From NCBI GenBank assembly GCA_023053545.1, contig JAKZAN010000131.1, positions 23,696 through 87,695 of the forward strand: 64,000 bases of DNA. The letters are read 5' to 3'. A program made the translations under genes and the position numbers. A model generated the notes under the pieces. The model saw only the letters and a list, made by a program, of their open reading frames with translations. It made no database searches and was not told where the DNA came from. The DNA comes from Lepidurus packardi (taxonomy: Eukaryota; Arthropoda; Branchiopoda; Notostraca; Triopsidae). Positions 1-64,000 of this stretch are shown here, one piece after another (the first letter of the stretch is position 1; each line of letters starts with the position of its first letter).

Positions 1-1
1 A

Positions 2-157
2 TGCCCACCTGAACAGGAGCACTTGATCTGCAGGAGGATGAGACTTTTATAGGACAATTATATTGGCGAACACTTTTTGCCTGGACTCGGGAATGAAGGA
101 GTGGTGGGCAGTTCCAGATTTCCGATAAAGAGTAGACGCAATTAATAAACTATCTGA
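2..157 (+). CDS. possible 3' end of an upstream gene
   Basis: Reading from base 2 gives 51 sense codons and then TGA at 155-157, with one TAG and two TAA codons read as Glu. The peptide is polar and basic near its end and matches nothing I recognise. The frame is open to the window edge, so it could be the last exon of a gene that starts outside. The opposite strand is also open in one frame from about position 224 down to 1, but that frame has no ATG, so the plus reading is preferred. With only one stop codon in this code, a 51-codon open frame is weak evidence. Bases 158-305 look like the 5' leader of the next gene. Confidence 0.3.
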
Positions 158-305
158 CGAAAATCTATGAGAATCAATGTCGGGACATTGGTTTGTTAAT
201 AGATATTCACATCGTTAATTCAAAGCTTAAGATTTAATAAACCATCAAGGAAAAAAGTACATTTATTCCTCAGCAATAAAGAAGCCCATCAAAAAAGACG
301 GTCCA

Positions 306-1216
<911 letters not shown>

Positions 1217-1345
1217 TGCTCTTGGAGTGATCATATTCCTTATATCAGTTCTTTTGCTAAGTATTTGTTTAATTCTCTTCGTCTAAGACCCTTACTGGTC
1301 CTATTTATAGTTCTTGGAACTGTTTTTTGGCAGTAAGACTGTGTT

Positions 1346-3777
1346 TCAGACTATTTGTATGGGTACTCTCCCCACATATCGAGCTGCGAATTCTGGAGGA
1401 TATGACTTTAAATCTATTACTAACATCATTAGTTGTGGAAACCCCGCTTTTATGATGGACTCCATCCCTTATACTGAAGGAGTCAGTCCGTCCAGGACGA
1501 ACCCGACTACTGAAGGCATCTTGGTGGTACTTAGTGCCTTGAGGCCCTAGGTTGTTAGATCACTTCTCCCCAAGAAAGCATATTTCAGGTTATTGAAGAC
1601 CAGGTCACTGTTAGTCAAATGCACCATGGCTTTATCTGTAATTTCATTTTAGGAAGCATAAAGTATTTCGAGGGCGTTCAGAAAATCTTGAGTCAGCTTG
1701 ACAAAAAAGCCATCACTGATGCGAGTCCTTCTTATATCAAGAATCCCGATGAAGGGCTGTTTGAGGATGGCTTAAGCACAGGAGTCATCAAATAGCGTGT
1801 TTGCTAGGTATTCAAAGAAAGAAAGCATTAAAACAATATTTTACCGATGACGAGGTTTTAGAAGTTGGTATAGGTAGTCTGGAACAGGCTATTAATTCCG
1901 ACGCAACTTATCTTTTGATTCTCATGAAGCTGCAGTTCCCTCAACTTCTTAAGTTTCATGGTGGACAGGTATTAGAGGGCTCGGTCGTTGAGTCTATTCG
2001 AACTTAATAGAAGTGATTGAAGTTTTGGCAGCCGAAGCTTGCTGAACTACCTCATTCCTTCCTCGTCGATTGAACAAGCGTATAGAAACAGGACTTAGAG
2101 ATTGATGAGGGCATCTGGTTTAAGATACCCGAATCCCCTGCCTGTGATCCCTCTGTTGTTTCCGAGTTTAAGTTCTGTGACTCCTGAGAGATCCATCTGT
2201 GCTAGATGTCTGAAAGACTCATCTGTGATCAGATTCCCCGAAAGATCCAACACATTCAGTTCCTTTGTAGTTTCCCAATTACTGAGTCCCTGAATGCTTT
2301 AGTCAGTCAAAAAGGCGTGGTCTGACAAGAAACATCAATAAAGAGGATAAAATTACTCATTATAATCTTTTGGATTGTAGGAAAGGTGAACCTGATGTCT
2401 TTGAGTCTATCGTAAAGCCGTACCTGTGCAAGCATGAGCACCGCCATTTTGCTTGGGTTTCTCATGGCCAGAACCTACAAACTCTCATCCGTCACACTTA
2501 GTTTAGCTATACTTGATGTTGAGAAGTGTAGTATTACATAGACTGATGATTCTGAGGACTTACGGGTTGAAGTGCATGAATACCATCTTCAAATCAGTGT
2601 CGTCAAGCTCATTTCCAGCTATTCCAATAAACTTGAGATGTTGGAGCCTCCCCAGGAATTCGATCCCTTGAGAAGTTATGAGGTTTTCCCCCAACCCTAA
2701 GACTGTCATGTTTTAGTTCGCGAACTCCAAGAAGGAGAAATCCTCGATCTTGTTTTCTTCGACTGTGATGTTAACTATATTTTTGTATTTTTTTAGGATT
2801 TATCCTACACTTTTGCCTGTCAGCAAGTTAGAGTCTAGTCGCAACATTTCCAAACTGGGTAGGCTCATCTGCCTTATGAGAGAAATCATGATGTCGTCTT
2901 TCAGAAAGCATTGGCTCATGAAGAGATGTTTGAGTTTGGGAAGTTCTCCCTGATTGAGTTTTGGAGTTACTAGCATATGATTTCCTTCTAACGTAATCGC
3001 TTGAAGCTAGGGAGCCCCCATCCGACTAATCATAGTCAGGACGTCAGCGTCAAGTTTATTGCGTGAAAGGTCGAGACTGTATAGCTGCGGAAGATACATA
3101 GTAGACAAGGGTATGATATTATCGGTACTGAGCCCATTGCCATCGAGTGAGAGAGTTCTTAATTGAGGTAGTTTAATTCTGGAGAAATGTTAGAGTTCGG
3201 TCCGAGTTAGAAAGGCGTCACCTAAATACCGTAAAGCAAGTGGTATCATTTTATGAACCATTGAGTTTATGTGAATAGAAATATGCATTACTTATCGCGA
3301 GAGTCTATAAATTTGAGAGGTCTAGACCGCTGAATCGGCTCATCCAGAGTTCGTTCAGAGGATTCCCCACGAGATGCAGCTAGTTCAGATTTTATAGGTC
3401 AAAGTTGAAGAAAGAAGGGCTCATCCCGTAGTTCATGGTGTTTCTGATGATTGACAACTTCTGCAGCCTCGGCATGCGAATCTTAGAGAGTTAGTGGAAA
3501 CGATCCTGGTGACTCAGATAGCACAGCTCGACCTTGAGTGTTAAGAGGCTGGGAAACTCAGCGAGAGTGGCCAGGATATCGAGAGTCTAATTGGTAACAC
3601 CGTGTTCTGAAACCGAGTGAGAGGAGAAGGAGTCTTTTGTTGAGTATTACGGATGGTCAGGTTGGTTACCGTGGCGTAGTCTGAGGAAACTAGCTGAGTA
3701 AAGGCGTGAATGTCATAGCCCCTTAAAACTAACCCGAAGGAGGAGCCCATAGAAAGCAGGGCAAAGAGGAGAAGCAT
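1346..3777 (-). CDS. secreted or anchored leucine-rich repeat protein
   Basis: A 736-residue protein with a hydrophobic N-terminal signal sequence (about residues 1-17) followed by many leucine-rich repeats of the LxxLxLxxNxL type. Five introns (3607-3650, 3222-3291, 2507-2537, 2322-2356, 1804-1844) were placed by keeping the repeats in register; with them removed, the coding length is a whole number of codons ending in TGA. The in-frame TTG slightly upstream is not a credible start; ATG at 3775-3777 starts the signal peptide. No transmembrane segment or kinase domain was seen after the repeats. LRR domains bind proteins, so a role at the surface or in the secretory pathway is inferred only. 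It converges on the Rab11 gene with 129 bp between stops. Confidence 0.82.
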
Positions 3778-3882
3778 TAGATAAAAGTCTATTACCAAGA
3801 AGGATACCTTAAGATTTATTAATAAATAAAGGAGAATTAAGAAAGTATATATGTGAATTGCGCTGGCTGATGTGTTTTCCGA

Positions 3883-6325
3883 TCACATAATCCGATATGT
3901 GTTCTAATGGTAGCCCATGCTGTCGAACAGTTGGCTCATGTATCCATTCATCACCGGAGGGCCGCAACAGTGGATCATCGACACCTTCTCTGCACTCAAG
4001 TTTCTCTCGCAGAACTCCCTATCGATATTGCTCTGGAAAAATTGTTCAGGGTCTCTCAAATTGTTCTCGTCAGGGAATTTGAGTTTCAGATTGAACAGGT
4101 CTAGCTCATACTTCTTAGAAATAAGGTTCAGATCTAGTAGCCATGAGAATACTTTGAACTCCTCTTTAGTGGTGAAAGAAGCATACAAAGTAAATACACT
4201 GCCAGAATAGAAACTTGGGTACTTGATATTGTAAGGATTGGCCGCACTGTACTACCTTCCTTATTTCTATGCTGCGATGAAGATAGCCTTCTTCAGCAGC
4301 AAGTCGAATAGATCTATAAAGGGGAGGATGCCTGTTCCGCCTGTGATTATCACGTTGTGTCCTGGCTTAATGTCTAATTGTTCACCGTATTCGCCCTCAA
4401 TATTGATGCGGGCTCCGGCTTCAAAGACTTCTCTGGATACCTTTCCATTGGGATATCTTTTTATCATCAGGGGGAGCTCTGATGCGTACCTTTTGGCCTG
4501 GAAATCTGAAAAGATGCTTGGCTAGAACTTCTTTTTGTAAAACTATAGAAGGCGAACTCTGAAGTCAATGTTGCACTATAGCTGGCTCAGAATGAGTGTG
4601 TAAGTTCTTGTCTGCCTTGTAGTTAGCAAAATAAATTTACCCAGATGACTTTTAGGGTTCATGGGATTGGTCTAGATCTTCAGCCCAGACTTTTAAAAAA
4701 TGATCTTGAAGTAGTTCGGGATCATTTCTGATACCTTTTTTATCTTCCAGTCAGAGTTTTAACTTGCAGAGCCATAAGATATGACGGAGGCATCCCTCCG
4801 ACCGATGACTCGGGATTCCAAGTATCGCAGAGCATGCACACTGTGGAGATGAGGTCGTGTGTTGGGTTGATATTCTGACGAGCAACCCCCGTAGATGTAT
4901 TTGCTGACATCCTGTCCGATAAGCCCCTTGATGAGGGCCTGGCCTCCGGGATGTTGGAATTGGGTAATGTCACAAACATATTCCTTGAAATAGACAAATC
5001 TGACCGAAGGGTAAGAAGCGATAATTTCGTGGCGGTCTTTGTGTAGATGGATTAGATCGACAAGGCCGTCGTAACTGTGACTGCTTAATGACATGGTGAG
5101 AAGTATCTCTTCTTCTCTTTAGGCAAGTTTCGGATTGCGCTTGAAGATGTTTGTGAAAAAGGAGTGTCCGCGCCTGTAAAGAATCTCTAGCGCAGTGAGC
5201 CATGTAAGAGTGATGGTGAAGCATATAGCTATGACCGCCAGAACGCGGGAAAAATCTTGAAAATAGGTCAGCCACCCCAAGATCAGCTGTATTTTGATAA
5301 TGATGAAGACCGAGTATCCAAACATCGAATGCACTTTGACTATTCTTAAGTAGGTTCGAGAGTCGATATCAATCAGTGCTTTTCTTCTCTGGACGACTAT
5401 GCTGATAAGGAGTTGTGCGACTAGACAAAGCAGGAGCGAGAAACCGAGAACCATATGCACTTTGTGGAGGGTCGTCATGATGTCGAAGTTGAATAGAATG
5501 TCTCTGCGATTCAAGTAAACGAGAGAACTCACAACCAAAACAGTCACTACTATGTTAAATAGCAGAATAATGGAATGAATGCTTTGGTGCAGGCTTCGTG
5601 TCTTGAAGTAGCGGGCACTGACGAAAGAGATATCAGACAACAATCCCCAGCATATTGTCATGATGATGCCATGGTAGATTATAAAGGGGGACTTGGAGGG
5701 GCTTTGGGAGTCAAGGATGCCAGTGAATCCATTTATTAGTGGCCATTTGAAGCAGCGAACAGGATTGGGAGCATGAGAATGTTCCTGAATTTGGGGGGAA
5801 GTAGTGGGAAAGGTGCATATATCGACAACATCTCCTTTGTGCAGGACTTTGTCCTTGAAATCTGCAGTCTATAACTTTCTTCTAAAACTACAGACAAGTC
5901 TGTGGGATTCAGCGACGATGGTTTTTGACTCGAGGTCATCAGTTCCGGGGCCAAACTCTGGATTCCCGAAGATATCTAGTTGTGGGGTAGTATGTCCAAC
6001 AGTCCTGCATAAGTAGACACGATTATGTCAATGTTTAAAAGTACCATCGGTCGGAAAGCTAGAAGTTGCTCGTGCTGTTGTTAGGGGAATCGCAGAGCCA
6101 GAGGTCATTATAGCTCATGGATTTTCCGAGTAAGATCGGCACAAAGGAGATGGGGTTCTGGACCTGCTCAATCTGGATGGCAATATAGGAGTCAGCGAGA
6201 AATTCCCATCTGAGAGTGATATTAGTGCCTTGTAGATATCCCGTGTTTTGGAAGGTTGAGCAGCTTACCAACAAAATGCAAAATATGAACGAGAAGGGGA
6301 GGTTAGATGGCACCTTTGAGGTCAT
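3883..6325 (-). CDS. DOMON - cytochrome b561 - cytochrome b5 - FAD/NAD reductase fusion
   Basis: An 800-residue predicted transmembrane redox protein. Order: signal peptide (about 1-22), DOMON-like beta domain (to about 200), a multi-span cytochrome b561 core with spaced histidines (about 209-390), a cytochrome b5 domain with its heme HPGG motif at 445-448, and a ferredoxin-reductase-type FAD/NAD module with a GGTG nucleotide motif near 650 and CGPP near 775. One 40-nt intron (6005-6044) joins DOMON to b561; the other domains are in one uninterrupted frame. In known families DOMON and b561 pass electrons across membranes, and the b5/reductase part would bring electrons from NAD(P)H on the cytosolic side. 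A transmembrane ferric or ascorbate-type reductase is therefore likely, but the substrate cannot be told from sequence. It is divergent from the SLC33-like gene across 135 bp. Confidence 0.85.
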
Positions 6326-6460
6326 TATTTGTTCTAGGAGTTAAAAGAGAGAAAATATCCTTAGTAAACGAAACCCACAAAAATTAATCAATCAAATCCG
6401 GTGCTAAGCCATATCTTAGTCCAGATCATATCCAATTTACAAAAGCGAAACCTCCATTCT

Positions 6461-7857
6461 ATGGATAATACACCCCAGGAACCAACAGCTGGAACTAAAC
6501 ATATCAATAAATCGATAATCCTCCTCCTCTCCTACGAGTATCTCATACAAGGAATCATCTACACCTTCTGCTCTAGTTTCATTCTAAGCTATCCTACTAC
6601 CCCTTCCTACCACATCGTCTCACTCTTTACCGCAGCCCTTCTGCCTGCATCCTTTAAATTCATAATTGCCCCATTCGTCTAATACTTTACCATCCCCAGC
6701 TATGGGCGTCGGAAAACATGGCTAATAGCCAGCAACATATTCTACGCCCTATGTGTTGGTGCCATGGCTTTACATACAAGAGAATAACAACAGGTTATGG
6801 CAGCCATTCTACTAACCTTATCAGTGATTGGAGTCTCTACGCAGGATATAACAGTGGATGCTTTAGGCGTAAAGTAGTTGGGAGATGGCAATTTGGTGAG
6901 TATTATCCAACTAGTGTTTCTGAAGTTGGGTGAGATTTGCGGTAGTCTTGTTTTCATCAAAGCGATATCGACACCTTTCGCCTAGAAACTTGGAAGGAGT
7001 ACGCCTCTAATGAGCACAGGAAGCTTCGTGGCGACAATAGCCGGTATCATACTCATCGGAAACATTTTCGTGCACTTCCTTTTCAAAGAAACAAGTAAAA
7101 CACTACTTTTAACATGACTACTCTGTTCGCAGCACTGCCATCCGAAAAACAACGTAGATCCCTTTGCGACACTATTAGAAATTATAGGATATTCCTGACT
7201 CCCTCCAGCAAGTACTTCCGCCAAATCGTGATGTATTTGCTGGTTTCTGAAGGACTCCTCTACTTCGAAGGGGGCTACTCTGTTGAACTCTTACTCCATG
7301 GGTTCAATAAAGAGACTCTGACAGAGATTGGAAACATGCTCATCCTCCCCAATCTTCTCCTCGTATTTATTGCTAACAGATATCATATCGGGGCCCGACC
7401 CTATCGTAATCTGGGGATAGTCATAGTCGCACAGTTGGTGGTGTCGAGTATCGGCTACCTAGTGAAGCCTAGTTCTTTTGGCGGAGTTATGTGTTTGAAA
7501 TTCGGGATCGAGTTACTCTCGAACCTGAGATTCGTGCTGTATGTAATGATGGCCAACCGTTTTCCTTTGAGACCCCTAACTGCAATGAATCTTACGATGC
7601 TAAACAGCTTTTCGAACCTGGGACGTAATACTTCTCTAGCACTAAAACTAATCGGAGTGTTTGGGTACTCCAAGATGTGTATATTTGGGTTCATATTGCA
7701 AGCGGGAATAATGTGTTTCTATGGACCTGTGTGCCTCTGGGTGAAATTGGGCAGCGTCTAAGAGCACGACGGCATCCCAGAAGGACAACAAGATAAACAG
7801 TAATGTGTAGCCTACAAATAGTTTGAAGATGAGTAAAATGTGCAATAAATACAGTGA
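6461..7857 (+). CDS. SLC33/acetyl-CoA-transporter-like MFS membrane protein
   Basis: A 452-residue, many-span membrane protein. The first half matches the AT-1/SLC33 layout: a YEYLIQG segment in helix 1, an APFVEYF loop followed by the MFS signature GRRKTWL, and a STQDITVDAL stretch that is typical of this family. One 38-nt intron (7095-7132) is needed to continue into the second half. The GTG-started frame reaches further upstream, but ATG at 6461 is the first methionine. The C-terminal tail, rich in TAA/TAG codons, becomes strongly acidic when these are read as Glu, another hint for the code. Human SLC33A1 carries acetyl-CoA into the ER lumen; the substrate here is inferred only from family likeness. 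It converges on the protease gene with 39 bp between. Confidence 0.75.
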
Positions 7858-7896
7858 TTATGGTTAAAGGAGTGATGTGATTGTTATAGTTGCTGA

Positions 7897-9144
7897 TCAG
7901 AGTTTGGGCCAGGGAGGCAGTGTCTATCGAGTGATTATCTTATCGAATTTACTCAGGAATTGTTTGAACTAAGCTAGTTCGTGAAACTTGCTTTGGGCCT
8001 TCAGTAGAAAGTTGGAGTATGAGTAGTTGTGACGAGGCAGTTTCTGCTAGCTTTTGTTGATAATGTAGACTGCCATCCCCGACAGTGACTGTTTCCCCAT
8101 GTCCCAGATCCCACAACCCGAAAATCCATTTAGAAGAGGACAGGTAGTCTTGATGAGGGCTGGACGAATAGGATCATGCCTGCCGAAGTCGATCTTTTTA
8201 GACACGATCCCTTTGAGTAATGTTGGAGTCATCTGCAAAAACCCGAAAACGCTATCAGAGTATTTGTACTTGCCGAAGCCCAAGGCACATACATCGGATC
8301 CCAAGACATGATTGCTAGTCTATCCATAGGGCTAGAAGCGTGAATCAGCCATTTATGTAGTATTCTGCAGAGTAAGCTAGATCCAGTCAATATAAGGGGA
8401 TATCGCAGTGACTCGCGCATTCAAGGATTATGTATAAGGATGAACTCGTATTCTTAGATCTGCAGTGTCTGGCTAGAGGACACTCTGACGATTAAGGACA
8501 TGCTTGACTGTAATGAATCGATTCTCGGATACCCGGATAGCTGTAGCGTAATCACCCCTATCATGAACGTAAGCGGTATTTTTTAAAAGGGATCGCAGAG
8601 ACACCGGTACATAGTCTAGGATCTAGGGAGTAGAGCCAGCGTGAATTACCCGAGCCAGCTAAGCAATGGAAACGCAGCAAATGCAGGACTAATTAACGGG
8701 TAAAAGTATTCCTAAAAGATGGGTAGCTTTGGAGTACACTTTCTACAACTTAATTGGCTTGTCGTCGAAGGCTGGTTCGCATATGTGGTAGATATTTTGG
8801 TACATTTCGCAGATGGTAGACACATACGCAATCCGGCATCCAGTCTCGTCATACAGGTCCTAGCCATACATGCACATGGATTCATAGGTTTACCACTTGG
8901 CTCCTCCTGTGGCTGGTGTGCATGCGTTGATAAGAATTTGGGGGATCTCGGTAGTAGGAGTCTGTGCGGTTATTATTTTACAGAGTACAGATAGGCTCTC
9001 AAAGTATCTGAGCAGGGGAGGTGCAGAGTATTTTGAGGTTCTGGGGAGTGAACAAGTATGGTCTAGGATGGTGAGTCTAGTGGAGTTGTGGACATGATCG
9101 ATAGTAATATTGATGGCTAGCTGTTTGGAGTCTGGGGTCAGCAT
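7897..9144 (-). CDS. DEG15/TYSND1-like peroxisomal trypsin-fold protease
   Basis: An intron-free 415-residue protein whose second half has a trypsin-like fold: putative His215 in a VKHVL segment, Asp253 in IDWIEL, and Ser342 in GFSGCG where classic enzymes have GDSGGP. It ends in Pro-Lys-Leu, which fits the peroxisomal targeting signal 1 consensus. DEG15/TYSND1 enzymes trim targeting peptides from peroxisomal proteins and share this length of N-terminal non-catalytic region plus a C-terminal protease. The N-terminal half is cysteine-rich (pairs such as CMC and CICC) and unrecognised. The Gly after the usual SG is replaced by Cys, so activity is uncertain. Fifteen TAA/TAG codons lie in frame. 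Start: ATG 9142-9144; no earlier in-frame ATG was seen nearby. Confidence 0.65.
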
Positions 9145-9266
9145 AAGGATATAGACCCGATCCCGGTTAACTTCTTATAAAGACTAGATAGATTACAAAG
9201 TAGATTCTATAAAAATACAAGCCATAGGTTTTTGATGTTCCTGGATTTTGATGCAAATGATGTCAT

Positions 9267-10048
9267 TCATTGGGGTTTTGAGACCGTGAGTTATTCCAAA
9301 CGAGGGGGCTGTAGTTTGGCTTCAGGGTTGAACACGATAGGAATATCGACCAGACACTTGAAGCTGAGTCTCTGCAGTTCCAGGAACAACTCGGAGTGTT
9401 TTTCGGCCTTCATGTACAGTCCGATTGCATTGATCCTACGGATGCCGAGAGCCCGGCATATTTCTCCTAACATTTAGTTGGATTTCATCATGAGCACATG
9501 CGTATTCTTGAGCATCGTAGTTTTGGTCAGTAATTATTGGTATAGTTCGTATTTGCTGGCACAGTGTTACAACAAGGGAAAAGGATGATGGGTAAGAAAG
9601 AAGAATCTACTTCGGATCGAAGAAAACCATCACGACTTCAGGCGGTGATTTGTTCACTATCTTCTTCACGATTGCATTGAGTCCTACCATGCAGTAACGA
9701 GACCGGAGGGCCTCTACTGTCTGGATATCTTCGTTATGCATGCTGATCAGCTTCTTCCCGATGTTCTTTTTATAGATGCTTTCGCGATGGATGTTCTCAT
9801 TAGGCATGACTTCGGGTTCCTGTCGGAGGACTGTCACATATTGTAGCAGCAGTTGACGGGCACGTATAGAGTCCTCGTAGTTGAGGAGTTAGCTGAAGGA
9901 TTGAAAAGGATGAGGAGTACACACGGAATGTGAAGGGCTGGATGAAGGAAGTCTTGACAGTTTTTTTAAGTGCGGGGTTAGTATTGCTATTTTTATTGGG
10001 GGTGGGTTTGGACTCGTTGGGCTTTTTGGGTTGGGAAAGAGTCCTCAT
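9267..10048 (-). CDS. L7Ae-fold RNA-binding protein, Rpp38/Pop3-like
   Basis: A 232-residue protein with a basic, Asn/Pro-rich N-terminus and a C-terminal half laid out like the L7Ae/L30e fold: a GLNAIVKKI helix, a hydrophobic beta strand (VVMVFF), and a late helix plus strand reading LGEICRALGIRRINAIGL, the usual kink-turn-binding end of the family. Two introns (9893-9920, only 28 nt, and 9556-9610) keep the frame. Size and layout resemble the RNase P/MRP subunit Rpp38/Pop3 more than ribosomal L7Ae or Nhp2, which are shorter. The RNase P assignment is inference; L7Ae fold is moderately sure. The gene lies just upstream of, and on the same strand as, the protease gene, 122 bp apart. Confidence 0.5.
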
Positions 10049-10141
10049 GTGTTGAAAATTGTGGGCGCAATGCTGGACCCTAGAATAGTATTAAATTAAC
10101 CTCAATTAAGCTATCCATCCTGCATCAGAAAATAAAATTAC

Positions 10142-11209
10142 ATGAAGTAGCAATCCGACACCCAAGACCAACAGCCAGAAGAAGCCTAGCCCATTTCAAG
10201 GACCGAAGTTCTGAGACTGCTCGAGAATACCAAGGCTAGCCAAGTCAAGAAAGTCGCAGAGACCTATTTCACTCTCAAGATCAAAGAAGTTACGGCAGAC
10301 ATTTAACGCCACTTCTCCCAGATCTTAGATTTCGTCCAAAACATCGAAACCAGAGATCCAGCAGAAGAGATTCTGAAAGCCTATATATCCACTGAGAATG
10401 AAGCCAGGGATCCCGAAATGGGTCTCAAGGTGAGTCAGGCGGTCTGTGACCTGAGAACCAGGCTGAGAGACCAGGAAAGCGAAGAAAAGAAAACTCATCT
10501 CTTCGACAAATACTAACAGTTTCTGTGCGATTTCAAGGTGGGAGCTAACTTCTCTCTCAAGGACATTAAAAAACGAATTGAGAACTACTTCAATACTCAA
10601 CCTCTCCGTCCTACAAAATCTAAGCTTTTTTCTGACTCTACAGTACTCGTGGACGAAGATGCAAAGAAGATGGTGTTGACCTTTCTAAAATAAGATCTCA
10701 CTGCTCCAAACACAGTAAAAAATATCGCTCTACTTTACAGAGCCTCTTAGAGTAACTTTGATGTGAGCCATTTCCATGAAAGATGTGATGGCATCAGGAA
10801 TACTCTGACAGTGCTGAAGAATGAGTTCGGAAAGGTGCTAGGAGGCTTCAGTCCTGTGGCCTGGGAGTCGAATCTTGGCTACACAAATGACAGATCCCAT
10901 AAGACCTTTTTATTTTCAGTCAATATGAAGGAGAAATTCTACTTCAACGGAAAGCACAGCACCTGGAATAGCAGTTCCTTCGGTCCTGCCTTCGGTTATG
11001 GTAACTACGGACACGACTTGTGTATTTGCCAGAAAGCCAGCACCAACAAGTCCAGCTATGCCGAATTCCCACTCTCTTTTAACAGCAGAGACCTCAAATA
11101 CAAATGTAACCAGGAGACCTGGGAGCTTTTCACAGGCCAGAAGCTAGGCAACAGTTTCCTGACCAGCGATTGGGAGGTGTGGATGGTGGAGTTCTCGCAG
11201 CCTATTTGA
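10142..11209 (+). CDS. TLDc-domain protein
   Basis: An intron-free 355-residue protein. The C-terminal half (about residues 200-355) is a clear TLDc domain: it opens with LLYRASES, has FHERCDG, a TLTVLKNEFGKVLGGFSPVAW segment, a GPAFGYGNYGHDLCI stretch and ends in EVWMVEF, the typical last strand. The N-terminal half is charged and helical with heptad-like spacing. TLDc proteins act in oxidative stress protection and can bind the V-ATPase; many ciliate members carry coiled-coil or B-box N-termini. Which of these applies here is not visible. It shares a 93-bp divergent upstream region with the Rpp38-like gene. Confidence 0.85.
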
Positions 11210-11316
11210 GATGGTAGCAGGACATGTCCTTGAAGCTTGATTACTAAGTTGTTTAGATCTTGGTAAATCTGTCTAATAGTCACTAATTTATTTTTGCGTG
11301 CCTTAATTCCGACAGA

Positions 11317-12546
11317 ATGTCAAGTTTTTTCGGCAAGCTACTCGGCCATGGCAAACAGGATGACAACAGGCTCCTCCTATACATCGGTATTGACATGAAG
11401 CAGTCAATTGAAATTGAGGATCAGGAAGTTGGTCACTACATGGCAGCTCAGGAAGACAAATAGTTCATCTACATCCTCATCAAACATAAGAAAACCGACA
11501 CTATCGTCCTAAAAAGGAAGCTCAACAAGTGCGAGCGATTCTCGGAAGCGATCAGATAGGTACCTGCGGACTCGAAGGGCTACTTGGTGATCGGACACTC
11601 GAACTCGAAGCATACTGAGGGATCGAGGATGGGGCAGACTATGCCTAGATTAGATGATGAGGGCACCAAGTTCATCAGAACTGGCATTCTATCCAAGTAT
11701 AGCAGCAACAGCAATAGTTTCGAGGAATGCCACTTTCGACTGCACCCCGACTACCTCAAATACCAAAAACTGCGAAAGAAAGGTAATCCTACCAAATCCA
11801 TAGTAAGTATTTTGACGAATACAGACAAAATTAACTTCATTCCTCTTGAAAATGCGACTCTCGAACTAGTGGATGAGTCCAAATGTGTATTCTCCATTCA
11901 TGAGAAGTTCAAGACCATCAAACTACGTACAACGTCCAAATAGGACATGCGAGGCTGGTGGATGAGCATCAACGAAGCCATCAAGATCAAATACGAGCAG
12001 CGCTACGTCAGCAATCTCTCAGCAAAAATTGTCAAGCACCAGCAGGAAAAGATTAAGAAGTATCATCAGTCCAGTAAAAACCTACTCGAACAATAAAAGC
12101 AGGTCGTGCTTGACTCACGCGGTAGAAAAGCCTTGACCGAGTACTTCCAAAAAAACATGGACAAGGCTGATGTGGCAGAGGATGTCAAGTTGTTGGCCAT
12201 AATGTACAAATACTCGTATTACTGCGATCTTCTGCGTGATGAACAGCAGGACGAGGCAAAAATGGTACTAGATGCCTTGAAGACCGACTTGAAGGAGAGA
12301 GCTAGCTACTTGATCCAGTGCAATATATTAACCGGCGAAGGGGGTGACATCGACAGCAAAGGAATTTCGGAACTTTATCGGATATTTGACGGGGTCGGAG
12401 CCTATCTTGGAGGCCGGTACCATAGTGTGCTCCTGAACGGACGGTACCTGATAAATGCAGTGTTACAAGGAGGAGTGGCCCAATACTGCGCTGTGAACAA
12501 GATGCGGCTGACATCAATCACAGGACGCCTCTCCCGTGGAACATGA
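11317..12546 (+). CDS. PH-domain-like protein
   Basis: An intron-free 409-residue protein. Residues about 115-235 look like a pleckstrin-homology domain: a start such as IRTGILSKY, beta-strand spacing, and a final helix with the conserved Trp pair in GWWMSINEAI. The part after it is helical and charged, and the last 60 residues turn Gly- and hydrophobic-rich without a membrane segment. The N-terminus (MSSFFGKLLG) is amphipathic. PH domains bind phosphoinositides or proteins, so a peripheral membrane role is inferred. No catalytic domain was found. It follows the TLDc gene on the same strand, 107 bp downstream. Confidence 0.6.
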
Positions 12547-12634
12547 ATTCATCCAACATCCATATTTATTCTAATCTTTACGTTAAATCGAATTACTATG
12601 TTGATTGCTTTGCCTCTATGGCGTTAGACACGGC

Positions 12635-13131
12635 TCAAATCATCAAAACTGGGTGTTAGGCCTTTCTGAACTATCCGTCAATGTAATTCTTAAGTGGATT
12701 TAGTATTCTTCTATCAGTGCTGTCCTTCTAATTCAAGATCGGACCTTGTCATAGGAGTAGGTATAGACCTGGGGTGCGTTGTCTACTCCATCCTTGATGT
12801 CATATTTCATGGCCTATGGTTTCATCTTAGGAACGCATACGCCCGATATGTCGTTTTATTATACCATGTAGTTTGCATCATTATTTTTCTTGGTCCTGCT
12901 TTGAGGCACTACTGATACAGGCAAGTACCTGGAACTCTGAGGCGTAGGGGTGTTTTCCTTGCTCTTAACTACAACTTTAGCATTGTTTTGCTGGACCATG
13001 GGCAACATGGACTCGGTTGGGTCCATCTCAGTAAAGGCACGAGCCTTGATGCTGGTATTGGACCTGATGTTGTTCCTGGACGGAATACCTGCACGAACTT
13101 GGGGTTTTTATTGGGCAACTACGCATCCCAT
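12635..13131 (-). CDS. small protein with MGC start (possible myristoyl/palmitoyl anchor)
   Basis: A 151-residue polar, basic protein starting Met-Gly-Cys, the pattern of an N-myristoylated and palmitoylated membrane anchor. The frame needs an intron; 12728-12768 (41 nt) gives a whole number of codons and a TGA end. An internal 17-nt removal would also keep the frame, so the exon edge is uncertain. Both strands have open frames here. This one is preferred because it has a clean ATG, TAA/TAG codons at hydrophilic positions and a normal intron, while the plus-strand frames are broken by TGA. No domain is recognised. Confidence 0.55.
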
Positions 13132-13302
13132 TGTTTTTGAGGGCAGAGAAAAATAGAGGAAGAGTGTTTTAGATTCAGAGAATAATAAGTGTGATAGGGT
13201 TTGATTCGGAATGCAGTATAACACGAATTATCTGCGTCTGGACCAATAATATAGCAATTTGGCAGCACAGCCACCCTTTCGTTTTAAATTAGTATATAAG
13301 GC

Positions 13303-14451
13303 ATGGAGACGCATACTCCCAGCAGTCAAATGGCCAAAGCTATGGGCTTCGTCGACGAGGCTGACCAGGACACTCAGGCTCTAGAACTCCGCCTCATCGA
13401 GCAGAAGTACAGCACTCTCCTCGAGGACAAGCAGAGGATGGAGAAATAGTACAGTCGAGAGATCGAATTCGAAAACAGACAAGTGCAGAAACTACGCAGG
13501 GAGCTCTAAGAACTTAACAAGGAAATCACCCTGGTCTCAGAGTCCATCCACTAGATGTCTGCATAAAACACTATACAAAAATAGCTATCAGAGGCACGCC
13601 AGCGTGAGACCCAGAAGCTTAAGAGAGAGTAGGAGGAGCTGTAAGTCAAGATCGAAAAGCTAGTTGAAGAGATCGCGAGCATCAACAATACCTACGAAAC
13701 ACTGAAGCATGAGAAAGACACGCTAGATGTGAATGTGAATGCACTTAGACTCGCCCACCATGCCAAACTCGAGACAATTAGTAAACTTTAGAAAGAAGTG
13801 GCCCAGCTCGAACTTGAAAATAGAAGGATCTAAAGAGAGGCTGCGATTACCCAGAAGAACCACGCACAGACGATGGTCGACATCGAAAAGAAGGCAGCCA
13901 TCAATGCTTAGCTGAATCTAAAACATCAGTAGAGTGTTAATTTGGCACAGTCCATCCTCACGCGCATCATGGAAGTGGAAGAAGGCTGCATGAGAGCAAA
14001 GAGAGAAGCAGAACTAAAGTAGTGTTAGTACATCAGTGAAGTAGAGAAGAATAAGAAACTGTAGGTTGAGCTACAGGAAAAGTAAGAGAGGTTAAAGCAG
14101 AAGGAGGCAGAGAGAAAGACTTTGAAGAATGAGTAAGAAGAACAGAAAACAGGGATCAATGGGTTGGCAGTAGACGCACAGGAATTGGAGGTGGAAATCG
14201 ATCGCAATCTGGAAATGGCAGCAGAACTGAGTGCAGTGCACGAGGAACTCATCCAGACGATCTACAAGTTCACAGAGCAGGACGACAAGCTGAGATCGAT
14301 GCTAGAAAAACGGGCACAAGTCCACGACATCATCCGCAACAGCCGTGCCGAGCTAGAGGAGACCAACCAACTGGTGGAAGACTTCAAAAGCAGGAACCGG
14401 GGGGAAGATCAAGACGACTAGCAGGGGGAATCTAGCTAAACCCACAACTGA
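13303..14451 (+). CDS. coiled-coil protein
   Basis: An intron-free 382-residue protein that is coiled coil from about residue 25 to 370, with regular heptads and many Glu, Lys and Gln residues. Eighteen TAA/TAG codons occur in frame; reading them as Glu gives ordinary coiled-coil composition, while reading them as Gln would give odd Gln-runs. No motor, IQ or other domain is visible, and the ends are short and polar. Proteins of this kind in ciliates are often axonemal, basal-body or cortical, but nothing in the sequence picks one. Start ATG 13303 is followed by a short Ser/Thr-rich lead. Confidence 0.75.
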
Positions 14452-14485
14452 TTTTCTAAATTAAAGAAAAGACACAATCTATTCG

Positions 14486-15286
14486 TCAATTGGAAGTACA
14501 GAGATTCAGAAAATTATTAATGTAACAGATCTTGGAGCTGTTGGTGTCGCGGTGCACCATCCGCGTAGAGTACTCCGACTTCCGCTACTGGCTCTTGATT
14601 TTGGTGCGTGCTACGTTCGCTGACATCGGGCACTTCCTTCGAAGCTCACTGGAACTGCTCCCTTGCTGTTTTTATTTTTACCCGTATTGCGTGTAGTACT
14701 GGATTATTCGGGGAGCAGGTGCGCTCGTGTCCGGCAGGAATGAGGGTCTTACGATACTGTTGTATAGTTTGGTCTTGACCTCTTCCAGCGCCCGTGTCTC
14801 CGTCTTAAACTTGGAGTACGGCTTCATAAACGACAACGGCACTCTTTTGCTGTAGCTCTTGCGGTTCATTTTGATCCGCTCATACTCTGCATAGGAGTGC
14901 TCGAAGTCTCCGTCAAACATCTTGGAAGTTGCCTCTATTCCTGCCCTTAACAGATGGTCGTTGAGGGAATGCTTGCGTCCTGTGCTAGCGTTGGTCGGCG
15001 GCAGTACCATACTTTTTCTGGACTAGGGATATTTATTATACTTGGAGTCCATGCGGTGATCCAGTTGTGAATCGCAATCCAGTAGAAACTCGGTAGCCTT
15101 GAAGACTGAAGTGAGAGTAAGCGAGGGTTGTAGCTCTTCTTCTTGTTTGTCAGTGAATACATTTTCCTTGCGCTGAAGGACATCGCGGTAGGTACTGTCC
15201 TGGCTGGGAGCCTGTTCGGAAGTGATTGGACGGATGTCCTCAAGTTTGTGTAGGAGGCGTGTCTTGATGCGGGACTTGCGATGCAT
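14486..15286 (-). CDS. hypothetical basic protein
   Basis: A 266-residue open frame without introns, from ATG 15284-15286 to TGA 14486-14488. It is basic and polar, with no signal peptide or membrane segment. A mid-part has several Tyr and Phe spaced in Lys/Arg-rich sequence (residues about 110-170), followed by a Pro- and Ser-rich stretch and a Lys/Gln/Glu-rich tail. I do not recognise it. It ends only 34 bp from the end of the coiled-coil gene and shares a 164-bp upstream region with the BAH-PHD gene. Confidence 0.6.
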
Positions 15287-15450
15287 GTGTTTGTAAGTGT
15301 AAATACTGGTGTGTGGTAAGGGAGTAATAAAAAAATAATGGCAAACAGCTCTGGCTCAATAATAAATCTTGAGTTTCAAAAATTGAAAATTGAAGGACCC
15401 ATCCCATAAAAATATAGAAAACACAGATATACCCAAAAGATAGAGACCCC

Positions 15451-16194
15451 ATGGCACTCAAAAGACAACGAGATCAGTCTGTCGCCAAATCTACCAAACG
15501 CCCCAAACTCCAGAGCATGCCCAGTTTCTCTCCTCACCTCGAGAATATCGTGGATCTCTGCAAAAACCAGGACACCATCACGTACAATCCTCATTCCAAC
15601 CATCCATTGTCAAGTGAGTACAAATCCCTCCGCAAATAGGACAGAGTCTACACAGTAGGCGAAACCCTACGCCTCAACGCACGAGTCCTCAAAGATCCTC
15701 ACTTTATCGTACGACTTACAGGCATCTTCACAGTGCCGCCTACCATCGAACCGTTTCCGATCATTCGGTTCAACGTGTTCTACACCATCAACGAGTTACC
15801 CTTGGAAGTGCGACAATTCATTTCCCAAAATGAGGTATGCGAATGCGAGAATGCCGAGTTCTACGGCTACGCAGAATCCATTTTCGGGCCTTGTGTCGTC
15901 ACCGATAGTTATGACAAATACTCGGAAGACCTCCAAATGGCCAAGTCTAAACTCAAAGGCCCTACCTATTTGACCAGAGCGAAGTATGACTGCCAGGCCA
16001 ACCAGTTCATTCCGCGAATCGAAGAATGGGCTCGAGGCTGCATATGCAATAGGCCTTTGAACATGGATCTGGAATACGTGCAATGCGATGGGTGTGATTT
16101 GTGGCTGCACGCGGCCTGTGCGAGGATCAGTGTAGCTCAGGCCAAGAAGTCAAACTTCTTCTGTGACCCATGCAGGAAAAAACGTACAAGCTGA
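15451..16194 (+). CDS. BAH-PHD chromatin reader
   Basis: A 247-residue, intron-free protein with a short Lys/Arg-rich lead, a BAH domain (about residues 65-180, starting near VYTVGETLRL and containing the FNVFYTINELP strand pair) and a C-terminal PHD finger (about 193-245) with Cys-x-Cys, CDGCDLWLHAAC and a final FFCDPCR zinc ligand pair. BAH-PHD proteins of this size, like plant EBS/SHL, read methylated histone H3. The PHD has Trp in DLWLH, as in H3K4me-binding fingers. Only one TAG codon is present, far fewer than in neighbouring genes, so its codon use looks like that of a constrained or well-expressed gene. A nuclear role is expected. Confidence 0.87.
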
Positions 16195-16305
16195 CTACAT
16201 TCTATATTGGACGATTTGATAGGGTTTTGACTAGATTTTTCTGGGTAGAAAGTCCAGTAATTAGGCATTGTGAATGTCGAAGCAGGTCACATGTAGATGG
16301 TGTCA

Positions 16306-16644
16306 TCACTGCTGCTGGCTGGGTTTGCCGATATTCTGGGCGACTAGGCTCATGGGATCTGCGGGAGGAATGGCGGGAGGCGGGGCGGGAGGGTATGAGT
16401 GTCTGGGAGGATGACGGTTGTTGATGCCAAGTGCACTGAAGGCGTAGTTGACTGCGACTGCACCTAAAGTGACACCGATGACGAGTCCAGTGAATCTGAC
16501 TGCAGTATTTTTCCAGGACATAGAAACTGGAGTGTTGTGTGATATTTTCAGATGTATAGTAGGCAGAAGATTGGTTGATGTAAGAATATTCTTTGCTACC
16601 AAACGTAATCTATCTCGATAAGAGCCAAACCATGGAGTTGTCAT
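16306..16644 (-). CDS. small single-span membrane protein
   Basis: An open frame of 112 codons. A hydrophobic stretch (about residues 50-70, TGLVIGVTLGAVAVNYAF) is followed by a Pro-rich tail and a Gln-rich end. The first ATG (16642-16644) adds a 41-residue Arg- and hydroxyl-rich lead that could serve as a mitochondrial presequence. A second ATG at 16519-16521 (MSWKN) gives a 71-residue protein and is an equally good start. I do not recognise a family. It converges on the BAH-PHD gene with 111 bp between. Confidence 0.5.
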   Translation of the reverse strand: MTTPWFGSYRDRLRLVAKNILTSTNLLPTIHLKISHNTPVSMSWKNTAVRFTGLVIGVTLGAVAVNYAFSALGINNRHPPRHSYPPAPPPAIPPADPMSLVAQNIGKPSQQQ

Positions 16645-17225
16645 TCGGACACATCAAATATCACTCGAACACAAAATATTTTAGTTTTCCCTGCACATTC
16701 AAAACACTTACAATATCATCTTTCGTTCCAGGCCCTATCTTGTCCCAATATTAGTCTCACCATCCAACCCTTTATCGATCACCGACACTCCGTGCACCCT
16801 GCAGCTCTTGGCCTCCTTAGCCAGAATCGCCCAATGATATCATCATGAGCCTATGCATGGAGTCGAGGGGGAGTTCAGCGCGGAGGGAGTTCAGCTCACA
16901 CAGAGGTGGAGGGGTGTCTGAGTAAAGCAACCAATGAATGAGTAGGTGAGGAACAACTACATTGAGCAGGGATGGAGGCTGCTATTTATAGGTTGTATTG
17001 TTGATATGCATTGGGGTTGTGAAGTGTGGAAGTTGCTTCAGCATGAATATATATTCTTTGAATTGAGTATCCTAAATTCAGTTTTATAATTTACAAGTAT
17101 GGCCCCATAAGCTGTTGGACTTATCCCCCTGTCCTGGAATTTTGAACCTTATATAAATTGATGATATATAAATGTATATGGGATGACTATTCTTTATACG
17201 CATTTATATTTTAGCAAAGTTTTAG
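16645..17225. other. gene-poor stretch, no confident feature
   Basis: No convincing gene. An 84-codon minus-strand frame (16757-17011) starts with ATG and ends with TGA, but with a single stop codon such frames arise by chance. The right part (about 17040-17220) is AT-rich and holds short hairpins, for example an ATAAG/CTTAT pair near 17110-17130. I found no U6, U2, SRP or tRNA pattern. It may hold promoters for the genes on either side. Confidence 0.4.
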
Positions 17226-17720
17226 ATGCCCTTCCATCCCCACATTCGTGCACTCAAAAATTCCCTCTCTTTCTATATCTTTGGCTTCATGTTACTATCT
17301 CCAACCTTCGCCTACTTCATCTCTCTACACTATAACATCATCAACTGTTCCCAGCCCATCTCGACCCTCCCATCATTCTCCTATTCCTCATTTTCCATCC
17401 CCAAAAATAGAACTCTAATTTTCTTACTCAATCCCATCCAACTTCAAATCCACAGACAACCTAGTTCTAAACACATCTAGGCATTTTCTGATCAGGTTTT
17501 GAATTAGGAAAGTGTTTCACTGCATTTTATAAGAGTCTAACTGGCAATAGGGATCTTATTGCAGAAAATGAGAAATCGGGACAGGAGGGTCGTATGGATA
17601 GACAGGTCTTATAAGGGTAGGGAGCCTGAGGGCACTCGTGCGCAAAGTGATGAAAAGCGGACAAACCCAATATTTTGTGTGGAGAAGGAGGACGAAGATA
17701 TTTTGGGGGAAAAGGACTGA
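17226..17720 (+). CDS. possible small membrane protein
   Basis: A 164-codon frame from ATG to TGA with several in-frame TAA/TAG codons. The N-terminal 60 residues include a membrane-like segment (about 15-35) and hydrophobic, Ser-rich sequence; the last 55 residues are highly charged and acidic at the end. No family is recognised. An unspliced intron may be hidden in the Ser/Pro-rich middle. Chance alone could leave a frame of this length open in a one-stop code, so the gene is uncertain; the coherent charged C-terminus is the main argument for it. Confidence 0.35.
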
Positions 17721-18105
17721 GTGATAAACGGTATATATGGTCCAGATGATTCAGTAATCAAAGCAATAATTATACGTCATCTGTCAGTTGATATTAATGG
17801 GGAGTTCCTGGGCTTATAATGATCAGGCGATTAATAAAAGCAGTGGCAGTGGTTCATAAATAAAATAGCAAGGGGATCGACGCCAGAACCCCTAGAAATA
17901 AAAGGAACAACTAATTCTTTACTCGAAAGTTGAATAGTAATTCTGATCATCAGTAATTGTTTAATCGTCCTCCATGGCTGTTGTCTTCTCGGTCTCCGGT
18001 ATACTCCTTCATTTTATCTCTTTAAACACCATCGCCCAATGTTCCCATCTATAATATTCAATTTAACAAATACATTCACCCTATACCTACAACAACCTTA
18101 ACCCC
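17721..18105. other. intergenic stretch, promoter side of the Myb gene
   Basis: No gene is supported. The left half is rich in TAA/ATA; the right half is a C/T-rich leader running into the Myb start. A GC hairpin with AGGGG and CCCCT arms and a 13-base loop lies near 17871-17893; it may be part of a small RNA but fits no family I know. Confidence 0.4.
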
Positions 18106-19564
18106 ATGTCTCTCGCTCTTTCTTCCGACCCCCAAATCCACGCCAATACTCCTTCCCTTGGCCCCTTGTCTCATACCCTTCCCTAGGACTCCCCAAACAA
18201 CCCCTTCCGAGATTTCCTGGCGACAGGGACTCAAACCGAGTGGCGATTGCCTGGCCTGTCCACCCTGACCCAGACATTCAACATTGTGGACCCCATAATC
18301 ATAGAGGGAGTTTCCGAAGCAGAATACTGTGAGAAACTTCTTTTCAGGTAAAATATTTTTAAACGGAAGTACATATCTTGGATAGATAGGAGAGCGGAAT
18401 TAGGAAGCTGAAGTGGAAAGCTGAGCACAAGTACGTTCTAGTGTGGGTGGCACACATGTACTGCCTGAAAAAGGGCATCCAATAGTACAGGATGGTAAGG
18501 AAACTTTATTGTGGCACTTTCACGATTATTTTGACAGAAAACACGACAAGCATTAAAGACTGAGGATTATGTTATTGGGGTGTAGAGGAGGGCGTTTGAT
18601 TTTATGATGAGATGTTTGGAGGAGTTTTGCTAGTGTGGTAGGCTAGTAGTTACAAAGCCATCAGAAAAAATATTAATGTGTTGTTAAATGCCAACACATA
18701 AATGTGTGTGCATTGCATGTCATCATCAATCACCTGTTTGACTTTATTTTACACCCAAGAATACATAAAACTCTTTTAAATCTCAGTTTATATCTGAAGA
18801 CAGAAATAGGTTTTGAATGCTATTCCGTAGGGAGTTTTCCCACCATCCACTTTTACTCATCAACCATTTTATCTCTTATTTCGCAGGACGATCGAGATTG
18901 GTAGAATGTCTCCCACATCATGCAGATCCCCAAGGACTATCTCAAGACTAAGTGGACTGCTATCCATAAACATACTACTTTCCGTTTCAAGTGGCACCCC
19001 CAGGAAGACCACGTCCTCTTCACCTTCTTCAGTAAACCACAATATCACCAGAAGTGGACCCAGCTCGCACTCAAAATCCATGAGCTATCCGGCCAAGGAA
19101 TCCTCAGAACTTGCAAGGATGTCCGTGAACGCTGGTTTAACTATCTCAATCCCACAGTCAAGAGGTAAGATAATTTCTCAATCACAATGGCTATTAGAGG
19201 TGAATGGACGACCGATGAAGACAATCATCTACTATCCTTGATCCGAAGACAGGGGAAAAGGTGGTCATAGCTGTCGCGGATCATGGGGAATCGGACTGAA
19301 AACATGGTCAAGAACCGGTTTAGGTACCTTGTGAAAACCCGCGGCATGGACGAACTGGAATTCGACTCGCTGACCCAGTGCAAGAACTAGGACGAGAGTA
19401 AGTTCGCAACGGAGCTGAAACCACAGGGGATTTAGTATATGGAGAGCAGCAGCCATTGGGACGCTAAGAGGGATGAAGAATTAGAAGGTGAATCATTGTT
19501 CATCTCTGACCTGGAAGACTATGGCAAGTCGATGGACGAGAGTCTGTTTTTCGGGGAGCTGTGA
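18106..19564 (+). CDS. three-repeat Myb transcription factor
   Basis: A 331-residue protein with three tandem Myb/SANT helix-turn-helix units. Repeat 1 is split by the long intron (starts at KLKWKAEHKY, ends LKTKWTAI); repeat 2 carries KWHPQEDHVL and VRERWFNYLNP; repeat 3 carries GEWTTDEDNHLLSLI, RWSELSRIMGNRTEN and VKNRFRYL. The Trp spacing and NRTEN/VKNRF are typical of DNA-recognition repeats. Introns: 18348-18385, 18495-18886 (392 nt) and 19165-19197; their removal leaves whole codons to TGA. The TAG at 19268-19270 sits at the Glu of WSEI. The acidic tail (about 265-331) could be an activation region. Animal c-Myb and plant MYB3R proteins share this layout and control the cell cycle; the same role here is only an analogy. 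Confidence 0.88.
18495..18886 (+). other. unusually long intron (392 nt) in the Myb gene
   Basis: GTAAGG donor and TTTCGCAG acceptor, phase 0. Every other intron placed in this window is 28-70 nt. It carries an ATGATGA box near 18605 and CTGA motifs near 18560 and 18798, but their spacing does not make a standard C/D snoRNA. Confidence 0.7.
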
Positions 19565-19611
19565 GACTGATGTGTGCGGCACCAACCAGGAACTCCCAGG
19601 AAGCTACCATA

Positions 19612-19634
19612 TCTCTCTCTCTCTTTCTCTCTCC
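19612..19634 (+). repeat. short CT microsatellite
   Basis: A 23-base run of alternating C and T with one interruption, just 3' of the Myb gene, in a 206-bp intergenic stretch between the Myb stop and the converging LRR gene. It has no visible function beyond possibly a 3' flank. Confidence 0.8.
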
Positions 19635-19770
19635 ATTATCTCTCATGACTACACATTTCTCAATATTACCATATTATTCCCATCTGCTGTGACCTTTTGA
19701 ATATTTATTTGAGTTTCCAGTATTGCTTTGTTAGAGTCAACAGAAAATATAATATACTGTAGATCGTAGC

Positions 19771-22700
19771 TCAAACAACATCCTATTTCAATTCTAGAAT
19801 CTGGCATACAGTGTCAATCGGCCTGTTGCCCCCCAGGCTGTTGAATCGGATGTTCGAGTTCTGCTTCCCGAACCCTACGAATGTCTGCTCCCCTCCTCGG
19901 TTGTACTCCTACAGTCGCTAGGTCACCTGCAGGAAGTCCTCGATCCCTGTCTTGAAGATGCTCTTTCGAGAATATCGCTCATATTTGGGGTCTGATAACT
20001 CTTTGTTGGCCTGCAGTAAGCTACATACCAAACCCTCAAGTTTAAAGCTTAGAGGCAACAGCGCTTGTTGATAGGGCTCGAAATGGTAGTCACCGAGTGG
20101 CATAATACCTGAGTTTTTGTCAGCGAATCTGGCGAGAGCTTCAACGAACTCTAAGAAATGCAGAGATCGAAGCACATTCGACTCTTCGATTTCGAGCATT
20201 CGACTATAGTCAAAGCACATTCTAAGTTCATCCTTAAGCTCACCAGTTGTGTGCTCCTGGTCTCCCACCTTGGCATCCAAAAATATCTAGTGAAACTCTT
20301 CCAACTTCATCCTTTTTCTGCTGAAGTTGTACTTGGAGAAGAGTTTTTCGAGGAAGGTTTTGTAGAGTTTGAGTAGACGGTCGTTATCCTCATTCCAATA
20401 CCTCTGGGTTCTCCAGCTGCTACCGAAACTGTACACTTCGTGATAGTTGCTCAGCTTCTTGACCAGTCTTTCCAGACCAGAGGCATAGGTGAACTTAACT
20501 TACTCGCCTTCTTTGTTAATGAGTTTTGTATTCAGATACTTTTCCTCAGCAATTCTGATCAACAGCTCCAAAAAAGTAGCCCTGGTGAGTCTTTTTGTTG
20601 GGTCCTTCTGATGCTCGTTGGAAGTGCATGCGATAAATTTCATAGTCTAGTGTCCTTAAGAATGATGGTAAGAAGGAGGAGTTTGTTACGAATATGGAGG
20701 GAGTGAACTTCAGAGAGATATAGCCCATGTCCTTGGCAAATGAGACACCCTTTTCGAGAGTAATTCCGTAGTTATCTTCTCCCATGAAGCAGTCATTGGA
20801 TAGAAGCATGAACACATTCCTCAGCACCAGAAAGTTCTGTCTGAATACGTCCAATGCTGCTTTCAAATCGGGTTCTTTCCTGATCAGCTTTGTCACCTTG
20901 TTGTTCTGGAGATCGAATCTGAGGCATTTTTCGATCAGATCTTCACTGTTCTAGTTCTTCCAGCCTTTGAAAAAACTGGTAGCAAAATTAAACCCTGTCT
21001 CGATCACCTTCTTTTAGGAGGCGCGAGGATAGATTCCAAAAGTGTAACTGTAATTCTCGTTGAATGCAGCGCACTCGAGTGTGTTGACTGTATAATTGAC
21101 ATAATGGATCCGAGGTGGTATTGTCTTTCCCGAATTGCTGATAATGTTCTAATCAGCTGTCCTGTACATAGCTGAGGTAAAAGTATCCTCGAGCAGTCCT
21201 TCAGGGCTGAATACGAATAGAACAGTTCCAAGAGGCATCATCTTGATGCACTCGAACGTGTCCAGAGACTTCTTGATCATCTTGACAGGTTGATAGGCGC
21301 TGAAGGAAAAGTGGATATAACATTCTTCCTGGTTTTCTTGCGTCTCAATCTCAATAGATGTCTAAAAATAGGGTTACGACTCTTCCCAGTCACTATATTG
21401 CATAGAACATTAAACTTACTTCCTGCCATCCTTCGCAGATCCAGCACACATTATGTTCTCCTGTGTACATGATTTCGTGCAGTTTAGCATCCTGCTGATA
21501 CCGTACTCCTGAAATTCTACGTACACCGTTTTTTGACTTGATAGGGACGGGTAAAGGCTTCCTGTCAGTTGGCTTAATGAAACCGTCAGAATTCACATAA
21601 CCGAAATTCCCTTAGAAATGGACACCTATAAGGGAGCTATTGTCCTGAAAAGCATCCGCGATGGCTTTGGCCTCGACTGGGTCGAAGTTGCAGTGCGATA
21701 AATCCAGATGCACAAGGTTTTTGTTGGCCTAAATGATGGTCGTCAGAAAGATAGTATTTTTAATGTGACCGCCAAGTGTATTCCAGCTTAGGTCCAGAAC
21801 CTTAAGGCTCTTGTTCCTGGAGAGTCCATCATAGAAAACACTCACACACTCAGGACTAAAGCTGCACCAGTGAAGGTAGAGTTCCATCAGGATACACTCA
21901 GATTTCGACAGATGCTTAGATATCTCCTAGCAGCTCCTGATACCGAAGAAGTTTAGACTCAGATTGAGTACTTAAAGAGTCTTTGGATTCATCGAACTGA
22001 TGAGCAAACAACAGGTTTTATCGGTGAGGTTGTTGGACTCTACATTCAGATATCTTAGCTTGGAGGTAGCCTGGCTCAGAGTCAGCGATAGCTCACGGAC
22101 ACCCAGCAACCCGATAGAGTTATAACTGATATCTAGGGACGCTAGGCTGCGTACTTTCTTGAGAAACAAACATGCAGCCTATTCGTCCAAGGAGTTATAG
22201 CTGATATTGATTTCTGTGTAGTTGCCGAGCAGTTCGAGGATGTTCGAAATTGCCTTGACCATCTTAACTCCCGCAAGGCCCAGCCGACTAAGGTCTAGCG
22301 TCTGGTCGCTGCCCGTCTATTTGATGATTTGAAGAGTCCTTGGGGCGAGGTTGGCCCTCACGAGTTCGTTAAGAATCAGGCCAAACACATTCTATGGGTC
22401 GTTAATAGCCTGAGCACCCTATCTTTCCTTCATCCTTTCGATGCTCTTGTAATACTTGTAGTACTAATTTTTCGACTCTTTGCTGACAATCTGTGTGGTC
22501 CGGAAATCCTGATCTTGTGCCTCCCCATTGTGGGATGAGAACGATACATGTTCACCACTATTCTGGTCAAAATCCCTCTGTTTCCTTCTCTGCTGTTATC
22601 TGTCGCGAAGCCTCTGCATCTGAATACTGCCTCGAGCTGTGAGGGTGATCATTAACTTTGGTTTATCTTGATTCTGGGAGGGTGTCGCTAAGGATTTGAG

Positions 22701-22802
22701 TGACAGTCTTCTTGCTGGTTCATCAGTTATCGGTGTTTCTATAGTCTTCTGAGCAGGAGCCAGTTTGGGGAGTGAAAGTCGCTGTCTAGATTGTAATTTC
22801 AT
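19771..22802 (-). CDS. leucine-rich repeat (RNI-type) cytosolic protein
   Basis: A 976-residue protein without a signal peptide. After a basic, disordered 120-residue lead it has RNI-type leucine-rich repeats (about 150-400; segments such as LDISYNSIG and YLNVESNNLTD), then a Cys/Trp motif VCWICEGWQE next to an intron, and a long C-terminal part of mixed alpha/beta and helical sequence. Introns 21362-21419 and 20647-20689 keep the frame and give whole codons to TGA. The same gross layout, LRRs followed by a CWICEGW-like segment, is one I associate with large ciliate LRR proteins of unknown role; that is memory, not a search result. Scaffold function is inferred. Confidence 0.75.
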
Positions 22803-22922
22803 AGATTTTCAGAGAGGGTTTCAAGGAAAGTAAAATAAAATCATTTTTTTCGACTGAGTGGTTAATCCCAGACTTACTGGGATTTTATTTGGGAATATGT
22901 ATATATGTCGGGGAAGCGATAA

Positions 22923-24857
22923 TCAAAAAGCTTTAGAGCCACTTGTGCCGTAATATTGTCTAACCTTCTTATCGAGTTCCTCTCTGCTCTTCTGGAGAGC
23001 TGCCAGTTTTTCCTGCATAGAATAGGGAACTGATGTCGCTTTCTTCTCCTGGTTGACGGATTAAGTATCGAAATCAGTCCCGAATAGTTGTCCATACTTC
23101 GGATCCTTCAGCAAAGCAGTACATTCATCCAATACTTTCTTGAGATTAAACTCTTTTTTCTCAGGACTCATGAGTGTTTGCATGAACTCATACTCACTAG
23201 CACAACCTTCGATGTTTCTGTCCATGTTCTTCAAAAAGATGACCCAGAAGAGTGGCAAGACAGATGGCCTGGCCTTACCACTTTTAAGAAGGAAACCCAT
23301 GACCTAAGTCCACTCTGCATCAATGAAATAGTCTAGGAACAGAGAGTAGAGTGCCTTCCTGCAGAACATCTAAAAGTTGATATTGAATCTGTTCTGGATG
23401 ACAGCATAGAGCCTGGGAATCAAAATGATGCTAAGTTCTCTCATAAATTCATCGGTGCTTTGGCTGGCTAGCTTGATGAAGAAGTAAGATAACGAGGCAG
23501 CCTCCTTCCCAGAATACTGCCTGTGCAGTTGTTGGATAAGCTGACATGAGGATTGCGGGTACTCGTCAAATACGTAGTCCTTGTCAAAGATTCTCCTGAG
23601 TAGCTAAACTGACTCTTTTACTTCGCTGCTCCACTCCTAATCTGAAAGTTATTCTTCATCCTTGCTATCCTCATCTTCTCTACCATGTGATGCTTGTCTC
23701 GCTAATTCGTGTAAATCTACCAGAGGAATGACTATAGCTTCTTAATGGGGTCCCAAATGTCTGCTTTTAGCAACTGAGTTGACCTCTAGATTCTGGGTGT
23801 TTTACTCATCCTTTTCTACATTTATACAGAGTCTATCCTTCTTGAGAGCTATTTTTCTCCATCCCTTTAACTCGTGAAATTTGAAGGTGAGGGCAGGTTT
23901 GGTGCACAGTATTAACTACCCATAGGAAGTGATGTCGAAATGATAGATAGGACATTATTTCATCTAGATAAGATATGTAGTAGTTAATTCCTGATAGTTG
24001 ATAGTTCTAATGGAATGATTAGAACACTGCACCATGAGATTCTACTTAGTCGACGTCACATTGGAAACCTTTGCGTCTAAGGTAACTTTGCTTCTTGTAT
24101 TGGTTGTAAAATCTAGGATATAAAGACCTTTGAAATTGCCATGAACGGTCGCTAAGGATGTTTTCTGATGGTAGTTAAGTTTCGGATCGTCGAAATTCTC
24201 CTGTAGTCTGAAGATTTTATGAGACTCTAGGGTTTTGATGTCGATAACACTAATTTGAAAGTCCTATTGGCCATTTATTAAGGATATTGAAAGGTGGTGT
24301 TGTTACTTTAGTCAGCACACATAAAGAATAGTCGTTAGCATTGAGGAAATCTGCACTTAGGTATTTGTCGTGGTGAGTCTTAATGATCTGAATTCGGTAG
24401 GGTTTATTGAGCTCAACAAGGTGCAGACTTCCTGGGAACTGTAATAGAGCTGATCGAAGTTCGGGATTAAATTTTAGCGTCAAAAGCTAGGTATTTTCCT
24501 GAATACGCGAGAGTCTGCTGACTTTATTGGTTGTCAGGCAAATCTAGGATAGAGTGGAGTCATCGTTGAAATGCACCAGAATCTAGGGGTTTCCTTCTAG
24601 ATGTGTGGAATAGAGGATTGGTCAGGAGTATTACTTTTCCATGTGAACCGGCTAACTGGACGGTCAGTTATCACACGATGATGTTTTCTCCTGATGTCGA
24701 CTAGGTGAAGCATGCCTTTGGAGTCTTGAAAGACTAATGTATTCTTTTCCTCGTCAAACTCGGCATATGTGGGATGGCAATCAACGCTGAGACTAAGTCT
24801 AGCTGTTTCTGGAAGGACTTGGGTGTTGTGTGGGGTAGAATTGACACTTTTCTGCAT
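22923..24857 (-). CDS. beta-propeller (WD-like) protein with helical C-terminus
   Basis: A 617-residue protein. Residues 1-330 show repeated strand patterns of a WD40-like propeller (for example LVFQDSKGMLHLVDI and VLTKDFQISVIDIKTLESHKIF). An acidic linker follows, then helical sequence and a short coiled coil at the end. Two introns (24597-24634 and 24264-24306) keep the frame. No GH/WD dipeptides are strong enough to name a family. Candidates include trafficking, nucleolar or ciliary WD proteins. It lies 120 bp upstream of, and on the same strand as, the LRR gene, and is divergent from the next gene. Confidence 0.6.
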
Positions 24858-25020
24858 GGACCAGTATTTTAAGTTTAAATGTTAACAAATAATAAACTTC
24901 TATTAACTTTATCATTAAGGGGTTAGCTGGGGGCTTGCCTAGAATGATAAGAGTCTCCCGAACTAGTGAATAGAATGTACCTCCCTAAATAATGTCTCGA
25001 TTTGACCTTACTGCTCAATA

Positions 25021-27582
25021 ATGTCGTGTGATACTAACTTCGGGTTCCTCCTAAAATTACGTGAACCACCCAATCCTCTCTATATTCTGTCTTTCAAGGA
25101 CCCCATTCTTGCTCGTTTCTTCAGGTCCTGGACTACTATCTAACCATTTCGGAAACGGTGTCATGCAGTTGGTCCCTTTTAATGGTCATTCTGGCTGAAT
25201 GGTTCGGTCTAATCAGAGAAGTTCGCAAAGGAGATCGTAGGAAATCTGAGGCTACTTAAATGGTTACATCTCAAAGATCTCGGACTAGACCGCCTGGAAC
25301 TATCTCAGTATCTGAAGCAGAGCTCAGAACTTGGTGACTTATTGAAATATCACTACGAGGGCTATTAGATAGTATAGGAGGACATCAATGACTATGCGAG
25401 GGGCGACTTGGTATTGTTCTATCATAGGTAGAGAACTGCAGATGTCATTGCTGAGTCGGTTGCACACGAGTTCGAAGGACTCACCCACGAAGTAGTATCC
25501 TTAGATCCTGAGTAGGTTTTGATCAATAGTGGCTTGAGTCAGAACCAAAAAAGACTTCGACCGATCCTCTAACACTTATGTAGTTTCTATAAGGATAAGC
25601 TAAGTGCCTAATTATGTTCTCCACTCAACATTATGCTAAAGAATCTGAGTCCTTTTGATGGAAGGTCTGTTTGTTTGGAGGTAATAGGGTTGCGGAAGTA
25701 TTTCTATCAATTGTATGACAAGTTTATGCATTGGCTGGAGATTGGACTGAAGCTGTGCGTCAAATCCACAGAGGAAATCGAGCCAGAGCGTCTACCTAGA
25801 TTCTAAAAGCGTGTCATATAGCGCATGGAGGCACAAAAGGTGTATGAACCATAGATATCCTACATCGTGAACAAAAAGTTCATGCTGCTCTTGGGATCCA
25901 CGAAAATGGACTAATAAATACTCTATTAACTGTAATGCTCATGGTGCAATCTGGCCAATTATTTGGAGTAGCGCGATAAGACCCAACTCTTTAACAGTAG
26001 AGAAGCCTGTGAAGAACTTCAAAAGAAAATTAGACGGGGCATTAGGTGGAAGTAGTTCATTTTCAACGAAGAGGGGCAGAAGATACTGTTGTTATGTGGT
26101 CGGGAGGAAGGCCAGAAAGCAGTAGCCATTTTGAGAGATTACGTGTTCCGGAAATGCCTAGTCCCTCTCTCCTATGCATTCAAAACTCGCGAAGCCTATG
26201 AGTACTTCAAAGAGTAGCAAAACTCTGATAAGTTATTTGAGAACTTAGTATTCAAACAAAACTAGCCACTGCCTGGAGAAGAGATAGAAGAAGGGTCCTG
26301 TATTATCACACTTTCAAGTACCAAGAACCATGAAGACCAAGTCATAAAAAGACTTGAAGCCTATGAGGCAAACTTCTATAAAGTGAGAGTGACCATACCC
26401 ATTAAAAGAGAAGTAAGTCTTTCGGAAAGGAAGTCCATTAGAAAAATAGAGAGACCTGGTTCTGGGGTGTACAAGGGTTGTGTCGACAGCTAGTTTAACT
26501 ACCAAGTTGGATTGGGTACTGTGAGAATTGTAGCTGAGTTAGATAGCTGCCTTTACGACAGAGTTATTGTTCCCGTCCACCATGATGGCACGTTTTTCAG
26601 TGATATTTGTTCTAAGCTGCTCCAACGTGAAAACGTCCCAAAACTAAAGAAGACTCGGCCTTAGTTCAAGGATAGGGTCAATACTGAGTGCAACTAGTGG
26701 GAGTCACCGCGATAAATCCTGTTGTTTTACGTACCTGCAACAAGTAACTAAATACGATAAGACCTCAAAAAGATCATCGACATCAGAAAATCTGATGCTT
26801 CAGCCGGTACCCTCTGGTTTCTTACCCCTGAAGCCCTTGAAGATCTGTCGACCATATAAATTCTATACGTGATTAGAGGATATCTAATGCATAACTGGAA
26901 GAAGCAGCCTTTTTTAAGAAAGTTTGGATTCATATGTTCAGGTTCCGAACACACGAAATCATTCAAGAATAAGCTGATTCGTTCCATGCAAGGGCATGCC
27001 AAACCTAGAACCCCGCCCCTCACCAGTAATCTTCTTGACTGGGTTTCAGAGTGCCAGTTGAAGGTCTATAGAATGACGGTTTCTCTGAAAAACTTTCCAT
27101 TCTTTTGTCTTCCGATCGTAGTGCAGAGACACCTGAACATGCTTTCGATGAATGAATCAGAGACCTTAAAGCCAAGACTATTCGTAGTAATACCACCATC
27201 GGATGCAGTAAATGTCGAATAACTAGTTGTTCACTGCAGGGAAAAAGTGGTCATCAACGCCACTAGAATGATATCCTTACCTTTGGACTAATACTGGAAA
27301 ACTCTTAAAAATAGTCCTGGGAAGAACCTTCTCAGGGACTTTATACAGCTCAATTTGGAGGAAGATACTCGAAGTACGGAGAGTGTGATCACAACGATGT
27401 ACGTGAAGGCAGAGAATCCTGTAGAAATCTGCGGGAAGGTCTACCGGGTGTAACCAGACTAACTGTGTCCTTTGCACACTTCTGAACCACCCCTCAAATT
27501 TGAAATAAGGAGGGAAAATGTCTCAGTCAATCTGGTGTGTGGGCACCCTGATTCACTCCTGAGACTGCTTCGAGTGCCATGA
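25021..27582 (+). CDS. large hypothetical protein, TAR-codon rich
   Basis: One uninterrupted frame of 853 codons with 31 in-frame TAA/TAG codons. An in-frame TGA lies just upstream of the ATG, which fixes the start. The protein is soluble and mixed alpha/beta with no membrane segments. A Cys- and His-containing end (CPLHTS, later VCGHPD) hints at a small metal site but lacks full RING or zinc-finger spacing. I do not recognise it. Its codon use (rich in reassigned codons, AT-leaning) differs from the GC-richer BAH-PHD gene, as expected for a low-expressed or fast-evolving gene. Confidence 0.75.
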
Positions 27583-27712
27583 TTTAGTATCCGATGAATA
27601 TGATTGGCCCGATTAAACTAATCGGAATTCTGTTTGACTATCAATATATAATACTACAGTAACTTATTCAGATAAATTACAAAAAAAAAAGCTTTCTGGA
27701 TTGCCACAAAAC

Positions 27713-27972
27713 ATGACTACCGGACCCCTCTACGTAATCATCTGATCCTATTCCTCTGTCCTCCGTAGCCCGACATTAATATACCCCAATACTACACGAT
27801 CCTCATCCTGCAGCTCATCATGATCGCAGTCTTGTTAGGCTTCCTCGTGCTGTGGCATGTCAGACACCACGGCACCAAGAACCCAGGGCTGGAGATGGAG
27901 GAACGCTTCCTGCAGTCCATGCAGTATGAAATGCGGGAGTACGCAGCCCCTCCCAACCGATAACATCATTGA
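27713..27972 (+). CDS. small single-span membrane protein (74 aa)
   Basis: A 74-residue protein after removal of a 35-nt intron (27734-27768), which begins after only seven codons. A hydrophobic helix (about residues 18-38, ILILQLIMIAVLLGFLVLW) is followed by a His-rich turn and a charged amphipathic tail with several Met and Glu. Without the intron the frame stops at once, and the intron ends are canonical, so the gene is likely real though small. Topology N-out/C-in is suggested by the basic RHH after the helix. No family is recognised. It sits alone between two long genes on the same strand. Confidence 0.6.
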
Positions 27973-28146
27973 TTACACCTTTAATTGAATCCCATGAATA
28001 CTTCGAACTTAATCATCGCTAGAGGACCAGCTACTTGAGGACTGCATCAGGTTTGATCAGTTACTCATGACTCCTACTTTAAATTTACAATTTTTACTTA
28101 TCTTGAAACATACCCACGATTTCACAGACTAAACAATAGATTCTAC

Positions 28147-31128
28147 ATGGAGCCTAAGTAAACTAACAAGGTCAAGTACTCAGTCTTCGTCAGGATCCGT
28201 CCCTCGCTCAAACTTGCTGCCTCAGCTCCTATTTTCAGGTCTGAACGTACCAAATATGTTAAAGAATTCCGAGAGAAGTCCATAGTCACCTACTGTTTTG
28301 ATCATGTCTTTGATTCTGAGAGCACAAACCAAGACATCTACGACAAAGGTTGTGGCAAGATGGTATCCGCCTTTCTTAACAAGCAAGTCAGTACTACTAT
28401 CCTGGCCTACGGACAGACTGGTTCTGGCAAAACCTACACCCTTTTCGGACACAAAAACCAGAGCTAAAATGGGATTGCAACCCATATCGTGGATGAGGTG
28501 CTCCTGTATTGCCAGAATAACAACAAGAAGATCCTTTGCACCTTCATCCAGATATACAAAGAGAAAGTGACTGACTTAATCAGCAACAAGCCGATTCTCC
28601 TCAGAGACAATAGTAAGGGCGATCTTGTACTCGAAAACCAAACCGTCTGTGAAGTGTCTTCCAAGAAAGAATTCGCTTAGTTTTATGCCCAAGCCAACTA
28701 AAATAAAATATTCGGTAGCTCTTATGTCCACAACGAATCTTCCCGCTCACATGTCATGTTCTCTCTGAGGGTTAACGGCGCAAACCTTAACATCGTCGAC
28801 CTCTGTGGTAGCTAGGTTCTGACCTACCAGTTTGACCAGAAACAGCGAGACGAAACTAACAGTATCAACCTTTCGCTGTTTACTCTGAATTCGGTGATCA
28901 GCGATCTGTGCGATACCAACAATTCTAAAAAATTTATATCGTTCAGAAACTCTGTACTCACTCGACTCCTCAAAAGTAGTCTGGTCAATACAATGACTGT
29001 CACGCAGGTCTGTCTCTTTTGTAATATCTCACCTGAGGCGGAGCATCGCGATCTCAGTGCCAGTACTCTACATTTCGGACAGCTTGCTATTAAGGTAGAT
29101 CAAGCAGACAACATAAAGTAAGAAACAGTCAACAGAAGTCAACAAAAAAGAGATCTGAAGAAGGTTGATAATATTTTGAGCATCACTCCAGTTCCTTACA
29201 GAGGTCTTTTAAGATCCAGATGGCAATGGGAAGCTTAGAAGGTAAATATCTGTGGGAATATCACGAGAGTGTTGAAAATGCAGTCAAAGGATACAGCAAC
29301 AGATAATGTTTTGTTGCTACATGCTTATGGAGGAGGCTGTTGTGGCTAGGACTGGGACAATCTGGTGTCTTACCTTCTAGAGCCAGGTTCATACAATCTC
29401 TTCTCAGTGGATTTCCCAGGTTTCGGCTACTCAGATGGTAAGAAATTCAGCTCAAGGGCAGAAAAGTTTACCACTAAAGGAGAATCCATCGAGTTCCTAC
29501 AATAGCTATTTAAATATTTTGGGTTCAATCCCAAGAATAAAGTCACTCTCATCGGATATGATCTTGGAGGTGCTATCGCCTTACATGCTGGTCTGGTGGC
29601 GCCTCTAGCCAAGTGTCTCACGAGCATCTGCGTCTTCCATCCAACATGGACCGACTCCATCGATCGTCTGTCGGCTATAACATCTCCGACGCTAATCTTG
29701 TGGGCAGCAACTTAGACGTTCCATCTTGTGAGTGCTGGCGAGAAAATGGCTAAGACCATCAAAGGGTCGATCATGCATAAATACAATATAGGGCCTTATA
29801 CGAACTAGAAAGCAGCTGGCTACTTTGACATGTACTTTGAGACCGTAGCCAAATCATTCTTGGAGTTCTTGTAGAGTTTAAATCCTTAAAAAACATCAGA
29901 CAGAAGAGGAGAAGTAATTGAAGAGATCATTGTGACTAATGTTAGTAAGCAAGAGGAAGAATTGAGTAAGGCTCGAGCTTCAGTTCAGTAATTTTTGAGG
30001 ATGATAGAGCAAAATACCCACAACCAGGTCTACGAGTCATTATGGAAGGGTGGCAGTGGTAAACCCAAAGCTGTAAAACTTGCCTCAGACTTGCCCCTCC
30101 TCGACTTACAGTCCATAAGTTTGGAGCTGCTCAAAAGATACTAAATCTGGTCTATTTGCCCATCGACAGATAACCTACGAAATGGTTTGCCCTTACTGCC
30201 GGCTGGTCGGCAGGTCCAAGTTAAGACCAATATCCATCTCTCAGTGTTATAAGGCCCAGATAATTATCTTGCATACTGGCCTAAGGGAGAGCTCGGGATC
30301 ACCCACAAAGCTTATATTGCAAGAGATCAGACGGAGGAAGAGATATACTAAAAGAGACGGGTGAAGGTCATTGTCGACAACTATAAATCATCGAAATAAA
30401 ATAGGAAAAGCGTAATTGAAGTACCCCTTGCTGACGTAATCAGGCTGAATTCTGCCACTATTTTCAGACGGAACAACATGGGAGACCTTATCTTTGAAGA
30501 TTCAGTTACGTGCAAATATTCCTCAGCATTCGTGAAATTGAAAATGCTCGAATGCTGTAACGCTATCCGTCCTCTGGTCGAAAAGATGGACTTCACTCAG
30601 AACAATATGGAGTTATTGAACTTGCAAATGGAATGTACCCGTAGGATACAACAGCTTATCAATCTCCGACACCTGGTTCACTAGGGCATAGACAATACCA
30701 GGTTCACAGGTATCGATGTCGGCAAACTCGCATATTATGGCCAGGGGAACTGCCACCACTTGGCTAGTGTTGCTGCTGCCTTTTTGCTGCCTTTCGGCAA
30801 GATTCTGGGCTGGGATGTTATTTTTAGAGCAGGTTCTTTCTTCAAAACAGGGAGAGAGCTCGACGCATCGGGTATGCCTCTGGAAGGTTGGGACGGAAGA
30901 CCAAAAACAAGCGTAGAGGATCACACGTGGCTCGAACTCGTCTACAAGCCTTCCTACTACATGTGTGTGTTCGACCCCAGCTTCGACATCTGCAGTGCAT
31001 AGCTGGACCGGATCTATAGTTTATAAGGCAAGATGCACATTTCAGACCGACTACACTGCAATAGTCTGGAGCCCCCAGTTCCTGACAAACTGTACAGTGC
31101 CACTGAATGCTTGAGCACTGGCTACTGA
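28147..31128 (+). CDS. kinesin motor - alpha/beta hydrolase - transglutaminase-like fusion
   Basis: One intron-free frame of 993 codons with three domains. (1) Kinesin motor, residues about 5-320: P-loop GQTGSGKT at 89-96, switch I NESSRSH ending at 202, switch II DLCGSE at 218-223 whose final Glu is the TAG codon 28813-28815. (2) Alpha/beta hydrolase fold, about 380-580: oxyanion region HAYGGG, DFPGFGYSDG, and nucleophile elbow GYDLGG at 470-475, with Asp472 at the usual Ser place, as in epoxide hydrolases and haloalkane dehalogenases; no clear catalytic His follows. (3) Transglutaminase-like domain, about 850-990: putative triad Cys869 (GNCHH), His926 (DHTWLEL), Asp943 (FDPSF). A helical Glu/Gln linker (about 600-660) lies between. 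A microtubule motor carrying enzymes or enzyme-like binding modules is implied; cargo and substrate are unknown. Confidence 0.85.
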
Positions 31129-31218
31129 TCTAATATCTCTAAATGACATCTGATCTTTCCGATTGACATACTTTAAATAACCCTAACCGGAGCATATCTT
31201 TAATATTTGGAAACTGCT

Positions 31219-32040
31219 TCACAGTGCATGACCCACAACCTTATCGCACATGCCCTCGATCAGCATCAGGATTGTTTCTTCGGTCCGGTTCCGGGAATTC
31301 TTCTCGTGTTCCAACTCTTCGCCCACGAATTTCAGAAGTTCTCCTAAGGTTTTGTAGATACTTGTTTCCGAGTCCTCCCGCTGTTCTGCCAGACTCTGCA
31401 GCATGTTCGTTAACTGATCTAGGTCCCCAGATATCTACTCCATTACTTCCTCGTCTACCTGCTCGCGTGTCCTGGCTTCCTCCTCGATCATGTCTTTGAG
31501 TTTCGGGAGATCTCCTTCCAGCGTCGACTTAATCTCCTGGATGCTTTTGGTCCTATTTTTAGTTTCTAAGGCTACACTATTCCTGATTTGGCCAAGCCTC
31601 TATACAATAGATTTAGCGATTCGTGCCTCTGAATCTTTCCTGAAGTTCATTTCTTGTTCGATGCTGTCTGAGAACTTCTCCTGGTATTTCCGATGCACTG
31701 GCTCATAGGACCTGCGCAAACCTAGTCTGGAAGAGCCCCCTGATTCACTCACATCGATATTTCTCTCTATTTTGACGAGCTATCAACCAATGCAGTTCTA
31801 TTGATATTAACACAATAGTACATTTTCTTTGAGTTCGCTGAAGTCAGCCGTAGAGCGTTACTCAAGGTCCTCGAGTCTGTTCTAGATATCCTAGATGCGC
31901 TGCTCGATTGTTTGGTACTTCTGCTGCCGCTGGACTTCGATGCCACTTTTGATGCCATTTAGCTTATCGAAGATCTTGCTGATTCGCTCGTCATGGGATG
32001 ACCTGGCAAGATCGTAGGTTGAAATCCTCGGGGATGTCAT
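31219..32040 (-). CDS. SF-assemblin / beta-giardin-like coiled coil
   Basis: A 259-residue protein, close to the usual SF-assemblin length. It has a short non-helical head with Ser, Pro and basic residues, followed by a near-continuous coiled coil to the end, broken once near a Gly/Ser-rich SGGSS segment. One 42-nt intron (31780-31821) keeps the frame. Head-plus-rod layout and the LVKIERNI and LEHEKNSRNRTEE segments resemble SF-assemblins, which form striated fibres tied to basal bodies. A plain coiled-coil protein is the alternative. It converges on the kinesin fusion gene (90 bp) and is divergent from the propeller/solenoid gene (114 bp). Confidence 0.65.
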
Positions 32041-32154
32041 GGCTCCAGTTTTACGATAACTAATTATATGATGATAGTTTTACGCGACTCCGGATTTTAT
32101 CATTGAGCAGTTTGAATTTTAAAATCCTTTATCCCACTTACCTAAAGTTAGGCC

Positions 32155-35100
32155 ATGGCTGATCCTTCTACTCTGTCTTTCGGGCTCACCAGTCCTTATG
32201 AACTAGCCCTCAAAACCCAGGAACCCTTAAACTCTCATGACTTCAGTATGTTCTGCATCGGCCATAATGCCTTCGTGCTCAGAAACGGCAACACCTTTAA
32301 TTGCCTCATCTATTAGCAGCCCAATCGATAACTCCTTGTTAAAAAATCTTCAATCTTCAATCTCTAGAACAAACGAATAGTATCGATTAGCGTGTTGGGT
32401 CCCGATCCATCTCTGGTCCTCGTGCTCACCAATACTGAACTTCTCGGGCTTAGCCTCAATAAATCTACCTTGTAAATCCAGGCGACTGTTTTATTAACAG
32501 TAACTAACCAAAACTACGAACATGTCTGTGCTGTGTCGGCCACTTCAGTCTTCCTCGTGACTTCGAAGTGTGAGTTAGAGCTTTTCGAGTTGACCAACGC
32601 TTGGCAAATGACTGCAAGTCCAAACCCCATGTTGGTGAAGGGGTCCGTCAGTATTCCTGAGGTTAGTAACGGAAAGATCAAAAAGATACTGATTGTACCC
32701 AGTCCCCAGAACAACAAGTACTTAGGACTAGTTGTCACTCAATACCAGGGTTCGGATTTCCCCAAATAAACCCTGAGCGTTGTTGAAATAAACTGCGCCA
32801 AAAAAGAGGGGTCATCGGCAGATGTGTTAAGCTGTGATAATTTCGATGTGGAAGATGTGCGAGTCGAGGGTTTCCTCATACTTTCTAGTTTCCGAGTCTA
32901 TGTGCACTAGGAAAAGAAGACTGAATACCTGGAAGCATGCCTCAACAACCAGTTAGTTGTCATCTGCAAGTTTGTCAAGAAGTATATGATCTGGGAGGCT
33001 GTCTACGACAAGAAAATCAAATAAGATGTCTTAGACTTCAGACTGGGATTCGCCACGCCACACTCCTTCTATGTCGTCCAAAAGCTTCATATTGAAATCC
33101 ATGAACTCAGTCTCAACGAGGACAAATCGTCCAAAATGACTCTGCTCGAGGCTAAGTTGAGGGACTTCATCCCCGATGAAATGAGTCTGCAATTACCTTT
33201 TCTGGGGGTATGCACAAGCAAGTCAGGACAGATGATCCTGAACAAGCAGAAAAACAACTCAGTATGTCTGCGTCACACCTTCAGCATGGATCCATTGTAA
33301 AAACTCAGTCAGGCAGTTACCCTCATGACACACCAGAAGGATCTCGAGAAGGAGTTACCAGTTATTATCGATTTCATATCCAAAAAAACAGGTAGTACCA
33401 AGAAAGAAGTCCAGAAACAGTTATGGTTAAGGTGGCCGCGTGTGCTGGAGAAGAACAGCGAGTTCATCAAGAAACTCCTAGCTGTCAATGACCCAGTCTA
33501 TATCGAAGAACAGATCAAGTCCCTGCTTCAGTAAAGCCCCCTCAAAATCTAGTTGGTCGAGGATCTCCTGTTGAAGTGCAAAAATATGTACAAAAAGGAG
33601 ATTACCAAGGCATTTAACTGTAAGTCAGCTCTCGCCTTTATCAAATGCAACTTCAGACTGAAGAAGATGCGGCTTCATATGGGCAGCTGCAAAATGAGTC
33701 TTATCACTTACAAGGAGTTTGCAGAAATTTAGGAACGCAATATCGCCAAGGAAATCAAGCTTTACTTTGAGGAGTTCAGGAAGGCTGACCTACAGATTGC
33801 CCTAACCTTGTTCGGCAAGCACTTCTTCGCCACATATGAGTAGAATATAATCTATGCCTTTGAGAGGATACGCGATCTGACCTATTTTGTGTCCAATTTC
33901 AACTTCTTGTTTCCCCTACCCAAGAACCCTCAGATCTGGGAGCTCAGGATGGACAAGAGAGAAACTGAAGTCCAGCTAGAAACGCTCAAAAAGTGGCACG
34001 CAGCAGCCAAAAGCAAAACTCCAGAACTGCCCACGTGGGAGGAGTCTCTCAAAGAACTCAAAGCTGGTTGTAGAGGCTACATGATGGACAACGACATATT
34101 CCCGGATCCTGTGCCTCCCCAAGATGGTTCTGTGAGCTCATATGAGGATGCTTACTACAGCTTCTTCACTGCGTTAATCAAAGTAGCCAAAACCGACGCA
34201 TAGGAGACATTTAGAATTCTGGATATTCTTGCTATAGAGAACGAAATTCAACAAGAAATCAAAGACAAGCTAGATGTGATTCTGGAACTATACTTTTTGA
34301 TAGACTCCCCGAAGGTAGATCTCAAGACCATGTTAAAACTGACGCCAGAGGGATTCTTCGCGTATCTGCTGGAACTCTAAATCTACGATAGCTTCGTAGG
34401 AATCGTCAGGGAATGTTTCGATGAGCTCGAAGCCCATTCTCTGTGTGAGTCTTTCGCGAACTACCTCAAAAAATATTTCACCTCCCACACAGTGCTCTGC
34501 TCGCACTTCGGCATGATTCTCAAGGCTGCCCAGAGCATCGAGCAAGAAGACTTCGAAATGATTCTAGAGACTCTGATCGACTGCATCTACGAGACGATGC
34601 TGATAACTCAGGCGTAATATGTGCAGAACTACATAGAGACCTATTTTTTGTATCAGGGAATCAAGAGTTCAACCCTGAAGACTAAACTGTTGAGGCTCGA
34701 AAATATCATCGCCAGAGAGGATCTTTTTTCGAATCTCCACTCTAATCTGACTCTACTGGAAATCGAGTACGGGGACAAAGTCATACAACTCAAGATCGAG
34801 AAGTACTTCTCAAAACCTGATCTCCCGAAGTTCATGAAGTTCGTTGATGAGATCGTCTACTTACGTGAGGAGTTTTATCTGTAAATACCCATCAACAGAC
34901 TCCTGAAGGATCTACTGTGCTCCGTCATCAACTGCGTCAAGAAATGGGGAACACTAGTATCACAACTACTCACCCATAGGATTCTCAGCAAGGTGCTAGA
35001 AGCCAAAGCTTTACTCGAATAACAAATTTTTATCAGAAGAAACTACCTGTATACTCATTTCCCAGACTTTGCCAGCATCAAATCCCATATGGAAGAACTC

Positions 35101-36378
35101 ATGATCCAGTATGGCGAGCCTAGTTTCAGATCGATCTAGACATTGCGACTCGAGTGGTTTTCGATGGTTCACTGCCTTCCCAATCACTGTCCCAGCAAGT
35201 GCATCGACATAAACACTACAGAAGCTTGCTTTGACCTCTATAAGTTCATCGACCTCCCTGAACTCTATTAGCTTCTTCCTCAACAGTCCCAGAAAACGCG
35301 GCTCGTAGAACTATTCTTCAAACTAAACTCTCATGCGACCTAGATGGGTTATACAGAAAAAAGTGTACTTTCGGAGATGGCCCTCAAGCAGATCCTGAGA
35401 GTTTGCGAACAGGCTCTTGAGGAAAGAAACTTCTAAAGATTCCTCTAATGCTTTTAAGAACACCTGACTAAAAAGAGAGACACCGACAACTTGGACTTGA
35501 GACTACTCTGGATCAAGTTCATGGGTTACTATGCACAAGAAAACTATTGGAACTCACAAGGTAAGCAGTTCCTTAAGCGATGCCTCTTTTCGATTGTGGA
35601 CTTCAAAGAGTCCATGCACCAATTCTTTAGTTTCCTGAACTAAGAGAATGAATAGATGTTCGAGTCAGACCCAGAGATAGCAATCCGAATGTCCAACAGT
35701 TTCCTCAAGGCTAAAGGACAGAAGTGGGCCCTGCATAAAATTAAAGTTATCGAGCAGAAGATAAGCAAAAACCTACAAAAAGAACTCAGCACTGTAGAGT
35801 TCATGTTTAGGCACTTGTTGCTCGTCGACCATATGATAGCCTTCTACCTGCTTAAACGTAGCCTCAAGGAAGTGGACATCGACAACATCTATAAAATCGT
35901 CATTCTGACCGTTGAATCAGAGTATATAGTGTATAAGGCCGTCATAATGAACTCTCTGCTGGATGCTATCTGCCAGATCTTTGTGCTGGCTTACCCTAAT
36001 GAGACGATGACTCTCTCCGAGATCACCCACCACAAACTATTGTCGCTGATTCTAAAGCTCAAACCTAATGCGAAGGACGAATCTAGTCGCAACCAGCTGA
36101 CATTCTACTAAACCATAATAGCCAACACTGTCCGACTTAAATAGTTTTATGAGAAAATCGGGGACAAGAAGGTCGTAGAAGATGTTTTCGACGCGTCATC
36201 ACGGCGCATCGACGACGTACTGAATACCTTGGAGGTGTTCAATAGCACGATACTTCCAGTTTTCAAGCTTTCTGCGAGCGAGGGGAAGGACAACACCGAG
36301 AAGGCCTACAGCAATCATATCCAGATCGGAGAGTGCCTAGTGGAATCAGAGGTGGATGAAAGTCAGCTGACACATTGA
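32155..36378 (+). CDS. 1,407-residue propeller-plus-solenoid protein (nucleoporin-like layout)
   Basis: One intron-free frame of 1,407 codons. The first 430 residues are beta-rich with repeated strand patterns, as in a seven-blade propeller; the remaining 950 are almost all alpha helices in solenoid style. This layout and size are those of scaffold nucleoporins (Nup133/155/160) and of several vesicle-coat and HOPS/CORVET proteins. No signature motif lets me choose; the start SFGLTSPYE resembles none I know well. No membrane span or coiled coil is seen. Structure prediction would decide between nuclear pore and coat roles. Start ATG 32155 opens the frame; TGA is at 36376-36378. Confidence 0.55.
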
Positions 36379-36544
36379 TAGCCACTCGAATGGAGAGACA
36401 CCTATATCATTTTATATTTTAAGGTTTAAGATAGTGAGTGAGTTTCGTTTGGAAGAGCCGACGACTGCAATAATAATACACAAAAGCACCCGAAGGTTAT
36501 TAGATCCTCAGCCTGGTTTTTTAAACAGAGCAGCAATAAACCCC

Positions 36545-38086
36545 ATGAACCAGGAACACGCCAAGGCAAGGCATTTCCGCAAGAAATTCAACCTCCAGAT
36601 TAACACTCAATAAGAAAACCACAGCCTCTCCAAGACTCCTGTACCATCTGGCAAGAAGCACTGCCTCGCAGACATACAGCCCCCGCGCATCTACTCTTGC
36701 CAGAATATAGACAAGAAGCACTTCCTCTTTCCTGACTACGAGCGCAGGCGATAGATAGATGAGACAATCAACAAGCTCTGCAAGCTCGAAAGCGAAAAAT
36801 CAGCTCTTCTGCAATAGCTTTAGAGACTCAGGTAAGGCGCCGTGAGTGCCATCATCGAGAAATAGTAGGTGATCGAGAAGTTGAAGGAGAAAATAGAAAT
36901 GGTTGAGTACGGAAAGGACTTTGAAGATGATGAGAAGCTGAGGGAGAAGTACCAACTCGAGATCAGGATGTAGTAGGCGAGTAGGGAGCTCAGAAAACTG
37001 CAGGCAGACTTGGCAGTGATGCGGACCGAACACGTAGAAAGCATATAAAAGAAAGACGCCCTGATCGTCTAACTGGGGGAGGAATTGGAGGCAGCCAAAC
37101 TGAGGGTGCGGTAGCTGTAAGACTAGGAGAAGAGCCTATCAGAAAAATTATTCAAGGTAGAATCGTAAAATCAGGAGTTATACGAATCCTTAAGCAGATC
37201 TAAAATTGGAATATCGATGCTCCAGTAAAGCCTAAGATCAGGGAGTATTGGGCCAAGCGCTATAGATCTTGACAATATCTCCAACTTTCAGCTGTCCGAA
37301 AGGATGGCGACTGAAGAGTCAGGCCGGCATCTCACAGAACGAGAAGAAGAAAGCGATGAGGAAGAAGATTACCAGCAAGAATTGCTGAGGCTGCGCGCGC
37401 GAAATTAAGAGCAAAGAGAGTTGCATCGGATGGAGTTGGAGTATATTAAGAGCTTCTATGAAAAAAAGCTGGAACTCTCCAAAAAACGATTTTAGGACGA
37501 CATCCATGAGATGATGGGAGAGGTTTACGAGAGTGAGGAAAACAGGGATCATGTGCCTTCATAGGATAGTGGATCCCTCAACAGAGGTCAAGATAATGCC
37601 TGCGACAACTACGAGTACAGAGTACTCAGGTAAGAGATCTAAGACAACCAAAGAACTGGTCGGAATTAAGAAGAAGTCGGCAGCATGTGCTCGAGAAGCA
37701 AGAACCGCCTACATACTAACTAGAATTGCGATCTAAAGTCGGAGTTCAGTGAACGACATTTCCAGTACCAGCCGAGACTGTTCCATTAGGACAAATTGAT
37801 CACCCAGAACAGTACCGACTATGATGTGAGTGTGCGGCATCTACGGGTACTGCATCAGAATAGCCTTGGGGAGCTAAGGTCGCAGGGCCGGAAGAGTGGT
37901 GCTATGAAGCATTCCGTCGGAACCAACACACCTACATAAAATGAGGCCTGGGCATTCAGTGCGGAAAATGAGTCTAAGCTGACTAGTTTTTTGAATTGCT
38001 TCCGGAAAAAAGAGGTCGGGATAGTGGTGGGAAGCGCACTGTTGAGTGCAGGGATCCTGTTCGCAACTCTTCGGAAGAACAACTGA
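36545..38086 (+). CDS. tail-anchored coiled-coil protein
   Basis: A 513-residue protein in one frame. After a basic lead it has a long coiled coil (about 65-330) dense in reassigned Glu codons, an acidic break (EEESDEEED near 275), a polar region, and one hydrophobic segment at the very end (about 490-508, VGIVVGSALLSAGILFATL) followed by RKNN. This is a typical tail anchor, placing the coil in the cytosol from ER, Golgi or mitochondrial outer membrane. Golgins and tethering proteins share the layout. No family signature is visible. The next gene begins 181 bp downstream on the same strand. Confidence 0.7.
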
Positions 38087-38267
38087 AGTCTTGGCTGATA
38101 TTTTTAACTACATCTTAGGTGAGTCCTTTAATAAAAACACTGCACTATGGAGTAACCCTGTCTCGACTGTTTACCTTGGGCTAAGATTGGACAGAGTATG
38201 TTTTGAGTTTCTGGCATTTGATTAGACATTTAATATTCTGCAGAGTTGTAAAAAGATCACCCCCATT

Positions 38268-39428
38268 ATGTCCCAATAGAGCGAATTCTTCCTATATATC
38301 TCTCTTGTCTCCAAGTTCTATGAAAAGGTCACTGCCACCCACTCGCGCCGCGAACACCTCAAGACTCTCCTCCAAACCTTCAAACAGGACCTTCATTCTA
38401 AACGCCTCCATGAAGTCCATGACTCTTCACCCCGCCACACCTCCAAAATTAAACTCAATAAGAAGCTCGATACAATCCTCCCAGACTTCCACATCTCCTG
38501 TCTCTTCTCCGATAACAACAACTTCTATAGAGTCCTGGGCTTCTCCTACCTCCTCAATATAGTTACCAGCAATGACCCGCAGCTCATAAAGAGTCTAGGT
38601 GAGGAGATGTCGAATGGAAACCGGGAGCTGGCAGCACAGTCGGAACCCAGCAGCAGCTCCATATTTCTGCAGACAGTCGCTCTCAAGAAAATTCTACTAT
38701 TACTGGAATACTTTAAGACCTCAGGCAGAAGTAACGTGAGCGTGCGAAATCGGCTCTAAACCATCGCCAATGAGGACAAAGAGATCTTCGCCAAGATGAT
38801 CAAAATACTAATCATTACCCGTAAGCCCAGTCTGGGACAGTCTCTGTCTGAGGACAACCCTGCAGATAGCTTATTGCCGCAGTTCGCTGATTTACTGGAT
38901 GTCAGTATCACTCTATATGAAGTCGAGTAGAACACTTACTTCAGGAAAACGTACGGGAAGGGACGCTTCTAAGTACTGCTGGGATTCGAAAACAACTCTA
39001 GGATTTACTTCAACCTCACCAAAAAGACACCTACACCTGACAGTAATCCATTCGAGAGGTCAATAAAGGATTTCGATAATGGAGGGTCCTCGCTCACTAA
39101 ATCTGCCAGAGACACAGAGAAAAGCACGGGCAAAAAGATAGTGTCGGGGAACCAGCTGTTGGTTAGTCCAACGGCCAGATAAAATTCTTACCGCAAGATT
39201 GAGATCAGCAGCTCAAGAGAGATGCCAATAGAAGTTCAGACTTAGACGTAGATTCCTTCTCGCGACCAGCCAGTCGAGACAGGCATCTTCGAGTAGCTGC
39301 TTCGGAACATCAGCAAGAACACAGAGGCGCTGGCGAAGAACAAGAAGATTAACACATCGAACCCCGTAGACGATTCGAAGATCGTTGCGAAACTGAAAAA
39401 CTCTATATCCCAATTGAGCAGACGGTGA
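38268..39428 (+). CDS. otubain-like protein lacking the catalytic cysteine
   Basis: A 386-residue, intron-free protein. Residues about 25-255 follow the otubain (peptidase C65) layout: N-terminal helices, then DNNNFYRVLGFSYL at 82-95 where otubains have DGNCFYRAFGFSYL, and a late segment with a LLDVSITLYEVE strand and VLLGFEN before IYFN. The catalytic Cys is replaced by Asn85 and the usual His near the end is not present. So it is likely a ubiquitin-fold-binding pseudo-enzyme, not an active deubiquitinase. The last 120 residues are polar and disordered. Family assignment rests on the FYRxxGFSYL core and size and should be checked by profile search. Confidence 0.6.
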
Positions 39429-39497
39429 ATGTTTATATTAGAAGCCAGCCAATTGTTCTGCATACAGCATAGTAGATTCCTTTAATTTTTAATTGTG

Positions 39498-40443
39498 ATG
39501 AGTCTCTGGTCTAAGTTCAAGGCTCTTATTCCCAGACCCTTCAAGGCTCTCCAAAGGACCCTCGATATCGAGCAGGAATGGGCCACCTTCAAAACCCAAA
39601 TGCGTCCCCACCGTTTTAAAGTCTTCCTGGTCGGCACCATTGTCAGCTACCCCCTCTACCGATAGCCTCTCCATAAATACCTAAACCACCTACGCATCAG
39701 CTTCATGCAGGCAGCCGAACAGAATGTCTCTGATACCAACCGTCCAGCGCATAAACTGGCAGAAACATTGTAAATATCCCATAAGTTAGTCTGACTGGTG
39801 ATCGGCACTTTTGATCGATTTTAGCGTGAAAAACATTGTTGACTCGATTCTACATGACAACAACGTGAGGAATGAAGCATCCAAATTCGTCAACGATCTT
39901 TCAAAGAGAGACCCAGTCAAAGAGGGTGTTCTCGAACTGCTTGTCAACACTCTCCAGAACCCTTAGTTCGTCGAAGGGGCAAAACTACTCGGACATAAAA
40001 TTGTAGTCGAAAACGCGAACGATAAACAGGTTGAAAATTAAGTAAAGGAGCTGGTGTTGCGGGTGCTTAAAACATAGTAAGTCAGGCAAGAGGTTACTGA
40101 TGTCATAACTGTGGTCTTCAGTTCGGAGGCAGCTACCCAGGTTCTCGTCAGACTGTTGGTAAACGCCGTCTCTGACCAACAAGTCAGGGAGGCTTTGAAC
40201 GATTCTCTGAAACTGGCATTCAGGGAGCTCTTGAACGACGAGGAGACAGTCTTACAGCTAAAACTGTTCGCGTAATTCCTGCTGCGGGAATTCTAGAAGG
40301 ACTCGGAGTTCAAGGTATTAATGGGAACAGTGGTGGAGAAAGGGATCGGACTGGCGAAGTCGAAGCAGCAGGACAAGGAATTGAAGATGATCCTGGGCCT
40401 GCACGGGGGCAAGGAATAGTAATCTTCTCGACTCTCTCTCTGA
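39498..40443 (+). CDS. hypothetical helical-repeat protein
   Basis: A 296-residue protein after removal of a 55-nt intron (39770-39824). The first 90 residues include one hydrophobic, possibly membrane-spanning segment (VFLVGTIVSYPLY). The rest is helical with repeated patterns of about 35-40 residues, like an ARM/HEAT stack or amphipathic-helix repeats (VENEVKELVLRVL, TQVLVRLLVNAVSD). No known family is recognised. Proteins with an N-terminal span and repeated amphipathic helices can be mitochondrial or lipid-droplet associated, but this is speculation. Neighbours are on the same strand. Confidence 0.6.
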
Positions 40444-40520
40444 TTTTTTGCGACTCTAATACGTGTACAAGTCTATAATCACTCTATTCTGATTACTTAC
40501 TTCTCAGTATTGACCAACAG

Positions 40521-41273
40521 ATGCCTGGATTGTTGTCCCGTAGCCTATACTTCTTTTGCTCCAATCAAGGTAAGAAGGGGCTGCATCTCAAGAAAAAGAC
40601 AATGCAGGCCCTACAGAAATCCTCCAGCTCACTTTAGTAGCAAAACAGCGAAGAGAGTTTCGAGATTCCTCGCCATGCTCGTCTGCTCCGGAGTGTCCTC
40701 TTCAAGCAACCCATCGCACTGATGGCTCCCGTCCTGTACTTACTTGCGAACCAAAGCTTTGAGTCTTTGCCAGTTTGCAGGATTCTGGACTGGATTAGCC
40801 TGACGGCAGTACTGAGCAACTCAATACCCCACCTAGTTTACAATAAACACTTGTTCTTACATGGTAAAAATTATGCATTGCCTAACCCCGCCCATATTTA
40901 AACTTAATAAGAAATGTCAACATACCGAAACCTGTTCCTGGGCAGCACGATCGCTTCCATCGGAATCAGGGTGTTAATAGAACCAAACTACATCCTCAGT
41001 GGCGGGTCCTTACTCCTAGTCAACTCTCTACTGAGCACTGCCGAAGTCATGCAAAAAGGACCCGTTGATAGTTAGGACAAAAGCAGATTAAAGGACCGTC
41101 TAGTGAGCGAACAACTCTTCAAATCTTGGATACTGGCCTTGAGGGTACTCCTTAACATGATGATCGCGTTCAACATGTTCGTACAATTCAAGTTACAGGG
41201 AGAGGAAAGGGAAATGTCATAGCTTATTCAGGGATACAATAGTCAGAACCGAGCTGCGTCGGGAAGTCAGTGA
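40521..41273 (+). CDS. multi-span membrane protein
   Basis: A 250-codon frame from ATG 40521 to TGA 41271-41273, with about four hydrophobic segments (two in residues 70-120, two in 150-235) and a short soluble N-terminus with basic residues. A 48-nt stretch at 40864-40911 has GTAAAA and AATAAG ends and is in phase, so it may be an intron, giving 234 residues; both versions keep the frame. The removed piece reads HG...ETEEE, unlike the rest, which favours splicing. No family is recognised. Size and span number resemble small organelle membrane proteins (peroxisomal or ER). Confidence 0.6.
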
Positions 41274-41334
41274 TTAGAAGGATGAGTTGGTAGTGCATGT
41301 GTTCGGTGAAGGTGTAGATATTTTTGAAGTGGTA

Positions 41335-41340
41335 AAAAAG
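41335..41340 (-). terminator. RNA polymerase III T-run
   Basis: The plus strand reads a run of A just before the tRNA, so the minus transcript ends in six T directly after the discriminator and one extra base. Confidence 0.75.
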
Positions 41341-41413
41341 CACCCGCGAAGGGGCTCGAACCCTCGACCATTAACTTAAAAGGCTAACGCTCTACCGACT
41401 GAGCTACGCGGGT
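41341..41413 (-). tRNA. tRNA-Lys (UUU)
   Basis: A full 73-base cloverleaf without intron: 7-bp acceptor stem ACCCGCG/CGCGGGT, D-arm GCTC/GAGC, anticodon stem TTAGC/GTTAA (one G-T pair) with loop CTTTTAA, and T-arm with TTCGAGC. The anticodon is TTT, decoded from 41378-41380 on the plus strand, so it reads AAA/AAG (Lys). The 5-base variable region is TGGTC. A run of six T follows the 3' end on the minus strand, a Pol III terminator. It is not a UAR-reading tRNA: a shift by one base would make UUA, but the stem pairing fixes UUU. Confidence 0.95.
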
Positions 41414-41550
41414 TAGTTATCTCATATAATCCCTTCTTCTTCATATTCTTTCCCTACCAACTCCCCACCCTTCTACCTAATCCTCTCAAGTAGGTCACTC
41501 CTGTGACTCACTATTTTAAATATAATAAATTATATTTTTGTAGACTGGGA

Positions 41551-42473
41551 ATGCTCAAGGGCTTGATTCTTTTAGCCCTGAATATCGCGGTCGGCTGGTC
41601 TTTATACTGTGGCAACAAGGACTGCTACGAGTTATTGGAGATCGACAATACTGCTTCTGCTCAGGATGTTAAGAAGGCCTTCAGGAAGCTAGCCATCAGA
41701 TACCATCCCGACAGAGTCAAAGAGGAGGACACCACACAATTATTCCAGTAAAGGCCCATCTCTTAACCACCCCTCATTGCAGACAGATCAACCAAGCCTA
41801 CGAGATTCTGGATAACCCGTTCACCCGCAAGGAGTACGACTCCTACCGGTCAGACCCCGATCAACACAGGATAAAGCAATACTATAATTACTACAAGGCA
41901 TTCTACTGCCCCCAGACAGATCCTTTCCTCGTCCTCTTTGTCTTTATCTCCTTGCTGAGCATCCTGCACTACGTCATGCGCAAGTCGATGTATGAGACTG
42001 CCATCAAACAAATTGTTCAAACAGACCTCTTTAAGAGGACAGTCAACGAGAGATGGGACGGCAAAGCAGACAAAGACGAGGTGCGAGAAGAAGTCAAGCA
42101 ATAGATCTGTCTAGCAGGCGGCAGGAAGCCTCCAAAATGGCAGGAAATCTTTATCTTCCGACTGGTCCTACTGCCTTACAGTATATCCAAAGGGGTCTAT
42201 TGGCATTTAAGGTGGACATATCTTTATCGAATAAGAAAGGTCCCTTACACCCCCGAAGATTAAATTTACCTGACGCATAAAGCACTAGGAGTCTCCCTGG
42301 ACCGATGGGAGATGTTCGAGGAACAGGAACAGAAGATGTACCTGGATAAGAAACTATGGATAGGTGCCAACATGTAAGCCTTCGTCGAGGAGAATCGGAA
42401 GAAGAGATAAGAACAGCTGGCCCAGAGCAACAAGTACAAGAGATACGTCAGAGCAGTCAAAAAGAATTCATGA
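41551..42473 (+). CDS. DnaJC25-like ER J-domain membrane protein
   Basis: A 295-residue protein with an N-terminal signal/anchor (about 1-18), a J domain ([20 protein letters not shown]..., HPD at 52-54), a membrane segment ([17 protein letters not shown]), a conserved helical region and a second hydrophobic region with [15 protein letters not shown]. This order, with the J domain facing the ER lumen, is that of DNAJC25/ERJ-type proteins. One 35-nt intron (41748-41782) interrupts the J domain. The TAA at 42261-42263 falls on an acidic site of the conserved [12 protein letters not shown] segment. Such proteins help fold or insert proteins at the ER; direct clients are unknown. The tail is Lys/Glu-rich. 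Confidence 0.85.
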
Positions 42474-42538
42474 CACCCAATTTATAATTCTTTGTATTAA
42501 ACTCATTGTTGTTCTATCGTATAAGAGGTTCTTTCAAA

Positions 42539-45500
42539 TCAATCGGCAACGAACTGGTCGCTGAGCTCCAGGATCTCGTGTGCTACTTTTTCATCTCTCT
42601 GGATAAATAGGATGAGCCTCGGCGCCGGGTATCCTTTGAAGTTTGGATCTTCGAAGGGCTGTTCCCTGCCTTCCAGCCGAGTGTAAAAATCGACTACCCC
42701 CTGAGTATCCAGACCAGCAAGTCCCACATGGTAGAAGTATTCTAGGTGAGGGTCTCTCTCAATATCTGTGCGGAAATCCATCAGGAGCTTGGTCTTGTAG
42801 CCATCCAAAACCTGATGGGCCATGGCCTCATCGAATGTGTGATGGTAGAAGACTAACAGGACCAGGGCTGTCCTTTTTTTTGCGAGTTCTAGTCTGGACT
42901 GAAGGTTCTAGTTGCGTGTAGCCGGCACGCACTTGCCCTCTACTAGGTTCATCCTGAGGTTATTCTTGAAGTAGAAGGGGAAATCATCGCGAAGGAAACA
43001 TGTTTTGAACTTCCCGTAGTTCATGTAGCGATGTGCTACCGAACTGTAAAAATCGAAGGTGTTCTTCAGGGAGTCTTTGTTGTATTTGATGCTCGCTGCC
43101 TTTAGTTGGTGGTACTTGGTCAGCCATCTGTGGAGGCCCACCAAATCATCTTCCTATTGTCTCTGTAGCTACTGGGTGATGCTGATCAATTCAGTGCTAG
43201 TCTGAGTCTTGTCTCTGTCTGCCATCGACAACAGAGTCTGTTGGTAGAGTTTGAGCTTCTCGTAGTAGACCTTTTATTTAGAAGCAAGGAGTGAATACTG
43301 TTCTAGGTCTATAAACTTGTAAATTGAAACTTCCTCCTCGAAGTTCTCGTAGTCAACTGCGAAGTTGAGCATCGGGATAGTGAAGTGCTCGCTCAGTTAT
43401 TTGTAGCCTTCGAAACCCTGGTCGTTTGCCTGGGCAAAAATCAAAACTACTTGAGGCAGTAGCGCATTAAATTTCTGGACACACCTGAAGATCTTCTTGA
43501 CATTTTCAATCTGGCTGCAGAAACTCAGTTTAGTATCCCATTTGTAGCAGTAGTGCACATCTGCTGAACCTTCCAAAGCCTTAGGGTCTGTCCTGAGGAG
43601 CGACTCTATCGACTGCCGAGTCAGAATATTCATTCTCCTTTTCAACTTCTGGTATATGAGGCTCCTAAACACCATCTGTGGGTCATACACTGCAATCACT
43701 GGTAAATGATGGAGCTCCAAAAGGAATTTCTCAATGGTTGTCAGGAAATAGGAATCTTATTCGAGTAGAGTTTTTTCGACAGAGGGGACGGCAAGAAGCT
43801 ATCTGAGGGCACTAATCTTTTTATTTCTTTCGGGTGCTGGGTAGAGCAAACAGAAGTAGTTCACTATGCTAGTAAAGAGGTACTAGTGTGGGAAGTGTGG
43901 TTTGGATTGCAAGTAAGGACTTTTCTGGATGTACTCGAATGCCTTGGTCAGCTGGCTGTTCTCCTGTTCACAGGTGCTGATCTTCTGTTGGTGGGTGTCT
44001 GCGATATTGTCGAAGTGAATGCGCAGTCTTTAGAAGTAGAAGTTGCGTCTGAGAGTTGCCTATCTGTGGATTACGGGTTTCATGAGGTAGGAGTGAGATT
44101 TGTCCATAATTTCCAGGATTTATCTGTAATAGTTGAGTACTTGCAGCACTTTCTTTTTATTCTACTGGTTCTATGATGTGTCGAGGAGAGAGCAGAACTT
44201 GGTCATGGAGTTGAGGTGCAGTGCAGGCTGGAGTTCTGGCAATGACAGCAAGTCTAAAAGCAAAACAGTTGAGGTCCCTGAGCTTGGTTTAATTTTCAGT
44301 TATGAAATGAACTCTCTGGTGGCTATCTACGGATCTAATACCTAGGTCCAGTTTGTCCCTTGCTGATTTATTTGTTTTTCGAAGAGACTCTCTATAGCAT
44401 CCAGGGTCTCAGCCATCGCCCCATTGTCTTTGGTGGTATCTTCACTTACCAGACTCTGTTGACTACCGACTCGCTCCATCCTTCTGCTGTTCGTCTCGGT
44501 CATCTTCTCCAGTTGTTCTGCACTGCTTTTGGCTTTGTCTCTCGCTAGTACGAGGCCGTTGATATTTTCTAAATTGGTCTCCAGGACTTTTCGGAACTTT
44601 TTGTAAACGACTGACTGGCGCTCTGGCTTTTAAGTCTACTGATTCTTACTCACCACTTCGTAGAACTCAAGCATATATCTTTCTGAAAACTAGCTATCGA
44701 AGAGTCTCATACTCTCATAGACTTTCTGTTCGTGATCTGGGCTCTTGGGACCCTTTGTCTTCTGAGTCAAAGATTAGAAGAGAGCTGAGGGACTCTGTTA
44801 ACTCTTGAAGTGTTGAAGGTCTAAGACATCGAAATGAGCATCCAAGAAGCTTTATGGAAATAGCGATCCCACTTTGACTTCTTTAGCCAGCACGATGAAT
44901 CGAATTGAGTAGATCATCTGCAAGAAGGCTGGTCTTTCGGAGTCCTAGTTGATTTAAGTAGATCCATTTACGATGCGGACCACCTGCCTTCGTCTCAAAA
45001 ACTCTTGGAAGAATTTCTAGGCGGTGGGATAGATCAGGAAGATATCATCTTCATTCAGAATATGCTTCATGATGGACATCAGAATGGATTTGCTGAGAAG
45101 AAGGGTGTCTGTGAGGACGACGTTCAGACCGCAGCATGCAGCCCGGTGGAGGTCGATCAGATGATTAAGGATACACTACAGTGGCCTGTCAATGTTCCCA
45201 TCGATCACTAGACTAGTTCTATTCTGCACCGTGGAGACCAAGATGGACAACTAGGTGGGGCTTCTGACCAGGATATAGTTGCGAGGGGTAGCCAAGTAGC
45301 CGAAAATATGGATATCGTATTTGAGAGTGATAAGACGTAGCTATTCAGGATTAGCTAACTTCTCCGTTGATTTCTCAATATTTTAGGAGGATGTCTCTTT
45401 GAGCATAGCTTCATCGACGTAGAAAGGAGGAAGGCTATTGTGATTGTTAAAGTTGATCAGGTTTTTGACATTCTGTAAAAGCCAGGCTTAGGTTTCTGAC

Positions 45501-48500
45501 CAGTTTTATGCAGGGATCGATCCTAGGGTTTTCTTAGTCATCAGGACCCTGTAGACACTGGAGTACCAGGATTTAATCAGAGCCTGGTACGAAAGACGAG
45601 GGGAAGATAGCTTCGACCAGATGATCCTGAATCGTTGGAAGTCATTAATCTGATATTTGTCTGTGAGAGTTTTCATGAGGGAAGGAAGTTGTGGGTCAGT
45701 AGCAGCACTCACGAACAACTTAAAAATATTATCCATGAGGATCTACGGCAGCACCATCCTGAAGAATACACGCTTTAGATTGTAGTCCTTCATTGCAGCG
45801 TGGGTACAAAGCACGAACTGCACATGAATTGGACTGCCATCTGACTGGAGTCCGTGCTAGACTGCCGAGCGTAGACTCACTATCGTTTCTGGTGTAGCCA
45901 GCTCGATATCGTCTACGATGCAAATGCCATCTTTCAAGTTCCGAACTAAGGACTAAAAGTGACTGTCTTCAGAATTTCCGCTTAGGCTCAAACGTACAAC
46001 TCTTGTGTCCTTGGGGTTCTCGATTAGATTCTGGGTGATCACCCGCCTAAAAGATAATGCACCACCCACCACATGCACCGATATCTTATAGGAAACGGTG
46101 AGGTCTCGGAGGAAGGTGAGATTGCGTTCGTTGACAAGTGTGTTGATGTGGTTTTTGTGTTTCTGTGCTCTGGCCAGGTCATCCCATCTGGAAACATTGG
46201 TCCCTGCCATAGTCAGACTCGACATTGAAGTCTTCTATGAAATCGCATACCCCGCATTGTGATACTGTTTTTTGAGATGGACACAAAGTTCTGCGCTTTC
46301 CTCCGCTGTCGGATTCATGCACATAGTGATGTCAATGATACAGAAGAACAGACTTTGTCGGCAAAACAGGTCGACCTTGTCGCCGAACCATTTTAATTTT
46401 TAGCCGTAGACAGCAAACACAGCTTCGATGAAGTAGACGTGGTCAGCAGTAGGGCAGTACTTTATGCAGCCCAGTAACAGCTCTGTAATGAAGCCTGCAT
46501 ATTTCTTTACAGGTATCTGTTCTGTTAGCGACTGCACCTTCTATTTAACTATGAGAAGAAGGTAATCAGGGGGTCTTTTGACGTGGAGGAGTCGATAGTC
46601 TGCGAGCAGGGCAGCAGAGAGGTGATCAAGTTTAAAGCATTCGAAAATGTTGACAGTCTTCTGGCTGAATGAACAGGAATACTGGCCAAAGGGATGGCAA
46701 TCATTCCGGTAGTACTGGATCCCGATCTTCTGAAGCAAATACGATTTGGAGCTGGTCTCTCCGTAGACTATGAGAGGCCTGGTACCAGATTCTGCAGTGT
46801 AAGAATTCAGAAGATTGCTGTAGTGTTCCATGCTCAAGTCGGACTTATACTCGAAAAAAAGATCAAGCAGAGTTCTGATAACTGCTGAGCTCTGCGCATA
46901 CTTGTACATAAAGAACGCGTGCAGACAGTTCCCGATCTTCTCCTTGATGTTGCCTCGGAGGGGATTCTGCAGATTCCCATTCATAAACTACAGCATTTAG
47001 TTGACCACGCGTGAGGAGATCGGTTCAAAAATTCCTAAGATGTTCAGGAATTTCTTGATCTTAGTCGCATAAGGGCCGAGAGGACAACTCAGTTTTATCA
47101 GTAATGTCTCGATAAGGAGTGTGCTGTTCGGTTTTATCAGTGTCGACTGAAAGCTCATCATACTGTTTAGGAACTGTTGGGTCTTTGGGTCATAGGAAGA
47201 TTGAGTCTGTTCTCCCTCGAAAAATATGGATAGTTTTCTAGGAGGATCCTGGGTTTTCCAGTACATGTTTAGAGTCTGTAGTTTTTAACGGATCTCATCG
47301 GATAGTTTGGCGATCCCTTGGATTAATACAAGAGTCTTGCACGTCAACAGCCCACGATAAAGCCCCTAGAGATATCTTGCCGTGCAGATATTCTAGTGTG
47401 GTCTGATGACAAACAGATTTCTTCCAGTAATATGCGCCATGATCTGTAGCATCTCCTCAGCCTGGTTCAGAATGGCTGATTGGAAATACGGAAGTTGTAT
47501 TTCTGGGTTGATGGCCAGCCCTGGATGGAGCTAGAATTAGTATTCCAGCTAGCGATTGAAGAATTTAACGGTGTACCCTTCGGCAGACCTGTATACTCTC
47601 AGCAGCCTGAGCCACTCAAAGTCCGTGGGGCTTGATGAGGGTGCATCTAATGATGCATTATCCTCCAGTTTCTTCAGCACGTTTTCGAAGAATATCAATT
47701 GACAGATCATTACCTCATACTTGTGCTGGGGGTTTTACAGGAGAAGGAAGATGTTGGTCTCTTTGTTGATCTTCAACTGTTTTCTGAGGTTACTGACCTC
47801 CACCAGATCAGAGTAGGCCTTCTCATACTCATTCGTAAAATCGAGGAAGAGGTGGAGGATTAAGACGAGGGCCCGCTCTTCTTTATACTTGATACCTTTG
47901 GCTACAGTTATTTTCAAGACGTACTCGAAGATCTTCAGGAACTCCAGATCTTTGCTGACTATGTCCTGGGTGTGAATTCTCTCTCGGAACATCCAGACTT
48001 CTTCTGACGATGATACTACACCAGTGATATCCATTTTTTAATCAGTCAGGAATCGCTTGACTCCTGAAAACAACTTCCTGACTTTACTCTCCAGAAAGGA
48101 CATATCCGATTTCTTCAAATCCAGGTCAAGTAGCTCCTCATCGGTCAGTAAGGCGAGTCTCGAGAACTCCCTCTTTTTAAAAAGAAGGTAAGTCATGATC
48201 GAATGCTCGAGTGCCTAGAGCACATTCCGTCCAATCCACAGCCTTATTTTCTATGCCTCATTGAAGTAAAATTTGGCGAGCATATCGATATTCTGTCCTG
48301 ATACACTCTGCACTAGCTGGTTCCAGTCCTCCACCACGATGTCGAATTCACGGATTCTGCTCGGCAGATAGTTGGCGAAGCTGCTTTTGCGGAAAATACT
48401 TGTGTACTTGTTCAGGGACTTTTGCAGGTCTGACAGTTGGTGCATCACAGAAACAGTATTGGCCAACGTATCGGAGTGGATGATCTCGAGTTGCTCATGA

Positions 48501-51500
48501 CATTGCTTGATGAGTAGATCCAGATTTTTAATCTGGTATGCCTAGGTGGACAAGGACACCTCTAAGCAATGCGTAGTCATGAAAATAAAATTCTACTCGA
48601 CCAAAAAACGTTGGTATTGCTACTTTTTTGAACTGATCAAGACATCACGCAGAATGGCTATCTCAGTCGATTTAGCCCTGGGTCCTTTGAGACTCAATGC
48701 CTCTGCGGTTTTGGCTAGGTAAAGGTCTTCTTTAGAGGGACTAAATAATATACACTGGCTGATCTGGTGGAGTGCTGCTTCTGAATAGTTCTTGTAGGTC
48801 AGAATCTCGAGATAGTCCATATTGTGTTTAATGTTGAAGAACACTCTCTATTGGTCGGCTATCAGGTTCTTCCTCTCCACATTGCCCAGCAGAACCTAGA
48901 GCTTCCCTACAAAAACTCCGACTGCTGCATACTATATGGCAGATAAGCAGGTTTTATGGAGGAAGAAGTAGTGCTCCTCCATGAAGTCAGACACCAAGGT
49001 ACAATTGAACAAGAATGTGATCTGGTTTTTGGCTCTGGCCAGTGAAATGGTGTTCTCGCCTCCTATTTTGGTCAACTCCTCGCCCAAGGCTGTTGCTCGA
49101 GTCTAAATCTCAACAAATCTAGCATGTGCTTCTCGAATACGCAGTTTGTTTCGAATCAGGTCGTGTTTCTCATTTGTGTACTTGATCAGCTCTTAGATTG
49201 TAGCGGAGAGCTTCATGAATACAGTGATCAATTTGGCTTCTTCCGCCTTGATCTTCGCCTCTTCTGCCTCTCTACGCTGCTCCATTTTGACCCTTTTCTC
49301 TCGAATCAGTCCTGGAAAACCAAGTCGCAGACGTGCAACCTCATGTAATATCTGATACAGCGACGGGTAGTCTGGATACACAGGCTATTTTTAGAACCTG
49401 AAAAACAAGCGTGATCGATCCTGCACAACAGCAAATAACCCCATCATTCCCTCAAAGAGTGCTTCCATGGTGTCTTGAAGGTCGTAGTAGTGATCGTAGA
49501 GTCCTAAGTTTGGATCAGAGTACTATCTTTTGAGTCTTGTGGCGATACGAAGTATCTCTTCGAAAGCCGAGCTGTAGAATGCACGGATGCGCATTTCTAG
49601 TATCAGCATGAGTTTGAACTTAACTAATCTCAGGTTGAAACAAATGATACCAGCCTAGACGAGTCCATGTGCAGACTCCAAACAGCTGAGTTAATCAAAC
49701 TCTGTCTGTAGCTGTTTGACAAACTATGGAACTGTAGGATTATGGCTGTGCGTGAATGGGACTATCCCTACTCTACCTTTGGTTCCTTAAAATCGACGAT
49801 AAATCTCAGAATTTTTATCAGTTTCCTCGTGTGCTTCAGCCATGATTGCCTTGACCTCGAGTGTGATTAGTTCCAAAAAAGTCAGCTCATTCAGATTATA
49901 CGAAAACTCTTATTTCTAACCCTAGGAATTGGGTGAGGAAATACAGTGTGGCAGTGTTTCAGTCACTGTCTTGAGTAACCCCAGAAATTGGTCCTCGAAG
50001 CTTTTGAGTAGATCCAACAGATCACTGAACTGAGTGTAGGTAGTCAGTTTTAGGAAGATACGGGATTTTTTGCCCAGCATGCCCTTCAGGAGATGCACGA
50101 TCTACCAATTCAGGGTACGAAGATGTGTTTGCAGAAAGCAGACAAACTTGCGGCTTTCTTCCTTTTCGAGGACAATTTCTTTGAATTTGTTGGCGATTGT
50201 GTCTGTGAAATCGATGATTCTGACTCGATAATTCTCGAAAGGCAGACTTTCCTGCTGGACTCGCGAAACCTCCTTCCTCAAGTAGCCTAGGAGGGTTTGC
50301 TGTTCGTTCAGGTAGTAAGTCATAAACCTTAGTTTTGTTCCCTGAATCAGCAGAAGGTGGGTTTCAAGATATTTCTGTAATCTCTTCTTCCTGTTTCGTT
50401 GCTTTTCTATCAAGGATTTATCTTGATGTTAAATTGCACCCAGTTAGGCTTTCTTCAATTTAATACCTTGTGTAAAACGCATCATAGCACCAGTGTAGTT
50501 TTCCTCGACTTCTGTAACCAGAGCATTATATAAGGGTGTAGGACTTGCCATAGTATTAATTCGCAGTCCAGTTTCAGCAAGGGCCGCGATAGAGTCCTGA
50601 GACTCTTCAGCAGACATTCTTCTGGAGTTTCTGCGTTTTCGGGGCTGGGTAAGACTGAGCCTAGGGCCTGTCTCTTATCTTTTGATTTGTTTGCGGGTGT
50701 ATTCTAGGAAACTCTGCACCTTCGTATGGTCTTGCTCAGTCAGTTTCATAGAGGATTGGCTCGAGTTAAACCTGTTCAGAGGAGATGGTCTTTTGTTGCT
50801 TCTGCTTTGGCCATCTTCAGAAGCTAGTGAGAAAAATCTTTGACGCGAATGTAACTTGAGATCAGATTCACTCTCTTTGGGCATAATGAGTTTCCGCTGG
50901 GAAGGGGTCCTCTCTAACACTGATGAGGAGCGTTACTTTGGTTGTTACTCCTTGGTTTTTATGATTGAGCTTGGCTTAATGACCACAAAACAGTGCTCCT
51001 TCACTGTAAACTTTGGCTCCGAGGCCGAACGCATCATAGCTATACGAGGCAATTTGCTGATATCCGGGAGCTTCTGGATGCTCCAAACCAGTTTCTCAGC
51101 TACGAAGTATTCGATCTGGGTGCCAATTACAGAAAAAATGCCCAGAGGCTGCACCTCTATGGAAAGGGAGTGTTGGGGCTTCGAGTTCAGAGTGGTCTGC
51201 AATCAAAAGAGAGGGTGTGTCAAGTTAAGATAAAGGAGAGCACGTTTACTAGTAGTTTTTGTAGCATCCGCTCGACCATATTCTGTATCCTGGTCACGAC
51301 CTGTCCTGACTCATGTTGGCTGCGGAAGTGTTCGAACAGAATTATGTTCTTCTTGTTTTGTACAGGAGACCACCAAGGGCTCACATCTTAACTCTTCTTG
51401 ATGTACTTGAACCTGCCGAGCAGGATGGGCTCCAGCTGAATGCACACCAATCGATTTGCCTCAGACAGGTTGACAATGGCACCCAAAGAGGGGATGAGAA

Positions 51501-51648
51501 GGGCAGGAGGGTTGGGAACTGATAACATCTTAAGACACCACTTGGTAAAGACCTCCCAGACTTTGGTGTACTTCTGGATCTCGTTAGGAGTAGTGGGGTC
51601 ATTGAGATCCCTGCAGAGTAACTAGGGAAGGGTATAGAAGTGCTCCAT
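42539..51648 (-). CDS. giant degenerate dynein-motor-like protein (3,018 aa)
   Basis: One frame of 3,018 codons with a single 53-nt intron (51197-51249) near the 5' end. The protein is helical and has two AAA+-like blocks in its middle: one with RPLIVYGETSSKSYLL and a CSFSQKT strand, like dynein AAA3 (GPTGTGKT, FSAQT) but with a broken Walker A, and one with VHVVGG and CIVDDIELATPETI, like AAA4. A charged coiled-coil-like stretch follows, at the place of the dynein stalk, and then a long C-terminal region. Length and order resemble a dynein heavy chain, or the divergent DNHD1 protein, but ATP-binding residues look lost and the usual AAA1 motif GPAGTGKT was not found. The name is tentative; an unrelated ciliary protein is possible. 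Confidence 0.5.
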
Positions 51649-51762
51649 GGGATTCCTTTCTATTTTAGTTGATAATCTATAGTACAAGGGTAACAAAATC
51701 CAGAGTGTAATTCACCTTTTAACACCTTCGCTGAGTGCTCTTGAACCTACCAAAAATATCTA

Positions 51763-52937
51763 ATGCAGATGGACCGCGAAAGAGAGAGGAAGAAAGAAGA
51801 TATAATAATTGACTTCGGCTATGAGCAGACCAAGGTGGGCATCAGTTGCGACAAGGTCCCACGCAAAACAGTCCGAAGCCTCAACCTCTTCAAGGACTCC
51901 TCGGAAAGCCCCACTGCCTGGGAATCCAAACTCGAGGATTTCCTCTACCGCATCTTCTACTCCGAAATCAACTATTCTCCTGCTGAAAAGACTGTGGTCA
52001 TTATCGAGAACATGTGGTTCAAGAGACATCTTCTGGAAACCATCGCGAAGGTATCTGCACTTAATTGAAATATCATAATCGCAGGTGCTCTTCAGGAAGT
52101 TCGAGATCGCCAAACTGGAAGTGTGTCTGGCCTGCGTCACTCCCCTCTACTGCTCTGGCAGGTACACAGGCATCGTGATCTCCAGCGGGTTCACCTGCAC
52201 CGAAATCATGGGCATTTATGAAAGTAAACTAATCCCGATTACCAGCACCTTTTATTCACCCTCAGGCTACCCCCTGATCCGACAAATGAAGACCGCAGAA
52301 GTAGGCTCTTAGACACTTAGTCGCAAGCTCCGACAACTTATAGCAATTAACAACCCTGAAGTCACCGAAGAGCAGCTCCGTGAGGAATACATCTACGAAA
52401 TCAAGGTCAACTATGCCTCTGTTACTCCTCGCAAAGATCCCATCGTAAGCACACTCTATTCACCTTGCTCTCTTCCTTTCGCAGAATCTGCAATATGACC
52501 GTCTACGTTTACGGATCAATGACAGCTGGATTAACCTGTAAGACTACTTCGGAGACCCTGAAGATGAAGAGCCCAACATTGCCTACTCGTTCCTGGAAAT
52601 GCTGGAAGGCGTCGAGGACATTAACTGTCTGAAGGCAATAACCAAGAATATCATAACATCCGGAGGGATTTGGAATGTGGCTGGGTTCAAGAATCTATTC
52701 AAGCGCAAAGTCTCAGAATTACTATAGACCCCTAGATTCGCAAGATTGAAAGAAACGGGTCTCCGACAATAACTGCGGTTCACTTCTTTGCCTTTCAACT
52801 GCAGCGATCTGGCCTGGGTCGGCTGCTCAATCGCGGCTTCCATCAGCAACGTGGACAATCTCAGCATCCGCCGTGGGGAATACGAAGAAAAAGGTTTTAC
52901 AGAGAAGGTCATGGAGGCGTACTTCATGTCGAAGTGA
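51763..52937 (+). CDS. divergent actin-related protein
   Basis: A 366-residue protein, close to actin length (375), with introns 52051-52084 and 52445-52484. The N-terminus has IDFGYEQTKVGIS, a changed form of the actin DNGSG phosphate loop; WESKLEDFLYRIFY resembles the actin W-x-x-xE-x-x subdomain 1 helix, and the TVVIIENMW strand and GRYTGIVISSGFT block match the actin VLDSGDGVTHTVP region. Later EELREEYIYEIK is actin-like too. The changed nucleotide-loop residues suggest weak or no ATP hydrolysis. Among ARPs the best guess is an ARP10/ARP11-type (dynactin) protein; this is not firm. It is divergent from the giant gene across 114 bp. Confidence 0.65.
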
Positions 52938-53030
52938 TTTTGGTTCACATAGAGAGTGTAAAGCTGTAGACCTCATGAAAAATAGTCAGAGTTAATTAAA
53001 ATCTGCACCCTCGAATTTATATTAGCCAAT

Positions 53031-54224
53031 ATGGAGACATAGCCTAATCAAGGACACCAGCATCCCCACCTCGTAAAAACCCTAACCTTGATCTTTAACG
53101 CTCGTACCCAATCCTGATCGCTTTAGGCCAATCTAGGCAAAAACCAAGAAAATGGTGAGACGAAGTTCAGTGTCCACTTCATCCTCCACAACCTCTATGT
53201 GCTAAGATCCTAGACAGTGGAGGGATTTTTGGAGAGAGTCCATGAACGGGTTTCCAAGATCGGCCTACCCCAGGTCATCCAGATCTGGAATATTGTCGAC
53301 AGCAGACACGCAGATGTAGGTGTATCGATGCGCTTCGACAGCCAGACTGTCAACTTCCTGCATCACAATGATCGCAAAGTGCTATTCAAGGACTAAAATG
53401 GATGCATGCAAGAGGTGACTACGAGTGTGGCTCCAGCTTACGCTAAGTACTTAGCCTGCATCGGCAGGAAATCTTGCTTCCCGGTCTACATCGACAAGAA
53501 CGTGAATGGGTCTTCAACTAATAGAAAATAAGAAAATCCCTAAAAGATGAGTTCAGAAGCGGAAACTAATACTAAAATGGAGGTTGAAGAACCTCAGCTA
53601 GTAGTGCCTCCAACCACAAAAGCAGAAGAAGACTAAATAGATGCCTTCTATGTGTTTGGAATCCCTCTGGAATACAGCTACCAATAGATTGACAACGAAC
53701 TCTACTCCCAGAACATCGATATCGACAGCATGATTTGGAAGGTAGAAGAAGGGATGCAGGTACTCGAAGTCAAAACCAGTCCGAGCACCCAGGTTCGGAC
53801 TGCAGCATTCTAAAAACAAGATCTACGCATCAAGGGTTATCCAGTCATCGCGATGCCGAAAAGCCAATAACCCCAACAAAATAGCTTCAGATAACAACTA
53901 AAGCACTACCAAATCAGATTGTCATCAAGATAAAGATTTACAGATGCAGGCGGAAAGGGGTTGATGGTGGACGAGCCCAGTCTGTTCAAGACACTCAGAG
54001 AATTCGGACCTCTGCTATTGCTAATCCCGGAAGACGAACGAAAGAGAGTGTACTACGTGGTGTATAGTCTGAAAGCATCGGTGGGTGTTATAATGGAGGG
54101 CAAGAAACAGCTAGAGAGGAAGTTGGGGATGAGCATCTAGTTGTTGGAGGAAAGCATCCCGATCCACCGCCAGAAGAAGGAGTATTTGGTGAGCACGTTG
54201 TACGAAGAAACAGTTCGGGAGTGA
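53031..54224 (+). CDS. hypothetical protein
   Basis: A 379-residue protein after removal of a 54-nt intron (53073-53126). Two regions of mixed alpha/beta sequence (about 20-165 and 205-379) are joined by an acidic, Thr/Pro-rich linker. The first region reads like a beta-rich ligand or adaptor domain (SVHFILHNLYVLRS); the end has charged helices. No signal peptide, membrane span or known domain. I do not recognise it. It ends 157 bp before the converging lectin gene. Confidence 0.6.
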
Positions 54225-54381
54225 TTTTAGGGAAGAGCATACTCAGTAGATACAATATTAGGATTTGTAAATTCCCAAAATTCGTTTCTGACATGTGATA
54301 TCTTATATCAGGATAATGAGCTTAAAAAATGGCTAATCCCACATGGGCCACACGCTGTACGTGTTCATACTCTCAAGGATA

Positions 54382-54924
54382 TCAAATGTACTCGAAGAGC
54401 CAGGCTTGGTTGTTGTTGCCGTGGAAGTCGTACTGAATCACCTTGTCGCAGCTCCTCCCCAGACCTCCAGCCACGTCCAATACCTTCCCGCTGGCACAGC
54501 TATAGATAAAATAGATAGAAGAGCCTTGGGTTTTTTCTTGTAGTCTCCATCTTTGGTGAGCGTGGTTGGCAAAGTCTCCCTAAATTATTCGTCTTTCATT
54601 TTCTTTGGCTCCCCCCTGCACTTCCAGTACTTTGCCACTTTTCATGGACTTGAAGATGACATCGGGGCCGTCCTGGACCAACATGAACTGCTGGTTAGGA
54701 GAACCGTAGTAGTCGTATACAATCATGTCTCCAAGCTTGTTTCTGGGGTCATTGGTTTGGCAAACATCGAGTGCTCTACCAGAACAGGCGGTTTTGATGA
54801 CGACCTTCCTGCCATTATTGAGATTGGGCTGAGTGGTGCCCCAACTCTGTTGGGCGACTGGTTGCTGAGCGACTGGCTGTCCCCATGGTTGCTGAACTGG
54901 ATCTTTGGCCCAAGGGTTCTGCAT
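54382..54924 (-). CDS. beta-trefoil (ricin-B-type) lectin-like protein
   Basis: A 180-residue, intron-free protein. After a Trp/Gln/Pro-rich repeat lead (about 1-35, with repeated QQPW and AQQ steps), two beta-trefoil units appear: the first has SGRALDV, YDYYGSPNQQFML, the second SGKVLDVAGG, YDFHGNNNQAWLF, the common QxW-type carbohydrate-binding pattern. Only two full repeats are plain, with a third, weaker one between (SGKVLEVQGG). No signal peptide is visible, so it is cytosolic or exported without one. The family includes harmless sugar-binding modules in many proteins. The upstream in-frame ATG at 55081-55083 would add 53 residues including a hydrophobic stretch, but the start at 54922-54924 is more ordinary. 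Confidence 0.8.
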
Positions 54925-55163
54925 GCTGTTTTTATTTTGGGTTGATTTAATGAGGATAATTATGAAAACCCTTAGATGGGATAGAGTATTTATAAGCTGG
55001 GGAGGAGGTGCGTGCGATAAAATAAAAATCCTGTCGGTTTGATAGATCCCAATCTGAGGTATAAAGTCAGTTGCAGAGTTCAATTAATTAATCAGGCATC
55101 GAAAGGGGAGGTGCATTATTTTCATTTTATTTTATTTGGTTGCATAAGCTACACATCACACCC

Positions 55164-56902
55164 ATGGAGAGTCTCAAGCGGTCCAACGTCACCCACAAAT
55201 ACCCCCTGCGTGCCAACAACAACGGCTTCAACACCACCTTCGAGAGTGAACGCACCATCGAGGATCGCGAGGAGAAGTTCGCTATCAAGAAATAACTCTA
55301 CAGAGGCATCAGGTACTAACTGAAACAACACCCACTTTCAAACCTCTATTCCATCACTACAGGGACAACGATGTCGAGAAGATTGCCGGCAAGTCAGGAG
55401 ATAATGTGCAGGAGACAGATTTCGTGTACGATGAGTACCAAGAAGTGCACAACGTCCTCACCGAGATGAGGCGGAAGCAGGACGAAGTGAAAACCGAGAC
55501 GAACACCAGGAAGCGAGAAATCGAGGTGTTAAAGAAAGAGCTAGAAGAGCTGAGATACAAGGAGTCGATGCTATAGGAAGACAAGAAGAACTGCCTGCAA
55601 GTACACCACCCATGCCTCTTTCATGTATTCCATCAATAGACACTGAGCAAAACATAATAAAACCTCCACAAAGAAAAAGAGCTGGGTGAAACCTGCCTCT
55701 ACACGAGGGATGTATTCGACAACATCTTCGAACGAGCCAAGAAGGACAACATACTCCTCAAGAAACGCATCTTCGAGACTGAGCTGGAGTTGTCACGTGC
55801 CCGCAATAAACTCAGGACCACCGCTACCGATGCCACTAACAAGAAAAAGATGGACGAGCAGTGCCAGAAGATGTTGGCGTCGATGGAGCGTGTGGTTGAA
55901 CTCGAAAGGCAGAAGAGAGAATCCCGTATCATGAGCATGGAAGACGTTGTAGTCAAGAAGCAGGAGAGCATCTTCAAAAAGACCATGCGGTAGAGGTAGC
56001 TCGAAGAGGTTGTGATCAGCGCCCTCAACGAAAAGAGTCCACAGGAAAAGGAGTGGCATCGGCTTTTGCTGGCTAATAAGATGTTGAGTAACATCCTCAA
56101 GACTAAAATCGAGAGCGAACTTGCCAAAAACACAGTTGTCTAAAAGGCCTTCCACAATATCAAGCTCAATACAGGAGTGTCTCAAAGCGATGTGTTCATC
56201 TAGAAGTTTCTGAACAGGGAACAGACCTACGGCTAACTGCTGAACTCCATTTCCGAAAAGGAACCGAAGCTGGAGAAAGAGCAGCAGCTCAACGAGAAAC
56301 TCAAGTATTAGCTCAAACATTTGCTGGAAGAACGCGAGAGTCAACCTGGGGCACCCAAAGCCGCCAATGTGAGGATCGATGGGTTCCAGAAGGAAATAGA
56401 CCAGCTCAACCAGAAACTTAGCAGCTTCGAACGCCAGCGCGAAAATATGTACCAGTGGTGCATCAAGTTCCTCAAGAGATCTGATGCCTTCAACGCTATC
56501 AATTCCGGCAGGAACAATCGCAAAAAGGGCGCAAACTCCACCAGCTACTATGAAATCTTCCCAAGAAAAGACCTAGTGGGTCTCACGAAGAAGGTATTCG
56601 AGATCCTGGAGAAAGTCGTCGAAGAGGTGGCACCACAGGTATAAAAATTGACCCATTCATATTCGTAGGAGAAACTCGTCGAGGACTTACTGATGAAAGA
56701 CAACCTGACAGAGACGACGCTGTCGTACCAGCACGCAGAACGCAACATGCGAATAATGACTGAAGCCGTTTCAGAACGGGATAACGACGACCAGCTGGGA
56801 TTCGACGATGCTATGGAGATGGAATACCTGTACGAACAGCGGAGAGCAATCAAGAGAGACCCTCGTAACAGAAAATTCAGGGTTAAGACCAAGCCATTCT
56901 GA
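55164..56902 (+). CDS. axonemal-type coiled coil, ODA-docking-complex-like
   Basis: A 539-residue coiled-coil protein with three introns (55313-55362, 55601-55639, 56639-56668; 50, 39 and 30 nt). The part around residue 285-320 (TGVSQSDVFIEKFLNREQTYGELL) matches the pattern, TGVSDxxEIxxKFxxQExTxxxL, that I link to the outer-dynein-arm docking proteins ODAD1/ODAD3 (CCDC114/CCDC151). Long heptad regions lie on both sides. The C-terminal third is less coiled and basic. If right, it docks outer-arm dynein onto axonemal doublets. The family call is from memory of the motif and needs a profile search; a generic ciliary coiled coil is the safe reading. Confidence 0.6.
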
Positions 56903-57010
56903 CTAATTTGATTATCATTTTTTATTTTGGTTTATTCACATAATCCATCATAGCTTTCTTCTAAATATCTGTAGAACATGAAAATTAAAATAGAGACTTA
57001 GGGTTGTCTG

Positions 57011-58321
57011 TCAAGGGCGGAGCATCTTGATGGCCTCCATTAGCTTTTTGCTGAGGAGGCTGTCGGCTTCGGCCATCCTAGGTAGTTCGTAGATGACTTG
57101 GCAGCGATGCAGAGAGTGGTTCGAAATTGAACTACTTTTGTTTAGGGCTTCTTCCTTCCTACTGAGTTACTTGTACAGGTCGAGGGGGACGAGGTAGTAT
57201 TTGAGAAAGGTGATCCTCTTCTTGCCTTTCTCCACCAGGCCCACTCTAATCTTCAGGTTAAGGGGCTTGGTAAACACTTATGGTTATGCAAAGAAAGAAT
57301 AAGGTATTTCACTAAACTTATTAGAGTGTAGGGGCTGTTCGCAGAACAACTGCACCGTCTACACCTCAATCAGAGGAGTTTTGACCTGCTAAAGGAATCG
57401 GATGGCCTTCTCAAAGACACTTGAACTTCCAGTGTGCACATGGAACACGCTGTACTTAGACTCCAGACCCATAAACTCCTCGTAGTGGTCGTACATGCAC
57501 TCCCTCCCCACATTATAAGGCAGCCTTTTGGAGCATAATGCTTGCAAGTAGAACGTCTACATGCCGCCCCCCACGATCCCCTTATATTTGGTGCCTCCGA
57601 TCTCGACCATCAAATGCTTTCCCTCCTTGATGTATGAGCAGGTCTCTTTGCTATTGATGCTCTGGCAGCTATTTTCGTATTCGTTTGACCCACGTATATA
57701 GAATAGAGGGTACTTTAGCTCAACGGCCATCGCTTTCAGTTCATTCAGTTCTTTAAAGTAGGTTTGTGTTTCGTGTCTTATCCGCGAGTACTGTTGTGCA
57801 AGCTGTAGCTAAGCCTGGATGTAGGGAGAAGAATTCGGTAGTTCGATCTGAGGAACTTTTTATGTTGTGGTTTCTGCCAACACACGGGAAAATGACTACA
57901 TCACTCGCTTCGTATTGGCTACCATTTCTAATGCTTACTTGATCCTTTCGATCTCCTGCTTTCTTAGTTATCGACGTTGCTTCCCTATCAGGATCAAGGA
58001 TTAGTACTTTCGCATAAGATCCAGTTTATTAGCCACTCTGGCATTGAGACTTTTGGTATGCTATTTAGCGAGCTACTCCTTTTGCTCTGTCGTCAAGAAA
58101 GTGGGTTATTAAATCGTGACGCCGAAATGCGAGGTGACTCTCTGGATGCTAGGACTGGGGAGTGCTGAACGCATGGTGACCCTGATAGGAGTCTGATTTT
58201 CTGGGAACCTCTTGACGATGCTGGCATCTGTGGTTCTGAATATCTTGGTGACACTGGAGTTCTCGCGGTGCCTAGTCTTGAGTGCCTTATGGGAAGGCGA
58301 AGGACTGGTGTTTCTGAACAT
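57011..58321 (-). CDS. coiled-coil containing hypothetical protein
   Basis: A 436-residue, intron-free protein. A basic, Ser/Thr/Pro-rich lead (1-70) is followed by coiled coil (about 80-205, with NARVANKLDLMRKYE) and a mixed alpha/beta region with Gly-rich turns (VEIGGTKYKGIVGGGM) and Cys/Tyr-rich parts, then a charged end. The glycine-rich piece might be a C2-like or other beta domain, but I cannot name it. Many TAA/TAG codons are in frame. It lies 109 bp from the docking-like gene, converging, and is divergent from the TTLL gene. Confidence 0.65.
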
Positions 58322-58534
58322 GGAGAGATAGGGAATAGTGTCTTAATTATTGGGCTTTAGTTAAATTTAAATGATAAACAATCCATTATAGATAGGGTTG
58401 AGGAATCAAGATGCAGTGGTTTGAGAAACTATAATTGCTTTCGCAGTCTAAAATAAAGTACTTTCCCAGATTCCTATACGAGTAATCAACCTATACAACG
58501 TATACATACGTTTCTCTCCATTCTCCGTAACCAC

Positions 58535-60794
58535 ATGTCCAGACGCCGCAGTCCCAAGCCCAGAAACGATAAAACTAATAGCCTCGCACCCTATCTCCAG
58601 ACCCTTGAATATAAAGCCCCCACCCGTCCCCTTCGAAGCATCTAAGTCCGCAGCCCTCCACCCACTGAAACCCTTCAAGTCACACGCAATCTATCCCCTT
58701 TCCGTTGGACCAACAAAGAATTTATCCTCCCTTATGTATACTTCCCGCCTAAGCTCTATCTCTCAATTCTGTTCTTTTAGATGTGCATAGCTTCGATAAA
58801 GATCTCAGCAGCCGAGCATCTACGAAAATCCAACTGAGGTTGCGCCTCTCCTTAGCACTCGCGAGCCTATCCACACTCTCTCGATCCACACTGATCGTTA
58901 GAGCCACTCAAAATACCTAGACACGAGCATTACTACTCTTCAGCAACCACCCATACCAAGAGCTACTACCCGCAACTTTCGACTCAAAGAAAGACGAAAC
59001 TTAACCAGCAGTGTAACGATAGAGGATAGAAAATTTATCTTCCGATCAGGTGATGAGCTGGTCAAGCGGACGTTGCTGGGTCTGGGCTGGTCGGAAGCCA
59101 AGAACAAAAGTGACAGCAACTTTGTCCTCAAATGGGTGGCTATTGACACCCCAACTGACTATATGAGCCTCAAATAAGGACAATTCTACAACCACATAAG
59201 ACACTCTGACCAAATTACTAATAAAGGCAAACTAACTCTAAACCTCCGTAAAAATGGGAATTGCGACTACTACCCGCGTTCTTACGACTTGACGTCACAT
59301 TACTATGAGTTCGTACAGGATTTCACGAACTCAGCTATTTTGGGGTTGCTGAAGAGATACATCGACTACTTTAAGATTAGATGTTTTGAACTCTACGAGC
59401 AGCCGTTAAGAACCAAACTGTCTTCTTTTTTGAAGAGTCGTCAGTTAATCGCTGAGACCCAACAACAAGATGTCATGGTGAATATCAGGATCACTGTCCA
59501 ACTGTGTCTCTACTTGGAGAAGCTCCGAAGGAAAGAGAACATCCATTGGGATACCAGAGATAGCAATGATGAGGAGTTGGAAGAAATCAACCTCGATGAA
59601 AAAGCTATTGAAGATCTGCGGAACTTCAGTACTGAGCTGACTGCGATTGGGAAACCCTCGTCCAGATCTGAGACACCCAGCCCAGAACTGGTCTCGATGC
59701 TGGTGCAATACCATAGACTGTTCCTGGATAAGCATCGGTGGTACAGACACGATTCTTCCCGAAATATATGGATCGTGAAACCCACTTGTTCTTCCAAAGG
59801 ACAAGGCATAGAAATCATCAGTAAACTGGATCTGCAGATTACCAGGCTGAATAACAAAATTGCGCAAAAGTATATCGATAATTGTCTCATCGTCAGAGGC
59901 AATAACTCTGGCCACAGGGCTATTGAGGGCAAGAAGTTTGATATCCGCCAATGGGTGCTGGTCACCAGTAATCCCCAAAGAATCTATAGATTCACGGGTA
60001 GCTATCTGCGGTTCTGTAGCGAAACTTATAACATCGATGCTCTCAAACAGGCAAAGAGGCACCTGACCAACTACTATGTCAATCGCGGCCACTTCGAAAA
60101 CGATGACGATGCCCAATCCGTCCTCAGCTCCGAACAACTACTGGACTACCTATAGAAGTAGAGGGGCATGAAGAGTATCAGGCAGCGCTATCACGTGGAG
60201 CTTGACCGCATCATCACAGAGACCATCAACAACGGTCATCTGGAATTCCAAAACAATTGTTTCTAGCTATTTGGGTTCGATCTCATGCTCGATGATGCTG
60301 CCAAGATGTGGCTGATTGAAGTCAATCTTACGCCAGCATGTGCAGAGAGGTCGGCCTGGCTCAACTCCATGCATGAGGAAATGGTCAACTCGCTTCTCGT
60401 GACAGTGCTGCCTCCCTCATACACCACTGCACTCCAACCTTTGATTGATGTCAGCAAGTACTCGTGGAAACTTATCTATGAAAAAAATATCAAGGAAGAA
60501 AGATACACGAGACTGAATCATATGCAATAATTGTTGAAGAACGGAGCAGTAGAAAACAGCCTCTTGCAGTAGGTCAAGAAGAAAGTGGTCGCACGCAGAA
60601 CTCTCGAAAGGCTTATAAAGGGCTACATCAACGCATATCCTGTGCTGGTCGCCCGAGAGATCCTCGGCAGTTACTCGGATCTCAACAACCAAGTCAACTT
60701 CGAAGCGACAGCGACACTGGTGAAAACATTGCAGCTTCCCTTCAACCGGGTGTCGAGACAAATCTTCTCGCTACTGAAGCAGTCAAATCTTTGA
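58535..60794 (+). CDS. TTLL3/8-type tubulin ligase (likely glycylase)
   Basis: A 734-residue protein after removal of a 55-nt intron (58736-58790) near the 5' end. It has the TTL ATP-grasp layout: WIVKPTCSSKGQGIEI (nucleotide loop), FDIRQWVLVTS, NCFELFGFDLML and WLIEVNLTPA with the metal-binding Glu and Asn. The N-terminal part contains SLKEGQFYNH and a TNKGKL segment typical of the glycine-adding TTLL3/TTLL8 branch. TAA 59175-59177 and TAG 60264-60266 fall on strongly conserved Glu. Such enzymes add glycine to tubulin tails in cilia. The mapping to glycylase, not glutamylase, is by N-terminal motifs only. The N-terminal 180 residues are Ser/Pro/Arg-rich and disordered. Confidence 0.85.
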
Positions 60795-60859
60795 CCTCTT
60801 GATTTTAGTATAAACTGTATTATCCAAAAACCAATCCATAATAATCTATATTTCCCCAC

Positions 60860-61429
60860 ATGTCACTTTTCGAGTCGTTTTCGCTGATGCTCGGCAAACA
60901 AGGCCTAGAAGCATACTTGGAGGAGAAGGCCAAAGAGTACTCTGCCATCAGGTACGAACAGACCCGTCTGCCTGACCAGAAGGTGTCGGCTCTTCAGATG
61001 AAGTTCGTGCCTTTTCTTCTGCAGGTCTACGAGGAGTTTCCCATCGTTGTCACCGACGCAAAATACCTATACCCCTGTAGATGCAATCTCCACGACCAAT
61101 AGGACAAGTTGAAGCTCGAAAAAGGCATTATAATTAAACTTCAAGGGTGGAGCTACGATTTCAGCAAGATGGAGATAGTCATTTAGAGATTCCAAGTCAT
61201 GGGAGGGGACTCCTCTTCATTGCTCCGAAACTTGAAGAAATACAATACATCGAGGTTGTACGACTTGCTCCAGGAAAGCAGCCGGACGGAGTGGTTCGTA
61301 AGCGTGAAGGGCAGTATCATGCTGCCGAACACTTAAAAGCTACTACTAACATCAAAGTCTCTGAAACCTTTGCACACGAGATAGGAGAGCAAGAACAGCA
61401 AAAAGATGCTGGTGAAGGTTGAGAGATGA
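60860..61429 (+). CDS. small protein with a possible OB-fold
   Basis: A 189-residue, intron-free protein. Residues 25-120 have a strand order (FVPFLLQVYE, FPIVVTDAKYLYPCRC, GIIIKLQGWSYD, KMEIVIERFQVMG) like a single OB-fold, including a TDA-x-Y step after a first strand, as in TPP1/Est3-type telomere proteins. The N-terminus is a helix. The C-terminal third is polar and basic. There is no catalytic motif. The OB-fold and any link to telomere or single-stranded nucleic acid binding are inference; RPA-like or other OB proteins are equally possible. It follows the TTLL gene by 65 bp on the same strand. Confidence 0.45.
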
Positions 61430-61706
61430 CGAGAGCGGAGAGGTTTGAGAGAATGCTTGATACTTTAATTGAAAATTATATTATGACTTGGGAGTGGTGT
61501 TGGGTAATCGGTAAGTGATAGTGGGTGCATAGCCATGACATCGTGACATATCTGACTTTATCAATTTATTTTGGAAACGGGCATTAACCAAATTCAAACC
61601 TGGTCGTGACCCCCCTTTTACCATCATTTAATTTAACTGTACTCGATACCCACTGATCTCCCCCTCTATAGTTTAATTTTTTACCATCGCACACCCCTCA
61701 CTCCCC

Positions 61707-64000
61707 ATGAGCAATAACAAAGACACCCTTTCTTCCGAGAAGGGCAAGTCCTGGACCAATAGGAAGAATGTCCCCGAATGACTAGTTTTTAGTACAAACT
61801 CCTGCACGCAACAGTCCTGATAAAGACACCCTCGAGATGCGTGGCAAGGTCACTCCCGGACGCACCTCCCTTATCGACAGGCGAAGCAGCAACAGATAAT
61901 TCATTATCGAGACCGACAATGAGTAAATCAGCAAAATCACGATTGAAGCCAAGCAAATCATCATGGAGCCCACTTCCCAACTCAAGGCAGTCTCTTATCT
62001 GCATAGTATCCTGTCCATCCGTCTGACACGCTTCAAGTTTCAAACCTTCTTCAAACTCACAACAAGGACCCGCATACATCAGTCCAGAACCTTTGCCGCA
62101 CGCATTGTCCAGATAGCCTTTGATACCAAACTGAAGCAACAAAAAATGCGGGCACTCCGTCTCATTCAATACCAATCAAAGAGAAAACTCAAACTTCAAA
62201 GATTACTGCCTACCCTTAATCTGCTGTGGAGAAACTGTCGATCTCGCAACCTGCAGATTGCCTTCAGAAAGATTCGCCTAAACCTGACCGAGTCTCGCAA
62301 GAAACTTAAAAGCACAACTCATTCTTCAACTGACATAAAAAAGGTATCCCGCGAGGTCTCAGAGGAGCATGTTAGGCTTAAGAGTTCTAGCAGCACATCT
62401 AAACTCTCATCAAGGAACCAATCTGCAGTAGATGATAACAAACCAGTATTCGCTGATGTAGAAGCCATCGTCCGTGAAATCGAGTAGTTGAAGATAATGT
62501 CCCTAAGTCAAGAAGCTAGGACTCAGCTGATAAGCATGCAGCGCTTCGACAGGTTTATATATGGTCAGTAGTCGATCAAAAACCTTAAAACTCCCATAGA
62601 ACAGGAGCTGCGCAGACTCGAAAAGATCAAGAACGCTAACAAGTCGATGCGAAACACATACTACGACACAGAAATTGCAATCACTTGTCTATACAACCAC
62701 ATCAAAACCATACAGGAGATGGGAGTTGAGCTAAAGGAAATGGGGGTCTTGAAGAGTGAGAAGTAAACAATGGAGAAACGAATAATAGATCTCAACATGC
62801 AGCACCGGACCCAAATCAAAGAGTTGACCAACAACGCCAGAAACAAACCTGAAGAAGATCCCAGACTCAAGATTCTGGATACTGAAATAAAGGAGTTCAA
62901 GAAATTGAACCAGGTCCTGATACCTTTGCTGAAAGATGAGAACAACTTCGAACGAGCAAGGAAACTTCTAGACATACAGATCAAAAGACACAGTACTGAC
63001 ATGAATAAGGAGCTGGCTTTAGAGCGCAAGTAGTTGTTGGAAGTCATCCAGAGCCTGATGCTTGCCAACTTGACCAAAAAAGATCAAACTATCACTCAGA
63101 AGGTCGGACCCAACATAGACCTAAAAAGTATTGACGCCTAGATCAAGATCCTCCTAGAATCCCATAACACTCTTTAAAAGAATATCAGCCACCTGTAAAA
63201 GCATAAGAAAAGATTTGAAGCAAGGGTCGACGAAGTAGGTATTCTGGAACACAAAGAGATCTATGCTACTTTAATCAACGCCAATAACTACATCCAGTCA
63301 TTATACACTGAAATAAGAGGAAAGAACACCGAACTCAACGATCTTAACAGGAAGATCGGGGAGATGGAGAAGGAGTTGCAGCGAACCGACCGTCGTAAAG
63401 AAGAGTCGGAAGAAAGGGGCAATACCTTCATCTCTAAACTCAAGATTGACTTGTAAAACGAGAGAAGTCGATCAAAGGATCTAGAGAAGAAGGTCACGTA
63501 AATGGCGAAGGGTGCCAAGACTGACAGAGACACTCGATCATCTACTGACGAAGAGAAGAGTTACATCCGATAATGGGAAGGGACTCTCACATCGGTCTGG
63601 AACAAAATCTAGAAGACGGATAAGACTTGGAGCTCTGATCTCATGCGACACAGAAAAACGATATCTCTCAAAAAGAGCGACAAGAACTTCAACATCTTCA
63701 ATACTACGCAGAACATCCTAGATGTCTTGAGCAAGAGGGAAAAGTAACTGGAAAAAACCAAGCAAGACCTTGAAGCAGTCATGACCGAGAAGTAGTCACT
63801 AGTCAGTACTTACGACACTAAGAATAACGAGTTCGAAGAGAAGCTAAAGTAAGAGAAAACAAAGGTTAAGACCTTATCCTAGTAGATTTTAATTTTGAAA
63901 AAGTAAATCCAATAAAAGGACATCAAAGAGAAGCATGAGTCATCTATGCTTGAAATAGCCGAATTGAATAAGGTTGCTTCGAGTCTATCATAGGTCATCA
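61707..64000 (+). CDS. long coiled-coil protein, 3' end outside window
   Basis: A frame that opens near 61707 and stays open to the window end (more than 740 codons). The first intron is uncertain: 61748-61814 (67 nt) fits the frame but has an unusual GTCCTG donor, so an alternative start at a downstream ATG (near 61847) is possible. Residues about 80-200 are basic and repeated, rich in Leu-Gln-Arg helices resembling IQ-like segments; after that the protein is coiled coil with many Lys and Glu, dense in TAA/TAG codons. No motor domain precedes it. A ciliary, basal-body or cortical role is likely from composition only. Confidence 0.65.

Follow-up and report, generated by a model that had tools for sequence, protein, structure and literature searches.

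A kinesin motor, a hydrolase fold and a predicted transglutaminase-like domain in one reading frame under the peritrich nuclear code

The window, meaning the whole stretch of DNA that was analyzed, is 64,000 nucleotides long and was taken from contig JAKZAN010000131.1 of the Lepidurus packardi assembly GCA_023053545.1. It contains a long reading frame which starts with ATG at 28147, stops with TGA at 31126-31128 and includes 21 internal TAA or TAG codons read as glutamate. At the background TGA frequency of 2.0% of triplets, a run of 993 codons free of TGA has a probability of approximately 2e-9. The frame encodes a kinesin motor, an alpha/beta hydrolase fold module, a middle region and a likely transglutaminase-like core (Table 1). 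A preliminary description had reported one uninterrupted frame at this position, and both the coordinates and the frame were correct once TAA and TAG were taken as sense codons.

Table 1. Features of the kinesin gene, with coordinates given as positions in the window.
Feature	Residues	Position	Strand	Basis or comment
Single reading frame	993 aa	28147..31128	+	TAA/TAG = Glu, TGA = stop
Kinesin motor domain	~10-330	28174..29136	+	PF00225 2.9e-60, PDB kinesins from 2.4e-29
Neck-linker-like stretch, through in-frame TAA at residue 325	~316-340	29092..29166	+	Alignment of own-genome motors
Poor-codon-usage stretch, start of hydrolase module directly behind motor	351-400	29197..29346	+	Codon score -9.0
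Alpha/beta hydrolase fold module	~356-588	29212..29910	+	PF00561, PDB 3bdi, E. coli alignment
Candidate 42-nt in-frame GT...AG intron	366-379	29242..29283	+	Read from sequence, length confirmed
Middle region	~589-829	29911..30633	+	No Pfam match for 29902-30720
Transglutaminase-like core (likely)	~830-960	30634..31026	+	hhalign 30.5 vs controls
Predicted catalytic Cys869	869	30751..30753	+	Block scan
Predicted catalytic His926	926	30922..30924	+	Block scan
Predicted catalytic Asp943	943	30973..30975	+	Block scan

For the test of the genetic code, 21 of the 35 matches to the 993-residue protein in the assembly were aligned, the query motor locus being one of the 21. The aligned motors held 45 TAA and 42 TAG codons. 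TAA stood opposite glutamate in 11 of the 15 columns conserved at 50% or more, with G, G, F and D in the remaining four, and TAG did so in 11 of 12, with D in the remaining one. The TAG codon at residue 223 lies within the DLxGSE motif, and glutamate fills its column in each of the 19 readable rows. The TAA codon at residue 325 faced a column with glutamate in 8 of 15 rows. In-frame TGA codons were found in two of the 21 motor matches (L011 and L022), one in each. The columns fit the peritrich nuclear code, in which TAA and TAG encode glutamate and TGA is the stop codon. The standard code was ruled out for the frame by its 21 in-frame TAA and TAG codons and by the conserved glutamate columns that such codons face. 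Codes with glutamine or with lysine/glutamate are known in other oligohymenophoreans, according to excerpts of PMC10553269, and a reading of TAA as glutamine or lysine, as in those other ciliates, was unsupported by the conserved-column counts in the 21 motors. The fusion of kinesin, hydrolase and transglutaminase-like parts becomes visible only under the correct genetic code.

The N-terminal domain is with certainty a kinesin motor, as judged by its match to PF00225 over residues 33-314 (204.4 bits compared to a curated cut-off of 29.3). A full motor had been claimed in the preliminary description, and the P-loop (GQTGSGKT, residues 89-96), the SSRSH motif of switch I (residues 198-202) and the DLxGSE motif of switch II (DLCGSE, residues 218-223) were all found. 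Alignment to the motors of the same genome (21 rows, one of them on the wrong strand) ran on beyond residue 325. The query motor was the most divergent of the 21, with a mean identity of 29.9% compared to 32.2-46.6% for the others. The top PDB matches were a mixture of kinesin-8, Kar3 and kinesin-2 at similar scores. No long coiled coil was visible by eye in the translation following the motor. Retention of the ATPase motifs and of a neck-linker-like stretch makes it probable that the motor binds to microtubules or moves along them.

The fold of the second module is clear from a sequence match above the curated cut-off, and the alpha/beta hydrolase assignment made earlier was upheld. The PF00561 match covered residues 388-499 (E 1.5e-10; 41.6 bits compared to a cut-off of 25.8), and the module alone scored 47.2 bits. 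The best solved relative was Ta0194 (3bdi, 3.6e-8). The module is short between the strands at the position where other members have the lid. It was aligned to MhpC, BioH and RutD of E. coli, the catalytic residues of which are established. The nucleophile position was occupied by Asp472, the acid Asp position by Glu523 and the catalytic His position by Pro550. In the nucleophile column MhpC and BioH have Ser and RutD has Ala, and RutD is no control for that position. The nearest histidine is His544, six residues ahead of Pro550, in a column that holds a different, non-catalytic His in MhpC. No His was present in residues 545-624. Since none of the three classic triad residues is retained, the module is most probably inactive as an enzyme and would be pseudoenzyme-like. 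The earlier suggestion was of a motor with its own enzyme, acting possibly on proteins or acyl groups. For the hydrolase module activity was contradicted by the residues at these positions, and an acyl-group role of this module is unlikely. The same kind of loss is described in excerpts of PMC7022630 for NDRG3, where the fold is retained and the catalytic triad is substituted. In contrast to the present protein NDRG3 has no motor attached, and the likeness drawn here is in the kind of loss.

The C-terminal part had no Pfam match, and its best NCBIfam match (RNasePH, E 0.19) and best PDB match (an unrelated chain, E 1.4) were at chance level. It was compared to 30 bacterial PF01841 loci, which were excised by a permissive transglutaminase motif and not by match coordinates, meaning that a few may be misplaced. 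A plain HMM search with the profile of these 30 references gave all three C-terminal fragments negative scores. The 12 best rows listed, at 0.0-6.0 bits, were all drawn from the set of 500 shuffles. Alignments to the Cys block and to the His-Asp block were still obtained for two of the fragments. Cys-His-Asp patterns were also counted in 20,000 shuffles, where the loose pattern occurred 86 times and the strict pattern did not occur. Both patterns were written with the query in view, and reliance was therefore placed on a three-block scan and on hhalign.

The three-block scan was built without the query and allowed a variable gap. It used 21 of the 30 references, nine being dropped due to missing anchors, and in eight of the 21 the Asp anchor was unusually spaced, at 8 or 38. 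The best site in the whole protein was Cys869/His926/Asp943 with a score of 17.8, which was reached by none of 1,000 shuffles. Of 289 negative pieces one scored higher (18.3 compared to 17.8), and the 21 true members scored 34.6-100. When the core was aligned by hhalign to the profile of the 30 transglutaminases the two were in register, with a pairwise E of 4.4e-4 and a probability of only 34%, the query side being one sequence. The best of 200 shuffles scored 21.5 and the best of 118 other pieces of the window scored 18.7, all 318 controls falling below the core. Against the same profile, scores of 12.1 for the hydrolase part and 13.9 for the motor part were obtained.

A transglutaminase-like fold is thus supported, short of proof, and is considered likely for the C-terminal domain. 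An active Cys-His-Asp triad is predicted with less confidence, as somewhat favored over its absence. A motor-borne cysteine enzyme is therefore possible. The preliminary description had named both the domain and the triad. Its transglutaminase-like domain found support in the profile comparison, above all 318 controls, and none in the curated models or the plain HMM search, while its triad coincided with the site chosen by the block scan, in the same order. As in Transglut_core (PF01841), a Cys block, an HxW block and a DP block are present in that order. Unlike Transglut_core the domain is undetected by the curated model, and its Cys-His segment is 57 residues compared to 31-46 in the 21 bacterial proteins.

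Vasohibin VASH2 is a transglutaminase-like tubulin carboxypeptidase which trims tubulin tails, as described in excerpts of PMC6642083. Both VASH2 and the C-terminal domain appear to belong to the transglutaminase-like kind of cysteine enzyme, and both have a spacing of 17 between the His and the third residue (H193-S210 and H926-D943). The triad is Cys-His-Ser in VASH2 whereas it is Cys-His-Asp here, and the Cys-His spacing is 35 in VASH2 compared to 57 here. Membership of the vasohibins was rejected, as a PDB search gave no sequence match of the C-terminal part to a vasohibin chain and the third triad residue is Asp and not Ser. Vasohibin indicates that such enzymes can act on tubulin and is used here as an analogy only (PMC6642083, excerpts).

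The searches for relatives covered the same assembly, plasmids, viral contigs and bacteria, and their blanks carry no information on orthologues in peritrichs. The C-terminal part had no paralogue in the assembly, no pattern match in viral contigs and no match in 296 genomes of bacteria from a single phylum. No relatives were found in plasmids. A single bacterial match (L038) seems to be due to chance, the shared peptide being the end of an aldolase-like frame. For the hydrolase module the assembly held only a weak stretch of 54 residues on a large contig (E 0.012).

Unusual kinesin tails are an already known kind, as shown by fusions in Tetrahymena and by the variety of kinesin architectures. 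In Tetrahymena a kinesin-RCC1 fusion and a fusion of kinesin to an ER/Golgi tether are described (PMC3143110, excerpts). These are also ciliate genes in which the kinesin motor is linked to a domain that normally occurs in a different protein, but in the excerpted text their partners are neither hydrolase nor transglutaminase-like. A survey of 1,624 kinesins listed 105 domain architectures, most of them in a single organism, and the words hydrolase, transglutaminase, ciliate and Tetrahymena are absent from its main text (PMC2867816). The available parts of PMC8670190 contain nothing on a protein of kinesin, hydrolase and transglutaminase-like domains. No description of this architecture was found in the titles and abstract beginnings of the open-access papers listed in the literature searches. 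The earlier statement that no system with this three-part order had been described held within those papers, qualified by the other ciliate kinesin fusions already known. The combination of hydrolase and transglutaminase-like domains behind a kinesin motor was accordingly not found described.

The best explanation, held tentatively, is that of a ciliate with the peritrich code in which one gene would give a divergent 993-residue kinesin with an N-terminal motor, an inactive hydrolase scaffold and a transglutaminase-like enzyme. With the motor motifs and the C-terminal triad intact and the hydrolase triad changed, one possible enzyme is left at the far end of the motor. The motor, carrying its ATPase motifs and neck-linker-like stretch, would probably attach to microtubules or walk along them. 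The hydrolase module would act as a folded spacer or binding platform, like non-enzymatic members of the fold. The transglutaminase-like domain would be the only likely enzyme and would act by cleavage, deamidation or cross-linking on a protein that is held near the microtubule, the obvious candidates being tubulin tails and axonemal proteins. The preliminary description had put forward a motor that carries its own enzyme as new biology. Its three-part order in one frame was upheld, and an active hydrolase was not. A more specific version is a self-targeting kinesin which would edit tubulin tails or axonemal proteins while moving or docked, with the dead hydrolase as the platform that binds the substrate. 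This version is considered unlikely. As a rule motors and enzymes that modify tubulin are distinct proteins, and if this version were true one chain would combine a motor and a tubulin modifier. A motor joined to a cysteine enzyme-like domain would be a compact system in which to ask whether modification is coupled to movement.

It is possible, if on the doubtful side, that both tail modules are non-catalytic and only bind partners, in which case the protein would be a scaffold associated with microtubules or the axoneme. Among ciliary transglutaminase-like domains there are some without catalytic activity. The divergence of the motor would fit a role other than transport, and the changed hydrolase triad occurs in a fold that is reused without catalysis (PMC7022630, excerpts). 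However, the series Cys869, His926, Asp943 is preserved in full, in the family order and in a family-like context. If the C-terminal domain were inactive, the protein would be a further example of motor tails built from enzyme folds.

The protein could also be a cargo motor that delivers an ordinary enzyme to the cilium or the cell cortex, its tail domains serving only as cargo adaptors. Enzyme-like domains are able to act as adaptors, and a neck-linker-like stretch behind an N-terminal motor is consistent with transport. The lack of a visible long coiled coil behind the motor argues against it, monomeric motors being poor long-range carriers, and this explanation was judged quite unlikely.

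An artefact, in which neighboring genes were fused by a misread stop, a missed intron or an assembly misjoin, was considered very unlikely. False fusions are common in ciliate gene models, and in Tetrahymena the 25 remaining artefacts were approximately one third of the fusions identified (PMC3143110, excerpts). Codon usage was scored in 19 full blocks of 150 bases, with five other long frames in the window as the training set. The score of the 993-codon frame was positive in 16 of the 19 blocks and the highest of the six frames in 16 of the 19, and it was negative in the final stretch from 30997 on. The main doubt on a single gene is due to the abnormally poor codon usage directly behind the motor (residues 351-400). 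This block ranked fourth of the six frames, and a score as low was reached by none of 117 blocks of the five other long frames. It also contains the candidate intron and an in-frame ATG (Met378) just upstream of the first clear hydrolase strand. The TAA codon at residue 325 lies at the end of the motor, where the standard code would end it neatly. Against this, TAA is a sense codon and column 325 is mostly glutamate. Removal of the candidate intron would preserve the frame. Because the frame is free of TGA until 31126, a reading as two genes leaves the motor without a stop. Within the poor block residues 370-379 align to PDB 3bdi and residues 388-400 fall within the PF00561 match, and its weak codons are chiefly those for Gly, Cys and Trp. 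Most of the false Tetrahymena fusions have a long non-coding gap (PMC3143110, excerpts), whereas the gap between motor and hydrolase here is approximately 25 codons in an unbroken frame. A DNA search found the gene once, at 100% identity, in the assembly of 108.6 Mb and 344 contigs. A single transcript is supported, rather than proven, by these features of the sequence.

A hydrolase made active by an Asp in place of the usual nucleophile, the arrangement of dehalogenases and epoxide hydrolases, is highly improbable: Asp472 does occupy the nucleophile elbow (GYDLGG) and Glu523 might serve as the acid, but such enzymes still require a C-terminal His, the column of which holds Pro550, with His544 the nearest histidine.

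The kinesin gene is flanked by frames of 853 aa (25021-27582, plus strand) and 1,407 aa (32155-36378, plus strand), neither of which had a Pfam match at E 0.001. On the minus strand at 42539-51037 a 2,832-aa frame under the peritrich code matched dynein heavy chain N-terminal region 2 (3.8e-13). A tubulin-tyrosine ligase family protein of 686 aa (PF03133, 3.4e-50) was predicted at 58734-60794 on the plus strand, approximately 28 kb from the kinesin gene. Among the protein and family matches listed for the large contigs of the assembly, 13 of 14 were without in-frame TAA or TAG, and one large-contig match closely resembled a peptide N-glycanase of known structure (2f4m, 1.7e-36 over 81 aa). The large contigs thus seem to belong to another organism, and the window would come from a ciliate sequenced together with an animal. 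One tRNA gene, tRNA-Lys with anticodon TTT, was predicted by ARAGORN in the window, at 41340-41413 on the minus strand.
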